Shown here: positions 1-64,000 of the stretch, in pieces
Layout: the number at the start of each line of letters is the position of its first letter
Numbering within the stretch: position 1 is the stretch's first letter
Source: Immundisolibacter cernigliae
GTDB lineage: Bacteria; Pseudomonadota; Gammaproteobacteria; Immundisolibacterales; Immundisolibacteraceae
Assembly (NCBI RefSeq): GCF_001697225.1
Contig: NZ_CP014671.1
Location: forward strand, 3,100,001 to 3,164,000
Direction of reading: 5' to 3'
DNA length: 64,000 bases
Translations under genes and position numbers: made by a program
The notes under the pieces: generated by a model
What the model saw: only the letters and a program-made list of their open reading frames with translations
Told to the model about the DNA's origin: nothing
Databases searched by the model: none

Positions 1-861
1 GGTTTGCGCAGTGCAGCGCCCGTGCGCCGCCGCGAGGGTGTTCTCCAGCAACAGCGCGATGGTCATCGGCCCGACACCGCCGGGTACCGGAGTGATCCAG
101 GCCGCGCGCTGGCGGGCGGCGTCGAAGTCGACGTCGCCGCGCAGGCTGCCGTCCGGCAGGCGGTTGATGCCGACGTCGATGACCGTCGCGCCGGGGGCAA
201 TCCAGTCGCCGGGGATCAGGCCCGGCTTGCCGACCGCAACCACCAGCAGCTGCGCGCGCTCGACATGCGCTTTCAGGTCCTGCGTGAAGCGGTGGCAGAT
301 GGTCACCGTGGCGCCGGCCAGCAGCAGTTCCAGGGCCACCGGCCGACCGACGATGTTGGAGGCGCCCACCACCACCGCGTCCTGACCGCGGACCGGGATC
401 TCGTAATGTTCCAGCAGGCGCATGATGCCGCGCGGCGTGCACGGCCGCAGGCCCGGCAGGCGCTGCGCCAGCCGACCGATGTTGTAGGGGTGAAAGCCGT
501 CCACGTCCTTGGCCGGATCGATCCGCTCCAGCACCACTTCCGGCTGGATGTGATCCGGCAGGGGCAGTTGCAGCAGGATGCCGTCCACCGCCGGGTCGGC
601 GTTCAGCCGGTCAATCAGAATCAGCAGATCCGCTTCGCGGGTGTCGGCCGGCAGGTCGTGGGCGAAGGACGCCATGCCGATTTCCTCGCATGCGCGCCGC
701 TTGTTGCGCACATAGACGTGCGAGGCGGCATCGCTGCCGACCAGCAGCACGGCCAGGCCCGGCGGGCGTCCGTGCCGGGCGGTGAAAGCCGCGGTGCGGG
801 CAGCCAGCGCCGTGCGCAGCGCGGCCGCCACGCCTTTGCCGTCGATGATGCGGGCTGGCAT
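1..861 (-). CDS. folD: FolD bifunctional methylenetetrahydrofolate dehydrogenase/cyclohydrolase (3' end cut by window)
   Basis: FolD interconverts 5,10-methylene-, 5,10-methenyl- and 10-formyl-tetrahydrofolate in the cytoplasm with NADP(H). The reading frame starts at ATG 861 ([10 protein letters not shown]) and is open to the window edge, giving 287 visible codons, close to the usual family length of about 285-300. Visible family signatures are Y50 and K54 in YVRNK (the catalytic YxxxK lysine), [10 protein letters not shown] at residues 93-102, KDVDGFHP at 118-125, the Rossmann motif [11 protein letters not shown] near 165-174, and PGGVGPMT near the C-terminus. It is transcribed divergently from the suf operon. 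The identification is secure; only the last few residues and the stop codon are missing. Confidence 0.96.
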
Positions 862-930
862 GTGGGTGTTTGGTCAGGTGGCGGGGCGCGCAATGATCGC
901 ACGCGGCCAGAAAGGCGGCCAAGGCACGGC

Positions 931-960
931 TTGTTCGGCCCGAGCAATCAGGACTAAAAT
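931..960 (+). promoter_or_regulatory. Candidate sigma70-type promoter of the suf operon
   Basis: TTGTTC (931-936) lies 18 bases upstream of TAAAAT (955-960), a near-consensus -10 box. The predicted start falls around 967, about 40 bases before the sufR ATG. The -35 box matches consensus at only three of six positions, which would suit a regulated promoter. This is inferred from sequence alone. Confidence 0.4.
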
Positions 961-964
961 GGTC
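952..964 (+). promoter_or_regulatory. Candidate Rrf2/IscR-type operator overlapping the suf -10 box
   Basis: GACT-AAAAT-GGTC resembles the core of the type 1 IscR site (GACT-RWWWY-AGTC): the first half-site and the 5-base spacer fit, and the second half-site differs by one base. The flanking bases do not fit the extended consensus well. It overlaps the candidate -10 box and lies just upstream of an Rrf2 regulator gene, which is the expected layout for autorepression. Confidence 0.42.
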
Positions 965-1008
965 CACAACTTCATGTCGACCCGACGTCCTCCACGAGCC
1001 CAGCCCGC

Positions 1009-1479
1009 ATGCTGCGCGTAAGCAAACTGACCGACTACGCCACGGTAGTGATGGGTCACCTGGCCGCCACGGCGGATCAGGTGCACTCGGCCTCCGAAGT
1101 GGCGCAGGCCACGGGCATTGCCCTGCCGACCACCAGCAAGGTGCTCAAGGCGCTGGTGCGGGCGGGATTGCTGCGTTCGGCGCGCGGGCAGGGCGGTGGC
1201 TACATCCTGGCGCGCCCGGCGGCGCAGATTTCGGTGGCGCAGATCGTGCGCAGCTTCGAGGGGCCGGTGGGCCTGACCGAGTGCGGCAGCAGCGAGGGGC
1301 TGTGCGTGCAGGAATCGGTGTGCTCCATCCGCGGCAACTGGCAGCGCATCAACCAGCTGGTACTGGCGGCGCTGGAGGCCATGACGCTGGCCGACATGAT
1401 CCGCCCGGCGCCAACACCGATCCGCCCGCTGGCGCGACCGTCGGCGCAACCGGGCCTGATTCGAGCGGGGACTCCGTAG
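1009..1479 (+). CDS. sufR: Rrf2-family SUF system regulator
   Basis: This is a 156-residue winged-helix regulator of the Rrf2 family, the proteobacterial type that precedes suf operons. The N-terminal domain MLRVSKLTDYATVVMGHLA and the wing GQGGGYILARP (about residues 60-70) are typical. Three cysteines, C92, C99 and C105, sit where IscR-like proteins ligate a [2Fe-2S] cluster, so it probably represses suf when holo and derepresses under iron or oxidative stress. The C-terminal tail (about 130-156) is proline-rich and not conserved in the family. It ends directly before the sufB ATG, so it is the first gene of the operon. The function is assigned from family and position; the effector is inferred. 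Confidence 0.88.
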   Translation: MLRVSKLTDYATVVMGHLAATADQVHSASEVAQATGIALPTTSKVLKALVRAGLLRSARGQGGGYILARPAAQISVAQIVRSFEGPVGLTECGSSEGLCVQESVCSIRGNWQRINQLVLAALEAMTLADMIRPAPTPIRPLARPSAQPGLIRAGTP

Positions 1480-2949
1480 ATGAACACCACGACCGACATT
1501 GGCCATTTTCTGGAACGCGACTACAGCGCGGGTTTCGTGTCGAACATCGACGCCGACACGCTGCCGCCGGGTCTGAACGAGGACGTGATTCGCCTGATCT
1601 CGGCCAAGAAGGGCGAGCCGGAATTCATGCTTGCCTGGCGCCTGGAGGCGTATCGCCACTGGCTCAGGATGACGCCGCCCGAGTGGGCGCATGTGCATTA
1701 CCCGGCGGTGGACTTTCAGGACATCGTCTATTACTCGGCGCCCAAGTCGCAGGCGGACGGCCCCAGGAGCCTGGACGAAGTCGATCCGGAGCTGCTGGCC
1801 ACGTTCGAGAAGCTGGGTATCCCGCTGCACGAACGGGCCGCGCTGGCCGGCGTGGCGGCCGAGGCCGGGCCCGGCGTGGCCGTGGATGCTGTGTTCGACA
1901 GCGTGTCGGTCGGTACCACGTTCAAGAAAAAGCTGGCCGAGCATGGCGTGATCTTCTGCTCGTTCTCGGAGGCCGTGCAGGACCACCCGGAACTGGTGAA
2001 GAAGTACCTGGGCAGCGTGGTGCCGTCGGCCGACAACTTCTACGCGGCGCTCAATGCCGCCGTGTTCACGGACGGCTCGTTCGTGTACATCCCGCCGGGC
2101 GTGCGCTGCCCGATGGAGCTGTCCACCTATTTCCGCATCAACGCCGCCAAGACCGGCCAGTTCGAGCGCACGCTGATCGTGGCCGACGTCGGCAGCCACG
2201 TGTCGTACCTGGAAGGCTGCACGGCGCCGATGCGCGACGAGAACCAGCTGCATGCCGCGGTGGTGGAGCTGGTGGCCCTGGATGACGCGCAGATCAAGTA
2301 CTCGACCGTGCAGAACTGGTACCCCGGCGACGCCCAGGGCCGCGGCGGCATCTACAACTTCGTCACCAAGCGCGGCGACTGCCGCGGCCGCAACGCCAAG
2401 ATTTCCTGGACGCAGGTCGAGACCGGCTCGGCCATCACCTGGAAATATCCGTCCTGCGTGCTGACCGGCGACAACTCGGTGGGCGAGTTCTATTCGGTGG
2501 CGCTGACCAACAATTATCAGCAGGCCGACACCGGCACCAAAATGATCCATGTTGGCAAGAACACGCGCAGCACCATTATTTCCAAAGGCATTTCCGCCGG
2601 CCGCGGCAGCAATGCCTACCGCGGCCTGGTCAAGGTGCTGCGCGGCGCCCAGGGCGCCCGCAACTACACGCAGTGCGACTCGCTGCTGATCGGCAGCCGC
2701 TGCGGCGCGCACACCTTTCCGTACATCGAGGTGCAGGAGCCGACCGCCACGGTCGAGCACGAGGCCACCACCTCCAGGATCGGCGAGGATCAGCTGTTCT
2801 ACTGCCGCCAGCGGGGCATCGGCGAGGAGGATGCGGTGTCGATGATCGTCAACGGCTTCTGCAAGGAGGTCTTCAAGGAACTGCCGATGGAATTCGCCGT
2901 CGAGGTACAGCGCCTGCTGGGCGTGAGTCTGGAAGGCAGCGTCGGTTAA
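1480..2949 (+). CDS. sufB: SufB Fe-S cluster scaffold subunit
   Basis: SufB is the beta-helix scaffold of the SufBCD complex, on which the nascent Fe-S cluster is built from SufS sulfur. The protein has 489 residues, close to the usual 480-495. Strongly conserved blocks are visible: [47 protein letters not shown], and the C-terminal [16 protein letters not shown]. The start is ATG 1480, which immediately follows the sufR stop, so the two genes are probably translated together. sufC follows after 22 bases. The identification is very secure. Confidence 0.97.
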
Positions 2950-2971
2950 ACGGAATCAGTCAGGGCACGTC

Positions 2972-3736
2972 ATGCCAGTCATGCTTGAAATCAAGGGGTT
3001 GCGCGTCGCAGTGGATGGAAAGGAAATCCTGCGCGGCCTGGACCTGTCCATCGATGCCGGCGAGGTGCATGCCGTCATGGGCCCGAACGGCTCGGGCAAG
3101 AGCACGCTTGCCAACGTCATCGCCGGGCGCGACGGCTACCAGGTGCTGGGCGGCAGCGTGAGCTACCGCGGCCAGGACCTGTTGGCGCTGGCGCCGGAGG
3201 ACCGCGCCCGCGCCGGCGTGTTCCTGGGCTTCCAGTACCCGGTCGAGATTCCAGGCCTGTCGACGGCGGTGTTCCTGCGCGCGGCGGTCAACGCCCGGCG
3301 CAAGCACCGCGGCGAGGAAGAACTCGACGCCATGGACTTTCTGGTCATGGTCAAGGGCCGCATGAAGGAGCTGGGCATCCGCGAGGACTTCCTGCAGCGG
3401 GCCATCAACGAGGGTTTCTCCGGCGGCGAGAAAAAGCGCGCCGAGATTTTCCAGATGGCGCTGCTGGAACCGGAACTGGTGCTGCTGGACGAGATCGACT
3501 CGGGCCTCGACATCGACGCGCTCAGGGTGGTGTCAGACGGCATCAACCGCCTGCGCGCCCCGGACCGCGCCATGCTGCTGGTGACGCACTACCGGCGGCT
3601 GCTCGACTACGTGCCGCCGGACCGTATCCACGTGCTGTCGGAGGGCCTGATCGTGCGCTCCGGCGGCCCGGAGCTGGCCGGTGAGCTGGAGGAAAGCGGT
3701 TACGGCTGGCTGCGTGCGGAGGCGGCCTCCGCATGA
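2972..3736 (+). CDS. sufC: SufC Fe-S assembly ATPase
   Basis: SufC is the ABC-type ATPase of the SufBCD complex. ATP binding drives a conformational change in SufB/SufD that opens the cluster assembly site. It has 254 residues with Walker A GPNGSGKST (residues 37-45), the ABC signature FSGGEKKR (149-156) and Walker B LVLLDEIDSGLD (169-180). The SufC-type FQYPVEIPG loop is at 88-96. ATG 2972 was chosen; ATG 2981 (MLEIKGL) is an alternative start that fits the family equally well. The 3' end overlaps the sufD start by four bases (ATGA), indicating translational coupling. Confidence 0.97.
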   Translation: MPVMLEIKGLRVAVDGKEILRGLDLSIDAGEVHAVMGPNGSGKSTLANVIAGRDGYQVLGGSVSYRGQDLLALAPEDRARAGVFLGFQYPVEIPGLSTAVFLRAAVNARRKHRGEEELDAMDFLVMVKGRMKELGIREDFLQRAINEGFSGGEKKRAEIFQMALLEPELVLLDEIDSGLDIDALRVVSDGINRLRAPDRAMLLVTHYRRLLDYVPPDRIHVLSEGLIVRSGGPELAGELEESGYGWLRAEAASA

Positions 3737-4991
3737 GCGCGCTGGCGCACTGGCAGGCGCAGTACGCGCAGCGCAGCGGCGGCGCCGAGCCGGCCTGGCT
3801 GCAGGAGCTGCGTGACGTAGCCTGGAGCGGTTTTTCGGCACGTGGCCTGCCCGGCCGGCGCGACGAGGACTGGAAGTACACGCGCCTCTCGGCACTGGAA
3901 CGCTTCGCGCCCAAGGCGCCGCTGGCGCTGACTGATCTGCCGGTGATCGCGCCCACGGACGGCGCGCTGCTGGTGTTCGCCGGCGGGCGGCTGGTGCCGC
4001 AGTGGTCGCGCCTGCCGGCAGCGCCCGGCGTTGAAGTATCGAATCTGGCCGCGGCGCTGGCCGCCGACGGCGATGCCCTGCGCTCGCGGCTGCGACTGGA
4101 AGACCCGGAACGCCCCTTCGCCGCCCTCAACCAGGCGCTGTTCGAGGACGGCCTGTGGCTGCGTCTGGCGCCCGGTGCGCGTCTTGCCGAGCCCCTGCAC
4201 GTGGTGCACGTGGGGGGGTGGCGCAGTCATCCGCGCACCTGCGCCTGCTGATCGAACTGGGCGAGCACAGCGAGGCGCTGGTGGTGGAACACTACCTGGG
4301 TGCCGGTACGGATGCCTACCACGTCAACGTACTGGCGCAGGCCACGCTGGCGCCGGGCGCGCGCCTGCGGCATGTGAAGCTGCTCACCGAAGGGCCGGCG
4401 GCGATTCATATCGGCGATTTTCGGGTGCGCGTGGGCCGCGATGCGCGCTTCGAGTCGCACGCGCTGGCGGCCGGCGGCGGCCTTGTTCGGCAGGACATCG
4501 ACGTCAAACTGGACGAAGCGGGCGGCGAATGCAGCCTGCGCGGCCTGTACACAGCGGGCACCAGCGAGCACGTGGACTTCCACACCCGCATCGAGCACAT
4601 CGCCCCGCACTGCCGCAGCGAGGAGACCTACAAGGGCCTGATCGGCGGCACCGGCCGGGCGGTGTTCAACGGCCGCGTGCACGTGCACCCGGGCGCCGAC
4701 AAGACCGACTCGGCCATGACCTGCGCCAACCTGCTGCTGTCGAATCGCGCCGAGGTGGACGCCAAGCCGGAACTCGAAATCTACGCCGACGACGTCAAGT
4801 GCAGCCACGGCGCCACCGTCGGCCAGCTCGACGAGGCGCAGGTGTTCTATCTTCGGTCCCGCGGCATAGCCGAAGCGGCCGCCCGCGAATTGCTGATGAC
4901 GGCTTTCGCCCGCGACGCGCTCGGCGACCTGGACGTACGCCTGCAGGATGCGGTCGCCGCCTTGATCGACGCCCGCCTGCCCCAGCTCTGA
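3733..4991 (+). pseudogene. sufD: SufD Fe-S assembly subunit, interrupted by a one-base frameshift in a G tract
   Basis: SufD partners SufB and SufC in the scaffold complex and is involved in iron acquisition. The N-terminal part (3733 to about 4215, MSALAHWQAQYAQ...) and the C-terminal part (about 4215-4991, LLIELGEHSEALVVEHYLG... to LIDARLPQL) are both clearly SufD but lie in different frames. The break is at the seven-G run 4211-4217; one more G would give HVGGVAQSSAHLRLL and a continuous protein of about 419 residues, a normal SufD length. As written, frame 1 stops at 4251. Conserved C-terminal blocks such as EETYKGLIGG, FNGRVHVHPGADKTDS and KCSHGATVGQLDE are intact. A sequencing or assembly error is the simplest explanation because all neighbours are intact; a true mutation or programmed slippage cannot be excluded. 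Confidence 0.9.
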
Positions 4992-5004
4992 CCGGTTTCG
5001 AATC

Positions 5005-6258
5005 ATGACCATCGCAACTTACAGCGCCCACCAGCAAGACTTTCCGGCCGCCCGCTGGCGGGCCGAATTCCCGCTGCTGCAGCGCAGCGTGCGCGGCCAG
5101 CCGCTGGCGTATCTGGACAACGCCGCCACCACGCAAAAGCCGCAGGCGGTCATCGACGCCGAGGCGCGTTACTACCGCGAGATCAACGCCAACATCCACC
5201 GCGGCGTGCACTGGCTGTCCGAGCAGGCCACCGCTGCCCACGAGGGTGCGCGCGAGCGCGTGCGGCGCTTCCTGAATGCCCGCGAGGCGGCCGAGATCAT
5301 CTTCGTGCGCGGCACCACCGAGGCCATCAACCTGGTGGCGCAAAGCTACGGCCGGGCCAATCTTGGCCCCGGCGACGAGGTGCTGATCACCGGCCTCGAG
5401 CACCACTCCAACATCGTGCCCTGGCAGATGGTGTGCGCCCAGACCGGCGCCACGCTCAAGGTGGCGACGCTCGACGACACCGGCAGCGTGCGCATGGACG
5501 AGTTTCGCCGGCTGCTGGGTGCGCGCACCCGGCTGGTGGCCGTGGCGCATGTGTCCAATGCGCTCGGCACCGTCAACCCGGTGCGCGAGATGATCGATCT
5601 TGCCCACGCGCAGGGCGTACCGGTACTGGTGGACGGCGCGCAGGCGGTGGCTCACACGCCGGTCGACGTGCAGGCGCTGGACTGCGATTTCTATGCCTTC
5701 TCCGGTCACAAGCTGTACGCGCCAACCGGCATCGGCGCGCTGTACGGCCGTCGCGCGCTGCTCGACGCAATGCCGCCCTGGCAGGGCGGCGGCGACATGA
5801 TCCGCACCGTCAGCTTCGAAGGCAGCACCTGGAACGACCTGCCGTACAAGTTCGAGGCCGGCACGCCGCACATTGCCGGCGCCATCGGCCTGGGTGCCGC
5901 CATCGAGTATCTGGGCGAGGTCGGTCTGGAGGCGGTGGCCGCCTACGAGCACGAGCTGCTCATCTACGGTACGGCGCTGTTGCAGGAGATTCCCGGCCTG
6001 CGGATGATCGGCACGGCCGCGCACAAGGCCGGCATCCTGTCGTTCGTGATCGACGGCCTGCATGCCCACGACATCGGCACCGTGCTGGACACCGAGGGCG
6101 TTGCCATCCGCGCCGGCCATCACTGCGCCATGCCGGTGATGGAGCATTTCGGCGTCCCGGCCACGGCGCGCGCGTCGCTGGCTTTCTACAACACCCGCGA
6201 GGACCTGGACCGGCTGGCGCAGGCCCTGCGCCGGGCCGTGGAGATGTTTGTCCGATGA
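5005..6258 (+). CDS. sufS: SufS class II cysteine desulfurase
   Basis: SufS is a PLP enzyme that converts cysteine to alanine and passes the persulfide sulfur to the SUF machinery. The 417-residue protein shows the PLP-binding lysine in SGHKLYAPTG (K236), the LEHHSNIVPW block (131-140), and the sulfur-accepting cysteine in RAGHHCAMPVME (C374), which is characteristic of the SufS/CsdA class. It starts at ATG 5005, 13 bases after the sufD stop. The stop overlaps the sufU start (ATGA), so transfer of sulfur to a SufU-type partner is likely here rather than to SufE, which is absent. Confidence 0.97.
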   Translation: MTIATYSAHQQDFPAARWRAEFPLLQRSVRGQPLAYLDNAATTQKPQAVIDAEARYYREINANIHRGVHWLSEQATAAHEGARERVRRFLNAREAAEIIFVRGTTEAINLVAQSYGRANLGPGDEVLITGLEHHSNIVPWQMVCAQTGATLKVATLDDTGSVRMDEFRRLLGARTRLVAVAHVSNALGTVNPVREMIDLAHAQGVPVLVDGAQAVAHTPVDVQALDCDFYAFSGHKLYAPTGIGALYGRRALLDAMPPWQGGGDMIRTVSFEGSTWNDLPYKFEAGTPHIAGAIGLGAAIEYLGEVGLEAVAAYEHELLIYGTALLQEIPGLRMIGTAAHKAGILSFVIDGLHAHDIGTVLDTEGVAIRAGHHCAMPVMEHFGVPATARASLAFYNTREDLDRLAQALRRAVEMFVR

Positions 6259-6707
6259 GCAGCTTGCGCGACCTGTATCAGGAACTGATCGTCGATCACA
6301 ACAAGAACCCGCGTAACTACGGCGTTCTGGTCGATGCCAACCGGCAGGCCCACGGCTACAACCCGCTGTGCGGCGACAAGATTACCGTCTACCTGCACCT
6401 GGACGGCGACCGCATCACGGACGTGCGCTTCGAGGGCGCCGGCTGCGCCATTTCGACCGCCTCGGCGTCCCTGATGACGCAGGCCATCAAGGGCAAGACC
6501 GTGCCCGAGGCCGAAGCCATGTTCCAGGACTTTCACGCCATGGTCACCGGCGAGGACCCGCGCGAGGAGACCGCCGACAAGCTCGGCAAGCTGGCCGTGC
6601 TGGCCGGCGTGCGCGAGTTCCCGTCGCGCGTGAAATGCGCCACGCTGGCCTGGCACACCCTGCACAACGCCGCCCACGGCGACGCCACGCCGGCCAGGAC
6701 CGAATGA
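6255..6707 (+). CDS. sufU: SufU-type NifU/IscU-like scaffold or sulfur acceptor
   Basis: This 150-residue protein belongs to the IscU/SufU family. SufU proteins accept sulfur from SufS and hold a zinc ion. Conserved ligands are C39 and D41 in PLCGDKI, C64 in GAGCAIS and C128 in RVKCATL. The insertion between the second and third cysteine segments (GEDPREETADKLGKL region, about 99-113) is the feature that separates SufU from IscU, and the LPPVK motif of IscU is absent. The start at ATG 6255 overlaps the sufS stop by four bases. The IscU-like N-terminus (LYQELIVDHNKNPRNYG) is well conserved. Confidence 0.94.
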   Translation: MSSLRDLYQELIVDHNKNPRNYGVLVDANRQAHGYNPLCGDKITVYLHLDGDRITDVRFEGAGCAISTASASLMTQAIKGKTVPEAEAMFQDFHAMVTGEDPREETADKLGKLAVLAGVREFPSRVKCATLAWHTLHNAAHGDATPARTE

Positions 6708-6741
6708 TCGCCGCGTCCATCCCCCACCCGAGAATCCTGCC

Positions 6742-7293
6742 GTGACCGAACGCGAAACCGTCGTCCTGAGCCGAGACTGCAAGGCCCTGTTCGTGCCGCT
6801 GGGCATCCAGGTGAACGCGAAGAAGGGCACCGAGGTCACGCTCCTGCAGCAACTGGGCGGCAGCTACACGGTGCTGCTGGAAGGTCAGATGGCGCGCATC
6901 GACGCCAAGGATGCGGATGCGCTCGGCAAGACGCGGGTGCCGCTGCCGGCCGAGAACTTTCACGGCGCCGTGTCGCAACAGGCGGTCGAGGATCTGGTCT
7001 GGCAGCACCTTCGCACCTGCTACGACCCGGAGATTCCGGTTGATATCGTGGAACTGGGCCTCATCTACGGGTGCGATGTCGAGTCGATCGGCAAGGACCG
7101 CTACCGGGTCGAGGTCAAGATGACCCTGACCGCGCCCGGCTGCGGCATGGGTGATGTGATCGCCGAGGACGTGAAGGAAAAACTGCTGGTCATTCCGGGC
7201 GTCGCCGATGCTGCCGTGGAAGTGGTGCTCGACCCGCCGTGGACCGCCGACATGATGAGCGAGGCCGCCCGTCTGCAAACCGGCATGATGTGA
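6742..7293 (+). CDS. sufT: SufT, MIP18/DUF59-family Fe-S maturation factor
   Basis: SufT proteins help mature Fe-S enzymes downstream of the SUF scaffold. The 183-residue protein has a poorly conserved N-terminal region (1-75) and a DUF59 domain (about 80-165) with YDPEIPVDIVELGLIYG and the hallmark TLTAPGCGMG, including C134. The likely start is GTG 6742 (MTERETVVLS); the gap to sufU is only 34 bases. Its place within the suf operon agrees with the family name. The molecular role is known only from work on other bacteria, where it acts under high Fe-S demand. Confidence 0.92.
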   Translation: MTERETVVLSRDCKALFVPLGIQVNAKKGTEVTLLQQLGGSYTVLLEGQMARIDAKDADALGKTRVPLPAENFHGAVSQQAVEDLVWQHLRTCYDPEIPVDIVELGLIYGCDVESIGKDRYRVEVKMTLTAPGCGMGDVIAEDVKEKLLVIPGVADAAVEVVLDPPWTADMMSEAARLQTGMM

Positions 7294-7305
7294 GGAACTG
7301 AGCGC

Positions 7306-7626
7306 ATGAACATTCGACTGACCGAAGCGGCCGCCAAACGGGTAGCGCACATCCTGGCCGGCCAGCAGCCGCCGATGCTGCGCCTTGGCGTGCGCAAGAG
7401 CGGCTGCTCGGGCTATGCCTACGTGGTGGAGCCGGCGCAGCAGATCAACGACGACGACTTGCAGTTCGACGACCAGGGCGTGCGCCTGGTGGTGTCCCGC
7501 GACAGCCTGCCGATCCTGGACGGCATGGAACTGGACTACCGCAAGGAGGGCCTCAACGAGGCCTTCAAGTTCAACAACCCCAACGTCAAGGACAGCTGCG
7601 GCTGCGGCGAGAGCTTCAGCGTCTGA
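7306..7626 (+). CDS. sufA: A-type Fe-S carrier (SufA/IscA/ErpA family)
   Basis: A-type carriers receive Fe-S clusters from the scaffold and deliver them to target enzymes. The 106-residue protein has the three family cysteines C34 (SGCSG), C98 and C100 (SCGCGESF). It is the last gene of the suf operon, 12 bases after sufT. Sequence alone does not separate SufA from IscA or ErpA; the symbol is chosen from operon context. No clear hairpin-plus-T-run terminator is visible in the 120 bases downstream. Confidence 0.93.
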   Translation: MNIRLTEAAAKRVAHILAGQQPPMLRLGVRKSGCSGYAYVVEPAQQINDDDLQFDDQGVRLVVSRDSLPILDGMELDYRKEGLNEAFKFNNPNVKDSCGCGESFSV

Positions 7627-7750
7627 GGGGTCTGGAAAAACTGGCCTGCGGGTTTCGGCTCTGATACGGGATTGACGCAGGCCCGATTAGTTCAGCAGGG
7701 GCTATTCTTATTTTTTGGATTCAACCTGAAAAGCCGTCGTCCGTCGCCCA

Positions 7751-7981
7751 TTACATCCCGGCCAAATATGTCAAAAACGTCTCAATCCGGGCCGCGCCAA
7801 GGCCACGCGGGTGCCGCCTGCCGTGGAACAGCACGAATCGCCGCACCCAATCGACATACGCATCCTGGGTGCGGGCGCTGTAGTGCAACCGCCGGATGCG
7901 GGCACGCACCTCGTCCAGCAGCTTCGGTTTAGGTACCCCGCCGGAGGTGTAATCGCCAAATGTTTTGGGATGTATTGCCAT
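7751..7981 (-). pseudogene. 5' remnant of an integron integrase gene (intI)
   Basis: Only the first 76 or so codons of an integron-type tyrosine recombinase survive. From ATG 7981 the frame reads [11 protein letters not shown], then [31 protein letters not shown] and [11 protein letters not shown], the N-terminal SAM-like core-binding region conserved in IntI proteins. It stops at 7751 after FLTYLAGM. The catalytic domain (R...HxxR...Y) is absent in all nearby frames, so the rest was deleted. An upstream extension of the frame to 8074 exists but is not conserved. The gene is divergent from the cassette at 8097, exactly the arrangement of intI, attI and cassettes in integrons. Loss of the integrase means the array can no longer capture cassettes by itself. 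Confidence 0.8.
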
Positions 7982-7983
7982 GG

Positions 7984-8012
7984 TTGACACCATGGCCAAG
8001 CGCGCAGTAGCC
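7984..8012 (+). promoter_or_regulatory. Possible cassette promoter (Pc-like) with consensus -35 box
   Basis: TTGACA at 7984-7989 is a perfect -35 hexamer reading toward the cassette from the start of the intI remnant, where integron Pc promoters usually lie. The hexamer 17 bases downstream (GTAGCC, 8007-8012) is a poor -10 box, so the promoter may be weak or the assignment wrong. Confidence 0.25.
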
Positions 8013-8031
8013 TTGCCCGATGGAATATTAG

Positions 8032-8070
8032 GCACCCCGGAGGCGCAAAACAAAACGCCTTTTGGGGTGC
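8032..8070. repeat. Two-part inverted repeat next to the integron recombination site
   Basis: GCACCCC (8032-8038) pairs with GGGGTGC (8064-8070), and AGGCG (8041-8045) pairs with CGCCT (8056-8060) around a ten-base A/C loop, with a small GG/TTT internal loop. It lies between the intI remnant and the GTTAGGT core. The outer-stem, bulge, inner-stem layout is reminiscent of attC folding, but no RYYYAAC box is present on its left side. It may be part of attI. Confidence 0.5.
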
Positions 8071-8079
8071 TCATTTATA

Positions 8080-8086
8080 GTTAGGT
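8080..8086 (+). other. Integron core recombination site (attI side), GTTAGGT
   Basis: GTTAGGT fits the GTTRRRY core consensus. It lies between the divergent intI remnant and the cassette gene, 10 bases before the cassette ATG, and is the left boundary of the cassette whose right boundary is the attC core at 11100-11106. Confidence 0.65.
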
Positions 8087-8096
8087 TTCATCTGAC

Positions 8097-8582
8097 ATGC
8101 GCCGCATCTTTCATCAGTCACTGACCGTAATGAAGAACGCATTCCGTCGACTGGAAGGCCAAGTTCCGCCTCCACAAGCGGTTCCATGGCGCGACAGTTT
8201 TGTTTTTCGGCACAAGGAGGAATTGATTGAGCAAGCGTTACTCCAGAAGGTCGCTCGATCAATAAGCGCTCTACACGCAATTGACGTACTGCTACTGCAT
8301 GGGTTTCTCCAAGAACAGGCAGTCCTACAACGCACCCTCGACGAAATTCGTGAGGACATTTTCTTCCTGGCCGCGGCAATCACGAACGATCGAGTGACAG
8401 ATCGACATCGTCAATTTCTTGAAGAGTTCTTTGCCGAAGAGTTCCCCGACACCAATAACCTGGCGGCCCGTCACAAGAAACCAAACATGGTCCCGCGAAA
8501 GAAGATCCGCGCCTATGTAAATCGCGTCCTTTCAACTGACCCTAAGGAAACGCTGATTTATTCCCTCCCGTTGGAGGCATGA
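8097..8582 (+). CDS. Integron cassette protein of unknown function, C-terminus replaced by IS sequence
   Basis: The frame encodes a 161-residue, probably cytoplasmic, largely helical protein that I do not recognise. Residues 1-150 are native; the last 11 (ETLIYSLPLEA) are read from the left end of the IS element inserted after 8545. Removing both IS copies and one CTAA duplication restores a 164-residue protein ending FEKATGVNSGSEGK with a stop at 11037-11039, two bases before attC, as expected for a cassette gene. Helical stretches such as ELIEQALLQKVARSISALHA and the basic segment RHKKPNMVPRKKIRAY are visible; no signal peptide or catalytic motif is seen. Base composition is less GC-rich than the neighbours, consistent with foreign origin. 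ATG 8130 (MKNAFRRLEG) is a possible alternative start; neither start has a good ribosome binding site. Confidence 0.75.
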   Translation: MRRIFHQSLTVMKNAFRRLEGQVPPPQAVPWRDSFVFRHKEELIEQALLQKVARSISALHAIDVLLLHGFLQEQAVLQRTLDEIREDIFFLAAAITNDRVTDRHRQFLEEFFAEEFPDTNNLAARHKKPNMVPRKKIRAYVNRVLSTDPKETLIYSLPLEA

Positions 8583-9765
8583 GACCTTGGTCCTGAGACA
8601 ATGTGACCTGGTCCGCAGCGGTGGTGAGCAGACGTCATGCAAACGAGCTTTTCCGACCTCGAGTACGCCGGCAAGAAGAAGCAGACGCGCCGCGAGCGCT
8701 TCCTGGCGCAGCTGCAGGCGGTGACGCCGTGGGCGCAGCTGGAGGCGGCGCTGGCGCCGTTCTACCCGGCCGGCAAGGGCCCGGGCCGCCCGCCGCTGGG
8801 GCTGTCGCGCATGCTGCGCATGTACGTGGCGCAGCAGTGCTTTGGGCTGTCGGACGAGGGCATCGAGGACGCCGTGTACGACAGCCACGCCATCCGCTGC
8901 TTCATCGGCATCGACCTGGCCCGCGAGGCGGCGCCGGATGCGACCACGCTGCTGAAGTTCCGCCGCCTGCTGGAAGATCAGGGTCTGAGCCGGGTGATCT
9001 TCGAGACGATTCGCGATCACCTGGCCCGCCAGGGCCTGCTGCTGCGTGAGGGCACCCTCGTGGATGCGACGCTGATCGCCGCCCCGCCGTCGACCAAGAA
9101 CCGCGACCGGGCGCGCGATCCGGACATGCATCAGGCCAAGAAGGGGAACCAGTGGCACTTTGGCATGAAGGCGCACATCGGGGTCGACCTGGACTCGGGG
9201 CTGGTGCACACGGTGCTGACCACGCCGGCCAACGTCAACGACGTGACCCAGGCGCACGCCCTGCTGCACGGGCAGGAAACGGACGCGCTGGGCGATGCCG
9301 GCTACCAGGGCGTAGCCAAGCGCCCGGAGAATCGGGACACGCCGGTCACCTGGCACGTGGCGCTGCGCCCGGGCGTGCGCCGGGCCCTGCCCGATGACGC
9401 GCTGGGCCGCCTGCAGGAACGGATCGAACAGGTCAAGGCGAGCCTGCGGGCCAAGGTCGAGCATCCGTTTCACATCATCAAGAACCTGTTCAAGCACCGC
9501 AAGGCGCGTTACCGGGGGCTGGCCAAGAACCAGGCGCAGCTGTTCACGCTGTTCGGCCTGGCCAACGTGGTGATTGCCGGCTGGCGCCTTCGGGCGCGGC
9601 ACACCCTCCGTGCGTCCTGAGGGAGCCCAAAACCGGAATATCCGGCCAGAACACGCACATTGGCCCGATCCACACCCGAAAACGGGCCGTTTTTCCCCAG
9701 GGGCGGTCACGCGTCAGCGCCGTCATGTCCATAGCGCTGGTTTCGGGGGATTGATCAGCGTTTCC
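8546..9765 (+). mobile_element. IS5-family insertion sequence, copy 1
   Basis: This is a 1220-bp element bounded by GGAAACGCTGAT (left) and ATCAGCGTTTCC (right), perfect 12-bp terminal inverted repeats. It is flanked by CTAA at 8542-8545 and 9766-9769, matching the YTAR target preference and 4-bp duplication of the IS5 group. It encodes one transposase. A second, apparently identical copy follows with only the shared CTAA between them. It inserted into the 3' end of the cassette gene. Confidence 0.95.
8637..9620 (+). CDS. IS5-family DDE transposase, copy 1
   Basis: This is a 327-residue transposase of the IS5 group. The N-terminal domain (about 1-110, with RPPLGLSRMLRMYVAQQCFGLSDEGIEDAVYDS split over 51-83) is followed by a DDE catalytic core: D143 in LVDATLIAAP, D220 in GDAGYQG and E275 in the VEHPFHIIKNLF block. 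All three catalytic residues are present and the frame is intact, so the enzyme is probably active. It starts at ATG 8637, 91 bases inside the left end of the element. Confidence 0.95.
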   Translation: MQTSFSDLEYAGKKKQTRRERFLAQLQAVTPWAQLEAALAPFYPAGKGPGRPPLGLSRMLRMYVAQQCFGLSDEGIEDAVYDSHAIRCFIGIDLAREAAPDATTLLKFRRLLEDQGLSRVIFETIRDHLARQGLLLREGTLVDATLIAAPPSTKNRDRARDPDMHQAKKGNQWHFGMKAHIGVDLDSGLVHTVLTTPANVNDVTQAHALLHGQETDALGDAGYQGVAKRPENRDTPVTWHVALRPGVRRALPDDALGRLQERIEQVKASLRAKVEHPFHIIKNLFKHRKARYRGLAKNQAQLFTLFGLANVVIAGWRLRARHTLRAS

Positions 9766-9769
9766 CTAA

Positions 9770-10989
9770 GGAAACGCTGATTTATTCCCTCCCGTTGGAG
9801 GCATGAGACCTTGGTCCTGAGACAATGTGACCTGGTCCGCAGCGGTGGTGAGCAGACGTCATGCAAACGAGCTTTTCCGACCTCGAGTACGCCGGCAAGA
9901 AGAAGCAGACGCGCCGCGAGCGCTTCCTGGCGCAGCTGCAGGCGGTGACGCCGTGGGCGCAGCTGGAGGCGGCGCTGGCGCCGTTCTACCCGGCCGGCAA
10001 GGGCCCGGGCCGCCCGCCGCTGGGGCTGTCGCGCATGCTGCGCATGTACGTGGCGCAGCAGTGCTTTGGGCTGTCGGACGAGGGCATCGAGGACGCCGTG
10101 TACGACAGCCACGCCATCCGCTGCTTCATCGGCATCGACCTGGCCCGCGAGGCGGCGCCGGATGCGACCACGCTGCTGAAGTTCCGCCGCCTGCTGGAAG
10201 ATCAGGGTCTGAGCCGGGTGATCTTCGAGACGATTCGCGATCACCTGGCCCGCCAGGGCCTGCTGCTGCGTGAGGGCACCCTCGTGGATGCGACGCTGAT
10301 CGCCGCCCCGCCGTCGACCAAGAACCGCGACCGGGCGCGCGATCCGGACATGCATCAGGCCAAGAAGGGGAACCAGTGGCACTTTGGCATGAAGGCGCAC
10401 ATCGGGGTCGACCTGGACTCGGGGCTGGTGCACACGGTGCTGACCACGCCGGCCAACGTCAACGACGTGACCCAGGCGCACGCCCTGCTGCACGGGCAGG
10501 AAACGGACGCGCTGGGCGATGCCGGCTACCAGGGCGTAGCCAAGCGCCCGGAGAATCGGGACACGCCGGTCACCTGGCACGTGGCGCTGCGCCCGGGCGT
10601 GCGCCGGGCCCTGCCCGATGACGCGCTGGGCCGCCTGCAGGAACGGATCGAACAGGTCAAGGCGAGCCTGCGGGCCAAGGTCGAGCATCCGTTTCACATC
10701 ATCAAGAACCTGTTCAAGCACCGCAAGGCGCGTTACCGGGGGCTGGCCAAGAACCAGGCGCAGCTGTTCACGCTGTTCGGCCTGGCCAACGTGGTGATTG
10801 CCGGCTGGCGCCTTCGGGCGCGGCACACCCTCCGTGCGTCCTGAGGGAGCCCAAAACCGGAATATCCGGCCAGAACACGCACATTGGCCCGATCCACACC
10901 CGAAAACGGGCCGTTTTTCCCCAGGGGCGGTCACGCGTCAGCGCCGTCATGTCCATAGCGCTGGTTTCGGGGGATTGATCAGCGTTTCC
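9770..10989 (+). mobile_element. IS5-family insertion sequence, copy 2 (tandem)
   Basis: This is the second 1220-bp element in the same orientation and apparently identical to copy 1. It starts after the shared CTAA (9766-9769) and is followed by another CTAA (10990-10993). The junction reads GCGTTTCC-CTAA-GGAAACGC. The exact copy indicates a very recent tandem event. Confidence 0.95.
9861..10844 (+). CDS. IS5-family DDE transposase, copy 2
   Basis: This is a 327-residue transposase identical in sequence to the copy at 8637-9620, with the same catalytic triad (D143, D220, E275). It occupies the second of two head-to-tail IS5-family elements. Both genes are intact. The stretch after the stop contains a GGCCC/GGGCC inverted repeat followed by a T run (about 10884-10919), which could terminate transposase transcription; copy 1 has the same feature. 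Confidence 0.95.
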   Translation: MQTSFSDLEYAGKKKQTRRERFLAQLQAVTPWAQLEAALAPFYPAGKGPGRPPLGLSRMLRMYVAQQCFGLSDEGIEDAVYDSHAIRCFIGIDLAREAAPDATTLLKFRRLLEDQGLSRVIFETIRDHLARQGLLLREGTLVDATLIAAPPSTKNRDRARDPDMHQAKKGNQWHFGMKAHIGVDLDSGLVHTVLTTPANVNDVTQAHALLHGQETDALGDAGYQGVAKRPENRDTPVTWHVALRPGVRRALPDDALGRLQERIEQVKASLRAKVEHPFHIIKNLFKHRKARYRGLAKNQAQLFTLFGLANVVIAGWRLRARHTLRAS

Positions 10990-10993
10990 CTAA

Positions 10994-11039
10994 GTTCGAG
11001 AAGGCCACCGGTGTAAACAGCGGAAGCGAGGGCAAATGA
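10994..11039 (+). pseudogene. Severed 3' end of the cassette gene
   Basis: The 46 bases after the second CTAA complete the frame of the gene at 8097: after K150 the residues would be FEKATGVNSGSEGK and then TGA at 11037-11039. The segment is not expressed as part of the present 161-residue product. It shows that the IS pair landed 15 codons before the stop. Confidence 0.8.
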
Positions 11040-11040
11040 A

Positions 11041-11106
11041 ACCTAACCCTGCGTGCGAGGCGACCTGCGCAATAAGCCGCGCAGGCGCCTCAACTCCACG
11101 TTAGGC
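11041..11106 (+). other. attC recombination site (59-base element) of the cassette
   Basis: The site starts with ACCTAAC (11041-11047, RYYYAAC box) and ends with GTTAGGC (11100-11106, GTTRRRY core). Inside is an imperfect palindrome, GAGGCG-a-CCTGCGC ... GCGCAGG-CGCCTC, with one unpaired A as the expected extrahelical base and a short AATAAGCC loop. Length is 66 bp. All diagnostic attC elements are present in the right order. Confidence 0.9.
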
Positions 11107-11142
11107 GTTCAACACATCCTGCGCCTGGCATATTCATTTACA

Positions 11143-11186
11143 TAGCCCGCGTAGGGCGGAATAGCGCAGCGTATTCCGCCTTCCGA
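11143..11186. repeat. REP-like inverted arm, left of the RAYT gene
   Basis: The arm AGCCCGCGTAGGGCGGAATA followed by GCGCAGCG reappears in reverse orientation at about 11671-11711 on the other side of the RAYT gene. It also contains its own hairpin: GGCGGAATA (11155-11163) and TATTCCGCC (11172-11180) around an 8-base loop. Such hairpins are the substrates of RAYT enzymes. Confidence 0.75.
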
Positions 11187-11194
11187 GAGCAAGG

Positions 11195-11662
11195 CTACTC
11201 GAAACTCACCCCGCGCACTGCTGATCCGGCGGCCCAGTCTGGTGGATAAACACCCCGCTCGATGTAGCGGTGAAATGACGAATACGGCCCGTCCACAACG
11301 CGGTCGGCGTGGCCGTGTTTCACGGGGTTGTGATGAATGTAGTCCACGTGTCGGCTCAGGTCGGCCGCATCGCGGATCGCGTGTTCCCAGAAGCGCCGCT
11401 GCCAGATGCCGCGCTCGCCGGTGCGCTGGCGTCGTTCGGACAGCCGTTCCCCAGCCGCGATGCCGCGCGCGAAGGCGGCTTTGATCAGTCGCCAGCGGGT
11501 GGAGAAATCGGCATCGCCGGGCGGCAGCGTCCAGACGCAGTGCAGATGATCCGGGAGGATCACGATGGCGTCGATGGTGAAGGGATACCGATGCCGGACG
11601 CCGCGAAACGCTTCGCGCAGCGCCCCGATGTTCTCGACCAACAGCCGGCGGCGGCGGGGCAA
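11195..11662 (-). CDS. RAYT: REP-associated tyrosine (Y1-HUH) transposase, N-terminally truncated
   Basis: RAYT proteins are IS200/IS605-like single-strand nucleases that act on REP hairpins. The 155-residue frame shows the HUH motif in ILPDHLHCVW (H39, H41), the conserved TRWRLIKAAFARG block (55-68), and the catalytic-tyrosine helix DYIHHNPVKHG (Y108). Full-length relatives begin with about 20 more residues, including a GGTYFFTVNL-type strand. Here only an alternative TTG codon at 11662 can start the frame and the REP-like arm occupies the missing part, so the protein is probably truncated. It may still bind DNA, but activity is doubtful. Inverted REP arms bracket it on both sides. Confidence 0.82.
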   Translation of the reverse strand: MPRRRRLLVENIGALREAFRGVRHRYPFTIDAIVILPDHLHCVWTLPPGDADFSTRWRLIKAAFARGIAAGERLSERRQRTGERGIWQRRFWEHAIRDAADLSRHVDYIHHNPVKHGHADRVVDGPYSSFHRYIERGVYPPDWAAGSAVRGVSFE

Positions 11663-11670
11663 CCCGGAAG

Positions 11671-11711
11671 GCGGACTGCGCTGCGCTATTCCGCCCTACG
11701 CGGGCTGCGCG
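11671..11711. repeat. REP-like inverted arm, right of the RAYT gene
   Basis: This is the reverse complement of the arm at 11143-11186 over about 40 bases, with a few differences in the middle. It directly abuts the truncated 5' end of the RAYT frame, suggesting the arm replaced the first codons. Confidence 0.7.
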
Positions 11712-11760
11712 GCGGATCGTGCCTTGGGCAGCCTTGCTGCGTATCAGGCCCGATCCGCCG
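11710..11760. repeat. 10-bp perfect inverted repeat downstream of the oxygenase operon
   Basis: CGGCGGATCG (11710-11719) and CGATCCGCCG (11751-11760) are perfect inverted copies 31 bases apart. The repeat ends 16 bases past the stop of the VOC gene, so it could act as a transcription boundary, although there is no T run. Confidence 0.45.
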
Positions 11761-11775
11761 TACTAACGTCTTTCG

Positions 11776-12858
11776 TCAGGCGGCGGCCGGCGCCAGGTTC
11801 GCGCTCATCACCGGCTGAATGCCGGCCGGGCCCTTGTCCCAGGCCGGGCCGGGGTGCAGCACCTCGGTCACGTAGCCCAGCTCCTTGGCCGTATCGACGT
11901 AATAGAAATTGGCAAAGCCGCCGCCGATGCCGCCGCCCATGACCACCGGCATGCCGGCCTGGGCCAGGCGCTGTGCACTGGCCTTCCAGGCCTCCGCGTC
12001 CGGCAGCATCGAGGCGTTGACGTGGTGGATGCCCTCGCCGACCAGGTTGCGGTAGTTCTCCTTGTAGTGGCTGGGGCCGAAGGTCGGCTGGATGACCTCG
12101 AAACCCAGCAGCGGCGTGAAGCTGAACAGCGTCGTGAAGTAGGCGTGGTCGACCGGCTTGCCCATGTATTCCGGGTCTTCCAGCGAGCCGGGGGCGTTGC
12201 GCCAGTTCATGAAGTTCCATTCGGCAAGCCCGAACAGGCGCGACCAGTCGGCCACGCGCGCCATAAGATCGTTGACCACTACGCCAAAGTGCATCTGGAA
12301 GGTGCCCAGCGGCAGCAGCGGGCCGCCCTCGGGAACCGCATCGGCAAGGTTCCAGACCTCGTCCGGTTGCGCGGCCGGGCGCTCGCCATCGGCCACCAGC
12401 AGCTGCACGTAGAAGCCGCCCAGAGTCGCCCGGGTGTCCAGACACACTTCGCGCACGCCGTCGGGCAACACGGCGCTTTGCGCGATGCCGACGCCTTCCT
12501 TGGCCAGCCAGGTTTCGAGCTGCTCCATCCCGGCCTTGTCCACGACCGCAGTGCAGACGTGGTGGATGCCCTCGCCCTTGGTGAGAAGGAATTCCTGATA
12601 GGTGGTCCAGCCGCCGCGCGGCTCGATCAGACGGATGGTGACCGGCCCCAGATTGGTCTGCGCCTGGCCGGTGGCGGTCAGAAAATGCTGCGGCGCGGCA
12701 TGGCCGCGGGTGACGGTGTTTTTCAGGCGCTCGGGCGTGTGGTCGGTCACGGCCCAGTCGGTGACGCCGTACATGCGCGCGAACTTGCCGGCGCTGGCGC
12801 GGGCGTCCTGTACGACCACGCCGATGTGCAGCAGGTCGTCGGTGGGAATCTTGTTCAT
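11776..12858 (-). CDS. VOC-superfamily protein with two glyoxalase-like domains
   Basis: This 360-residue protein has two vicinal-oxygen-chelate domains, residues about 8-160 (LLHIGVVVQDARASAGKFARMYGV ... GEGIHHVCTAVVD) and about 185-345 (MHFGVVVNDLMARVADWSRLFGL ... GEGIHHVNASMLPD). VOC enzymes include extradiol ring-cleavage dioxygenases, glyoxalases, epimerases and hydrolases. Each half has a candidate metal His near its N-terminus (HIGVVV, HFGVVV) and an HHV element. It is the last gene of the Rieske oxygenase operon, 19 bases after the ABM-domain gene, so it probably acts on a product of that oxygenase, perhaps in ring cleavage or isomerisation. The exact reaction cannot be told from sequence. 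ATG 12858 is the natural start. Confidence 0.82.
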   Translation of the reverse strand: MNKIPTDDLLHIGVVVQDARASAGKFARMYGVTDWAVTDHTPERLKNTVTRGHAAPQHFLTATGQAQTNLGPVTIRLIEPRGGWTTYQEFLLTKGEGIHHVCTAVVDKAGMEQLETWLAKEGVGIAQSAVLPDGVREVCLDTRATLGGFYVQLLVADGERPAAQPDEVWNLADAVPEGGPLLPLGTFQMHFGVVVNDLMARVADWSRLFGLAEWNFMNWRNAPGSLEDPEYMGKPVDHAYFTTLFSFTPLLGFEVIQPTFGPSHYKENYRNLVGEGIHHVNASMLPDAEAWKASAQRLAQAGMPVVMGGGIGGGFANFYYVDTAKELGYVTEVLHPGPAWDKGPAGIQPVMSANLAPAAA

Positions 12859-12877
12859 TGCGTGGCTCCGCGTCGGT

Positions 12878-13243
12878 TCAGGCCCAACGGATGGTGGTCA
12901 TGCGATCGGCGGGGTCCAGCGGCTGCCAGATGCCGTCGACGAGGTCGTAGTTCGCCTGCGGGTAGAACTCGAAGGTCGGGCTCAGCGCGCGGGCCTGTTC
13001 CTGATCGGGCGCGCCCTGTTCGCGCATTTGTTTGTTCCAGTGCTGGTCGTAGAGCGCGCGGCTGGCCCAGTGCTCCATCAGGATGACCCGCTGCGGGTTG
13101 TCCACGCTGCGGAACAGTTCGTACTGCAGCGCGCCCGGTTCCTGCAGGACCGGCTTGAAGGCCTGTGCCATGCCGGCCACGGCCTGCTCGGCGGCTTCCG
13201 GGCTCGGGAAGTTCAGGGTGACGATGACGCGTACGCCGGCCAT
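12878..13243 (-). CDS. ABM-domain (antibiotic biosynthesis monooxygenase-like) protein
   Basis: This is a 121-residue dimeric alpha-beta-barrel-type protein. MAGVRVIVTLNFPSPEAAEQAVAGMAQAFKPVLQEPGALQYELFRS and LMEHWASRALYDQHW-type blocks (given here in overlapping pieces of the real sequence: VRVIVTLNF, EPGALQYELFRS, ILMEHWASRALYDQHW) are typical of ABM/YgiN-like enzymes, cofactor-free quinol monooxygenases or heme-binding relatives. A strong ribosome binding site (GAGGAGAAG) precedes ATG 13243. It lies between the oxygenase beta subunit and the VOC gene, so oxidation of a hydroxylated aromatic or quinol intermediate is a reasonable guess. No experiment-based function can be assigned from sequence. 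Confidence 0.8.
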   Translation of the reverse strand: MAGVRVIVTLNFPSPEAAEQAVAGMAQAFKPVLQEPGALQYELFRSVDNPQRVILMEHWASRALYDQHWNKQMREQGAPDQEQARALSPTFEFYPQANYDLVDGIWQPLDPADRMTTIRWA

Positions 13244-13282
13244 AGGGTGCTTCTCCTCGTTATGTGGCTTTGAACAATCCGC

Positions 13283-13855
13283 TCAGTAAAACAGGCTCAG
13301 GTTCTTGACCAGCAGGGTCGCCATGTCGAACACCACGGTGCGGTTGACGATCTGGAATCCGTACGGCGCATTCGCCCGGCGCAGGCGGTCGAAGCGCTTG
13401 CCGATCACCGAGTCCTGGTGCCGCTCGCTGCTGGTGCGGTACACGTGAAAACTCGACTGCACGTCGAACTCGTCGGCCTGGCCGGTGGTGTGCGCACGCA
13501 CGTTGCTGACCAGATGCCGCGTGCGTGACGGCGGCGCCTCGGACCAGGCCATGTTGGTGTACAGGCGGTTCACGCGCTCGCCCAGCATGTGCAGGTTCTC
13601 GTCGAAATGCGCCGCCGTGCCGGGCGGGTACATCTCGCGTTCCATCTCGCGCGCCAGGCGGTTCTCGCGCACCGGCGCCCAGTAATGCACGTCCGGCGCC
13701 ATCAGGGCCAGCCAGTCGCGGAATTTCCAGGCGTCCAGCAGCTCGGCCTCGGCATACAGGAACTGTTCAATCTCGTAGGCCGTCTGCATGGGCACGTTGA
13801 CCGGCGCCAGATGGTCCTCGCGCTGGAACAGGTGCACGACGTTCGGTTCGTTCAT
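13283..13855 (-). CDS. Aromatic-ring-hydroxylating dioxygenase beta subunit
   Basis: This is a 190-residue small subunit of a Rieske non-heme iron oxygenase, a SnoaL/NTF2-like cone fold that stabilises the alpha subunits in an alpha3beta3 complex. Visible family features are the N-terminal helix YEIEQFLYAEAELLDAWKFRDWLALM, read in pieces as EIEQFLYAEAELLD and KFRDWLALMAPDVHYWAP, then RTRHLVSNVRA and the C-terminal ending VVFDMATLLVKNLSLFY. ATG 13855 (MNEPNVVHLF) was chosen over an upstream extension that would run into the alpha gene. It follows the alpha stop by 10 bases. Confidence 0.92.
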   Translation of the reverse strand: MNEPNVVHLFQREDHLAPVNVPMQTAYEIEQFLYAEAELLDAWKFRDWLALMAPDVHYWAPVRENRLAREMEREMYPPGTAAHFDENLHMLGERVNRLYTNMAWSEAPPSRTRHLVSNVRAHTTGQADEFDVQSSFHVYRTSSERHQDSVIGKRFDRLRRANAPYGFQIVNRTVVFDMATLLVKNLSLFY

Positions 13856-13865
13856 GGCGCTGGCC

Positions 13866-15239
13866 TCAGGCGGCGGCCGCGTCGGGCTTCGCGGGCGGCT
13901 GGCCTTGCGCGGCAAGCGCGCGGCGCTCGGCGTCCTCGCGCTGCTGTTTGCGCCGCGTCAGGTCCGGCCAGGGCGCGCCGGACATCATGTCCATGTAATG
14001 CCGGTACATGCCGCGGGCGCCTTCTTCGGCGTATACGTGCGGCACCGTGCGACCCGGCAGGCCGTCGGCGTCGTAACGCGCCCGTCCGAGCATCTGCTTG
14101 TAGATCAGCGGCGCCTTGCGTGCCATGTGGCCGCGCAGGATGCGTTGTTCCTCCTCCCAGTTGACGGCGTCGTCCTGCTCGAACATGCCGGCCGGGCTGA
14201 AGGTGCGCAGCAGGTCCAGGCGGATCGCCTCCTTGACCTCGGCCGGCGCCGCCACCGGCGCCATCGACCAGGCCCAGATTTCCATCTCGTTCGGGCCGCG
14301 CGGGTGCGTGACGCGGAACGTGTAGTTACTGAGCATCATGAAGTTCGGAAAGATGTTGGCGTGGCCGGCCGAGAGCACCCGCTCGGGGCCCAGACGCGCG
14401 GCGACCTGCGCTGCCGTGGCTTCCTGCCAGCGGTAGATGGTTTCGTTCATGGTCGGCATGCCGCCGGCAAACCAGCCGTTGCCGTGGCCGTAGGGTGAAG
14501 CGAACTGAAAGCCGGACGGGTTGGACAGCTGCCCGAGCTGGCGCATGGCCCAGTCCGGCGGCGGGCTGTGGGCGTCCTTGGGCGGCGGGACCATGACCTG
14601 AAACGCTGAGGCGTGCGACACCTCGCCGTGGTACATGTCCGACGCCGGCTGTTCGGCGTTGAACTTCCAGTTGGCGGGCAGCACCCACTTGTGCATGCCG
14701 ACGACTTCCAGGCCGCCTTCGTAGCGGTCGATGTAGGCGTCGAAGTACCAGGCGAAATCGCCCAGATAGTCCTCGAAGGCCGGGGCCGCAGCGTCCCAGG
14801 TGCCGAAGATGAAGCCCTTGTAATTGGCCAGGCGCACCGGCGTCGCACGAAATTCGGCCCGCTCCACGGCGTCGTAGATTGCCTCGCCGTGCGGGATATT
14901 GATCACGTCGCCGTCAAGGCCGTAATTCCAGCCGTGGAACGAGCACATGAAATTGCGCGCGTTGCCGCGGTCGGCGCGGCAGATGCGCATGCCGCGGTGC
15001 CGGCACTGGTTCAGAAAGGCTCTGACTGACCCGTCCGGCTGGCGCACCACCAGCACCGGATCCTCGCCGATGTAGTTCTGGATGAAGTCGCCGGGCTGCG
15101 GAAGCATCTTGTCGTGGGCCAGGAATATCCAGGAGCGGGCGAATATCTGCTCCAGCTCCTGTTCGTAGATCGCTTGGCTGTGAAAAATTTCACCGCGGAT
15201 CAGGCCGCGGTCGGGGTCGATCAGGTGCGAAACATCCAT
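13866..15239 (-). CDS. Rieske non-heme iron oxygenase alpha subunit
   Basis: This is the catalytic large subunit (457 residues) of an aromatic-ring-hydroxylating dioxygenase. The Rieske [2Fe-2S] ligands are C79, H81, C99 and H102 (CRHRG ... CSFHGW). In the catalytic domain, D201 bridges to the mononuclear iron site formed by H204 and H209 (DMYHGEVSH), in the NWKFNAEQPASD context. The usual E-N before this segment is E-Q here. A good ribosome binding site (GGAGAAG) precedes ATG 15239. It leads a four-gene minus-strand operon. No ferredoxin or reductase gene is nearby, so electrons must come from elsewhere. The substrate is not predictable, though polycyclic aromatics or aromatic acids fit the family. 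Confidence 0.93.
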   Translation of the reverse strand: MDVSHLIDPDRGLIRGEIFHSQAIYEQELEQIFARSWIFLAHDKMLPQPGDFIQNYIGEDPVLVVRQPDGSVRAFLNQCRHRGMRICRADRGNARNFMCSFHGWNYGLDGDVINIPHGEAIYDAVERAEFRATPVRLANYKGFIFGTWDAAAPAFEDYLGDFAWYFDAYIDRYEGGLEVVGMHKWVLPANWKFNAEQPASDMYHGEVSHASAFQVMVPPPKDAHSPPPDWAMRQLGQLSNPSGFQFASPYGHGNGWFAGGMPTMNETIYRWQEATAAQVAARLGPERVLSAGHANIFPNFMMLSNYTFRVTHPRGPNEMEIWAWSMAPVAAPAEVKEAIRLDLLRTFSPAGMFEQDDAVNWEEEQRILRGHMARKAPLIYKQMLGRARYDADGLPGRTVPHVYAEEGARGMYRHYMDMMSGAPWPDLTRRKQQREDAERRALAAQGQPPAKPDAAAA

Positions 15240-15291
15240 GCTTCTTCTCCGCCTCGGCCGTCGCGTGCCTTATGCTCACGAACGTTTGGCC

Positions 15292-15321
15292 ATGGTAGGG
15301 GCGCGCGAAGCGGGGTGTCAA
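15292..15321 (-). promoter_or_regulatory. Candidate promoter of the oxygenase operon
   Basis: On the minus strand TTGACA (15321-15316) is followed after 18 bases by TACCAT (15297-15292). The -35 box is a perfect match; the -10 matches four of six positions. The site lies in the 108-base gap between the divergent oxygenase and flavoprotein genes, about 55 bases before the alpha-subunit ATG. Confidence 0.4.
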
Positions 15322-15347
15322 TTTGCGTCACAGGGGAGGATCGGGCG

Positions 15348-17105
15348 ATGACCGATGAGGGCAAGGGACACGGGGTTCAGTGGGATCAGGAGTTCGACTG
15401 GATCGTGGTCGGCAGCGGCGGTGGGGGCATGACATCGGCGCTGACCGCGCATCACCACGGCCTGCGCAGCGTGATCATCGAGAAATCCGCCTACGTCGGC
15501 GGCAGCACCGCGCGATCAGGCGGCTGCGTGTGGATTCCGAACAACTACCTGGCCCTGCACGGCGGCCTGCCGGACAGTGCGCAACTGGCCCGCACCTACA
15601 TGGCCGCCACGGTCGGCGAGCGTACGCCACGCGCGCTGCAGGAGGCTTACCTGAAACATGGCCCGGACATGATCGCCTTTCTGCGCGACCACAGCGCGAT
15701 GCAGTTCGAGTGGAGCCGGGGCTATTCGGACTATTACCCGGAGGCGCCGGGCGGCTTCGCCGATGGCCGGGCGCTGGAGCCGCTGCCCTTCAACGGTCGC
15801 GAACTTGGACCGAACTTCAAGCACCTGCGCCGGCCGGTGATGCTGGGCGTGCGCTACACCTCAATCAGCCTGCGCCGGGTGCAGATCATGGGCGGCCTGC
15901 GCCGGCACTGGAGCGGCCGCCGCCAGTTGCTGCGGACCATCGCCGATACGGCCCGCAACCTGCTGACCGGCAAGGCCATGCTGACGATGGGGCAGGGCAT
16001 TGCCGGGCGTTTGTATTACTCGGTGCTGCGCGCCGGCATCCCGGTGGAGCTGAACACCGCCCTGACGCGGCTGATCCAGGAAGACGGCCGCGTGGTCGGC
16101 GTGGAAGTGATGCGCAACTTCAAGCCACGCCGCTATCGGGCCAGGCGCGGCGTGTTGCTGGCCACGGGCGGCTTTGCCCACAACCAGGCCATGCGCGATC
16201 AGTACCACCCGCAGCCGTCGCAGGCCGCCTGGTCGATCGCGGTCGAGAGTGACACTGGCGACGGCATCCGTGCCGGTCAGGTGGTCGGGGCGCGCGTGGA
16301 CCTGATGGAAGACGCCTGGTGGGGGCCGGTCAGCCAGGTCGGCGCTCAGCGCTATCCGAACTTCAGCGTCACCGAACGCTCGACGCCCGGCGCGATGATG
16401 GTGAACAGCCAGGGCGAGCGCTTCGTGAACGAGGCGGCCCCTTACTCGGACGTCGTGCACCGCATCCATGAGCTGCACAACGGCACGGGCGTGTCGCACG
16501 TGCCGTGCTGGATCATCCTGGACCGGGCCAACCGGGAGTCGTACCTGCTGGGCCTGGCGCCACCGGCGTTGCCCTTGCCGCGCAAGTTCTTCGAGCACGG
16601 CGATTTCTTCAAGGCGCCGACGCTGGAGGCGCTGGCCGGGCAGATCGGCGTGCCGGGCGACAAGCTGGTGGCCTCGGTGCGCAGGTTCAACGCCTATGCG
16701 GAAAGCGGCGTCGATGCCGATTTTCACCGCGGTGAGAGCGCCTACGACCGCATCTTCGGCGACCCGCATTTCCGTAACCCGAACCTGGCGCCGCTGACCA
16801 AGCCGCCGTTTTACGCCGTCAAGCTGTACCCCGGCGACATTGGCACCCGTGGTGGCCTGGTCACCAACGAATTGGCGCAGGTGCTGGATCGCAACGGTAC
16901 CGTTATCGAAGGCCTGTGGGCCACCGGCAACAGCATGGCCTCGGTGATGGGCCATTCCTACCCTGGGCCGGGCGCCACCATCGGGCCGTCCATGACCTTC
17001 GGTTACGTTGCCGCCCTCGCAGCCGCCGGCAAGATCAGTGCCTCGATGCCGGCCGCAGGCGATGCGGCAACGGTCGACGCCGGTCAGGCCGGCGTCAGTT
17101 CGTAA
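15348..17105 (+). CDS. KstD-like FAD-dependent dehydrogenase (fumarate reductase/3-ketosteroid dehydrogenase family)
   Basis: This 585-residue flavoprotein has an N-terminal Rossmann FAD motif (VVGSGGGGMTSA, about 20-31), ARSGGCVWIPNN (about 55-66), and the C-terminal FAD block with LWATGNSMASVMGHSYPGPG and ATIGPSMTFGYVAALAAAGK split across about 525-565. The last block is characteristic of 3-ketosteroid-delta1-dehydrogenases and relatives, which introduce C=C bonds next to a carbonyl. ATG 15348 is preceded by GGGGAGGA. It is divergent from the oxygenase operon and probably shares its regulation. It could dehydrogenate a ring ketone in the same pathway. The substrate is unknown; an acyl- or ring-desaturating role is inferred. 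Confidence 0.87.
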   Translation: MTDEGKGHGVQWDQEFDWIVVGSGGGGMTSALTAHHHGLRSVIIEKSAYVGGSTARSGGCVWIPNNYLALHGGLPDSAQLARTYMAATVGERTPRALQEAYLKHGPDMIAFLRDHSAMQFEWSRGYSDYYPEAPGGFADGRALEPLPFNGRELGPNFKHLRRPVMLGVRYTSISLRRVQIMGGLRRHWSGRRQLLRTIADTARNLLTGKAMLTMGQGIAGRLYYSVLRAGIPVELNTALTRLIQEDGRVVGVEVMRNFKPRRYRARRGVLLATGGFAHNQAMRDQYHPQPSQAAWSIAVESDTGDGIRAGQVVGARVDLMEDAWWGPVSQVGAQRYPNFSVTERSTPGAMMVNSQGERFVNEAAPYSDVVHRIHELHNGTGVSHVPCWIILDRANRESYLLGLAPPALPLPRKFFEHGDFFKAPTLEALAGQIGVPGDKLVASVRRFNAYAESGVDADFHRGESAYDRIFGDPHFRNPNLAPLTKPPFYAVKLYPGDIGTRGGLVTNELAQVLDRNGTVIEGLWATGNSMASVMGHSYPGPGATIGPSMTFGYVAALAAAGKISASMPAAGDAATVDAGQAGVSS

Positions 17106-17539
17106 ACCTGGTACTCGATGCCGCCAGGCACGACCCGGCCTTCGCCCACGGCCAGCGTGTGGTTCAACCACTGATAGCGCGCGTCGCCGGTTTCGAAGCG
17201 CAGCTGGGTGATCAGGTAAAGCTCGCCGAAGCGGGTCTCGCCGCGGCTGGCGATCGCCTGGCCGAAGCGGGCACTCATCTCCAGAAACCCGCCGTAGGTG
17301 ACGTAGATGTTCGCGCCGTCGTCGGTTTCGAGCACGATCCGCACATCCACGCGGCCCATGCCGCCCTGGTCCACCAGTATCCAGTCGGCGCCGCTGGCAT
17401 GAATCCGGCCTTTCAGGCGCTCGCCATCGAAGGCGCCGCCGGTGATGTTGGCCACCATGCGTTGCCCGGTCGGCGTGGGGCCGACCTCGATCGGCGCCGC
17501 GACATCGACGTTGAAGCGCATCAGCGCGGTCAGGTGCAT
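17084..17539 (-). CDS. DUF3237-family protein
   Basis: This is a 151-residue protein with the DUF3237 pattern: an N-terminal VDVAAPIEVGPTPTGQRMVA, then GGAFDGERLKGRI, GADWILVDQGG, RIVLETDDGANIYVTYGG and a final RYQWLNHTLAVGEGR. The fold is a small lipocalin-like barrel; the function of the family is not established. A strong ribosome binding site (GGGAGGAG) precedes ATG 17539. Its 3' end overlaps the 3' end of the convergent flavoprotein gene by 22 bases, a tight tail-to-tail arrangement. DUF3237 genes often accompany aromatic or steroid degradation genes, as here. Confidence 0.85.
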   Translation of the reverse strand: MHLTALMRFNVDVAAPIEVGPTPTGQRMVANITGGAFDGERLKGRIHASGADWILVDQGGMGRVDVRIVLETDDGANIYVTYGGFLEMSARFGQAIASRGETRFGELYLITQLRFETGDARYQWLNHTLAVGEGRVVPGGIEYQVYELTPA

Positions 17540-17594
17540 ATCGACTCCTCCCGGGTAGTCGCGGCTCGACGCCGCTGTTGTGGCCCGCTTCGAA

Positions 17595-18077
<483 letters not shown>

Positions 18078-18369
18078 GGGGACGCCTCCTGGGCGGGAGT
18101 TGATCGTCAGGGTGGTTGCCGCCGGCCGCCGTCATCTGGGCGGTCGAGCCGCTCCTGCTGCGGCAGGCACTCAAGCAGGTCGGCTGTCGCCACCGCGGCC
18201 ATGTCCGATAGTACGGCTGGAGCCTGCGCCGCGCATGCAGCTGCCCGTGTTGCGGCCCTTGCCGATCGAGGCCGGCGGCCGCAGCGGGGCTTGGTGGGCC
18301 GTTCATGCGCTGTGGCATGATTGATCCGCACACCCCCTGTCTCTCATCGACCCGCCCCGCCGACCCAGC

Positions 18370-18702
18370 ATGACCGTGCGGCCCCGCCAAGTCTTGCCGA
18401 AGTACCTGTCGCTGCTGCTGGCCTTGTTGCTGGTGGCGTTGCAGACGGGCGGCATGCTGCACGCGCTGGGCCATCTGTCGCACGAGCAGCGGACCGACTC
18501 GCCGGTGGTGCCGCAGCATGCGGTGTGCGTGCTGTGCGTGGCGTATGTCGGCCACGATGGCGCACTGGCGCCGGCGCCGCCGGCGGTCATTTCCCTGGGC
18601 ACGGCCGCGCCGGCACCGGTCGCGCTGCGGTCCCACGTTTTCCTTCCTCCTGTTGCTCTCCCGTATCAGGTTCGCGCGCCGCCGGCATCGGTCGTCGTCT
18701 GA
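18370..18702 (+). CDS. Small membrane-anchored or secreted Cys/His protein (DUF2946-like)
   Basis: This 110-residue protein has a basic start and a hydrophobic segment (LSLLLALLLVALQTGG, about 13-28), probably a signal or membrane anchor. It then has a metal-ligand-rich region HALGHLSHEQ and QHAVCVLCVAYVGHDG (H, C, C, H) in about residues 31-64, and a low-complexity Ala/Pro tail. This pattern recalls DUF2946 proteins found in metal-uptake or metal-resistance operons. It is the first gene of a run with an outer-membrane barrel, a metal-binding protein and a permease, so a metal-related envelope role is likely but unproven. Family assignment is tentative. The 292 bases upstream (18078-18369) show no convincing gene. 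Confidence 0.65.
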   Translation: MTVRPRQVLPKYLSLLLALLLVALQTGGMLHALGHLSHEQRTDSPVVPQHAVCVLCVAYVGHDGALAPAPPAVISLGTAAPAPVALRSHVFLPPVALPYQVRAPPASVVV

Positions 18703-18771
18703 AACCTGATCGGCAGCCATCGGCCGCCGCGACCAATGGCCCGTTTGTCGGGCCGTCACGGGAGTGTTTCC

Positions 18772-20145
18772 ATGTTCCATCGTCTGTTGCTTGCAGCAGG
18801 TCTTGCTGTTGCGCTGGCGAGTCCTGCCCGGGCCGCATCGCCGGATGAAATAGCCGCCCTGCGGGCCGAGTTCGAAAGCAAATTCCAGTCCCTTCAGGCC
18901 GACTACGAGGCGCGCCTGAAAGCGCTCGAGAGCCGCGTGCAGACGGCCGAAATCAAGGCCGACAACGCCCAGCAGGATGCCGCCGCGAATGCCGGTCCAC
19001 CGCCGGTCTCGTCCAGCGCCTTCAATCCCGATATTTCGCTGATCCTGCAGGGTGCCTACATCGACCGCGCCGGGGGCGAGCGGCCGATCAGCGGCTTTTT
19101 GCCGGCCGACGAGCATGCGCACGGCGAGCGCGGCTTCACCCTGGACCACACCGAGGTGGTGATCAGCGCCAACGTCGATCCCTACTCGCGCGCCCTGGTC
19201 AATCTGGCGCTGGCGGACGACGAGGTCGAGGTCGAGGAAGCCTGGTTCCAGACCCTGCGTCTGGGCCACGGCCTGACGGTCAAGGGCGGCCGCTTCCGGT
19301 CCGGCATCGGCTACCAGAACGAACGCCACCCGCACGCCTGGGACTTTGCCGACAACAGCCTGATGTACTCGGCGCTGTTCGGCGAAGCACTGAAACAGGA
19401 CGGCCTGCAACTGCGCTGGCTGGCGCCGACTGAGCTGTTCCTGGAACTGGGCGCCGAGGTGGCCAAGGGGCAGTTCTTTCCCGGCTCGGATGGCGGCGCT
19501 GACAAGAACGGCGCCGGCGCCTGGGCCGCTTTTGCCCATGTCGGTGGCGATGTCGGTGTCGCGCATTCCTGGCGCGCGGGTCTGTCGTACCTGCGCGCAT
19601 CGCCGCGGGAGCGCGAGGGCTTCCTGGACGACATCAACGACTTCGAGGCGCTGACGGCGTTCTCGGGCCGGTCCAGTGCCTGGCTGGCCGACTTCGTCTG
19701 GAAATGGGCGCCGGACGGCAACCCCAGGCAGCGCAACTTCATCTTCGCGGCAGAGTATTTCGATCGCGACGAGGACGGGGACCTGCTGTGCCGGGACGAT
19801 TCCGCAGCGGGCGGCGCCTGCCTGGGTCTGACCGACCGTTACGCCAGCGCCCAGTCGGGCGGCTACGCGCAGGCCATCTATCAGTTCATGCCGCGCTGGC
19901 GCACGGGCCTGCGCTATGACCGGCTGGATGGGGGTTCGGTGGATTTCGGGACCAACGGGGCGTTCTTCGAGGCAGTGGATTTCGATCCGAGCCGCTGGAG
20001 CCTGATGACCGACTACTCGCCGTCGGAGTTCTCGCGCTTCCGGTTGCAGTTCGCCCGCGACAAGTCGTTCGAGGGTGATCCCGACAACCAAGTCATCCTG
20101 CAATACATCCTGAGCATCGGCGCGCACGGCGCCCACAAATTCTGA
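18772..20145 (+). CDS. Outer-membrane beta-barrel protein (porin-like) of the metal-uptake locus
   Basis: This is a 457-residue protein beginning with a clear signal peptide (MFHRLLLAAGLAVALASPARA, cleavage after residue 21). A coiled coil follows (about 24-65, with DEIAALRAEFESKFQSLQAD and LKALESRVQTAEIKADNAQ). The rest is rich in alternating aromatic/polar beta strands and ends in F (AHGAHKF), typical of an outer-membrane barrel. ATG 18772 was chosen over an upstream ATG at 18736 because the signal peptide and a GGGAG ribosome binding site fit it. It is 12 bases upstream of the metal-binding protein gene, so it probably lets metal ions or their complexes through the outer membrane. The specificity is unknown. 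Confidence 0.8.
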   Translation: MFHRLLLAAGLAVALASPARAASPDEIAALRAEFESKFQSLQADYEARLKALESRVQTAEIKADNAQQDAAANAGPPPVSSSAFNPDISLILQGAYIDRAGGERPISGFLPADEHAHGERGFTLDHTEVVISANVDPYSRALVNLALADDEVEVEEAWFQTLRLGHGLTVKGGRFRSGIGYQNERHPHAWDFADNSLMYSALFGEALKQDGLQLRWLAPTELFLELGAEVAKGQFFPGSDGGADKNGAGAWAAFAHVGGDVGVAHSWRAGLSYLRASPREREGFLDDINDFEALTAFSGRSSAWLADFVWKWAPDGNPRQRNFIFAAEYFDRDEDGDLLCRDDSAAGGACLGLTDRYASAQSGGYAQAIYQFMPRWRTGLRYDRLDGGSVDFGTNGAFFEAVDFDPSRWSLMTDYSPSEFSRFRLQFARDKSFEGDPDNQVILQYILSIGAHGAHKF

Positions 20146-20157
20146 AGGAGTTGCCCG

Positions 20158-21060
20158 ATGAAATCCTTGTTCGTCTTCGTTCTGACTGCTTTTTTTCTGG
20201 CCGCGCCAGCGGCCAACGCGGCGCTTAATGTGTTGACCTGCGAGCCCGAATGGGCCGCGCTGACCCAGGAACTGGCCGGCGACCTGGCGCAGGTCAGTTC
20301 GGCGACCACGGCGCTGCAGGACCCGCACCGCATTCAGGCGCGGCCCTCGCTGCTGGCCAAGGCGCGGCGGGCCGATCTGCTGATCTGCACCGGCGCCGAG
20401 TTGGAGATGGGCTGGCTACCGCTGCTGCAGCGCGAGGCCGGCAATGCGCGCATCCAGCCCGGCCAGCCGGGTTATTTCGAAGCGGCGCGCTTTGCCCGCA
20501 TCATCGAGCGGCCCACGGCGCTCGATCGCGCACAGGGCGACGTCCACGCCAGCGGCAACCCGCACCTGCATCTGGACCCGCGCAACATTGCCCGGGTAGC
20601 CGACGGTTTGACCAAGCGCCTGGCGGACCTGGACCCTGTAAACGGGGCCCGCTATGCGCAGCGCAACACGGACTTTCAGAGCCGCTGGACGGCGGCCATG
20701 GCGCGCTGGGAACAGCAGGGCGCGCGCCTGCGGGGCGCGCCGGTGGTGGTGCATCACCGTAACCTGAGTTACCTCGCCGACTGGCTGGGGCTGCAGGTGA
20801 TCGGCGAGCTGGAGCCCAGGCCCGGCATGGAGCCGACCGCCGGCCACCTTGCCGAATTGCTGGAAACGCTCAAGGCGACGCCGGCGCGGATGGTATTGCG
20901 CACCGCTTACGAGTCGCCCAAGGCCTCCGAATGGCTGGCCAGTCGGGCCACTATCCCGGCGCTGGAACTGCCCTATACCGTCGGCGGCTCGCCGGGCGCG
21001 AAGGATCTGTTCGGCCTGTTCGACGATACCCTCAGTCGCCTGCAGCAGTCCGCGCCATGA
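20158..21060 (+). CDS. ZnuA/TroA-like metal ABC transporter substrate-binding protein
   Basis: This is a 300-residue periplasmic protein of the cluster A-I (ZnuA/TroA) family with a signal peptide (MKSLFVFVLTAFFLAAPAAN, residues 1-20 or so). Candidate metal ligands are H57 (DPHRIQ), H136/H138 (GNPHLHLDP), H199/H200 (VVVHHRN) and an acidic residue near the C-terminus. The long His-rich loop of many ZnuA proteins is absent, so specificity could be zinc or manganese. The stop overlaps the permease ATG (ATGA), showing translational coupling. Confidence 0.88.
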   Translation: MKSLFVFVLTAFFLAAPAANAALNVLTCEPEWAALTQELAGDLAQVSSATTALQDPHRIQARPSLLAKARRADLLICTGAELEMGWLPLLQREAGNARIQPGQPGYFEAARFARIIERPTALDRAQGDVHASGNPHLHLDPRNIARVADGLTKRLADLDPVNGARYAQRNTDFQSRWTAAMARWEQQGARLRGAPVVVHHRNLSYLADWLGLQVIGELEPRPGMEPTAGHLAELLETLKATPARMVLRTAYESPKASEWLASRATIPALELPYTVGGSPGAKDLFGLFDDTLSRLQQSAP

Positions 21061-21812
21061 CCCTCGACGGACTCGAGCCCACCATCCTGCTGCCGGCGAT
21101 GGCGGCGGGACTGCTGGTGCTGGTCAGCCATGTGCCGCTGGGCATGGAGGTGCTGCGCCGGGGGATCATCTTCATCGATCTGGCCATCGCCCAGATCGCG
21201 GGTCTGGGCATCGTCATTGCGAGCACGCTCGGCTTCGAGGTGAACGGTTGGCGCACCCAGCTCAGCGCGGTGATCGCCGCCCTGGCCGGCGCGCTGTGCC
21301 TGCGCTGGATGGAGAAGAAAAACCCGGATCATCTGGAGGCGGTGATCGGCGTCAGCTTCGTGGCGGCGGCCTGCGCAGCCATCGTGTTGATGAGCCACGA
21401 CCCGCACGCCGGCGAGCACCTGCAGGAGCTGCTGGTGGGACAGATCCTGTGGACCACCTGGGCCGGCCTGCTGCCGCTGGCGCTGGTCACGGCCGGCGTG
21501 TTGGCAGGCTGGTTCGGCTGCAATCTGAAAGCCTCGCCGCTCGGTTTCTACCTTCTGTTCGCGCTCACCATCACGGCTTCGGTGCAGGTGGTCGGCGTGT
21601 ACCTGGTGTTCGCCAGCCTGATCGTGCCGGCGCTGGCCGCGGCGGGGCGGCTGTGGCGCGCCTACGCGGTCGGCGTCGCCGGCTATGGGCTGGGCCTGCT
21701 GGTGTCGGGATTGTTCGATCTGCCGGCCGGGGCGGCCATCGTATTGATGCTGGTGGTTGTGGCGGTGCTGGCCGGCGGGCTGGCGCGCGCCAGCAATCGA
21801 ACGCCGTCCTGA
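21057..21812 (+). CDS. ZnuB-like metal ABC transporter permease
   Basis: This is a 251-residue integral membrane protein of the ABC-3 family with about seven hydrophobic segments. Family blocks are GIIFIDLAIAQIAGLGIVIA (about 37-56), VGVSFVAAACAAIVLMSH-type segments, GQILWTTWAGLLPLAL, and the VQVVGVYLVFASLIVPALAA coupling-helix region. It overlaps the binding-protein gene by four bases. No matching ATPase (ZnuC) gene follows; the next gene is on the opposite strand. The transporter must use an ATPase encoded elsewhere, or the operon has lost it. Confidence 0.87.
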   Translation: MTLDGLEPTILLPAMAAGLLVLVSHVPLGMEVLRRGIIFIDLAIAQIAGLGIVIASTLGFEVNGWRTQLSAVIAALAGALCLRWMEKKNPDHLEAVIGVSFVAAACAAIVLMSHDPHAGEHLQELLVGQILWTTWAGLLPLALVTAGVLAGWFGCNLKASPLGFYLLFALTITASVQVVGVYLVFASLIVPALAAAGRLWRAYAVGVAGYGLGLLVSGLFDLPAGAAIVLMLVVVAVLAGGLARASNRTPS

Positions 21813-21842
21813 ACGACGGGGCGGTCCGGCGCGCGATGTCGG

Positions 21843-23114
21843 TCAGCCGCTGCGCTTCAATTTGACGCCGATGCGCGCCACCCGCACGACGTTGCCTTGG
21901 GTCTGCACGATCTCGACCGGGTAGTTGCCCAGCAGCAGGCTGGTGGCCGGCGTGGGGATGTCCTCCAGGTGCTCCAGGATGGCGCCGTTCAGGGTCTTGG
22001 CGTCGCTCAGGGGCAGATCCCAGCCCATGGTGCGGTTCAGTTCCCGCACGCTGGCGCTGCCGGCCACCAGACAGGAGCCGTCCGGTTGCGGGTGCACGTC
22101 GGTTTTGACTGCCGTCGGTGTGTCGGTGAACTCGCCGATGATCTCGCCCAGGATGTCCTCGACCGTGACCAGGCCGACCGTGTCGCCGTACTCGTTGACC
22201 ACCAGCGCCAGGCGCTCGTGTCCGGTCTGGAACTGCAGCAACTGCTGGGTCAGCGCAGTGCCTTCTGGCACGTAGTACGGCTCCTGCAGCAGGGTCTGCA
22301 GGCGCTGTGCGTCGAACGCGTTGTCGGCCAACAGGTGCATCACGCGGCGCAGGTGCAGCATGCCCAGCACCTGGTCGAGCGAGCCGCGACATACCGGCAG
22401 GCGGGTATGAGGGCTGTTGCGCAGCTGTTCAAGCAGGTCCGGCCAACTGTCATCAAGGTCCAGATAACGCACCTCGTTGCGGTGCACCATCACGTCCTCG
22501 ACCACGACGCTTTCAAGGTCCAGGATGCGCAGCAGCATGCCGCGATGACGGGGTGAGAAATGATGCCCGGCCTCGAACAGCAGGCTGCGCAACTCCTCGC
22601 GACCCAGCGCATCGGGCGTGGCGTCGCCGGTGCGCACCCCCAGCAGGCGCAGTACGCCGTTGGCGACAAAATTCACGCTGACCACGATCGGCAGCAACAC
22701 CGACATCAGCGCCGACAGCGCGTAGGCGGCCGGAAATCCGACCCGCTCAGGGTGCAATGCGGCCAGTGTCTTGGGGGCGACCTCACCAAAGATGAGTGCA
22801 AAGATGGTCAGCAGCCCGGCCATCAGCGCGATGGCTCCATCGCCCCACACCTGCAGGGCGATCAGCGTGGCAGCGCTGGAGGCCAGGATGTCGCAGAAGT
22901 TGTTGCCCAGCTGCACCAGGCCGATGAAACGGTCAGGCTGACGCAGCAGTGCGTCTGCGCGGCGGGCACCGGGGTGGCCGGCGCGCACCAGATGTCGCAA
23001 GCGATAGCGGTTAAGGGACAGCAGCGCCGTTTCGGCGGCGGCAAACAGGCCCGATAACAGAACCAGCCCAATCAGCGCCGCAATCAGCAGCGCCAGGGGT
23101 AAGTCGTCGTCCAA
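21843..23114 (-). CDS. CNNM/CorC-family transporter (DUF21 plus CBS pair plus CorC_HlyC domain)
   Basis: This is a 423-residue protein with an N-terminal DUF21 membrane domain (four hydrophobic segments, about 1-150; SGLFAAAETALLSLNRYRLR, FGEVAPKTLAALHPERVGF), two CBS domains (about 205-330; EDVMVHRNEVRYLDLDD, VNEYGDTVGLVTVEDILGEI), and a C-terminal CorC/HlyC domain (about 345-420, GSCLVAGSASVRELNRTMGW). Such proteins are linked to magnesium/cobalt export or homeostasis. The only plausible start is TTG 23114, 6 bases past the hemY stop, since no early ATG exists. It is the last gene of the rppH-hemX-hemY run. Confidence 0.88.
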   Translation of the reverse strand: MDDDLPLALLIAALIGLVLLSGLFAAAETALLSLNRYRLRHLVRAGHPGARRADALLRQPDRFIGLVQLGNNFCDILASSAATLIALQVWGDGAIALMAGLLTIFALIFGEVAPKTLAALHPERVGFPAAYALSALMSVLLPIVVSVNFVANGVLRLLGVRTGDATPDALGREELRSLLFEAGHHFSPRHRGMLLRILDLESVVVEDVMVHRNEVRYLDLDDSWPDLLEQLRNSPHTRLPVCRGSLDQVLGMLHLRRVMHLLADNAFDAQRLQTLLQEPYYVPEGTALTQQLLQFQTGHERLALVVNEYGDTVGLVTVEDILGEIIGEFTDTPTAVKTDVHPQPDGSCLVAGSASVRELNRTMGWDLPLSDAKTLNGAILEHLEDIPTPATSLLLGNYPVEIVQTQGNVVRVARIGVKLKRSG

Positions 23115-23120
23115 GCAGGA

Positions 23121-24383
23121 TCAGGCCTCGTGTGGCAGCAAATTGCCCCGATCATTGGCAGCCGGCGCACCGGCTGTCAAGGCGAGGATCGGTGCAGCGG
23201 CCCCATCCACTGTCGACGCGGTGGGCAGCAGGGCCAGGCGCAGGCCGGCGCGGTAGTGGCCCGCCGCCGCCTCGGGCTGCCCGATTTCCTCCAGCAACTG
23301 CGCCACTTCCAGATGGCTCTGGGCAGTCGGTGCCAGCAGCAGGCTGCTGTCGAAGTAGGCCTGCGCCTTGGCCCACAGCCGGACCCGTCGGGCCAGCCTG
23401 CCCAGCGCCAGCAGCAAGGCTGGATCGTCTGGATGCGCCGCCAGCCAGTGCTCGGCAACCGACAACTGGCGCTGCGGATCATCGCCCGCGTAACGGCCGA
23501 AGGCATCCAGGGCTGGCGCGCGCCAGTCCTCGCGCAGCAGCTCGCCGAGCAGTTCCTGCGCCGCCTCGTGGCGCCCGGCCCGCCGCAGTGCCTGCGCGTA
23601 GGCGAGCCGGACTTCGCCGTCCCGGCGCAGTCGCCGCGACAGTTGCGGCCACAGCAAATCCGGTACCTCGCTGTCGGCCAGACGCGCGCAGGCGATTTCG
23701 GCTTCCTGGGACGCGGCCTGCGCCGAATCGATGATGCCGACCCGGCGCAGCCGCGGCAGCAGATCCTGCAGGGTTTGCCAGTCCCGGCGATCGCGCGCCA
23801 GGCGGGCTTCGAGTTCCAGCAGGCGCGGGCTGTCGTGACCGGCCATGGCCTTCAGTGTGGACGCCGCCGCGGTCGCATCGCCTGCATCCAGCTGCGCCCT
23901 GGCTTGCAGGTGGGCAATTGCCAGATGCGCGTGGGGCGCGGCCGCGCGGGCGGCGGCGAACTCGCGCTCGCGGCTGATCGGATCGGCGCGCAGTTGTGCC
24001 AGGTGCGCCAGCGCCAGGGCGTGCAGGGCCGGGGCCACGGTCGCACGCCGGCTGCGCTGGAGCAGTTTTTGCGCTTGCGGGTAATGCCCTTCGAGCAAGG
24101 CCAGGACGCCCGCCGCAAGGTCGGTTTCAGACTGTTCGCGTCGCCGCAGCAGGCGCCGCAGGCGCCGCCGCCACAAGGCCTGGCGGGCCCGGGTGGCGCT
24201 GCCGAGCAGCCAATGCAGCGCGCCGAACAGAAGCGCGGCCAGGAGCAGCGCTACCAGCAAGCTGCGGATCTCGATTCGCCAGTCTCCCCACGCCAGCAGG
24301 AGGTAGCCCGGTTGCCCGGCAACCAGGTTCGCCAGCAGCACGCCCGCCGCGGCCGCCAGCAGCAGCCACAACAGGCGCCTCAT
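23121..24383 (-). CDS. hemY: HemY-like membrane TPR protein
   Basis: This is the proteobacterial HemY of the hemX-hemY pair (not the protoporphyrinogen oxidase of the same name), 420 residues. It has two N-terminal membrane segments (LLWLLLAAAAGVLLANLVAG and RSLLVALLLAALLFGALHWLLG, about 4-22 and 40-61), then TPR-like helices for the rest (QALWRRRLRRLLRRREQSE, LLEGHYPQAQKLLQRS, LARRVRLWAKAQAYFDSSL). The periplasm-side loop PGYLLLAWGDWRIE between the two segments is conserved in the family. The start ATG 24383 overlaps the hemX stop (ATGA). The precise role in heme or envelope metabolism is not settled. Confidence 0.88.
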   Translation of the reverse strand: MRRLLWLLLAAAAGVLLANLVAGQPGYLLLAWGDWRIEIRSLLVALLLAALLFGALHWLLGSATRARQALWRRRLRRLLRRREQSETDLAAGVLALLEGHYPQAQKLLQRSRRATVAPALHALALAHLAQLRADPISREREFAAARAAAPHAHLAIAHLQARAQLDAGDATAAASTLKAMAGHDSPRLLELEARLARDRRDWQTLQDLLPRLRRVGIIDSAQAASQEAEIACARLADSEVPDLLWPQLSRRLRRDGEVRLAYAQALRRAGRHEAAQELLGELLREDWRAPALDAFGRYAGDDPQRQLSVAEHWLAAHPDDPALLLALGRLARRVRLWAKAQAYFDSSLLLAPTAQSHLEVAQLLEEIGQPEAAAGHYRAGLRLALLPTASTVDGAAAPILALTAGAPAANDRGNLLPHEA

Positions 24384-25405
24384 GGGCCGCGGTCCGCGCC
24401 CGTCGCGCGGCGTAGGGCATCGAGTTGAGCGCCGAGCGTGGACAGATCCGGCAGCGGCGGACGCAGGTCCACGCTTGACAGGCGGGTGACGGTGCCCAGC
24501 GCGGTTGTCGTGGCCGGTTCGGAGGCGCTCAGGTAGGCATCGGCCCAGAGCTGGACGTCGGCCAGTTCACGCTGAAAGGCGCTGCTGTCGCGACGCTGCA
24601 GGGCAAAGTCGGCGGCAGTCAGCTTCAGCGCCAGTTGCTGGCGCAGGTATTGGATCTCGTGTGGGCGCAACAGCGGCTGAACCGGCGTGCCGACGCGCTG
24701 GACGACGATGATTTCACCCAGTTGCTGCCAGGCTTGCTGCACGGCGCCGCGCCAGCCGGGCGCGGCTGCTGCCACGGGCGCGGTCCCCGGCTCGCGCAGC
24801 GGGGAGACCTGCAGTGCACGCGCCGCCTGGGCAAGTTCACTGCTGAGCACGCCCACATCCGGCACACGCACCTGTTCCAGGGCAGCTCGGGCTTTGTCGA
24901 GGGCCATGCGCGCGCCGGCACTGCCCGGTACCGGCGCCAGGGTGGCGCTGGCCAGGTTCAGGGCAAGCGCGGCGCGGGCCGGGTCGTAGTCAAAAGCGGC
25001 CGCGCGCTGCGCGCTGCGCACCAGGTAGTCAGCTTCCGCCAGCGACCAGACCGCAAGCCGCGCCGGCCCCAGCTGGTCGACGCGCGCGTTCAGGTCCCGC
25101 GCGCGCTTTTCGAGCGCGACCAGGTCTTCGCTGGCGGTGCTGCGCCAGTTTTCGAGGGAATCGATCCGCTGTTCGGCCGCGACCACGCTGCGGGCCTGGT
25201 TGGCCAGTTGTGCCTGCAGGGGTTGCCACATGCGCGACCAGACGGCCATTCCAGCGAGCGGTATTGCCGCAAGCACCAATAGGCCCAGCAGAAACGGCCA
25301 CAGTCGCCGCGCAGGGGGGGCGACAGTTTCCGGACGCTGACTGGCGACTGGCGACGACTGCGTGCTTGCAGTCGAGGCAGCGTGCGGCGCCGGTGGCTCA
25401 GGCAC
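24380..25405 (-). CDS. hemX: HemX-like membrane protein (uroporphyrinogen methyltransferase-related C-terminal family)
   Basis: This is a 341-residue protein with an N-terminal Pro/Ala-rich cytoplasmic segment, one membrane helix ([21 protein letters not shown], about 35-55) and a long helical periplasmic region with a coiled coil ([39 protein letters not shown]). This matches HemX, once annotated as uroporphyrinogen III C-methyltransferase but lacking that catalytic domain. GTG 25405 is the likely start because it overlaps the rppH stop as GTGCCTGA; an upstream GTG at 25444 is possible. It is translationally coupled to hemY. The usual upstream partners hemC and hemD are not here. Confidence 0.82.
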
Positions 25406-25901
25406 GCTGCTGCAGCGGCCGGGCGGCCAGCGAGGTCGGCACACGACCGGCCAGCTCTTCGAGCGCCAGGCGGTAGACCTCGCGTTTGAAGTTGACGATT
25501 TGCGTCAGCGGGGCCCAGTAATCGACCCAGCGCCAGGCGTCGAACTCCGGGGTGCCATCGGCATCAAGGCGGATGCGCTCCTCGCCGGCGGTCAGACGCA
25601 GCAGGTACCAGAGCTGTTTCTGGCCGATGCACGGCGGCCGATCGCGACGCAGATAGCGGCGCGGGATCATGTAGCGCAGCCAGCCCTGAGTGGCGCCCAG
25701 CAGTTCCACGTCCTGGCAGGTCAGGCCGACCTCTTCCTGCAGCTCCCGAAACAGCGCCTGCTCGGGCGTTTCGTGATGCTTGATGCCGCCCTGCGGGAAC
25801 TGCCAGGTGTTCTGGCCGATGCGCCGGCCCCAGAACACGTGACCGGCGTCGTTGACCAGGATGATGCCGACGTTTGCCCGGAAGCCTTCCGCATCGATCA
25901 T
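25398..25901 (-). CDS. rppH: RNA pyrophosphohydrolase RppH (Nudix)
   Basis: RppH removes pyrophosphate from the 5' triphosphate end of mRNA, starting 5'-dependent decay. The 167-residue protein begins [20 protein letters not shown] and carries the Nudix box [22 protein letters not shown] (23 residues, G and the REXXEE core E-L-Q-E-E present, about 38-60). The RppH-specific WQFPQGG and the block [10 protein letters not shown] are visible. ATG 25901 with an AAGGA ribosome binding site was preferred to an upstream in-frame ATG at 25988. It is the first gene of the hemX-hemY operon. Confidence 0.94.
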
Positions 25902-26013
25902 GGCGAGATCCTTCCTGCAATTGCGTACGCTGCCGGCAAGGGCCGAAGCCTTGGCACGGCACTGTAAACTTGCGGTCGATGTTAGCACGCAGCCCTACCA
26001 GGAACGGCCCCGA

Positions 26014-26682
26014 ATGGCCCGCACGCTTGCCCTGTTCGATCTGGACAACACCTTGCTGACCGACGATAGCGACTACCTGTGGGGGCGCTACCTGGCCGAC
26101 GCCGGCCTGGTCGACGGCCCCGCCTACGAGGCCCAGAACGCGCGCTATTACGCCCTGTACAAGGCCGGCGACCTGGACATCCACGAATTTCTGGCCTTTG
26201 CGCTGCGCCCGTTGCGGGAGCTTGCCCTGCCGCGACTGATCGAACTGCGCGGGCGCTTCGTGGCCGAGTGGATCGTCCCGCGGGTGGCGCCGGGAGCGAG
26301 GGCCCTGATCGAGCGCCACCGCCGCGATGGCCACATGCCGGTCATCATTACGGCCACCAACCGTTTCGTGACCGGGCCGATTGCCGGTCTGCTGGGCGTG
26401 CCGGCGTTGATCGCCACCGAGCCGGAGCGCGACGCGGAGGGTTTTACCGGTCGCGCGCTGGACCCGCCGTGCTTCCAGGCGGGCAAGGTAGCCCGCCTCG
26501 AGTCCTGGCAAACTCGCTATGGCTATGCTGGTGCGTACACCTATTTCTATAGCGATTCCCACAACGACCTGCCGCTGCTGGAGCGGGTGGATGTGCCGGT
26601 TGCGGTCGATGCGGACCCGCAACTGACGGCGGTTGCCGCCGCCCGTGGCTGGTCGCAGCTCAGCCTGCGCGGGGTGTCATGA
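26014..26682 (+). CDS. HAD-superfamily IB phosphatase (SerB-like)
   Basis: This is a 222-residue HAD hydrolase. Motif I is FDLDNTLLTDDSD (8-20, catalytic D9 and D11), motif II is the T in VIITATNRFV (about 111-120), and motifs III/IV fall in CFQAGKVARLESW and YSDSHNDLPLLERVD. It resembles the IB subfamily that hydrolyses phosphoserine-like or histidinol-phosphate-like monoesters; the real substrate is unknown. ATG 26014 was chosen with an AGGAA ribosome binding site. It is divergent from rppH, with the start sites 112 bases apart. Confidence 0.87.
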   Translation: MARTLALFDLDNTLLTDDSDYLWGRYLADAGLVDGPAYEAQNARYYALYKAGDLDIHEFLAFALRPLRELALPRLIELRGRFVAEWIVPRVAPGARALIERHRRDGHMPVIITATNRFVTGPIAGLLGVPALIATEPERDAEGFTGRALDPPCFQAGKVARLESWQTRYGYAGAYTYFYSDSHNDLPLLERVDVPVAVDADPQLTAVAAARGWSQLSLRGVS

Positions 26683-26795
26683 CGGTGCCAGGTGGGCGCC
26701 GGGCGGGGGCGGGCAGGGCTCTGGTATCATCCCGGCCGCCCGTGAACGGCCGCCGAGGTCGCTCGCCGGTGCGGCACCACGCCGCGCATCCGCAA

Positions 26796-26824
26796 CGCCC
26801 CGCGCCCGTCGGGGCGTTTTATTT
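26796..26824 (+). terminator. Rho-independent terminator
   Basis: CGCCCCG (26796-26802) and CGGGGCG (26810-26816) form a seven-pair GC stem with a seven-base loop, followed directly by TTTTATTT. It would end the HAD-phosphatase transcript before lptD. It lies 114 bases past the HAD stop and about 60 bases before the lptD ATG. Confidence 0.75.
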
Positions 26825-26882
26825 ACCGACAGCGCCCTGGGCCGTATTTATCTTGCGCCATTCATATTCAACGGTTTCCGGA

Positions 26883-29117
26883 ATGCTGCGCGCGACCTGG
26901 GCGGGGCTGCTGGCCGGTATCCTGAGTGCGCCTGCGCAGGCGGCGGTGAGCCAGCCGAGCGACGCCCAGTGCGGCAGCGCGTTTGAGTTCATCGGTCCGG
27001 ATCCGGCCGTGGCGGCGCGGGCCAAGGCCAGCGGTCAGCCGATCTACGTGGTGGCCGAGTCGTCCGAAGCCCAGCCCTCGGGGGACATTTTGCTCAGCGG
27101 CCAGGCGGCCATCGTCAAGGGCGATCGCCAACTCAACGCCGACGAGGTCACGTTCAACCGCGACAGCCAGGCGGCGGTGGCCACCGGCGCGGTGGTGTTC
27201 GGCGACAGCCGCATGATGCTCGAGGGCAGCAGCCTGTCCTACAACATCGACGCCGACCAGGGCACCATCGAGAACGCCAGTTATGCGCTGCGCGAGAAGC
27301 GGGCCCGTGGTCGCGCCACGCGCATCATTCGCCGCGATGCCAGCCGGCACACGCTGGAAGGCGCTTTCTACACCACCTGTCCGCCGGGCAAGCGGGACTG
27401 GGCGGTGCGCTCGTCCAAGGTCGATCTGGATTTTGACGCCGGCGAAGGCTCGGCGCGCAACGTGGTGCTGGACTTCAAGGGCATACCGATCCTGTACAGC
27501 CCGTATTTCAGCTTTCCGCTCTCCGACAAGCGCAAGTCCGGGTTTCTGGCGCCGAGCGCCGGCAATTCCGACGAAATCGGCTTCGAACTGCGGGCGCCGT
27601 ACTACCTGAACCTGGCGCCCAACTACGACGCCACCATCACGCCCCGCTACATGAGCAAGCGCGGTCTGATGATGGAGGGCCTGGGGCGCTACCTGTTCAC
27701 TGACGTGCAGGGCGAGATCGGCGGCAGTTTCCTGCCGTCCGACAAGGTTGCCGACCGCAACCGCAACGCCCTGTTCATGTCCCAGTCAGGTGCCTTCACG
27801 CCGCGCTGGACGCATTACCTCACCTACAACAGCGTGTCCGATGACGCCTATTTCGAGGACTTCGGCAAGGACATCAGCGATGTGAGCACCACCCACTTGC
27901 AGCGCCTGGCAAACACCACCTACAACGGTGACAACTGGCGGGTCATGGGGCAGGTCGAGACTTACCAGACGCTCAGCGGCACGCGACCGTACCGGCGCCT
28001 GCCGCAGCTGATGTTCAACACCTCCGGCGCCACGTTCGGCGGTCTGAACTACGCCCTGGACAGCGAGTACACCGCCTACGACCACCCGGACCTGGTCGAT
28101 GGCACACGCCTGGACCTGTACCCCAGCATCAGCCTGCCGTGGGAGCGGGCGGCGTTTCGGATCGAGCCGCGGGTCGGCTTTCGCTACACGCAGTACCAGC
28201 TGAACGACCAGTTGCCGGGGCTGGACGATGCGCCGAGCCGCTCGGTGCCGATCGTCAGCCTGGACAGCGGGCTGTTTTTCGAGCGTGACCTCGACCTGTG
28301 GGGCGTGAGTGCCCAGCAGACGCTCGAACCGCGATTGTTCTATCTGTACATCCCGCAGCGGGACCAGGACGACATTCCCGTGTTCGACACCGGCGATACG
28401 GATTTCAGCTTCCAGTCGCTGTTTCGTACCAACCGCTTCTCCGGCCCGGATCGCCAGGGCGATGCCAACCAGGTCACCGCGGCGGTCACCAGCCGTTTTC
28501 TGAGCGCCACCAGCGGGGTCGAGATGCTGCGCGCGAGCCTCGGCCAGATTCGCTACCTGCGTGATCGCCAGGTCAGCCTGCGTCCCGGCCCGGCGCTGGA
28601 CAGCCGCGAGTCGGCCATCGTCGCGGAGCTGTGGGCGCGCCTGACGCGAGCCCTGACCGCCCGTGGCGACCTTGAATGGGATCCGGACAGCGGCAGCACG
28701 CAGCGATCCGTGTTTGGTGTTTATTACCGGCCAAGCGGTGGCCTGTTGCTGAATGCGTCCTACCGCATGCGCCGCGAGCTGCCGGACCTGTCGGCACCGG
28801 GTCTTACCGACAGCCTGGAGCAGATCGACCTGTCGGGCGTCATTCCGCTGGGTCGGAACTGGCAGCTGGTGGGCCGGTCTTACTACTCGCTGCCGGAGTC
28901 CAAGGTCATCGAGAGCTTTGTCGGTTTGGGTTATGAGAGCTGCTGCTGGGGCGCGCGGGTGGTTACCCGGCGCTACATCCGCAATCTGAGCGGCGAGACC
29001 ACCAGCGCCATCCTGTTCGAACTCGAACTGAAGGGCCTGACCAACATCGGCAACAAAGTGGAAAACCTGCTCACCGAAGGGGTGTTCGGCTACAACCGCA
29101 ACGCCTACGGACTCTGA
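26883..29117 (+). CDS. lptD: LPS-assembly outer-membrane protein LptD
   Basis: LptD, with LptE, inserts lipopolysaccharide into the outer leaflet of the outer membrane. The 744-residue protein starts at ATG 26883 with a signal peptide (MLRATWAGLLAGILSAPAQA). An OstA/jellyroll domain follows (about 55-170, GDILLSGQAAIVKGDRQLNA, ADEVTFNRDSQAA), then a large beta-barrel. The four cysteines used for the two interdomain disulfides are visible: C30, C near residue 166 (YTTCPPG) and the C-terminal pair in GYESCCWGARVV. It is followed by surA, whose product is the chaperone needed for LptD folding. Confidence 0.96.
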   Translation: MLRATWAGLLAGILSAPAQAAVSQPSDAQCGSAFEFIGPDPAVAARAKASGQPIYVVAESSEAQPSGDILLSGQAAIVKGDRQLNADEVTFNRDSQAAVATGAVVFGDSRMMLEGSSLSYNIDADQGTIENASYALREKRARGRATRIIRRDASRHTLEGAFYTTCPPGKRDWAVRSSKVDLDFDAGEGSARNVVLDFKGIPILYSPYFSFPLSDKRKSGFLAPSAGNSDEIGFELRAPYYLNLAPNYDATITPRYMSKRGLMMEGLGRYLFTDVQGEIGGSFLPSDKVADRNRNALFMSQSGAFTPRWTHYLTYNSVSDDAYFEDFGKDISDVSTTHLQRLANTTYNGDNWRVMGQVETYQTLSGTRPYRRLPQLMFNTSGATFGGLNYALDSEYTAYDHPDLVDGTRLDLYPSISLPWERAAFRIEPRVGFRYTQYQLNDQLPGLDDAPSRSVPIVSLDSGLFFERDLDLWGVSAQQTLEPRLFYLYIPQRDQDDIPVFDTGDTDFSFQSLFRTNRFSGPDRQGDANQVTAAVTSRFLSATSGVEMLRASLGQIRYLRDRQVSLRPGPALDSRESAIVAELWARLTRALTARGDLEWDPDSGSTQRSVFGVYYRPSGGLLLNASYRMRRELPDLSAPGLTDSLEQIDLSGVIPLGRNWQLVGRSYYSLPESKVIESFVGLGYESCCWGARVVTRRYIRNLSGETTSAILFELELKGLTNIGNKVENLLTEGVFGYNRNAYGL

Positions 29118-29146
29118 TTGCGACCCTGTGGACAAGGCGCCCTGAC

Positions 29147-30409
29147 GTGAAACGATTGCTCGCCGTGCTGTGCGCCGTTGTGTTGCCGTTGGCGGCACCG
29201 GCGGCCAACCTTGACCGCGTCGTTGCGGTAGTCAACAAGGACGTGATCGTTCAGAGCGAACTCGAGCGCGAGGTGCAGCGCATCCTGGCGGATTTGCGCA
29301 GTCGGGGCACGGCGACGCCGCCGCGGCGGGAGTTCGAGCGTCAGGTGCTCGAGCACCTGGTGGCGCGGCGCTTGCAGATGCAGCTGGCCGACCAGGCCGG
29401 CATCAACATCGGCGACGACGAACTGAACTTCACGCTGCAGAACATCGCGGCCCGCAACAACCTGTCGCTGGCCCAGATGCGCGAGGCAGTCGTCGCCGAC
29501 GGCGGCAGCTTCGAGGATTTTCGTGACCAGATCCGCAGCGAGATGCGCATCACCCAGCTGCGCCAGAAGGAAGTCATTGCCCGCATCAACGTTTCCGATG
29601 CCGAGGTCGAGCGCTTCCTGGCCGAGGGTGGCGATACCGCCGCCGGCCGCTACCACCTGGCGCACATTCTGATCGCCCTGCCACCGGACCCGACGCCGGA
29701 GCAAGTGCGAAGCACCGAAGCCCAGGCACGGCAGGTGCATTCGGAGCTGATCGCGGGCGCCGATTTCGCCAGCACCGCGGTGGTGGTATCCAAGGGCCAG
29801 CAGGCGCTGGAAGGCGGCGATCTGGGCTGGCGCAATGCCGACGAGCTGCCGCCGCCGTTCGTCGCCGCGGTGCGCGATCTGTCGCCAGGCGGCATCAGCG
29901 ACCTGATTCCGAGTGCCAACGGTTTCCACATCCTGAAGTTGCTGGAGTCCGATGCCGCCGGCGGCCGTCACGTGGTCGAGCAGACCCACGTCGAACACAT
30001 CCTGGTCAAGGCCGAGGCAGGGCGCGAGGACGAGGCCCGGGCGCGCATCGAGTCCCTGCGCCAGCGCATTCTGGCCGGGGAGGATTTTCATGACCTGGCG
30101 CGAACCCATTCCGACGATCCGGGCTCGGCCGTCAAGGGCGGCGACCTGGGCTGGGTCAGCGCTGAAGAAGTGGTGCCGGCGTTCTCCAGCGCCATGCAGA
30201 ACCTGCCCGAGGGTGAACTGAGCGAGCCGGTACAGTCCAACTTCGGTTTTCACTTGATCCGAGTGCTCGGCCGGCGCAGTCACGACGACACCGAAGCCTA
30301 CCGGCGTGCCCATGCCCGCGACACCCTGCGTGCGCGCAAGGCGGAAGAAATGACCCAGGCCTGGGTCCAGCGCCTGCGCGACGAGGCCTACGTGGAGCTG
30401 CGCCTGTAG
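29147..30409 (+). CDS. surA: Periplasmic chaperone/peptidyl-prolyl isomerase SurA
   Basis: SurA escorts outer-membrane proteins, LptD above all, through the periplasm. The 420-residue protein has a signal peptide (MKRLLAVLCAVVLPLAAPAA), the SurA N-terminal domain (NLDRVVAVVNKDVIVQSEL onward, about 20-155), and two parvulin domains (about 165-270, HLAHILIALP; and about 280-380, HVEHILVKAE ... GGDLGWVSAEEVVPAF). The start is GTG 29147, 29 bases after lptD. It is the second gene of the lptD-surA-pdxA-rsmA run. Confidence 0.96.
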   Translation: MKRLLAVLCAVVLPLAAPAANLDRVVAVVNKDVIVQSELEREVQRILADLRSRGTATPPRREFERQVLEHLVARRLQMQLADQAGINIGDDELNFTLQNIAARNNLSLAQMREAVVADGGSFEDFRDQIRSEMRITQLRQKEVIARINVSDAEVERFLAEGGDTAAGRYHLAHILIALPPDPTPEQVRSTEAQARQVHSELIAGADFASTAVVVSKGQQALEGGDLGWRNADELPPPFVAAVRDLSPGGISDLIPSANGFHILKLLESDAAGGRHVVEQTHVEHILVKAEAGREDEARARIESLRQRILAGEDFHDLARTHSDDPGSAVKGGDLGWVSAEEVVPAFSSAMQNLPEGELSEPVQSNFGFHLIRVLGRRSHDDTEAYRRAHARDTLRARKAEEMTQAWVQRLRDEAYVELRL

Positions 30410-30418
30410 GAGCGCGCA

Positions 30419-31405
30419 ATGATCCGTCTGGCGATCACGGTCGGCGAGCCGGCCGGCATCGGGCCGGATATCTGCCTTGAGCTGGCGCGCACGGCGCCGC
30501 CCGGTGACCTCGAACTGACCTTCGTCGGCGACGCCGGGCACCTGTTGGGCCGCGCGGCGGCGCTCGGCCAGGCGGTGCGCATCGAGCCCTTCGATCCGCA
30601 CCAGCCGGCCGCTGCGGCTGCACCCGACACGCTGCGCGTCTGGCAAGTGGACCTGCCGCGCTCGCCGCCGCCCGGCCGGCCCGATCCGGCCAACGCCCTG
30701 GCGCTGCTGGAAGGTCTGGATCATGCCGTCGCCGGCTGCCTCGATGGGCGTTTCGATGCCATCGTGACCGCGCCGCTCGACAAGGGCGTGATCTGCGACG
30801 CCGGCATCCCGTTCAGCGGCCATACCGAATACCTGGCCGCCCGCACCGGCACCGCCCAGGTGGTGATGCTGCTGGTGGCAGGCACGCTGCGTGTGGCGCT
30901 GGCGACCACCCATCTGCCGCTGCGGCAGGTGCCGGACGCCCTCACCATCGACGGCCTGACCGGCACGCTGCGCATCCTGGATCACGACCTGCGCAGCCGT
31001 TTCGGCATCGCCCGCCCGCGCATCGCCGTGTGCGGCCTGAACCCCCACGCCGGCGAGCGCGGTCATCTGGGGCGCGAGGAAATCGACGTGATCGGACCGG
31101 CCATCGTGGCGGGCCAGGCGCTGGGCCTGGACCTGGCCGGTCCGTTGCCGGCCGACACGCTGTTCACGCCCGCGCGTCTGGCGCCGTTCGACGCCGTGCT
31201 GGCCATGTACCACGACCAGGGCCTGCCGGTGCTCAAGTACGCCGGCTTCGGGCAGGCGGTCAACGTGACGCTTGGCCTGCCGATCATCCGCAGCTCGGTC
31301 GACCACGGTACCGCCTACGATCTGGCCGGCAGCGGCAAGGCCGACGCCGGCAGCCTGCGCGCGGCCGTGACGCTGGCGGCCGAGCTGGTCAGGGCAGGGC
31401 GCTGA
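30419..31405 (+). CDS. pdxA: 4-hydroxythreonine-4-phosphate dehydrogenase PdxA
   Basis: PdxA oxidises 4-phosphohydroxy-L-threonine in the DXP-dependent pathway to pyridoxal phosphate. The 328-residue protein begins [20 protein letters not shown]. Substrate and metal-binding blocks are present: [29 protein letters not shown], and [27 protein letters not shown] precedes the ATG at 10 bases past surA. The stop overlaps the first base of the rsmA ATG (TGATG), so the genes are coupled. Confidence 0.96.
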
Positions 31406-32169
31406 TGCAGCCGGCCAGAAAGCGCTTCGGCCAGAACTTCCTGCACAGCCCGGGCGTGATTGCGCGCATCGTGGCCAGCCTGGCGCCGCGGCCGGGGCAG
31501 GCGCTGGTCGAAATCGGCCCCGGCCGCGGCGCGCTGACCGAGCCGGTGCTGGCCCTGGCCGGGGCGCTGCATGCCATCGAACTGGACCGGGACCTGGCCG
31601 CCGAGCTGCAGACGCGCTTTGCCGGTCGCGGCCTTGACCTGCTCGGTGCCGATGCGCTGCGCTTCGACTTTGCCAGCCTGGCGCCGCCCGGCGGGCGCCT
31701 GCGCGTGTTCGGCAACCTGCCGTACAACATCTCGACGCCGCTGCTGTTTCACCTGCTCGATCAACGGGCGGTCATCGGCGACATGCTGTTCATGCTGCAG
31801 CGCGAAGTGGTCGACCGCATGGCGGCCGCGCCGGGCGATCCGGACTACGGGCGCCTGTCGGTGATGATCCAGTACGCGTGCGAGGTCGAGGCGCTGTTCA
31901 TCGTGCCGCCGGGGGCGTTCTGGCCGGCGCCCAAGGTGCAGTCGCGCATCGTGCTGCTGACGCCGTACCGGACCTTGCCGTATCCGGCCGCGGACGAAAG
32001 GCGCTTTGCCGAGGTCGTGCAGCGCGCCTTCGCGCAGCGCCGAAAGACCCTGCGCAACAGCCTGTCGGGCGTGGTCACAGAAGCCCAGTTTGCTGCGGCC
32101 GGCATCGAACCGGGGCTGCGGCCCGAGGTGCTGTCCGTGGCCCAGTTCGTGCGCCTGGCGGACGCCTGA
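31405..32169 (+). CDS. rsmA: 16S rRNA (A1518/A1519-N6) dimethyltransferase RsmA
   Basis: RsmA (KsgA) dimethylates two adjacent adenines in helix 45 of 16S rRNA, a late step in 30S assembly. The 254-residue protein starts [13 protein letters not shown] and has SAM motif [11 protein letters not shown], motif II ELDRDL, and the catalytic NLPYNIST (motif IV). The C-terminal domain with [14 protein letters not shown] is intact. It overlaps pdxA by one base and lies three bases before rsmE. Confidence 0.96.
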
Positions 32170-32171
32170 GC

Positions 32172-32954
32172 GTGCGCATCCCGCGCGTTTATGTCGACCA
32201 GCCGCTGGCGAGCGGCGCCGACTGCCCGCTGGACCGGCGGGCGCTCGACCACGCGATCAAGGTGCTGCGCCTGCGGGCGGGCGATCCGCTGTGCCTGTTC
32301 AACGGCCAGGGCGGCGAGTTCGCTGCCGTGCTGGCGCGCGGCGCCGATGGCGCCCTGCTGGCGCAGGTCGGCGAGTTCACCCCGGATCGGCGCGAATCGC
32401 CCCTGGCGGTGCGGCTGGTGCAGGGCATCTCGCGCGGCGAGCGCATGGACTACACCCTGCAGAAGGCGGTCGAGCTTGGCGTGACCGACATCGTGCCGGT
32501 GATCACCGAACGCACCGTGCTGCGCCTGGCCGGCGAGCGGGCCGAGCGCCGCCTGGCGCACTGGCGTGGTGTGGTGCTGGCCGCCTGCGAGCAAAGCGGG
32601 CGCACCCGCGTGCCGGCAGTGGCCGAGCCGTGCGCGTTGTCCGAATATCTGGCCGAATACCTGGCCGACCACAGCGCGGACCCGGCGGCGGGCGCTGGCC
32701 TGTTGCTGGACTGGGCCGCGCCGGACGCGCTCACCGATCTGGCTGCCCTGACCGGCCCGGTCAGCGTGCTGATCGGGCCCGAGGGCGGACTCGCGGCGGC
32801 CGAACGTCAGGCCGCGCAGGCTGCCGGCTACCGGCCGGTGCGCATGGGGCCGCGGATTTTGCGCACCGAAACGGCCGCGGTCGTGGCGCTGGCCGTGCTG
32901 CAGGCGCTGGCCGGCGATCTTGGCGGTCGCCGCGGGGCCGGTGTCGGCCCGTAA
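32172..32954 (+). CDS. rsmE: 16S rRNA (U1498-N3) methyltransferase RsmE
   Basis: RsmE is a SPOUT-class methyltransferase acting on U1498 of 16S rRNA. The 260-residue protein starts at GTG 32172 (VRIPRVYVDQPL). It has a PUA-like N-terminal domain (RRALDHAIKVLRLRAGD), the conserved QGISRGERMDYTLQKAVELG and EQSGRTRVP blocks, and the SPOUT knot motifs IGPEGGL and GPRILRTETA near the C-terminus. Three bases separate it from rsmA, so both rRNA methylases are probably made from one transcript. Confidence 0.94.
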   Translation: MRIPRVYVDQPLASGADCPLDRRALDHAIKVLRLRAGDPLCLFNGQGGEFAAVLARGADGALLAQVGEFTPDRRESPLAVRLVQGISRGERMDYTLQKAVELGVTDIVPVITERTVLRLAGERAERRLAHWRGVVLAACEQSGRTRVPAVAEPCALSEYLAEYLADHSADPAAGAGLLLDWAAPDALTDLAALTGPVSVLIGPEGGLAAAERQAAQAAGYRPVRMGPRILRTETAAVVALAVLQALAGDLGGRRGAGVGP

Positions 32955-33006
32955 TATCCGCGTCGCAAGGATTCACGTGCATCAATCGAACCCGGGAGCT
33001 CTCATC

Positions 33007-33477
33007 ATGCCGATTTGCCCCGCACGCATGGCCTGGATGCTCGCTGCCGGCTTGTTGCTGGCGAATGCGCCGGCCGGTGCCGCGCTGTCGGCTGCCGAGG
33101 CGGCTGCCGTATTCAAGGCGGCCGGCTTCACCAAGGCTGCCGACGGGCGTTACATCCGCTGCGAGGAAGAAACGCCGACCGCGTCCTACACGCCAGGGGC
33201 GATCGAAGAGGTCGACGTCAACGGCGACGGCCAGCCGGAAGCCTTCGTCACCGAGAGCAGCATGTTCTGCTACGGCTCGCCGCACACGTTCTTTGGCCTG
33301 GTGGCCAAACGGGCGGGCGCGTGGACGATGCTGCTCGACGATGTCGGCACGCCGGTGGTGCTCGAAACCCGTCACGGCGGCTGGGCCGATGTCGAGGTTG
33401 GCGGCCCCGGCTTCGGGGCGACGCCGGTTTGGCAGTGGGATGGCCAAGCCTACCAACGCAAGACGCCCGGCGAGTGA
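33007..33477 (+). CDS. Secreted protein of unknown function
   Basis: This is a 156-residue protein with a signal peptide (MPICPARMAWMLAAGLLLAN, then APAGAA as the cleavage region). The mature part has a repeat-like EEVDVNGDGQPEAFVTES segment, resembling an FG-GAP or EF-hand-like calcium loop, plus two cysteines (RCEEE and FCYGS) that could form a disulfide. No enzyme motif is visible. It follows rsmE by 52 bases. Its stop is followed within 10 bases by the duplicated SDR tail described below, so it was probably convergent with the SDR gene before the toxin-antitoxin insertion. Confidence 0.7.
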   Translation: MPICPARMAWMLAAGLLLANAPAGAALSAAEAAAVFKAAGFTKAADGRYIRCEEETPTASYTPGAIEEVDVNGDGQPEAFVTESSMFCYGSPHTFFGLVAKRAGAWTMLLDDVGTPVVLETRHGGWADVEVGGPGFGATPVWQWDGQAYQRKTPGE

Positions 33478-33519
33478 CGCTGTCCCGGTGCTGCGGAAAA
33501 CGCTGATTGCGTCAGTGTT

Positions 33520-33609
33520 CTAGGCCGTAAAGCCGCCGTCGATCGTCAGGCTGGCGCCGGTGACGAAGCCGGCCTCGGGACTTGCCCGACAGGCGGCCAT
33601 CCCGGCCAC
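33520..33609 (-). pseudogene. Duplicated 3' end of the SDR gene
   Basis: On the minus strand these 90 bases encode VAGMAACRASPEAGFVTGAS and then LTIDGGFTA plus a TAG stop. They are homologous without gaps to the last 29 codons of the intact SDR gene at 34388-35134 (VAGMVAYLASPEAGFVTGAS...). The similarity continues past the stop to about 33487, matching about 34353-34387 beyond the intact gene. It is a diverged direct duplicate 868 bases from the original, with a toxin-antitoxin module between the two. Confidence 0.85.
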
Positions 33610-33649
33610 TGCCTTGCCAAATTTTGTCAAAGTGCCTTAGTCTGCGGAC

Positions 33650-33901
33650 ATGAGCACGATGAACATTTCCCTGCCCGACAGCCTCAAGTCCTTCGTGGAC
33701 GAGCAAGTCAGCCAGCGCGGTTACGGCACCAGCAGCGAGTATGTGCGCGAGTTGATCCGCAGGGACCAGGATCGGCTCCAGCTTCGCGAGCTTCTGCTGG
33801 CGGGCGCCGCGTCCGCGCCAACCGCCGCGGCCGACGCAGCTTACTTTGATGGCCTGCGTGACCAGCTTCATCAGGCCGCCAAGTCCGGCGCCCGTGGGTG
33901 A
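33650..33901 (+). CDS. ParD-family antitoxin (ribbon-helix-helix)
   Basis: This is an 83-residue antitoxin of a type II system. The N-terminal ribbon-helix-helix DNA-binding domain (MNISLPDSLKSFVDEQVSQRGYGTSSEYVRELIRRDQDR, about 4-42, including GYGTSSEYVRELIR) is typical of ParD/CC2985-like antitoxins; the C-terminal part (about 43-83) would wrap the toxin. The stop TGA overlaps the toxin GTG start. The complex probably represses its own promoter. Confidence 0.9.
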   Translation: MSTMNISLPDSLKSFVDEQVSQRGYGTSSEYVRELIRRDQDRLQLRELLLAGAASAPTAAADAAYFDGLRDQLHQAAKSGARG

Positions 33902-34230
33902 AGGCAAAGCCGGTCGTCCCGCGTGAGCAGGCCAACCGGGACATTGACCAAGCCATCGCGTACTACTTGGGTGAGGATGCCGGGCCGGCAGCGCTTGGAT
34001 TCATCGACGCCCTGCAGCAGGCCTACGGCCACATCGGCCGCCACCCTGCGACCGGCTCGCCCCGCTACGCGCACGAATTGAACCTGCCGGGCCTGCGCTG
34101 CTGGCCGCTGAGGCGGTATCCCTACCTGGTTTTCTATGTCGAACGGCCCGACCACGTCGACGTTTGGCGCGTGCTGCATGCCGGACGCGATATCCCGGCG
34201 TGGATGCACGAGCCCGGCGACACCATTTGA
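33898..34230 (+). CDS. ParE/RelE-family toxin
   Basis: This 110-residue toxin is paired with the ParD protein just upstream (GTGA overlap, GTG start at 33898). Family features are the N-terminal QANRDIDQAIAYYLGEDAG helices and the C-terminal strands LRCWPLRRYPYLVFYVERPD and VDVWRVLHAGRDIP, in which basic and aromatic residues are typical. ParE toxins poison DNA gyrase, whereas RelE toxins cleave mRNA; sequence alone favours ParE. Its stop codon lies inside the first copy of a 54-bp tandem repeat. Confidence 0.9.
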   Translation: MKAKPVVPREQANRDIDQAIAYYLGEDAGPAALGFIDALQQAYGHIGRHPATGSPRYAHELNLPGLRCWPLRRYPYLVFYVERPDHVDVWRVLHAGRDIPAWMHEPGDTI

Positions 34231-34334
34231 CGAACGGCCCGCTCGCAAACAGGGGAGGCTTTCTGACCTACAGCCACCGATTGACGAACGGCCCGCTCGC
34301 AAACAGGGGAGGCTTTCTGACCTACAGCCACCGA
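34227..34334. repeat. Two perfect tandem copies of a 54-bp unit
   Basis: The 54-bp unit beginning TTGACGAACGGCCCGCTCGC occurs at 34227-34280 and 34281-34334 without a mismatch, followed by the first three bases of a third copy. The first copy includes the toxin stop codon (TGA 34228-34230). Each copy contains a TTGAC start and a GGGGAGG purine run. It is probably a recent duplication by slippage or unequal exchange. Confidence 0.95.
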
Positions 34335-34387
34335 TTGCTGCGGCGCGTTCCCTGGGTTGCGGGGAAACGCCGACTGCGCGGCGCTTC

Positions 34388-35134
34388 CTACGCCGTGAAG
34401 CCGCCGTCGATCGTCAGGCTGGCGCCGGTGACGAAGCCGGCCTCCGGGCTTGCCAGATAGGCCACCATGCCGGCCACTTCGTCGGCCGTTCCGTAACGCG
34501 GCACGGCCAGTATCTGCTCGCGAAGCGCACCGCCAAACTCGCTGTCGGCGGGATTCATGTCGGTGTCGATGGGTCCGGGCTGGACGTTGTTGACGGTGAT
34601 GCCGCGCGGGCCCAGATCCCGCGCCAGACCCTTGACCAGCCCCACCAGCCCGGCCTTGCTCATGGCGTAGACGGCGCCACCGGCGAAGGGCATGCGCTCG
34701 GCATTGCAGCTGCCGATCATGATGATGCGCCCGCCCGGTCGCATGTGTTTGACGGCCGCCTCGGTGGCGACGAAGGCGGCGCGCAGGTTCACGGCCACCG
34801 TTTGGTCGAACTGCGCCAGCGGAAACTCGCCCGCCGGCGCCAGGTGGAACACGCCGGCATTGTTGACCAGGATGTCGATGCCGCCGAGCGTTGCCACGGT
34901 TTGCTCCACGGCTGCCACTACGGCGTTCGCGTCCGCGCTGTCGGCCTGAATGGCCAGCGCCTGGCCGCCGAAGGCTTGGGCGGCCTGGACGCTGGCCGCG
35001 GCCTGCTCGGCGTTGTGGACGTAGGTCAGGGCCACCTGCGCGCCGTCGCGTGCCAGGCGCCGCACGATGGCAGCGCCGATGCCGCGGCTGCCGCCGGTGA
35101 CCAGCGCGCGCATGTTTTGCAGTGGTCGGGTCAT
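34388..35134 (-). CDS. Short-chain dehydrogenase/reductase (FabG-like)
   Basis: This is a 248-residue classical SDR that reduces or oxidises an alcohol/ketone with NAD(P). It has the cofactor motif GGSRGIGAA (about 14-22 of MTRPLQNMRALVTGG...), NNAGVFH, the catalytic S (IGSCNAE), Y and K (YAMSKAG), and a C-terminal VTGASLTIDGGFTA. ATG 35134 was chosen; ATG 35113 (MRALVTGG) is also possible. Its 3' end and downstream bases have been copied to 33487-33609. Substrate is unknown. Confidence 0.9.
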   Translation of the reverse strand: MTRPLQNMRALVTGGSRGIGAAIVRRLARDGAQVALTYVHNAEQAAASVQAAQAFGGQALAIQADSADANAVVAAVEQTVATLGGIDILVNNAGVFHLAPAGEFPLAQFDQTVAVNLRAAFVATEAAVKHMRPGGRIIMIGSCNAERMPFAGGAVYAMSKAGLVGLVKGLARDLGPRGITVNNVQPGPIDTDMNPADSEFGGALREQILAVPRYGTADEVAGMVAYLASPEAGFVTGASLTIDGGFTA

Positions 35135-35190
35135 GCCGGGCCTCCGGATGGATTGAAGAAACGGATCAGCGCCAGCGCGCGGCAGGCGCC

Positions 35191-37257
<2,067 letters not shown>

Positions 37258-37311
37258 GGCGGCAGGCGGTGGCAAGCGGGGTTGCCGGATCATGCCGGAT
37301 AATCGGTGCCC

Positions 37312-38097
37312 ATGTTGCACCATCCCGCCATCGACCCGGTCGCCTTGCACCTTGGCCCGCTGGCCATCCGCTGGTATGGCCTCATGTATCTGGTCGGCTT
37401 CGCGGCCGCCTGGTGGCTGGGTCGAAGGCGCGCGCAGCGCCCTGGCAGCGGCTGGCAGGTGAGCGAACTCGGTGACCTGATTTTCTACTGCGCCATGGGC
37501 GCGGTGCTCGGCGGGCGCATCGGCTACGTGCTGTTCTACCAGCCCGGTTACTACCTGTCCCATCCGGCAGCCATCCTGCAGGCCTGGCAGGGCGGCATGT
37601 CGTTTCACGGCGGGCTGATCGGCGTGCTGCTGGCGTGCTGGCTGTTCGGGCGCAAGACCGGCCGCGGCTTCTTCACGGTGACCGATTTTGCGGCGCCGCT
37701 GGTGCCGACCGGGCTGCTGGCCGGGCGGCTTGGCAACTTCATCAACGGCGAGCTGTGGGGGCGGGTCACGGACCTGCCCTGGGGCATGGTCTTCGAGGGC
37801 GCCGGCGCGCTGCCACGGCATCCTTCGCAGCTTTATCAGGCGGCGCTCGAAGGCGGGCTGCTGTTCGTCATCCTGTGGCTGTATTCGGCCCGGCCGCGGC
37901 CGGTGATGGCGGTGTCCGGGGTGTTCCTGATCGGCTACGGCGCGCTGCGTTTCATCGGTGAATTTGCGCGCGAGCCGGATGCCTTTCTGGGCTTTATCGC
38001 CTTCGACTGGCTGACCATGGGTCAGCTGCTGTGCCTGCCGATGTTGGTCGCGGGAGCGGTGCTGCTGGTGCTCAGTCGTCGGCACAGCGCGGCCTGA
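37312..38097 (+). CDS. lgt: Prolipoprotein diacylglyceryl transferase Lgt
   Basis: Lgt attaches diacylglycerol to the lipobox cysteine of prolipoproteins in the inner membrane. The 261-residue protein starts [17 protein letters not shown], has about seven membrane segments, and carries the family blocks [19 protein letters not shown] (catalytic H region), [13 protein letters not shown] with the conserved R and the signature asparagine, and HPSQLYQA. An in-frame GTG six bases upstream (37306) is an alternative start. The stop overlaps the next gene by one base. Confidence 0.96.
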
Positions 38098-40073
38098 TGC
38101 ACGGCTTCTTTGCCGAACTGGTCATCATCCTCACCGCCTCGGCGCTGGTGCTGGCGGCGTTCTACCGTCTGCGCCTGCCACCCACGCTGGGCTATCTGAC
38201 CACCGGCCTGCTGATCGGGCCCGGTGCGCTCGGTCTGGTGGGCAACCAGGAGGCGGTGCAGTACCTGGCCGAGTTCGGTGTGGTGTTCCTGCTGTTCTCG
38301 CTGGGTCTGGAATTTTCGCTGTCGCGCCTGCTGGCCATGCGCCGGCTGGTGTTTGGCCTGGGCGGCGGGCAGGTGCTGATCTGCACGGCGGCGTTCATGG
38401 CGGTCGGGCTCGGCGTTGGCCTGTCGCCGCCGCTGGCGCTGCTGATGGCGGCGGTGCTGGCGCTGTCGTCCACCGCGGTGGTGACGCGGGAGCTGGCCCG
38501 CAGCGGCGAGCTGTACGCCCGCCACGGCCAGCTCGGCGTGGCGGTACTGCTGTTTCAGGACCTGGCGGCGGTGCTGTTCCTGATTCTGATCCCGGCCCTG
38601 GCCACCGAGGGCGATGGCCTGCCGCTGATGCTCGCCGTTACCGTCGCCAAGGGCCTGGTGCTGTTCGCGGCGCTGATCGGCATCGGCAAATGGGTGCTGC
38701 CGCGGGTGTTCTTCGAGGTCGCCAAGACGCATTCGGATGAGCTGTTCGTGCTCGCCGCGTTGCTGGTGGCCCTGCTGGCGGCGCTGCTGACGGACGCCTT
38801 TGGCCTGTCGATGACACTGGGCGCCTTCATCGCCGGCATGATGCTCGGCGAGAGCCATTTCCGGCACCGCATCGAGGTCGAGATCCGGCCGTTTCGGGAC
38901 GTGCTGCTGGGCATTTTCTTCGTCAGTGTGGGCATGTTGCTGGTGCCGGCGCAGTTGCTGCCGCGCTGGTCGGCGTTGCTGGGCCTGACCGCGGCCCTGC
39001 TGGTGTTCAAGACGGTCATTGTGATGGTGCTGGGGCGCTGGTTGGGCGAGGACCGGCTGACTTCGCTGCGCGCGGCGCTGTTGCTGGCACAGGGCGGTGA
39101 ATTCGGCTTTGCCCTGCTGGCGGTGGCCGGTACCTACCACTTGATCGACCCCGGCCAGGCCACGCTGGTGGCCGCCAGCATCGTGCTGAGCATGGCGTTG
39201 ACACCGCTGATCGTGCGTCACAACGGGCGCATCGCCGCCTGGTTTTTGCGGCACCGCCACCCGCTGCCCGCCGCGCAGGCCGATCTTGTCGACGTGAGCG
39301 GCGCCACCGGCGCGCTGAGCGGTCACGTCGTCATTTGCGGCTACGGGCGCGTCGGCCAGGCGGTGGGGCGCATCCTGACCCGCGAGGGCGTCGCGTTCGT
39401 CGCCGTCGACGAAGACCCGGTGCGCGTGCAGGAGGCCCTGCTGGGCGGCGAGAACGTGTTCTACGGTGACGCCCGCCGGCCCGCTTTGCTGCATGCGCTT
39501 GGCATTGCCCGGGCCCGTCTGGTGCTGGTGAGCTTCACCGACCACCGGCACGCGCTGGCCATCGTGCGGGCGGTGCGCGAGCGGGCCCCCGAGTTGCCGA
39601 TCCTGGTGCGCACCACCGACGACCGCTACCGGGATGTCCTGAAGCAGGCCGGCGTGACGGCCGTGGTGCCGGAAACCTTCGAGGCCAGCCTGACGCTGGC
39701 CTCGCACGTGCTGGCGCTGCTCGATTTCCCGATGGAGCGGGTGCAGCAGAGCGTGCAGGGCGTGCGCGAGGAGCGCTACGGCGTGCTGCGCGGCTATTTT
39801 CACGGTCAGCGCTCGCGCATCGAGGACACGCAGGGCCAGGCCCTCGAAGTGCGCCACGCCGTGCGCCTGCCGGACGAGGCGCGCGCGGTCGGCCTGCGCC
39901 TGGACGAGCTGGATCTGGCCCGCACCGGCGCCGAGGTGCGCGGCGTGCGCCGCGCCGGGGCGGGGGAGTTGGTGCCGGCCGCCGACCTGCGTCTGCAGGC
40001 CGGCGACGCGGTGGTGTTGTTTGGCACCGCAAGTCAGGTGGAGAACGCCGAACGACGATTGCTGGGTGGTTAG
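38097..40073 (+). CDS. Kef-type K+/H+ antiporter (CPA2 family with RCK domain)
   Basis: This is a 658-residue CPA2 antiporter. The N-terminal exchanger domain has about 12 membrane segments ([48 protein letters not shown]). A TrkA-N/RCK nucleotide-binding domain follows (about 405-530, [18 protein letters not shown]) and a TrkA-C domain (about 570-655, [21 protein letters not shown]). It resembles KefB/KefC and YbaL, which export potassium in exchange for protons under stress. No KefF/KefG-type oxidoreductase is adjacent. It starts at ATG 38097, overlapping lgt. Confidence 0.92.
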
Positions 40074-40264
40074 GCTGCATCCGGCGTGCCTTGATTCTTG
40101 TGCGAGCTGAGCCATTGCGGGCCGGAAACACCATCACCGCGCCTCTGGTCGCTCGCCCGGAGTCCGACTTTCAGGCACGCGCCGTACGCTGGCGGACGTA
40201 CGCAGGCGTGTTTCTTCCCCCTGCAAGGGGCACCCGGGCTGCGTTATCCTTGCCGCCCCCCGAG

Positions 40265-40284
40265 GCCGGCGGGTACCCGCCGGC
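40265..40284. repeat. 20-bp perfect palindrome in the tkt leader
   Basis: GCCGGCGGGTACCCGCCGGC reads the same on both strands. It lies 40 bases before the tkt ATG in the 251-base gap 40074-40324. It could be an operator or form a hairpin in the 5' leader. The rest of this gap shows no gene or other clear signal. Confidence 0.7.
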
Positions 40285-40324
40285 CGGCTCCCGTCGTTTT
40301 TTGATCCCCGATCCGGAGAACTGC

Positions 40325-42328
40325 ATGTCCCTGCCGCGCCGGCAACTCGCCAACGCCGTCCGGGCGCTGGCCATGGACGCGGTAGAGGCCGCCAAGTCCG
40401 GCCATCCCGGCATGCCGATGGGCATGGCCGACATCGCCGAAGTTTTGTGGAACGACCTGCTGCGCCACAACCCGGCCGACCCGGCCTGGCCGGACCGCGA
40501 CCGCTTCGTGGTCTCCAACGGCCACGGCTCGATGCTGCTGTACGCGCTGCTGCACCTGAGCGGCTACGACCTGCCGCTGGATGAGCTGAAACGCTTCCGG
40601 CAGCTGCACTCCAAAACCCCCGGCCATCCCGAGTACGGCCTGACACCGGGCGTGGAGACCACCACCGGGCCGCTCGGTCAGGGCCTGGCCAACGCGGTCG
40701 GCATGGCAATCGCCGAACGGCGGCTGGCGGCCGAATTCAACCGGCCCGGCCATGCCATCGTGGATCACCACACCTACGTGTTCGTCGGCGACGGCTGCCT
40801 GATGGAAGGCGTCTCGCACGAGGCCTGTTCGCTCGCCGGCACGCTGGGCCTGGGCAAGCTGATCGCGCTGTACGACGACAACGGCATCTCCATCGATGGC
40901 CAGGTCAGCGGCTGGTTCGCCGACGACACGCCGGCCCGCTTCGAGGCCTACGGCTGGCATGTCATCCGCAAGGTGGATGGCCATGATGCCGCGGCCGTCG
41001 CCGCCGCCCTGCAACAGGCGCGGGCCGAGACCGCCAGGCCCACACTCATCTGCTGCCGCACGGTGATCGGTTTCGGGGCGCCCAACAAGCAGGGCAAGGC
41101 GTCGGCGCACGGCGCGCCGCTGGGCGGCGACGAAATCGCCGCGGCACGCGCGCAGCTCGGCTGGGCGTACGGTCCTTTCGAAGTTCCGGCCGACATATAC
41201 GCCGCCTGGGACGCCCGGCCGCGGGGCGCCGCGCTGCAAGTCGACTGGCAGGACCGCTTCGATCGCTATGCGGACGAGTACCCCACACTGGCGGCGGAAT
41301 TCCGGCGCCGCATGGCCGGCCGCCTGCCGGCTGACTTCGCCGCCCAGGCACAGGCCATCGTGGCCCGTTTCCAGGCCGACGCGAAGGACGTCGCCAGCCG
41401 CCAGGCCTCGCAGCTGGCACTCGAAGCCTTCGGCCCGCTGCTGCCGGAATTGCTCGGTGGCTCGGCCGATCTGACCGAATCGAACCTCACGCACTGGTCG
41501 GGCGCGCAGGCACTGGACGCCAGCCAGCCCGCCGGCCAGCACCTGCACTACGGCGTGCGGGAGTTCGGCATGACCGCGATCATGAACGGCATTGCCCTGC
41601 ACGGCGGCTTGCTGCCGTATGGCGGTACCTTTCTGGTGTTCTCGGATTACGCCCGAAACGGCCTGCGCATGGCGGCGCTGATGGGCCTGCGGGTGGTGCA
41701 CGTGCTGACGCACGACTCGATCGGTCTGGGCGAGGACGGCCCCACCCACCAGCCGGTGGAACATGTGTCCAGCCTGCGGCTGGTGCCGGGTCTGAGCGTG
41801 TGGCGGCCGTGCGATGCGGCCGAGACCGCCGTCGCCTGGGCACAGGCCTTGACGGCCGAAGGGCCGACCGCGCTCGCCTTGTCGCGTCAGAAGCTGCCGC
41901 ATCAGGCGCGCGATGCGGGGCAGCTGGCGGCGGTGGAGCGGGGCGGCTATGTGCTGGCGGACGCCGCCGGTGAGCCGGAGGTGATCCTCATCGCCAGCGG
42001 TTCGGAAGTGGCGCTGGCGATGGCGGCGCGCGAGCGCCTGGCGGCCGAGGGCGTTGCTGCGCGCGTAGTGTCGATGCCGTGCCTGGAGCGTTTCGCGGCG
42101 CAGGACGCGGGCTACCGTGACAGCGTGCTGCCGCCGTCGGTGACGGCGCGGGTGGCGGTCGAGGCCGGCGTGACCGGGCTTTGGTGGCGTTACGTGGGTG
42201 ATCGCGGTCAGGTGATCGGTCTGGACCGCTTCGGCGAGTCGGCGCCGGCCGGGGCGCTGTTCGAGTATTTCGGATTCACGCCCGAGGCCGTGGCAGCCGC
42301 GGCGCGGGCGACGCTGCAAAGGGGCTGA
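40325..42328 (+). CDS. tkt: Transketolase
   Basis: Transketolase moves two-carbon ketol units between sugar phosphates in the pentose phosphate or Calvin pathway, using thiamine diphosphate. The 667-residue protein has the TPP-binding motif [18 protein letters not shown] followed by [16 protein letters not shown] (about 155-190), the conserved [10 protein letters not shown] and [16 protein letters not shown] near 95-125, and the pyrimidine-binding domain with [27 protein letters not shown] and [19 protein letters not shown] ribosome binding site precedes ATG 40325. It leads a tkt-gap-pgk carbon-metabolism cluster, with a REP-containing gap before gap. Confidence 0.96.
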
Positions 42329-42377
42329 CACAGGCTGGCTGGACGATCATCGCGCCGTAGGAGGGCGATCATCGCGC

Positions 42378-42429
42378 TTGTAGGAGCCCGGCTTGCCGGG
42401 CGATCGCGCAGCGAAGCTGCGCTCCTACA
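42378..42429. repeat. REP-like palindromic element, copy 1 (tkt-gap interval)
   Basis: This is a 52-bp element starting TTGTAGGAGCCCGGCTTGCC and ending GCAGCGAAGCTGCGCTCCTACA (split here as AGCGAAGCTGCG and CTCCTACA). TGTAGGAGC and GCTCCTACA are inverted ends; CCCGGCttGCCGGG and CGCAGCgaaGCTGCG are internal hairpins. An identical copy follows 51 bases later. The preceding 33 bases contain CGATCATCGCGC twice (42344-42355 and 42366-42377). The whole 304-base gap 42329-42632 otherwise holds only the gap leader. Confidence 0.9.
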
Positions 42430-42480
42430 TGGGGGTGACGGATTCGCCGCGACCCGGCGCGGCGGCCACGACGGGGTCGG

Positions 42481-42532
42481 TTGTAGGAGCCCGGCTTGCC
42501 GGGCGATCGCGCAGCGAAGCTGCGCTCCTACA
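42481..42532. repeat. REP-like palindromic element, copy 2 (tkt-gap interval)
   Basis: This is identical to the 52-bp element at 42378-42429 and in the same orientation. Such pairs (BIME-like) may act in mRNA stability or as gyrase sites. They would separate tkt expression from gap-pgk. Confidence 0.9.
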
Positions 42533-42632
42533 GGTGTGAGGTGTGGTGTGCTTGGCGCGCGGGCGGACTCTGTCTCGATCAGTGTTCACCAAATCAATTG
42601 GTTAATTCGATTTCTGCAAGGAGAACGGTGAA

Positions 42633-43643
42633 ATGGCGATCAAGGTGGCAATCAACGGCTATGGCCGCATCGGGCGCAACGTGCTGCGTGCGCTCTACGA
42701 GAGTGGGCGCACCGGCGAGGTGCAGATAGTGGCCGTCAACGACCTGGGCGACGCCAACATCCTGGCCCACCTGACCCGTTACGACACCGCCCACGGCAAG
42801 TTCCCCGGCACCGTCGAGGTGACCGACGGCGCCATGATCGTGAACGGCGACCGCATTCGCGTGACCGCCCAGCGCGACCCGGCCAAGCTGCCGTGGGCGG
42901 AGCTGGGCGTGGACGTGGTGCTCGAATGCACCGGCTTTTTCGCCAGCAAGGAAAAGGCCTCGGCCCATCTGACCGCCGGCGCGCGCAAGGTGCTGATCTC
43001 GGCCCCGGCTGGCGGCGTGGACGCCACCATCGTCTATGGCGTCAACCACGGCGTGCTCAAGGCCGGCGACACGGTCGTCTCGAATGCCTCCTGCACCACC
43101 AACTGTCTGGCGCCGCTGGCCAAGGTCATGCACGAGAAGTTCGGCCTGCTGCAGGGCCTGATGACCACCGTGCATTCCTACACCAACGACCAGGTGCTGA
43201 CCGACGTCTATCACGAGGACGTGCGCCGCGCCCGTTCGGCCACGCAGTCCATGATTCCCACCAAGACCGGCGCCGCCGCCGCGGTCGGCCTGGTGCTGCC
43301 GGAACTCAAGGGCAAGCTCGACGGCTTCGCCATCCGCGTGCCGACCATCAACGTGTCGATCGTGGACCTGACCTTCACGGCCGGGCGCGCCACCAGCGTG
43401 GACGAGATCAACGCCGCCGTGCGCGAGGCCGCCAATGGCCCGCTCAAGGGCATCCTCGCCTACACCGACGAGCCGCTGGTGTCGGTCGACTTCAACCACA
43501 ACCCGGCTTCGTCCACTTACGATGCCACGCTGACCAAGGTCATCGACGGCACGCTGGTGAAGGTCTGCTCCTGGTACGACAACGAGTGGGGCTTCTCGAA
43601 CCGCATGCTGGACACCGCCCTGGCGCTGGCCAAGGTCGGCTGA
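42633..43643 (+). CDS. gap: Type I glyceraldehyde-3-phosphate dehydrogenase
   Basis: GAPDH interconverts glyceraldehyde-3-phosphate and 1,3-bisphosphoglycerate. The 336-residue protein has the Rossmann motif [13 protein letters not shown] (8-19), the active site [12 protein letters not shown] (catalytic C154), the HSYTNDQ block, and the C-terminal [14 protein letters not shown]. An AAGGAG ribosome binding site precedes the ATG. The leader contains the small palindrome ACCAA-ATCAA-TTGGT (42588-42602), a possible operator. pgk follows after two bases. Confidence 0.97.
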
Positions 43644-43645
43644 GC

Positions 43646-44842
43646 ATGGCCGGGGCGCTGAAGGTGCTGCGCATGGGTGAGCTGGCACTGGCCGGCAAGC
43701 GGGTGATGATCCGCGCCGACCTGAACGTGCCGCTGCGCGACGGCGTGATCCTGGACGACACCCGCATCCGCGCCTTCGTGCCGACCGCACAGGCGGCGCT
43801 GGCCGCCGGCGCGGCGGTGCTGGTGCTGTCGCACCTCGGCCGGCCCAAGGAAGGCGCCTTCGATGCCGAGGCCAGCCTGGCGCCGGTGGCCCGTCGCCTG
43901 GGCGATCTGCTCGGCCGGCCGGTGCCGTGCGTGGGCGCCTGGCTGGATGGCGTCGCCATCCAGCCAGGCGAGATTGCGCTGGGCGAGAACGTGCGCTTCA
44001 ACGTCGGTGAGAAAAAGAACGACGATGCCCTGGCGCAGCGCATGGCGGCGCTGTGCGACGTGTTCGTGATGGACGCATTCGGCACCGCGCACCGGGCGGA
44101 GGCCTCCACCCACGGCGTGGCCAAATACGCGCCGGTGGCCTGCGCCGGGCCGCTGCTGGTGGCCGAACTGGACGCCCTGCACCTGGCGCTGGCGGCGCCA
44201 AAACGCCCTCTGGTGGCCATCGTCGGCGGCGCCAAGGTGTCGAGCAAGCTCGCCGTGCTGACCAACCTGCTGCCGATGGTGGACCGGCTGATCGTCGGCG
44301 GCGGCATCGCCAACACCTTCCTGGTCGCGGCTGGCCACGACGTCGGGCATTCCCTGTATGAGCCCGACCTGGTCGAAACCGCCCGCGGCCTGCTGGAACA
44401 GGCCAGGGAACTCGGACGGCCGATTCCGCTGCCACGACGCGTGGTGGTCGCCACCGAGATCGGCGACACCGTACCCAGTGCGGTCAAGGACGTGGGCAAC
44501 GTGGATGCCGACGAGATGATTCTGGATTTCGACGCCGACTTTGCCAGCGAACTGGGCGACATCATCCGCAGCGCCGGCACGGTGGTCTGGAACGGGCCGC
44601 TGGGCGTGTTCGAATACCCGGCCTTCGCGCAGGGCACGCGCCTGCTGGCGCAGGCGATTGCCGACTCGCCGGCGTTTTCCATCTGCGGCGGCGGCGAGAC
44701 GCTGGCCGCCATCGCCAAGTTCGGCATCGCCGACCGCGTGTCGTACATTTCGACCGGCGGCGGTGCCTTCCTGGAAGTCCTGGAAGGCAAGACCCTGCCG
44801 GCGGTCGAGGTGCTTGAGCAGCGCGCGGCAGCCCGGACATAA
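43646..44842 (+). CDS. pgk: Phosphoglycerate kinase
   Basis: PGK transfers phosphate between 1,3-bisphosphoglycerate and ADP. The 398-residue protein has the N-terminal substrate site [11 protein letters not shown] and [10 protein letters not shown], the hinge region, and the C-terminal nucleotide site ([58 protein letters not shown] in pieces). It starts at ATG 43646, two bases after the gap stop, so the two are co-translated. The next gene is an unrelated SDR after 67 bases. Confidence 0.97.
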
Positions 44843-44909
44843 AGCAGCAGGGGCGACCTCGACCACCGTCGCCGCTGCTGACACAAAACATTCAAGAGGA
44901 GACGCCAAC

Positions 44910-45695
44910 ATGAGTCAACGTTTCGCCGGCAAGGTAGCCATCGTCACCGGCGGCGGTGCCGGCATCGGCCGCGCCATCGTCGATGAGTGGGTCAGGGACG
45001 GCGGCAGCGTCACCATCTGTGATATGGACCTGCACGCGGCGCAGAAGGCCGCCGCCGAAGTCGCCGCGGCCGGTGGCCAGGCGCTGGCGCTGGAAATGGA
45101 CGTCAACGATCTGGCCGCCGTCGCGGCCATGGTGCCGGCCACCGTCCAGCGCTTTGGCGGGCTCGACGTCCTGTTCAACGTGGCCGGCAACAACATGATG
45201 AAGAACGTCGAGGAGGCCAACGACGAGGAATGGCGCTTCATCGTCGACACCAACCTGACCTCCGTGTACCGCTGCTCGCACGTGGCGATCCCCGAGATCA
45301 GGAAGCGCGGCGGCGGCGCCATCATCAACATCGCCTCCACCGCCGGCATCCTGGCCGAGAACCGCTGCGCCGCGTACTCGGCTGCCAAGGCGGCGGTGAT
45401 CAACCTGTCCAAGAACATGGCCATGGATTTCGCGCGCCACAACATTCGCGTCAACGCCATCTGCCCCGGCGGCACCTGGACGCCGCGCATCCGCGGCTAC
45501 ATGGCGCGCTTCCCGGAGCATCAGAAAATGATGACCGACGTGTGCGCCATGCAGCGCATGGCCGAGCCGCACGAGATCGCCAAGCCGGCCGTGTTCCTGG
45601 CCTCCGACGATGCGTCCTTCATCACCGGCGCCGCGCTGGTGGTAGACGGCGGCATGACCGCCGGCAAGCGCTTTGAACTGTTCGATTCGATCTGA
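44910..45695 (+). CDS. Short-chain dehydrogenase/reductase
   Basis: This is a 261-residue classical SDR with the NAD(P) motif TGGGAGIGRA (about 14-23), an acidic DMD after strand beta-2 (CDMDLHAA) favouring NAD, the NVAGNN variant of the NNAG motif, and the catalytic S (IASTAG), Y and K (YSAAKAA). ATG 44910 has an AAGAGGAG ribosome binding site. It is followed by a TusA-like gene after 7 bases, forming a two-gene unit. The substrate is unknown. Confidence 0.9.
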   Translation: MSQRFAGKVAIVTGGGAGIGRAIVDEWVRDGGSVTICDMDLHAAQKAAAEVAAAGGQALALEMDVNDLAAVAAMVPATVQRFGGLDVLFNVAGNNMMKNVEEANDEEWRFIVDTNLTSVYRCSHVAIPEIRKRGGGAIINIASTAGILAENRCAAYSAAKAAVINLSKNMAMDFARHNIRVNAICPGGTWTPRIRGYMARFPEHQKMMTDVCAMQRMAEPHEIAKPAVFLASDDASFITGAALVVDGGMTAGKRFELFDSI

Positions 45696-45702
45696 GACGG
45701 TC

Positions 45703-45948
45703 ATGAGCGCCGCCGCCGAAGCTGCCATGCCGCTGGTGGACCTATCCACCTACGGTTGCCCCCTGCACTACGTCAAGGCGCGTCAGGCACTCAGCCGCAT
45801 GGCGCCGGGTGAGCGGGTGGCGTTTCTGTTCTCGGCCGGTGAGTCGGCAGAGCAGGTGCGCGCCAGCCTGGCCGAGGATGGCCACCGCGTGCTGTCCGTC
45901 AGACCCCATGGCGACACCTTGCAGGTCGAGGTCGCCAAGGCGGACTGA
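45703..45948 (+). CDS. TusA-like sulfurtransferase
   Basis: This is an 81-residue TusA-family protein (DsrE/TusA sulfur relay; small alpha/beta fold). The conserved cysteine is C19 in STYGCPLHYVKARQAL. In classical TusA this reads CPxP; here the second proline is histidine. It lies 7 bases after the SDR gene. TusA homologs pass persulfide sulfur to tRNA-modification or other pathways, or act in redox regulation. A physical or metabolic link to the SDR is inferred only from position. The start ATG 45703 was chosen over an upstream ATG at 45673 inside the SDR gene. Confidence 0.85.
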   Translation: MSAAAEAAMPLVDLSTYGCPLHYVKARQALSRMAPGERVAFLFSAGESAEQVRASLAEDGHRVLSVRPHGDTLQVEVAKAD

Positions 45949-46146
45949 ATCCGAGCCCGGGAGGCTGTGCCCCATGTAAGGGGCGGGTGGCGCCCCGTAG
46001 CTGCAGATTGGCTTGCGTCGTCGCAGTCTTCACCTCCGATGCCGCTCGCAGTTGGAGGGGATGACGAAGCGGCAGTTCTGCGCGCGGGAGCATTTGCGGG
46101 CCTCCTCCTTGCCGACCAGCGGATTTTTGCTGTCGGACAATGCGGA

Positions 46147-46773
46147 TCACCGCAGGCTGTCGATAGCCTCGTCGAGCACGCGCTGCCAGTCCGGTCCGGT
46201 CAGGCGACGGTAGCCGTCCGGATCGCGGGCCGCGGACGACAGCACCACGTCCGGCGCCGGATCGCGCAGCAGCGCCAGGCTTTGCCGCAGGGTGTCGCGC
46301 TGCGCGGCGGCGACGTAGGTGCCCCAGCCGGCGCCGTCCGGAAACAGCGTGTCGCCGGTGAACAGATACGTTGGTCCGTGCGCCGAGCGAATGCGGTAAC
46401 AGGTGCTGCCGGGCGTGTGGCCGGGCGTGGGGATCACATCCAGGTTGGCCAGGGGTGTATGCGCTGCATCGAAGGCGACGTCCACCGGCGAGATTCGGCC
46501 GGCGAAGGGTGCCTCCAGCGCATGACAGCACAGCCTGGCGCCAAAGCGCCGGCGGATGTCGGCTAGGCTGGGTGCCACTTCGTCGCGGTGACTCAGGTAC
46601 TGCCAGGCAACGCCGCCCAGGCGCTCGATGGCGTCCAGTTCCGCCGCCAGGCCGGTGTTGTAGAACAGCACGTTGCCGTCCGCGCGCAGCCACAGGTAGG
46701 CGTGGGTGGTCACGGCGGGACCGAACGGGTATTGGGCGGCGGTTTGCCACAGGTCCGGGAACAGCTGCTGCAT
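46147..46773 (-). CDS. Metallo-beta-lactamase-fold protein with degenerate metal site
   Basis: This is a 208-residue MBL-fold protein starting MQQLFPDLWQTAAQYPFGPA, with a GGAGG ribosome binding site before ATG 46773. The usual HxHxDH motif is replaced by YLSHRDEVAP, keeping one H and one D. PTPGHTPGSTCY and FTGDTLFPDG are normal, but the final metal histidine region reads SSAARDPDGYRRL without a histidine. Zinc binding may be weak or mononuclear. The function is unknown. It is divergent from the Ntn-hydrolase gene, with an 86-base gap. An upstream extension to 46830 is less likely to be coding. Confidence 0.8.
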   Translation of the reverse strand: MQQLFPDLWQTAAQYPFGPAVTTHAYLWLRADGNVLFYNTGLAAELDAIERLGGVAWQYLSHRDEVAPSLADIRRRFGARLCCHALEAPFAGRISPVDVAFDAAHTPLANLDVIPTPGHTPGSTCYRIRSAHGPTYLFTGDTLFPDGAGWGTYVAAAQRDTLRQSLALLRDPAPDVVLSSAARDPDGYRRLTGPDWQRVLDEAIDSLR

Positions 46774-46859
46774 GGTGGTTTCCTCCGGTTTGATGGGCCG
46801 CCCCGGCGTCGGGCGGGCGGCTGATAGCATTGCCGCACCTGTACTAAAGATGTGCTGCC

Positions 46860-47456
46860 ATGACCATAGCCGTTGCCGTGCGCAAGGGTGGCGAAATCGT
46901 GATCGCCGCCGACACTCAGAACAATTTCGGCCACAACCGGGCGCCGATCGCCAACCACCGCACGCAGAAAATCCTGACCGTGGGCGGCAATCATCTGGCC
47001 ACCAGCGGCTGGGGGCTGTACGCGAACATCCTGGACGATTTCCTGGCCCGCAAGCGGGCGCCCAAGCTCGACACCGAGCGCGACGTGTTCCGGTTTTTCC
47101 AGACCTTCTGGAAGGTGTTGCACGAGCACTATTCGCTGGTCAACGATCAGTGCCAGCACGAGGAGGAGCGTTCGCCGTTCGGTGACCTGGACGCCTCGTT
47201 CCTGCTGGTCAACGGCGGCGGCATCTTCTTCGTGTCCTCCGACACCAGCGTGACCGAGTTCCAGCAGTACTACGCGGTCGGCTCGGGGGCGGAGTTCGCG
47301 TTGGGCGCGCTGCACGCGCTCTATGACAGCGACCTTGATGCCGAGACGCTGGCCCGGCGCGCCTGTGCCGCGGCCATGGCCTTCAACGTCTACTGCGGCG
47401 GGGACATCGACGTGTGCCGGATCACGGACACGGCCGCCGCTGCCCGGGTGCCGTGA
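46860..47456 (+). CDS. Proteasome-fold Ntn hydrolase (HslV/20S-like)
   Basis: This is a 198-residue protein whose sequence resembles proteasome beta subunits and HslV. After removal of Met the N-terminus is TIAVAVRKGGEIVIAADTQ: T2 would be the nucleophile, D18 the equivalent of Asp17, and K37 (RTQKIL) of Lys33. TSGWGLYANILDDFL and the C-terminal AVGSGAEFALGALHALYD match the second half of the fold, including the GSG turn. It is not HslV itself, since no HslU ATPase is adjacent and the sequence is divergent; known bacterial homologs of this kind are Anbu and BPH. The stop overlaps the start of the FAD oxidase gene (GTGA). Substrate and partner are unknown. Confidence 0.8.
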   Translation: MTIAVAVRKGGEIVIAADTQNNFGHNRAPIANHRTQKILTVGGNHLATSGWGLYANILDDFLARKRAPKLDTERDVFRFFQTFWKVLHEHYSLVNDQCQHEEERSPFGDLDASFLLVNGGGIFFVSSDTSVTEFQQYYAVGSGAEFALGALHALYDSDLDAETLARRACAAAMAFNVYCGGDIDVCRITDTAAAARVP

Positions 47457-48886
47457 ACGAGGCTGATCGGGCAGGTCTTCTGGCGCGCCTGGCGGCCACG
47501 CCGGGCTGCGACTGGCGCACCGATGCCGATGCCATGGCGCCGTACCTGGCCGAGCAGCGCGGCCTGTATCGCGGCGCCGCATTGGCGGTGGCGCTGCCGC
47601 AGGACACCGCGGCCGTGTCGGCGCTGGTGCGGGCCTGCGCGCGGCTCGATCTGGCGCTGGTGCCGCAGGGCGGCAACACCGGCCTGTGCGGGGGCGCTGT
47701 GGCGCAGGACGCGGCGCGGCAGGTGGTCGTCAGCCTGGAGCGGCTGGACCGGATCAGGGCTATCGATCCGGCCAATTTCACCCTCACGGCCGAGGCCGGC
47801 TGCATCGTGCAGCGCGTGCGGGAAGCGGCGGCGGACGAAAATCGCCTGTTTCCGCTCAGCTTCGGCGCCGACGGCAGCGCGCGCCTGGGCGGGGCGCTGA
47901 GCACCAACGCCGGCGGCACCAACGTGCTGCGCTACGGCAACGCGCGCGAACTGACGCTGGGCCTGGAAGTGGTGCTGGCCGACGGGCAGGTGTGGGATGG
48001 CCTGACGGCGCTGCGCAAGGACAACACCGGCTACGACCTGAAGCAGTTGTTCATCGGCGCCGAGGGCACGCTGGGCATCATCACCGCGGCGGTGGTCAAG
48101 CTGTTTCCGCTGCCGCGCGAGACGGCCACCGCCTGGCTGGCCTGCCCGTCGGTCGAGGCCTGCGTGGCGGTTTTCGGCCGGCTGCGGGACGCCAGCGGCG
48201 ACGCCGTGACCGGTTGCGAACTGCTATCGCGCACGGCGCTCGATTTCGTGCTGCGCCATATGCCAGGCGCGCGCGATCCGCTGGATGCCCCGGCGCGCTG
48301 GTATCTGTTGGTGGAACTGACCAGTTCCAGCGCGTCCGCCGGTCTGGCGACGGCGCTCGAAGCCGTGCTCGAACAATGCCTGAACAACGGCCAGATCAGC
48401 GATGCCGCCGTTGCCGCCAGCGCGCGCCAGGCGGCGGAGTTCTGGCGCCTGCGCGAGGGCGTGGCCGAGGTGCAGCGCCACGAAGGCGCCAGCATCAAGA
48501 ACGACGTGGCGGTGCCGGTGTCGGCGGTGCCGGCCTTCGTTGCGGAGGCCAGCGCGGCGGTGCAGGTCGCCTGTCCGGGGCTGCGCGTGTGCGCCTTCGG
48601 CCACATCGGCGACGGCAACCTGCATTTCAACCTGTCGCAGCCGGTAGGCATGCCGGTGGAACAGTTCCTTGCGCAGTGGGACACCCTGACCGGCCTGGTC
48701 AATGCCGTGGTCGCCCGGCATCGCGGCTCGATTTCCGCCGAACACGGCATCGGACTGCTCAAGCGCGATGCCCTGGCGCAGCATGAACCGGCGGTGGCCA
48801 TCGACCTGATGCGTCGCGTCAAGGCAGCTCTGGACCCACAGGGCCGTCTGAATCCGGGCAAGCTGCTGCCGCCGACGCAGGAGTGA
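47453..48886 (+). CDS. GlcD/D-lactate-type FAD-linked oxidase
   Basis: This is a 477-residue flavoprotein with a PCMH-type FAD-binding domain (about 30-220, VPQGGNTGLCGGAVAQD, NAGGTNVLRYGNARELTLGLEV in pieces, FIGAEGTLGIIT) and a C-terminal FAD-linked oxidase domain ending in the metal-binding AFGHIGDGNLHFN and SAEHGIGLLKRD blocks. This family oxidises D-2-hydroxy acids such as glycolate, D-lactate or D-2-hydroxyglutarate and passes electrons to a quinone or cytochrome. The start is GTG 47453, overlapping the Ntn-hydrolase stop. Two small cytochromes c follow, so a cytochrome acceptor is plausible. Confidence 0.9.
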   Translation: MNEADRAGLLARLAATPGCDWRTDADAMAPYLAEQRGLYRGAALAVALPQDTAAVSALVRACARLDLALVPQGGNTGLCGGAVAQDAARQVVVSLERLDRIRAIDPANFTLTAEAGCIVQRVREAAADENRLFPLSFGADGSARLGGALSTNAGGTNVLRYGNARELTLGLEVVLADGQVWDGLTALRKDNTGYDLKQLFIGAEGTLGIITAAVVKLFPLPRETATAWLACPSVEACVAVFGRLRDASGDAVTGCELLSRTALDFVLRHMPGARDPLDAPARWYLLVELTSSSASAGLATALEAVLEQCLNNGQISDAAVAASARQAAEFWRLREGVAEVQRHEGASIKNDVAVPVSAVPAFVAEASAAVQVACPGLRVCAFGHIGDGNLHFNLSQPVGMPVEQFLAQWDTLTGLVNAVVARHRGSISAEHGIGLLKRDALAQHEPAVAIDLMRRVKAALDPQGRLNPGKLLPPTQE

Positions 48887-49030
48887 CGGCGCCGGCGCCC
48901 GCTGGCCTGCGCGCGGCTGACCGGCGGCCGCTTGATCAAGATCACGGTCCATTCCGGTGCGGCCACGTTAGGCTGTGGCCCGTTCACCAGAACACCGTCC
49001 CTTGGACGCACAACAAGAGGAGTTCCGCCG

Positions 49031-49471
49031 ATGCAACCCAGATCCGGATTTTCGGGCCGGTCCCGCGCCGCCGCCGTGGCTGGCGCCGGCCTGATCGCCA
49101 TGCTGTACGCCGCCAGTGCGCCGGTCCTTGCGGCGACCGAGGGCGCCCAGCAGCAGGCCAGACGCGACTATCAGAAATACTGCGCATCCTGTCACGGACC
49201 CGAGGGGCGGGGCGATGGCCCGGTGGCGCAGGCGATGAAGGCCATGCCTGCCGATCTGACCCTGCTGAGCATGAACAACGACGGCAAGTATCCCGCCGAC
49301 AAGGTGCGCGAGATCATCGACGGCCGCGCCGATGTGAAGGCGCACGGGCCGCGCGCCATGCCGGTGTGGGGCAAGGAGTTTTATGTGTCGGCCGAAGGCG
49401 TCGGCCAGCGCCAGGCCCATGACCGTATCGAAGGGCTGACCGATTACCTGCAGCGCATGCAGAAGCAGTAA
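49031..49471 (+). CDS. Class I cytochrome c (small, periplasmic)
   Basis: This is a 146-residue protein with a signal peptide (about 1-35, RAAAVAGAGLIAMLYAASAP), one heme-binding CASCH (in YQKYCASCHGPEGRGDG), and a likely axial methionine in RAMPVWGKEF. AGAGGAG precedes ATG 49031 closely. It is similar to the second cytochrome at 49543, so the pair arose by duplication. Both lie downstream of the FAD oxidase gene and could accept its electrons. Confidence 0.9.
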   Translation: MQPRSGFSGRSRAAAVAGAGLIAMLYAASAPVLAATEGAQQQARRDYQKYCASCHGPEGRGDGPVAQAMKAMPADLTLLSMNNDGKYPADKVREIIDGRADVKAHGPRAMPVWGKEFYVSAEGVGQRQAHDRIEGLTDYLQRMQKQ

Positions 49472-49542
49472 TCGGCGTCGCAGCGCCGGCTTGGCGCGGC
49501 AGCCGATGGAATGGCGTTTTTCAACCCATGGGAGGGAGTGTC

Positions 49543-49965
49543 GTGTCCGACATCAAGACAAACCGCAAGCGCGTCCGTTTTGTGCTCTCGGCTGCGTTGC
49601 CGCTGGTGCTGGCCAGTGGTGCCACGCTGGCTGCCAGCGAAGTAAGTGAAATGCAGCGGGAGGATTTTTTTGCCTACTGCGCATCCTGTCATGGGCCTTC
49701 GGGGCACGGTGACGGGCCGGTAGCAATCGAGCTCAAAAAGCGGCCGACCGATCTGACGCAGTTGGCCAAGAACAACAACGGCAATTTTCCGTATGCCCGC
49801 GTGCGCGCCATCATCGACGGTCGCGGTCAGGCGCTCGGCATCCACGGTCCGGCGGAGATGCCCGTGTGGGGCGAACGCTTTGGCCGGGAAAGCGAGACCG
49901 ACATGCAGGTACGGGGAAAAATTCTCAGCATCGTCGATTACCTGGTCAGCATCCAGGAAAAATAG
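49543..49965 (+). CDS. Class I cytochrome c, paralog of the preceding gene
   Basis: This is a 140-residue protein with an N-terminal signal (RVRFVLSAALPLVLASGATL, about 9-28), heme motif CASCHGPSGHGDG, and axial methionine in AEMPVWGERF. The GTG start at 49543 is supported by GGGAGGG just upstream (49530-49536). The spacing of heme motif, DLT(Q/L)L and MPVWG is the same as in the first cytochrome. No terminator is evident in the 118 bases to the acetate kinase stop. Confidence 0.9.
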   Translation: MSDIKTNRKRVRFVLSAALPLVLASGATLAASEVSEMQREDFFAYCASCHGPSGHGDGPVAIELKKRPTDLTQLAKNNNGNFPYARVRAIIDGRGQALGIHGPAEMPVWGERFGRESETDMQVRGKILSIVDYLVSIQEK

Positions 49966-50039
49966 GGCACCAGGCCGCCGCGTGCGGGCGGCCATTCAGG
50001 AAACACCGAAGGTTCAGCCTTTGTGAGCCATCGGAAAAA

Positions 50040-50068
50040 TTGTAGGAGCCCGGCTGTGCCGGGCGATC
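50040..50068. repeat. Solitary half REP element
   Basis: TTGTAGGAGCCCGGC followed by tgtGCCGGGCGATC repeats the left half of the elements at 42378 and 42481 with a small difference in the loop. It forms the GCCCGGC/GCCGGGC hairpin (50048-50064). It lies between convergent cytochrome and acetate kinase genes. Confidence 0.8.
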
Positions 50069-50083
50069 ACCCGCTGGCGATGC

Positions 50084-51151
50084 TCAACCCGCGTCGGTCA
50101 GGAAGCCCTGGCCGATGCGGGCCAGTTCCGTCGCCTCGTCCACTGAAAACACCCATACGGCGCAGGCTGAGCCGGCGGCGCTGATACGCCTGGCCGGGCC
50201 GTTCGCCGCCGCGTTGGCAGTGGCGTCGAGGCGAATGCCCAGCCACTCCATGCCCGCCAGGATGCCGGCGCGCACTTCGGGCGCGTGCTCGCCCACGCCG
50301 CCGCCGAACACGACGCCGTCGAGGCCGCCCAGCACCGCGGCGTAGGCGCCGATGTACTTGCGCACGCGGTGGCAGTAGACGTCGATTGCGTGCGCCGCGG
50401 CGGGGGAGGGGTCGGCCAGCAGGCTGCGCATGTCGGCACTGCCGGCCAGGCCGAGCAGGCCGCTTTGCTCGGAGAGCATCCGCTCCAGCTGCGCCGCGTC
50501 CATGCTGCCGGTGCGCAGCAGGTGCAGCAGCAGGCCCGGATCCACGTCGCCGCTGCGGGTGGCCATGACCAGGCCTTCCAGCGGCGTGAAACCCATCGAG
50601 GTGTCCAGCGGCCGGCCGTCGGCGATGGCGGCCGCCGAGCAGCCGGCGCCCAGTTGCAGGGTCACGATGCGCCCGCCGCGGCCGCTGTGTTCCTGCCAGG
50701 CACGCCACAGCGCCTGGTGGGCGAGGCCATGAAAGCCGTAGCGGCGGATGGCGTGCCTTTCGATCAGCTCACGCGGCAAGGCATAGTCGCGCGCCGCCGG
50801 GGGAAGGTCGGCGAAAAAGGCCGTGTCGAACGCGGCCACCTGCGAGACGGCGTCGCCAAAGCGCTGCCGGCAGGCGCGGATCATGGCCAGCGCGGGCGGA
50901 TTGTGCAGCGGTGCCAGCGGCGCGCAGGCATCGATCTGCGCCTCGACCGCGGCATCGATGCGCACCGGTTGCGCCAGCGGACCGCCGTGCACCACCCGAT
51001 GCACGATCAGTTCCGGAATCGGCACCTCGCCAAGCGCCGCGGCGCCGAGCGAGGGGCGCAGCGCCGCGATGTGCCGAGGCGGGCTCGTGCGGCCGTCGAA
51101 GCGGTCCAGCTTGACCGACGAACTGCCCACGTTGACGGTAAGGATTTCCAA
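50084..51151 (-). CDS. Acetate kinase family protein (short, atypical)
   Basis: This is a 355-residue acetate/propionate kinase, shorter than the usual 395-405. Family blocks are present: NVGSSSVKL (7-15; usual NAGSSSLK), HRVVHGG, AFDTAFF, YGFHGLAHQ, and FGGGVGEHAPEVRAG. The adenosine-site loop reads LGAGCSAAAI instead of LGNGxSxxAI. These changes suggest a divergent subfamily, of the kind sometimes found with phosphoketolases. No phosphotransacetylase or phosphoketolase gene is adjacent. The start is ATG 51151. Kinase activity is probable; substrate uncertain. Confidence 0.85.
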   Translation of the reverse strand: MEILTVNVGSSSVKLDRFDGRTSPPRHIAALRPSLGAAALGEVPIPELIVHRVVHGGPLAQPVRIDAAVEAQIDACAPLAPLHNPPALAMIRACRQRFGDAVSQVAAFDTAFFADLPPAARDYALPRELIERHAIRRYGFHGLAHQALWRAWQEHSGRGGRIVTLQLGAGCSAAAIADGRPLDTSMGFTPLEGLVMATRSGDVDPGLLLHLLRTGSMDAAQLERMLSEQSGLLGLAGSADMRSLLADPSPAAAHAIDVYCHRVRKYIGAYAAVLGGLDGVVFGGGVGEHAPEVRAGILAGMEWLGIRLDATANAAANGPARRISAAGSACAVWVFSVDEATELARIGQGFLTDAG

Positions 51152-51395
51152 GCGCTGTCACCCTGATGCGCCAGTGGCACGTTATCGTCCGGTCTGCCCA
51201 AGGCTACCGCAAGCTGCTGGGAGGACTGACGACTGCGCGACCGGGACACCGCCTTGCCCGCACCGGCCTGCAGACGAGGCCGACAGGTCCGCATAATCCA
51301 CGCTGCCGGCCGGCATTCGGTCCGCGTCCCGACGCCGCGGCTGCGCCGTATCGGACCGCTTCCATCGCTCCTCTCAGCACCTTCGCGCGCCCCGC

Positions 51396-54300
51396 ATGCT
51401 CCACATCCATCACGGCAATCGCCTGGAGCGCCTCGCCGACACCCTGTGCGAGGTGATCGCCACGCCGCTTGGCGCGCCGCTGGCGCCGGAGACCATCCTG
51501 GTCCCCAACCCGGGCATGGCGCGCTGGTTGTCGCTGGCGGTGGCGCAGCGTCTGGGCGTGGCGGCGAATCTGGATTGCGTGTTCCCGGCGGCCTTCGTGT
51601 GGCGGGTGCTGCGCGCGCAGGATGCGGACTTGCCACTCATGCCGCCGGCCGAGCAGGGGCCGTTGCTGTTCGGGCTGCTGGCGGCGTTCGCCGGTGCCGA
51701 CCGAGCGGCCGAAGTCGAGCGCTATCTGGCCGCTGACGATGGCCTCAAGGCCTGGCAGCTGGCCCGCCGGCTGGCGGACTGCTACCAGCGCTACCAGGTG
51801 TTCCGGCCGGACTGGCTGGCGGCCTGGGAGGCGGGCGCGGACGCCGGCTGGGACGCCCGCTTGTGGCGGCAGGTGGCGGCCGGGCGGCCGCATCAGGGCC
51901 GGCTGCTGATCGATCTGGCGCAGCGCGTGCGCGGCGGACGGCTCGCTGTTGAGGGCCTGCCGGCACGCCTGTCGGTGTTCGGCCTGTCGGCGCTGGCGCC
52001 GGCCTATCTGCAGCTGTTGCAGGCGCTGGCCGGGCACATGCACGTGCATGTGCATTTCCTGGATCCGTGCGCCGCCTACTGGCACGAGCTGCAGGCGCCG
52101 CGCGTGGCGGCGCGGCGACGCCGCAAGTGGGCGCAGCAGGCGGCCGCGGCGCCGGAGTTGATGGATGAAGGGGCAGACGGTCATCCGCTGCTGGCCGCCT
52201 GGGGGCAGGCGGGACGCGCGTTTGCCGGCCAGTTGCTCGACTGTCAGGCGGATGAAACCGAAGACTACGAGGACCCCGGCACCGGCAGCCTGCTGCAGCG
52301 CATCCAGCGCGACATCCTGTTTCTGGAGACGCCGCAGGCGACGCCGCTGGCAGCGGACGATCGCTCGCTCGAAATCCACGTCTGCCACAGCCCGCTGCGC
52401 GAGGTGCAGGTCCTGCACGACCGTCTGCTCGGACTGTTCGAGGCGCAGCCGGACCTCGCGCCGCGCGACTGCGTGGTGATGGCGCCCGACATCGAGGCCT
52501 ACGCGCCGCACATCGCGGCCGTGTTCGGCGCCGCGCCGGCCGGTCGGCGCATTCCGTTTGCGATTGCCGATCGCGCGCCGCGGGCGCAGCAACCGCTGGC
52601 GGCGGCGTTTCTGGAACTGCTCGACCTGCCGCAAAGCCGCCTGCCGGCCTCGCAGGTGCTGTCGCTGCTGGAGCTGCCGGCGCTGCGCGCCGCCCTTGGC
52701 ATCGACGAGCCCAGCCTGCCGCGCCTGCGCGCCCTGGTGCAGGACAGCGGCGTGCGCTTTGCCTACGACGCCGCGGCGCGGGCCGGCCTGGATCTGCCGC
52801 CCAGCGACGAGCACACCTGGCGCGCCGGTCTGGACCGCCTGCTGCTGGGCCATGCCACGGACGCCGCTGAGTTGGGTGAGGTGCTGCCGCTGCCGGTCGC
52901 CGGCAGCGAACTGGCGCAGGCGGTGGGCGCGCTGGCCGAGCTGCTGCGCCGCCTGCGCGAGTTGCAGGCTGACCTCATCGGCCCGCACCCGGCAGCCGAA
53001 TGGACACGGCGCCTGCTGATGGCGCTCACGCTGTTCGAGGCCGTCGACGAGGACGAGGCCGACACGCTGGCCCTGCTGCGCGATGCGCTGCTGCGCCTGG
53101 CGCAGGAGGCGCGCGCCGGCGGCTGCGCGGTGCCGCTGGCGCGGGCGACGATCAAGGCGCAGCTCGGCAGCCTGCTGGACGAGGCCGGCCCGGCGCGCGC
53201 CTTCATCACCGGCGCGCTCACCTGCTGCGCGCTGTCGCCGATGCGGGCGATACCGTTTCGCGTGGTGTGCGTGCTGGGCCTGGGTGACCGGGAGTTTCCG
53301 CGCCGCCGTCGGCCGGCCGAGTTCGACCGGCTGGCCGACGATCACCGGCCCGGCGACCGGGTGGCGCGCGACGAGGATCGTTACCTGATGCTCGATGCGC
53401 TGCTGGCGGCGCGCGATTGCCTGCACCTGAGCTACGTCGGCCGGCGCCAGAACGACAACGCGCCGCTGCCGCCCTCGGCGCTGCTGAGCGAACTGCTGGA
53501 CGTGGCCGGACGCATGACCGGCGATGCGAAGGCACTGCAGGTCGAGCACCCGCTGCAGCCGTTCAGCGACCGCTACGGCCACGACCCGCGACTGCTCACC
53601 TACGCCGCCGAATGGTTCCAGCCGGCATCGCCCGCGCCGCCGTTCGCCGCCGCGCCGCTGTCGCCCGCGCCGGCGCAGGAGGACTGGACGCTGGAGGACC
53701 TGACCGGCTTCGTGCGATCGCCGGCGCGCTGGTTCCTGCGCGAACGGCTGGGCATCCGTCTGTACCGGGCGGACGACGCGCTGGCCGACGCGGAGCCGTT
53801 TTACCTGGAGGGACTCGCCAACTACGCCGTCGGCCAGCGGCTGGTGGCGGCGCATCTGAGCGGGGACGAAGCGGACCTGGCCTATCGGCGGCTGCGCAGC
53901 GAAGGCGTGCTGCCGGCGGCAGCGGCCGGCCGGCGGCTGTTCGACACGGCGTGGCGGGACACGGCGGCCTTCGCCGCGCGCCTGGCGCCCTTTCTGGCCA
54001 CGCCGCGGGCGGATCTGCTGCTGAATGTGGATCTTGGAGGCGCCCATCTGGGCGGCCGCGTGAGCGGACTGACCGGCGAAGGCCTGGTCGAGTATCGCTA
54101 TGCGAAACGGCGCGCACGCGGTCTGCTCGAACTGTGGGTGCGCCATCTGGCGATCAATGCGGCGGGCGCGCCGACGCCGACCCGCTACGTGCTGCGCGAT
54201 GAAACCGTGCGCCTGCTGCCGCCGGCCGATGCGCCGGTCTTGTTGGCCGACATCCTGGCCCTGGCGCGGCAGGGTCGCGCCGAGGCCTTGCCGCTGCTGC

Positions 54301-54524
54301 CGGAATGCGCCCTGGCCTATGCCAGCGCGAAAGATCACGACAGTGGCCTGGCCGCCGCGCGCAAGGCCTGGGAGGGGAATTCCTACCTCGATTTGCCCGG
54401 CGAGGGCGACGACCCGGACGTGCAGGTCGCCTTTCGCGGCCGCGACCCACTCGCCGAGCCGGCCTTCACCGAGCTGGCGCAGCGCCTGTGCGGGCCGCTG
54501 CTGGCGGCCCTGGAAGACGCATGA
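51396..54524 (+). CDS. recC: RecBCD exonuclease V subunit RecC (gamma)
   Basis: RecC is the Chi-recognition subunit of the RecBCD helicase-nuclease that processes double-strand breaks. The 1042-residue protein begins MLHIHHGNRLERLADTLCEV and has the family blocks PNPGMARWLSLAVAQRLGVAANLDC (split: PNPGMARWLSLA, GVAANLDCVFPAAFVWRVL), IHVCHSPLREVQVLHDRLL and VLGLGDREFPRR near residue 630. The stop overlaps the recB start (ATGA). The 244 bases before the ATG show no gene. Confidence 0.94.
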   Translation: MLHIHHGNRLERLADTLCEVIATPLGAPLAPETILVPNPGMARWLSLAVAQRLGVAANLDCVFPAAFVWRVLRAQDADLPLMPPAEQGPLLFGLLAAFAGADRAAEVERYLAADDGLKAWQLARRLADCYQRYQVFRPDWLAAWEAGADAGWDARLWRQVAAGRPHQGRLLIDLAQRVRGGRLAVEGLPARLSVFGLSALAPAYLQLLQALAGHMHVHVHFLDPCAAYWHELQAPRVAARRRRKWAQQAAAAPELMDEGADGHPLLAAWGQAGRAFAGQLLDCQADETEDYEDPGTGSLLQRIQRDILFLETPQATPLAADDRSLEIHVCHSPLREVQVLHDRLLGLFEAQPDLAPRDCVVMAPDIEAYAPHIAAVFGAAPAGRRIPFAIADRAPRAQQPLAAAFLELLDLPQSRLPASQVLSLLELPALRAALGIDEPSLPRLRALVQDSGVRFAYDAAARAGLDLPPSDEHTWRAGLDRLLLGHATDAAELGEVLPLPVAGSELAQAVGALAELLRRLRELQADLIGPHPAAEWTRRLLMALTLFEAVDEDEADTLALLRDALLRLAQEARAGGCAVPLARATIKAQLGSLLDEAGPARAFITGALTCCALSPMRAIPFRVVCVLGLGDREFPRRRRPAEFDRLADDHRPGDRVARDEDRYLMLDALLAARDCLHLSYVGRRQNDNAPLPPSALLSELLDVAGRMTGDAKALQVEHPLQPFSDRYGHDPRLLTYAAEWFQPASPAPPFAAAPLSPAPAQEDWTLEDLTGFVRSPARWFLRERLGIRLYRADDALADAEPFYLEGLANYAVGQRLVAAHLSGDEADLAYRRLRSEGVLPAAAAGRRLFDTAWRDTAAFAARLAPFLATPRADLLLNVDLGGAHLGGRVSGLTGEGLVEYRYAKRRARGLLELWVRHLAINAAGAPTPTRYVLRDETVRLLPPADAPVLLADILALARQGRAEALPLLPECALAYASAKDHDSGLAAARKAWEGNSYLDLPGEGDDPDVQVAFRGRDPLAEPAFTELAQRLCGPLLAALEDA

Positions 54525-57500
54525 GCACGCCGCTGGATCCCCTGACCCTGCCGCTGGCCGGCCGGCACCTGATCGAGGCCAGCGCCGGCACCGGCAAGAC
54601 CTGGACCATCGCCGCGCTGTACCTGCGCCAGTTGCTGCAGAACCGGCGCGAGCCGGGGCAGATGCTGGTGGTCACCTTCACCGAGGCCGCCGCCGCCGAG
54701 CTGCGCGAGCGCATCGCCGCGCGGCTGCTGGAGGCGCGCGACGCCCTGGCCGGCTTGCCGGCGGCGGACGATTTTCTGGCGTCGCTGGTCGGCAGTCTGT
54801 CGGACCACGCCGCCGCCAGGGCGCATCTGGACGACGCCCTGCTGCGCCTGGACGAGCTGGCCGTGCACACCATCCATGGCTTTTGCGGGCGGGTGCTGGC
54901 CGATCATGCCTTCAGCGCCGGCAGTCGTTTCGAGGCCGACATCGAAACCGACATCCGCCCGCTGACGGCGGAAATCCTGGGCGATTTCTGGCGCCGACGG
55001 TGCGCGGCGGCCGGCGCGGTGGCGCTCGACGTCCTGTACGGCCTGTGGCCGCAGGGCCCGCAAAGCCTGGCCAAGGCGCTGAGAAATCTGGCCGGCCGGC
55101 CGGGCCTGCGCCTGTTGCCGCCGGCCTCGGCGGTCGATCCGGCGGCTCGGCAGGCGGAACTGGACGCGGCCGCGCAGGCCTTCGCCGCCGCCTGGCCGGG
55201 CGGGCGGGATGAGGTTCTCGCCCGGCTGCCCGAGCACGCGGGCCTGAGCCGCAGCGACAAAAGCGGCTACAAGCCGGACGCGCTCGAGGCGCTGTTTCAG
55301 GAAATCGACGCCTGGGCCGCGCCGCCGCAGGGATTGCCGCCGGCCGGCATCCGGCGCCTGAGCCCGGCCGCGCTCGATGCAGCGCTGACTGCCACCGCCC
55401 GCAAGAAGGGCATCGCAGCGCCGACGCACCCGTTGCTGGATGCCGCCGCCGCCGTGGCTGTGGCCGCCGAGGCGCTCACGCAGGCGCTGCAGGTGCACAC
55501 CGTGCACGCGGCGCTGGCGTACCTGCGGGCGCAAAGCGAAAGCCGCCTCGTGGAGCGCGGCCGGCGCGGGTTCGACAGCCTGCTGCAGGAACTGGCCGCG
55601 GCGCTGGACGGCCCCGGCGGGCCGGCGCTGGCGGGCACGCTGGCGGGCCGCTATCCGGTGGTCATGATCGACGAGTTCCAGGACACCGACCCGCTGCAGT
55701 ACGGTCTGTTCGACCGCATGCACCGGGCCGCGGCGGACGGCTTTGGCCTGTACCTGATCGGCGACCCCAAGCAGGCCATCTACCAGTTCCGCGGCGCGGA
55801 CGTGTTCGCGTACCTGGCGGCCCGCAACGGCGTGCCGCCGGCGCAGCGCCACACGCTGACCACCAACCAGCGCTCCACCGGTCGGCTGGTGACGGCCGTC
55901 AATGCGCTGTTTGGCCGCCACCGGCGGCCGTTCGTGCTGGACGCGCCGGGGCAGGAAATCGACTTTTACGAGGTCGCCGCCGCCGGCAGGACGGAAAAGA
56001 AACCCCTGCGGGTGGACGGCGAGGCGCTGCCGGCCTGTGAGGTCTGGTGGCTGGCGCGTGAGGAAAAGAGCAAGTCGATCAGCAAGGAAAGCGCGGGCGA
56101 GCAGGCGCTGGCCGCCACCGCGGCGCGCGTGGCGCAGCTGCTCGCGCTGGGCGCCGAGGGTCGGGCGCGGGTGGGTGAAGATGCGCTCGCCGGGCGGCAC
56201 ATCGGCATCCTGGTCAATACCAACCGGCAGGCCGCCGCGGCGCAGGCGGCGTTGCGCCGGGTCGGCGTCGACAGCGTCTGCCTGCGCGAGGACAGCGTCT
56301 ACGAGAGTGCCGAAGCGGCGGCGCTGGAGCGGATCCTGGATGCGGCGCTCGACCCGGCCGCCAGCGGCGCGCTGCGGGCGGCACTGGCCACGCCGCTGCT
56401 GGGCGCCACGGCCGCCGATATCGCGGCGCTCGACGGCGACGAGGCGGCCTGGGAAAGCTGGGTCATCCTGTTCCAGAGCGCCCGCCGGCGCTGGCTCACG
56501 GCAGGTCCGCTGCCCATGCTGCTGGGGCTGATGCAGGAGGCCGGCATCATCGGCCGCCTGCATGCGAGTCCCGACGGCGCGCGGGCGCTGACCAACCTGA
56601 TGCACCTGGGCGAGCTGCTGCAGGCGCAGGCCGCCAGCCGGCCGGGCCTGGATGCGCAACTGCGCTTTTTGCGCGACGCCATCGCCGGCGCGGGCGGCGC
56701 GGCCGAGAACCAGCAGCTGCGCCTGGAAAGCGACGCCAACCTGGTGCAGATCGTCACCGTGCACAAGGCCAAGGGCCTGGAGTGGGAAATCGTGTTCCTG
56801 CCCTTCGCCGGGGACGAGAAAAAGCCCGACCTGGCGGGGCCGTTCGAATTCCACGACCCGGTCGATCTGGCCTTCACGGCCGACCTGGCGCGCTCCGGCG
56901 CGCACGCGGAACTGGCCCGCAAGGAGGCGCTGGCCGAGCGTGTGCGCCTGCTGTACGTGGCCCTGACGCGGGCGCGCCAGCACTGCGTGCTGCCGTTTGG
57001 CGTCATCAATCTGGCCGAGCAGGGCGCGCTCGGCTGGCTGCTGTACGGCGGCCAGGACCTGAAAGAACTGGATGAAACTGCCGCCCGCGCGCCGTGGCGG
57101 GCGCTGGAAACGGCCAGCGACGGTGCCCTCGTGCTCACCGATCCGCCGGCGGCGGCGCAGCATCCGGCTGTTGGCGCGCCACAGTCCGGCCAGGCCAGCA
57201 GCTTCGCCGGCCGCATCGACAGCCGCTGGCGGGTGACCAGCTATTCCGCGCTGGCGGCCGGTGCCGTGGGCGCCGACCGGCCGGACTACGACGCGGTCGA
57301 TGCGGGCACGCCCGCCGAGCCGCAGGCCGCGCTTGCTGTCGTGCCGGACGCGCCCGCCGAGCGCGGCGGCCCGCCGCCGATCGCCCGCTTTCCGCGCGGC
57401 GCGGCGGCCGGCACCAGCCTGCACGGCCTGTTCGAGGCGCTGGATTTTCCGCACGCCCACGGCCCGGCGCTGGCCGAGGCGGTGGCGCAGAGCCTGGCGC

Positions 57501-58090
57501 GGGCCGGCTATCCGCCGCTGTGGCAGCCGACGCTGGAACGGCTGGTGGCGGACGTGCTGGACACGCCGCTCGACGGCCAGGCGCTGCGCCTGCGGGACAT
57601 CCCGCGCGCGCAGCGGCGCGACGAGCTGGAGTTCTACTTTCCGCTGGCGCGCATCGAGGCGGCCACGCTGAATCGTCTGCTGGAGGCCACCGCGCTGGCG
57701 GCCGAGGCCGCGGCGCTGCGCTTCGATGCCGTCGAGGGCGTGCTCAAGGGCTACATCGACCTGGTGTTCGAGCACGCCGGGCGGTTTTACCTGGCCGACT
57801 ACAAGTCCAACTGGCTCGGCCCGACCGCGGCGGACTACGCGCCCGAGGCGCTGCGCGCGGCGATGGCCGAGCACCGCTACGACCTGCAATACCTGGTCTA
57901 CACGGTGGCGCTGCACCGCTACCTGCGCCTGCGCCTGCCGGATTACGACTACGAGCGTCACTTCGGCGGCGTCTATTACCTGTTCCTGCGCGGCATGGCG
58001 CCGGGGCAGGGCGGCGCCGGCATCTACTTCGACCGGCCGCCCGCCAGCCTGGTGCGGGCGCTCGAAGCCGCCCTGTGCGGGGGCGCCTGA
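54521..58090 (+). CDS. recB: RecBCD exonuclease V subunit RecB (beta)
   Basis: RecB is the SF1A 3'-5' helicase and nuclease of RecBCD. The 1189-residue protein has Walker A EASAGTGKTWT (residues 19-29), motif Ia VVTFTEAAAAELRERI (about 48-63), Walker B MIDEFQDTDPLQ (about 382-393), motif VI RVRLLYVALTRARQHC (about 807-822), and the C-terminal nuclease core GYIDLVFEHAGRFYLADYKSN (split as GYIDLVFEH and YLADYKSN, about 1077-1097) with catalytic D-x-K. ATG 54521 overlaps the recC stop; the recB stop overlaps recD by one base. Confidence 0.96.
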   Translation: MSTPLDPLTLPLAGRHLIEASAGTGKTWTIAALYLRQLLQNRREPGQMLVVTFTEAAAAELRERIAARLLEARDALAGLPAADDFLASLVGSLSDHAAARAHLDDALLRLDELAVHTIHGFCGRVLADHAFSAGSRFEADIETDIRPLTAEILGDFWRRRCAAAGAVALDVLYGLWPQGPQSLAKALRNLAGRPGLRLLPPASAVDPAARQAELDAAAQAFAAAWPGGRDEVLARLPEHAGLSRSDKSGYKPDALEALFQEIDAWAAPPQGLPPAGIRRLSPAALDAALTATARKKGIAAPTHPLLDAAAAVAVAAEALTQALQVHTVHAALAYLRAQSESRLVERGRRGFDSLLQELAAALDGPGGPALAGTLAGRYPVVMIDEFQDTDPLQYGLFDRMHRAAADGFGLYLIGDPKQAIYQFRGADVFAYLAARNGVPPAQRHTLTTNQRSTGRLVTAVNALFGRHRRPFVLDAPGQEIDFYEVAAAGRTEKKPLRVDGEALPACEVWWLAREEKSKSISKESAGEQALAATAARVAQLLALGAEGRARVGEDALAGRHIGILVNTNRQAAAAQAALRRVGVDSVCLREDSVYESAEAAALERILDAALDPAASGALRAALATPLLGATAADIAALDGDEAAWESWVILFQSARRRWLTAGPLPMLLGLMQEAGIIGRLHASPDGARALTNLMHLGELLQAQAASRPGLDAQLRFLRDAIAGAGGAAENQQLRLESDANLVQIVTVHKAKGLEWEIVFLPFAGDEKKPDLAGPFEFHDPVDLAFTADLARSGAHAELARKEALAERVRLLYVALTRARQHCVLPFGVINLAEQGALGWLLYGGQDLKELDETAARAPWRALETASDGALVLTDPPAAAQHPAVGAPQSGQASSFAGRIDSRWRVTSYSALAAGAVGADRPDYDAVDAGTPAEPQAALAVVPDAPAERGGPPPIARFPRGAAAGTSLHGLFEALDFPHAHGPALAEAVAQSLARAGYPPLWQPTLERLVADVLDTPLDGQALRLRDIPRAQRRDELEFYFPLARIEAATLNRLLEATALAAEAAALRFDAVEGVLKGYIDLVFEHAGRFYLADYKSNWLGPTAADYAPEALRAAMAEHRYDLQYLVYTVALHRYLRLRLPDYDYERHFGGVYYLFLRGMAPGQGGAGIYFDRPPASLVRALEAALCGGA

Positions 58091-59868
58091 TGGACGCCCG
58101 CCTGCTGGCGCTGCAACAGACCCGCGCGCTGCGGCCGCTGGATGCGCACTTCGCCGACCTGCTGCTGCGCCATGCGGCCAGGCCGTCGCCGGCACTGGCG
58201 CTGGCCGCCGCGCTGGTCAGCCGCCATACCGGCGAGGGCCACGTATGCCTGCCGCTGGGGCGCTTCGCCGGCAGGGCGCCGTTCGACGAACAGCCCTGGC
58301 GCGCGCCGCCGCTGGCCGACTGGCGCGCGGCGCTGCTGGCCAGCGGCGTGGTCGGCGCACCGGGCGCCGCCACGCCGCTGATCCTGGACCCGGCCGGGCG
58401 GCTATACCTGCACCGCCTGTGGCGGGACGAGGCCGAGGTGGCGCGCGATCTGCTGGGCCGCGCCGCGCCCCGGACGGATGTCGATCCGGCCGCCCTGCGC
58501 GCGCCGCTGCGTCGCCTGTTTCCGGGCACCGATCCGGGCAGCGTCGGCCAGCGCCGCGCCGCCGCGGTGGCGGCGCTGCATGGCCTGGGCATCCTGTGCG
58601 GCGGCCCCGGCACCGGCAAGACGCACACCGTGGCGCGCCTGCTGGCGCTGCTGATGGAACTGTCCGGGCAGCGGCCGCTGCGCGTGGCGCTGGCGGCACC
58701 GACCGGCAAGGCCGCGCAGCGTCTGGCGCAGAGCCTGCGCAAGGCGGCGGACCTGTTGCCGGCCGGCCATGCGCTGCCGGCGTCCGTGCCGACCCTGCAC
58801 CGCCTGCTCGGCCTGCGCCCGGACGGCAGCGCCCGCCACGACGCCGACCACCCGCTCAGCTGCGACCTGCTGCTGATCGACGAAGCCTCGATGGTCGACC
58901 TGCCGCTGCTGGCGCGCACCCTGCGCGCGCTGCCGGCCGCGGCGCGGCTGATCCTGCTCGGCGATCCGAACCAGCTGGCCTCGGTGGAGGCCGGCGCCGT
59001 GCTCGGCGAGCTGTGCGCCGGGGCCGGCGCGTACAGCCCGGCCGCCGCGGCGCGGCTCGAATCGGCCACTGGCGATGCCGTCCCCGGCGCTGGGCCGGGC
59101 GGCATCAGCGACGCCGTGGCGGTGCTCGAACACAGCTACCGCTTCGCCGGTGGGGGCGCCATCGGCCGCCTGGCGGCGGCGGTCAATGCCGGCGACGCGC
59201 AAGGCGCGCTGGACGTGTTGCGCGCTGGCGAAGGCGTTCATTTCGAGGCCGTGGACACCACCGCCCGGCTCAATGCGCGTTTGGCCGCCGAGGTCGGCCC
59301 GGCGCTGCAGCCGCTGTTCGAGACCGCCGACCCGGCGGCCGCGCTGGCGCGGCTGGGCGAATTCCAGGTGCTGACGGCGCTGCGCGAGGGACCGTTCGGC
59401 GTCGCCGGCGTCAATGCCGTCATCGAGCGCGCGCTGCACCGGCGCGGCCTGATCCGCGGCCAGGCCGCGCACTACCCCGGCCGGCCGCTGCTGATCGGCA
59501 GCAACGACTACGCCCTTGGCCTGTTCAACGGCGATCTTGGCCTGCTGCTGCCGGACCCGGCCGGCGCGCTGCGCGCCTGGTTTGCCGCGGCCGACGGTGA
59601 ATCACGGGCGCTGGCCCCCAGCCGCCTGCCGGCGCACGAGTCGGCTTACGCGCTGACCGTGCACAAGAGCCAGGGCAGCGAGTTCACGCGCGTGCTGCTG
59701 ATCCTGCCGCCGCAGCCGAGCCCGCTGCTGACGCGCGAGCTGATCTACACCGCGCTGACCCGCGCCCGGCAGGGCGTGACCGTGTGGGGCAGCGAGGCGA
59801 CGCTCGCCGCCGCCATCGGCCGGCGCCTGGAGCGCGATTCGGGCCTGGGCGAGGCGCTGCGGTCGTAA
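58090..59868 (+). CDS. recD: RecBCD exonuclease V subunit RecD (alpha)
   Basis: RecD is the 5'-3' SF1B helicase of RecBCD. The 592-residue protein has Walker A GGPGTGKTHTVARLL (about 171-185), Walker B LLLIDEASMVDLPLL (about 260-274), motif III LLGDPNQLASVEAGAVL, and motif V/VI TVHKSQGSEF and LIYTALTRAR near the C-terminus. The order recC-recB-recD with overlapping starts is typical of a tight operon. An IS110 element lies 66 bases downstream of the stop. Confidence 0.95.
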   Translation: MDARLLALQQTRALRPLDAHFADLLLRHAARPSPALALAAALVSRHTGEGHVCLPLGRFAGRAPFDEQPWRAPPLADWRAALLASGVVGAPGAATPLILDPAGRLYLHRLWRDEAEVARDLLGRAAPRTDVDPAALRAPLRRLFPGTDPGSVGQRRAAAVAALHGLGILCGGPGTGKTHTVARLLALLMELSGQRPLRVALAAPTGKAAQRLAQSLRKAADLLPAGHALPASVPTLHRLLGLRPDGSARHDADHPLSCDLLLIDEASMVDLPLLARTLRALPAAARLILLGDPNQLASVEAGAVLGELCAGAGAYSPAAAARLESATGDAVPGAGPGGISDAVAVLEHSYRFAGGGAIGRLAAAVNAGDAQGALDVLRAGEGVHFEAVDTTARLNARLAAEVGPALQPLFETADPAAALARLGEFQVLTALREGPFGVAGVNAVIERALHRRGLIRGQAAHYPGRPLLIGSNDYALGLFNGDLGLLLPDPAGALRAWFAAADGESRALAPSRLPAHESAYALTVHKSQGSEFTRVLLILPPQPSPLLTRELIYTALTRARQGVTVWGSEATLAAAIGRRLERDSGLGEALRS

Positions 59869-59934
59869 CCGCCCGCGCCTGGGCAGCCCGCGTAGCCAGC
59901 CCTACGCTGGCTGTGGGAGATTCTATGTTCGAGG

Positions 59935-60891
59935 TCAAGGCATCGGGGTGGAGCTGGGCTGATAGGTCGACTGGTTTTTGAGGAGCGCGAAGGCGATACG
60001 GGCGAGCTTGCGGGCCAGGATGACCAGGCACTGGGTGGTGCTCAGGCCGCGGTTGCGGTAGCGCTGGTAGAACGGCTGCCAGGTAGCGCAGCGGCAGGCG
60101 GCCATGGCCGCGTTGTGGAGCAGCCGGCGCAGTTCCGGATCGCCCTGTTTGGTGAGCTTGCGCCGGCCAGTGAATTGGCCGGAATCGCGCACGCGCACGT
60201 CGAGTCCCAAGAAGGCGATAAAGGCATCGCTGCTGTGGAAGGCGCCGCGGCGGAAGACGGTGACCAGGCCGGCGGCGGTGAGCGGGCCGATGCCCTCGAT
60301 CGCCTGGCAGCGCTGGGCATCCGCCGCCCAGCCATGCTCGGCCAGTGCCTGGCGCAGCCGCGTCTGGATCAACAGGTCGAGCCGGGCGAACTGGCGCAGC
60401 AGGCTGCGCACGGCGGCCTTGAGCTCGGGCAGCTCCTGGAGGCTTTGGGTCAGCGCCACCTTGGCCTGGATCAGGCTGGCGCGCCGGCGCAGTAGCCGGA
60501 TCAGGCGGTTGTAGCCGGCCGGCGGCGGGCTCCACGGCCGCAGCGAGGTCTGCTCATGGCGCAGATAGCGCAGCAGAAGCCGGGCATCGCTTGCGTCGGT
60601 CTTGGCCCGGCCGCCAATGCTCTTGCGGTAGGCGTTGAGTCGGTAGCCGTCGACCACATACACCGTGTGGCCCAGCGCCTGTGCCTCCTCGACCAGTGCC
60701 AGATGGAACCGGTTGGTCGCTTCCACTGCCAGCGCCGTCGGCCCCGACAGGTGCTTCAGATAGGAGCGGATCGCGCGCCGCTCGTTAGCCAGCGTCACCA
60801 GCTGCTCATCCCAGCCTTGGCAGAGCACCAGCTCGGCCTTGGCCACATCAACCCCCAGTTGTAGCGTCTCGACTGCCATTGCCATCGTCAT
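59935..60891 (-). CDS. IS110-family transposase
   Basis: This is a 318-residue transposase with an N-terminal DEDD RuvC-like domain (about 1-150, LGVDVAKAELVLCQGW with D15, VEATNRFHLAL, GRAKTDASDARLLLRYL) and a C-terminal Transposase_20 domain (about 185-280, AIEGIGPLTAAGLV, FIAFLGLDVRVRDSGQF, LLHNAAMAACRC). The second domain carries the catalytic serine of the family (expected near DSGQF). The frame is intact. IS110 elements have no conspicuous terminal inverted repeats, so the element boundaries are not resolved; it probably extends from about 59880 to about 60960. Several ATGs are possible starts. Confidence 0.93.
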   Translation of the reverse strand: MTMAMAVETLQLGVDVAKAELVLCQGWDEQLVTLANERRAIRSYLKHLSGPTALAVEATNRFHLALVEEAQALGHTVYVVDGYRLNAYRKSIGGRAKTDASDARLLLRYLRHEQTSLRPWSPPPAGYNRLIRLLRRRASLIQAKVALTQSLQELPELKAAVRSLLRQFARLDLLIQTRLRQALAEHGWAADAQRCQAIEGIGPLTAAGLVTVFRRGAFHSSDAFIAFLGLDVRVRDSGQFTGRRKLTKQGDPELRRLLHNAAMAACRCATWQPFYQRYRNRGLSTTQCLVILARKLARIAFALLKNQSTYQPSSTPMP

Positions 60892-61111
60892 CTCTCCCGG
60901 TTAGCGTGTGTCGTGCTTGCCGGGAGCTCACCGTTGCGCTGGCTTGCCTTTAATCGTCGGTCGCTGCCGATAGATTCCATATGGGCGCCTGAAGGTGAGG
61001 GGCGGGACGAGCTCTCCCACGGTCTGTGCCTGCGGCCAGATGCGGCGCTGGTCCCTCCGCCCCGGCAAGTCCTTTTTGACTTGCCAAGACCAAACATACA
61101 AGCGGTGCCCT

Positions 61112-61162
61112 CGCCGCGAATCTTCCAAGCAAAGATTCGGCCCGAGGGCGGGCCTCCCACGG
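61112..61162. repeat. Intergenic repeat B, copy 1
   Basis: The 51 bases starting CGCCGCGAATCTTCCAAGCA recur at 62381-62431 with two differences. The element contains the inverted pair GAATCTT/AAGATTC and then GGGCGGGCCTCCCACGG. The 450-base interval 60892-61342 otherwise holds repeat A and no gene; a related GGGCGGGA...CTCCCACGGTC trace occurs near 61000. Confidence 0.85.
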
Positions 61163-61190
61163 CCTGTGGCTCAGCCAGCCGCGCCGGTCG

Positions 61191-61289
61191 CCGCATGCGG
61201 CTCACCGAAACCTCGTCAAAACCGCGTGGGCACGGCCTTGGGGCCTTTGCCCACCCGCTGGCTTATGCCTTGGCGGGCCACACGCGAAG
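61191..61289. repeat. Direct repeat A, copy 1 (upstream of toxin-antitoxin pair 2)
   Basis: From CCGCATGCGGCTCACCGAAA to GGCCACACGCGAAG this segment matches 62100-62187 in the same orientation, with an 11-base length difference and some substitutions. The two copies bracket the toxin-antitoxin genes at 61343-61917. Confidence 0.85.
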
Positions 61290-61342
61290 CGGGCAGCGAT
61301 GCACTACCATGCACTTGCCATGTAACACATCAGGGTAACGCC

Positions 61343-61633
61343 ATGAGCGAAGTCACTTTCACTTTCCGGGTCGATGAGGCCCTGAAAAACCAATTCGCCA
61401 CGGCCGCGAAGAAACGTGACCGTACCGGCGCGCAGCTCCTGCGCGACTTCATGCGCGAGTTCGTGCGGCAGCAGGAGGAGGCCGCCGAGCATGACGCATG
61501 GTTCCGTCGCCAGGTGCAAATCGGCCTGGATTCGGCCAACGCCGGCAACCTGATCCCGGCGGCCGAAGTAGAAGCCAGGTTCGCGGCAAAGCGGGCAGCA
61601 ACGCGCCGCCGGCTTGACGCCTCCGCCGAATGA
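61343..61633 (+). CDS. RHH-type antitoxin (RelB/DinJ-like)
   Basis: This is a 96-residue antitoxin beginning MSEVTFTFRVDEALKNQFAT, a ribbon-helix-helix domain typical of the RelB/DinJ and related families (FRVDEALKNQFATAAKKRD, TGAQLLRDFMREFV). The rest of the chain is helical and acidic-to-basic (EEAAEHDAWFRRQVQIGLDS, AEVEARFAAKRAATRRRLD). Its stop overlaps the toxin ATG. It is the second type II module in the window and is not closely similar to the ParD at 33650. Confidence 0.87.
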   Translation: MSEVTFTFRVDEALKNQFATAAKKRDRTGAQLLRDFMREFVRQQEEAAEHDAWFRRQVQIGLDSANAGNLIPAAEVEARFAAKRAATRRRLDASAE

Positions 61634-61917
61634 TGGAGCTACTCTGGACGCCAGAGGCGACACAAGACCGCGACGAAATCTTTGACTACATTGAGGCGCA
61701 CAACCCCGCCGCCGCGCTGGCTCTCGATGAACTGTTTGCAGAAAATGCCGGCCGCTTGGTCGATCATCCCGGCCTTGGCCGGCCTGGCCGTGTCGCTGGC
61801 ACTCGCGAGCTGGTAGCGCACCAGAATTACGTCCTGGTCTACGACGTGACCGGCGACTTGGTGCGCGTGCTGCGTGTGCTGCACGCTGCCAGGCAGTGGC
61901 CGCCGGACCAGAGTTGA
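61630..61917 (+). CDS. RelE/ParE-family toxin
   Basis: This is a 95-residue toxin starting at ATG 61630 (MMELLWTPEATQDRDEIFDYI). The helices (DEIFDYIEAHNPAAALALDEL) and the C-terminal strands (RELVAHQNYVLVYDVTGDLV, RVLRVLHAARQWP) are typical of the RelE/ParE superfamily, including the terminal basic/His segment. It overlaps its antitoxin by four bases (ATGA). Target, ribosome-bound mRNA or gyrase, cannot be decided from sequence. An ATCCGGCC/GGCCGGAT hairpin lies 37 bases beyond the stop (61954-61980). Confidence 0.9.
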   Translation: MMELLWTPEATQDRDEIFDYIEAHNPAAALALDELFAENAGRLVDHPGLGRPGRVAGTRELVAHQNYVLVYDVTGDLVRVLRVLHAARQWPPDQS

Positions 61918-61982
61918 CACTCCAAACCCGCTGAAGCCAGCCTAGACACTGTTATCCGGCCACGGGATGCAAGGCCGGATCG

Positions 61983-62046
61983 TCACCCCGGCGAAAGCCG
62001 GGGTCCAGTCCCTCACCACTCTGGATTCCGGCTTTCGCCGGAATGA
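61983..62046. repeat. Inverted pair of a widespread intergenic hairpin
   Basis: TCACCCCGGCGAAAGCCGGG plus GTCCAG (61983-62008) is followed by its inverted relative CTGGATTCCGGCTTTCGCCG plus GAATGA (62021-62046). Each arm is itself a hairpin (CCGGCgaaaGCCGG). This repeat type is common in intergenic DNA of many proteobacteria. Confidence 0.85.
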
Positions 62047-62099
62047 CGAAGGTGTCGGAGTCACGTAGGTGGGCAAAGCGCAGCGTGCCCACGCGGACA

Positions 62100-62187
62100 C
62101 CGCATGCGGCTCATCGAAAGCTCGTCAGAACTGCCTTATCGCCTTTGCCCACCCGCTGGCTTGTGCCTTGGCGGGCCACACGCGAAG
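62100..62187. repeat. Direct repeat A, copy 2 (downstream of toxin-antitoxin pair 2)
   Basis: This is the second copy of repeat A (first copy 61191-61289), same orientation, 909 bases away. Shared blocks are CCGCATGCGGCTCA, TTTGCCCACCCGCTGGCTT and TGCCTTGGCGGGCCACACGC followed by GAAG. Confidence 0.85.
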
Positions 62188-62193
62188 TCCCCA

Positions 62194-62327
62194 GTAGGAT
62201 GGGTGGAGGCCGCCAGGCCGTAACCCATCGTTCCGGCGCCGGCCACCGGCGCGGCCGGTGCATCTTGTCTTCCGGCGCGTGCGTCGCTTGGGGATCAATG
62301 GGTTTCGTTGCGCTGCACCCATCCTGC
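62194..62327. repeat. Imperfect inverted repeat (GTAGGATGGGT family)
   Basis: GTAGGATGGGT (62194-62204) at the left end is inverted at the right end as ACCCATCCTGC (62317-62327). Inner segments TAACCCAT and ATGGGTT also pair. This layout is that of a small non-coding mobile element. The whole 552-base gap 61918-62469 is made of such repeats, and no gene is visible in it. Confidence 0.75.
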
Positions 62328-62380
62328 GGCGCCTACGCTGGCTTTGCGGGACGGGTGGAACCGCCGTCGGAGCGGCGCCC

Positions 62381-62431
62381 CGCCGCGAATCTTCCAGGCA
62401 AAGATTCGGCCCGGGGGCGGGCCTCCCACGG
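62381..62431. repeat. Intergenic repeat B, copy 2
   Basis: This is the second copy of the 51-base repeat at 61112-61162, same orientation, with two differences. It ends 39 bases before the stop of the membrane/TPR gene on the opposite strand. Confidence 0.85.
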
Positions 62432-62469
62432 TCAGAGGCCGCGCAGCCCGCTGGCGGGGACAGGCCGGC

Positions 62470-64000
62470 TCAGTTGCCGCCCCGCCCCTTGGCAATCGCC
62501 GCATCGAGTTCCGCAATCTGTCGGTCCAGGCGCTGATAGGCGTCTTCGTTGGCGGCGCGGATGCTGTCCAGCACCAGCGCCGCCGTGTCCCACTGGCGCA
62601 GGCTCAGCAGGATGTTGGCCTGCGCGAACAGCGGGTGCAGGTACTTGGGGTCCAGATCATGCGCGCGCTGGAAGGCGTTCAGCGCGTCCTGGATGCGCCC
62701 CTGCTCGCGGTAGCCGATGCCCAGCAGGTATTCGATGTACGAGCGGTCGAAGGTCGGCCGCCCGGAGTCCCGGTACGCCTCCAGCCAGCCGACCACGTCC
62801 GCCAGCAGGTAGCGGCAGCCCTGGCCCAGGCATTCGCTGTAGCGATGCAGCGTGCTGCTGCCAAACGCGCTCAGCGGCTCCTCGCGGATGCGGCGCAGGA
62901 TTTCGGTCGCGAGCGCGTCGGGGGGTTCCAGCTTGTCCACCCGGTAGGCGCCTACCAGGTTCATGGGATAGCCCACCTCCCACGGCGCCAGCTCGATGGC
63001 CGCTTCCAGCTGCTCGCGCGCCTCGGCGTAATGGCCGCGCCACACCAGGTCCGCCGCCAGGTTGTTGCGCGCCTGCGCGGAGTTCGGATGATGGCGCACC
63101 TCGTAGCGGCTCATGCCGAGCTCATTGCCCCACTGATCGGCACGCAGCGCGGTGGTGCCGGCCAGCACGGCGCCCAGCGTCCCCAGCAGCGCCACCGTCG
63201 CCCGGCGCTGCCAGTGTTCGACCACCGGCAGCAGCACGCCCGCGCCGGCCAGCAGCAGGCCCAGCAGCGGCAGGTAGTTGCGGTGTTCGTGGGCGATTTC
63301 GAGCGGCACCACGGTCGATTCCAGCACGTGTCCTGCCAGGAACCACAGCAGCCCCAGGCCCACCAGCGGCCGGCGGTCGAGATACCGCCAGCCCAGCAGC
63401 GCTAGCCCGGCCAGCCCCAGCACCGCCGGCAGCGTGGTCCACGGCGCCAGCAGCCCGCTGGAGATGGCGATGTCGTCGTGGTGCAGGCCAAAGGCATTTA
63501 TGCGCGGCAGCGCCACCAGGCCAATGTAGAACCACAGCACCCGCGCCTGCGTCAGCACGCGTTCGGTCAGCGTGAACGGCCGGCCGGCGTAGCCGGGGGC
63601 GTAATGCCAGGCGGCGAGGCCGAACACCACCGCCAGCGCCGCCACCAGCAGCGCCAGCCGCAGCCCGGCCGGCAGGCGCAGCCAGCGTTGCCAGTACGGC
63701 GCGTCCGGGTACAGCACCCGGTCCAGCGCCAGCGCGTACAGCGGCAGCAGGACGGCGGTTTCCTTGGTGAAGGCGCCCAGCAGGGCAAACGCCACGCCGG
63801 CCAGCAACCAGCCCAGCGGCGCCAGCCAGCCCGCCACGCCGATGCTGTAGGAGCGGGCCATGCCCGCGACCGCAGCGGCGGGTAAATGCGCATCGTCATG
63901 CCCAGGCACGGCGTCCCGGTCGCGGGCATGGCCCGCTCCTACAAAGATGCGCTCGCGCGCCTGCAGCCAGCACAGCAGCGCCGCCAGCGTGAAGGTGCCG
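62470..64000 (-). CDS. Polytopic membrane protein with C-terminal TPR domain (GT-C/TMTC-like; 5' end beyond window)
   Basis: The frame is open from the window edge to a stop at 62470, giving 510 visible codons. The visible part begins mid-membrane domain (FTLAALLCWLQARERIF) and has about eight more hydrophobic segments (LAPLGWLLAGVAFALLGAFT, LRLALLVAALAVVFGLAAW, LVGLGLLWFLAGHVLES, LLGLLLAGAGVLLPV). KETAVLLPLYALALDR and AHEHRNYLPLLGLLL match GT-C glycosyltransferase-like proteins with TPR tails (TMTC/DUF1736 type). The last 200 residues are TPR helices (NNLAADLVWRGHYAEAREQL, GYREQGRIQDALNAFQRAHD). An inverted REP pair at 63846-63943 is read through in frame and adds about 33 residues (VGAGHARDRDAVPGHDDAHL and PAAAVAGMARSY) in a loop between two membrane segments. 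Confidence 0.82.
   Translation of the reverse strand, partial: GTFTLAALLCWLQARERIFVGAGHARDRDAVPGHDDAHLPAAAVAGMARSYSIGVAGWLAPLGWLLAGVAFALLGAFTKETAVLLPLYALALDRVLYPDAPYWQRWLRLPAGLRLALLVAALAVVFGLAAWHYAPGYAGRPFTLTERVLTQARVLWFYIGLVALPRINAFGLHHDDIAISSGLLAPWTTLPAVLGLAGLALLGWRYLDRRPLVGLGLLWFLAGHVLESTVVPLEIAHEHRNYLPLLGLLLAGAGVLLPVVEHWQRRATVALLGTLGAVLAGTTALRADQWGNELGMSRYEVRHHPNSAQARNNLAADLVWRGHYAEAREQLEAAIELAPWEVGYPMNLVGAYRVDKLEPPDALATEILRRIREEPLSAFGSSTLHRYSECLGQGCRYLLADVVGWLEAYRDSGRPTFDRSYIEYLLGIGYREQGRIQDALNAFQRAHDLDPKYLHPLFAQANILLSLRQWDTAALVLDSIRAANEDAYQRLDRQIAELDAAIAKGRGGN
63846..63943. repeat. Inverted REP pair inside a coding sequence
   Basis: TGTAGGAGCGGGCCATGCCC plus GCGACCG (63846-63872) is repeated as a perfect 27-bp inverted copy at 63917-63943, with 44 bases between. 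It is the TGTAGGAGC family typical of intergenic REP elements, related at its ends to the elements at 42378, 42481 and 50040, but here it lies within the open frame of the membrane/TPR protein. Confidence 0.92.

Follow-up and report, generated by a model that had tools for sequence, protein, structure and literature searches.

The window, a stretch of 64,000 nt, contains a gene of 198 codons, designated BPHx, which lies divergent from a gene for an MBL-fold protein and immediately upstream of an oxidase gene. The relevant features are the following:

46147–46830, minus strand: MBL-fold protein (PF00753), divergent from BPHx; translation may actually begin at the ATG at 46773
46860–47456, plus strand: BPHx, a BPH-like proteasome-fold N-terminal nucleophile protein of 198 aa with a Met-Thr start
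46863–46865, plus strand: codon for the putative catalytic Thr1, which would be exposed once Met is removed; nearly all relatives have Ser
46911–46913, plus strand: codon for Asp17, a conserved column across relatives
46968–46970, plus strand: codon for the putative catalytic Lys36, equivalent to Lys33 of the 20S beta subunit and Lys37 of Td-BPH
47130–47192, plus strand: pore-loop segment YSLVNDQCQHEEERSPFGDLD, clade-specific, flexible and of low model confidence
47280–47288, plus strand: GSG turn, Gly140-Ser141-Gly142 (numbered from Thr1)
47394–47402, plus strand: clade-specific Cys-Gly-Gly close to the C-terminus, Cys179-Gly180-Gly181 (numbered from Met)
47453–48886, plus strand: GlcD-like FAD-linked oxidase, whose GTG start overlaps the BPHx stop (GTGA, 47453–47456)

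BPHx matches the Pfam family Proteasome (PF00227) above its curated cut-off (37.8 versus 22.4 bits, E = 2e-9), this being the sole Pfam family found in the protein, and none of the NCBIfam models attains its cut-off with it. The initial annotation had recognized the Thr, Asp and Lys of the proteasome active site and the GSG turn, with no adjoining ATPase, and both observations were borne out: counting from Thr1, the catalytic set comprises Thr1, Asp17, Lys36, the oxyanion Gly49 and Ser141 of the GSG turn, all in columns kept across the aligned relatives, and there is no ATPase gene beside BPHx. An in-frame TAA is situated five codons 5′ of the ATG, and ATG, GTG and TTG are absent from the interval, indicating that the protein starts with Met-Thr and has no propeptide; Met-Ser or Met-Thr starts were also found in its relatives. 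Additionally, another species of the genus carries BPHx at 98% identity (dN 0.010, dS 0.165, dN/dS about 0.06), which argues against a chance open reading frame; the gene is under purifying selection.

The oxidase and MBL neighbourhood is conserved at the genus level only and constitutes weak evidence of function. The divergent MBL gene reported initially is present, and its product has SHRDE in place of the expected HxHxDH, suggesting an atypical metal site. The proposed coupling of BPHx to the oxidase stands within the genus, where the overlap between stop and start also occurs in the sister species, but not beyond it. Other genomes of the family hold the oxidase without BPHx, so any link between both genes is recent at most, and a functional partnership with the oxidase is not supported; the absence of BPHx from genome G369, from the same genus, is uninformative because the oxidase contig stops at that point. 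After the oxidase, a tandem pair of small proteins bearing CxxCH haem motifs is encoded (48932–49965); they share about 41% identity, comparing the window copy with the other copy of the sister species. In a gammaproteobacterial relative (L049), the gene is preceded by mnmE and followed by a PF10023 aminopeptidase gene. The search for conserved neighbours returned none shared by the whole clade of BPHx, conservation being limited to Planctomycetota and to pairs of close relatives.

The genome (3.24 Mb, single contig) contains one further PF00227 gene (735930–736442, minus strand), adjacent to hslU (734565–735893, minus strand); these form a canonical hslV-hslU pair separate from BPHx, so that BPHx is not the HslV of an unlinked hslU, as the initial annotation had allowed. 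HslV shares the proteasome fold and the catalytic residues with BPHx, and the genome does encode an HslU that could serve as unfoldase if BPHx were an HslV paralogue; moreover, grouping of the window pair with HslV was not rejected by an AU test (p 0.20). We nevertheless judge this highly improbable. BPHx is only 18–26% identical to HslVs and scores 38.4 and 39.3 bits with the NCBIfam HslV models, against cut-offs of 157.75 and 137 bits, respectively; HslV forms its own clade on a long branch (100/99); and hslU already has its cognate hslV beside it. Additionally, the pore loop of HslV is short and basic (nine residues, net charge +0.9), whereas that of BPHx is long and acidic (21 residues, net charge −5).

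In sequence and in fold, the closest characterized relatives of BPHx are not HslV or the 20S proteasome but BPH ('Betaproteobacteria proteasome homolog'), with solved structures for Td-BPH (5ovs, 5ovt) and Cm-BPH (5ovu). A phmmer search of the PDB was led by Cm-BPH (5ovu, E = 1.3e-25) and Td-BPH (5ovs, 1.9e-24), followed by yeast beta5 (about 5e-6), with the best HslV at 7e-4. BPHx was modeled as a monomer by AlphaFold2 from the clade alignment (pLDDT 84, pTM 0.82), the pore loop being the weakest part. Foldseek ranked Td-BPH and Cm-BPH first (TM 0.82–0.86, E about 1e-15 to 1e-17, best 4.5e-17), with HslV behind (about 1e-10), so that the structure prediction proposed at the outset matches BPH best. 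Td-BPH and Cm-BPH are 14-mers, forming tetradecameric double rings; they bind epoxomicin at Thr1, lack a propeptide and have no known ATPase partner (PMC5777263). BPHx shares with BPH the fold (TM 0.86), the lack of a propeptide, the nucleophile/Asp/Lys/Gly/Ser active site, a longer acidic pore loop, the lack of an ATPase neighbour and the coexistence with HslVU, but their identity is only 27–36%.

Genes of the window type are scarce and form a clade at 45–54% identity. Scanning genome contigs with the single BPHx sequence yielded no match, and an alignment query was needed to identify 20 named loci (44–56% identity), mostly in metagenome assemblies from Gammaproteobacteria, Myxococcota, Planctomycetota and UASB270, with Planctomycetota contributing 10 of the 20. 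Within the class of the window organism, five of 369 genomes carried a window-type gene (the window genome, the 98% match in the genus and three at 52–53%), and many others gave matches of about 30–37%, corresponding to ordinary BPH. The gene was present in three of 284 Myxococcota, two of them already known loci, and, among 398 Pseudomonadota, only in the window genome, the other 11 matches having the ordinary BPH pore-loop motif. The class of a Phycisphaerae locus contained a full-length match in 12 of 298 genomes; except for the starting genome, all belonged to a further set, designated 'p', that falls in neither the BPH nor the window group. Searches of plasmid and phage collections for BPHx gave no match, and viral contigs contained distant homologs only. 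An HslV-type gene also occurs in 17 of the 20 clade-bearing genomes. Three Phycisphaerae genomes of 1.8–1.9 Mb (G380, G383 and G384) had zero PF00227 matches, the Pfam model missing their BPHx, which may be their sole proteasome relative, although these assemblies are possibly incomplete. The UASB270 genome G373 has HslV and BPHx alongside an apparent Pup-proteasome locus (C6, L182:2743–7592), in which adjacent genes resemble, in order, Dop/PafA, the proteasome beta and alpha subunits, and Dop/PafA again; these names come from our reading of the sequences, and only the two proteasome genes are family-matched (PF00227).

The phylogeny proposed initially was examined with HslV and BPH by maximum likelihood on 69 proteins, including 25 BPHs with both solved ones, and in a second tree without phage sequences. 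BPHx was placed near BPH and outside the clade of its solved members: the 25 BPHs, Cm and Td among them, formed a clade excluding the window group (99/100; 95/100 without phage sequences), and the window group was itself recovered with lower support (94/74 and 87/83, respectively). Support for a split between the window clade, 'p' and BPH on one side and HslV plus the phage group on the other was 97/91; in the tree without phage sequences, the split of these three sets from HslV alone reached 100/100. The backbone is weak, AU tests rejecting neither the grouping of the window pair with BPH (p 0.17) or with HslV (p 0.20) nor the union of the window clade and 'p' as a single clade (p 0.41), so a position outside the solved-BPH clade is a best estimate only. 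The BPHx clade may be the sister of BPH or a grade that gave rise to it.

The window clade also has a signature of its own. Residues W51, which follows the oxyanion glycine, W84, P106-F107-G108, D111 and C179-G180 (numbered from Met) are invariant in it, and its pore-loop segment, of 19–21 residues (mean 19.5, net charge −4.3, compared with 17.3 and −4.2 in BPH), shows the sequence NDQ...SPFGDLD, unlike BPH. The PFGDLD of the window clade contrasts with the xYES of BPH, where position 109 is S, T or A. W51, W84 and C179-G180 mark the clade, although the W51 and C179 columns alone are not diagnostic because three BPHs carry each. The nucleophile is Ser in 17 of the 19 window-clade members of the tree, with Thr only in the two from the window genus, and at least six changes at this position are needed over the three sets (window clade, 'p' and BPH). 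In Planctomycetota, proteins L052–L055 have the GSG serine replaced (GCA or GWG), and some members of this phylum may, judging from this replacement, have altered or lost activity.

It is quite possible, if not the reading we prefer, that BPHx is merely a divergent ordinary BPH from within the published cluster. BPH provides all its best matches in both phmmer and Foldseek and the AU test tolerates the grouping; besides, BPH has been described in Proteobacteria and PVC bacteria (Fuchs 2021, Table 1; PMC8665760), and BPHs with Ser1 exist outside Betaproteobacteria (Fuchs 2017). Against this are the well-supported BPH clade that leaves BPHx out in the best trees, the residue at position 108, which is Glu in 25 of 25 BPHs and Gly in 19 of 19 members of the window clade, and the invariant W84 and D111, both absent from BPH. 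Of the two outcomes contemplated in the initial annotation, a BPH-type protein or a new branch, the relation to BPH is upheld by the best sequence and fold matches and the separate branch by the trees; novelty is not proven, since published BPH collections may already hold the BPHx branch, and the clade may sit unremarked within that set.

Other clusters of proteasome homologs are known, with 22 further homologs described by Fuchs 2021 (PMC8665760). The AAH, CPH and PPH homologs of group I share with BPHx compact proteasome-like subunits and the lack of a known ATPase, and BPH is the point from which the clusters of this group radiate (PMC8665760), which would be compatible with BPHx being a CPH or AAH. 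This appears very unlikely to us: Table 1 of that work has no PVC members for either cluster, yet half of the clade loci are from Planctomycetota, and the phage-borne homologs, which by our assignment are probably AAH-like, are only 24–26% identical to BPHx and branch apart. For CPH (representative WP_008185288; Fuchs 2021), the comparison draws on the Table 1 distribution.

The more probable interpretation, in our judgement, is that BPHx represents a distinct, deep-branching lineage of BPH-type proteasome homologs, working as an ATPase-independent double-ring peptidase with a flexible acidic gate. Retention of the active site, the free N-terminus and the long acidic pore loop makes a BPH-like architecture and ATPase-independent action most likely, whereas the divergent pore loop and C-terminal motif imply that assembly or function may differ from BPH. 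Activity is unproven for any BPH, because Cm-BPH and Td-BPH were inert on all the peptide and casein substrates assayed, nor was a partner identified (PMC5777263). This inertness, together with the metabolic genomic contexts and the example of connectase, a ligase among proteasome homologs (PMC8665760), could indicate that BPHx is a specialised amidase or ligase rather than a protease. We find this unlikely given that epoxomicin, which is peptide-like, is bound productively by Td-BPH (PMC5777263) and that the BPHx model shows neither an extra domain nor the helical S3/S4 insertion of connectase. As a peptidase, and by analogy with BPH, BPHx would operate as follows. Removal of the initiator Met would expose Thr1, or Ser1 in most relatives, which would attack peptide bonds aided by Asp17 and Lys36, with Gly49 as the oxyanion hole. 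The subunits would assemble into a closed double ring with no need of a propeptide, its entrance gated by the flexible acidic pore loop instead of an AAA+ unfoldase, and the ring would trim or degrade unfolded or specific small substrates.

To our knowledge, neither the function nor the substrate of any BPH-type ring has been established, the published genome contexts giving no specific clue, and the collection of papers searched contained no later one on BPH function. The contexts of the BPHx clade (kdsD/kdsC, mnmE and the FAD oxidase) differ from those published for BPH, namely argG, pyruvate dehydrogenase and hsp33 (PMC5777263). Among the 10 Planctomycetota loci, kdsD lies upstream of BPHx in nine, as the next gene in seven and with an intervening transposase-like gene in two, and kdsC lies directly downstream in eight, followed by an LptC/LptA-like gene; the kdsD and kdsC products exceed the NCBIfam subfamily cut-offs. 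The spacing is tightest in L048, with 2 bp between kdsD and BPHx and a 4-bp overlap of BPHx with kdsC, an operon-like arrangement. The transposase-like genes separating kdsD and BPHx (L053:356–904 and L054:720–1268) are, by reading, of the REP-associated type. Among 30 control loci from the same class with kdsC but lacking BPHx, kdsD was adjacent in 24 (tblastn), at 13–176 bp, which indicates that BPHx is an extra gene within a pre-existing Kdo operon. This operon is the only conserved hint to a substrate, and it is not directly applicable to the window organism.

We tentatively propose, as a possibility, that these proteins constitute a subfamily of proteasome homologs that has not been described before and stands apart from BPH, thinly spread in Gammaproteobacteria, Myxococcota, Planctomycetota and UASB270, and that its insertion and maintenance between kdsD and kdsC in Planctomycetota reflects control or processing of some component of Kdo/LPS synthesis by a ring peptidase. 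With the kdsD-BPHx-kdsC operon, the hypothesis that BPH-type rings target an enzyme of Kdo/LPS synthesis becomes testable. Comparison with a separate lineage that has a distinctive pore loop and C-terminal motif would show which features of these rings are essential and which are tunable. HslV has been proposed as the ancestor of BPH (PMC5777263), and if the BPHx lineage is a grade ancestral to BPH, it would bear on that descent.
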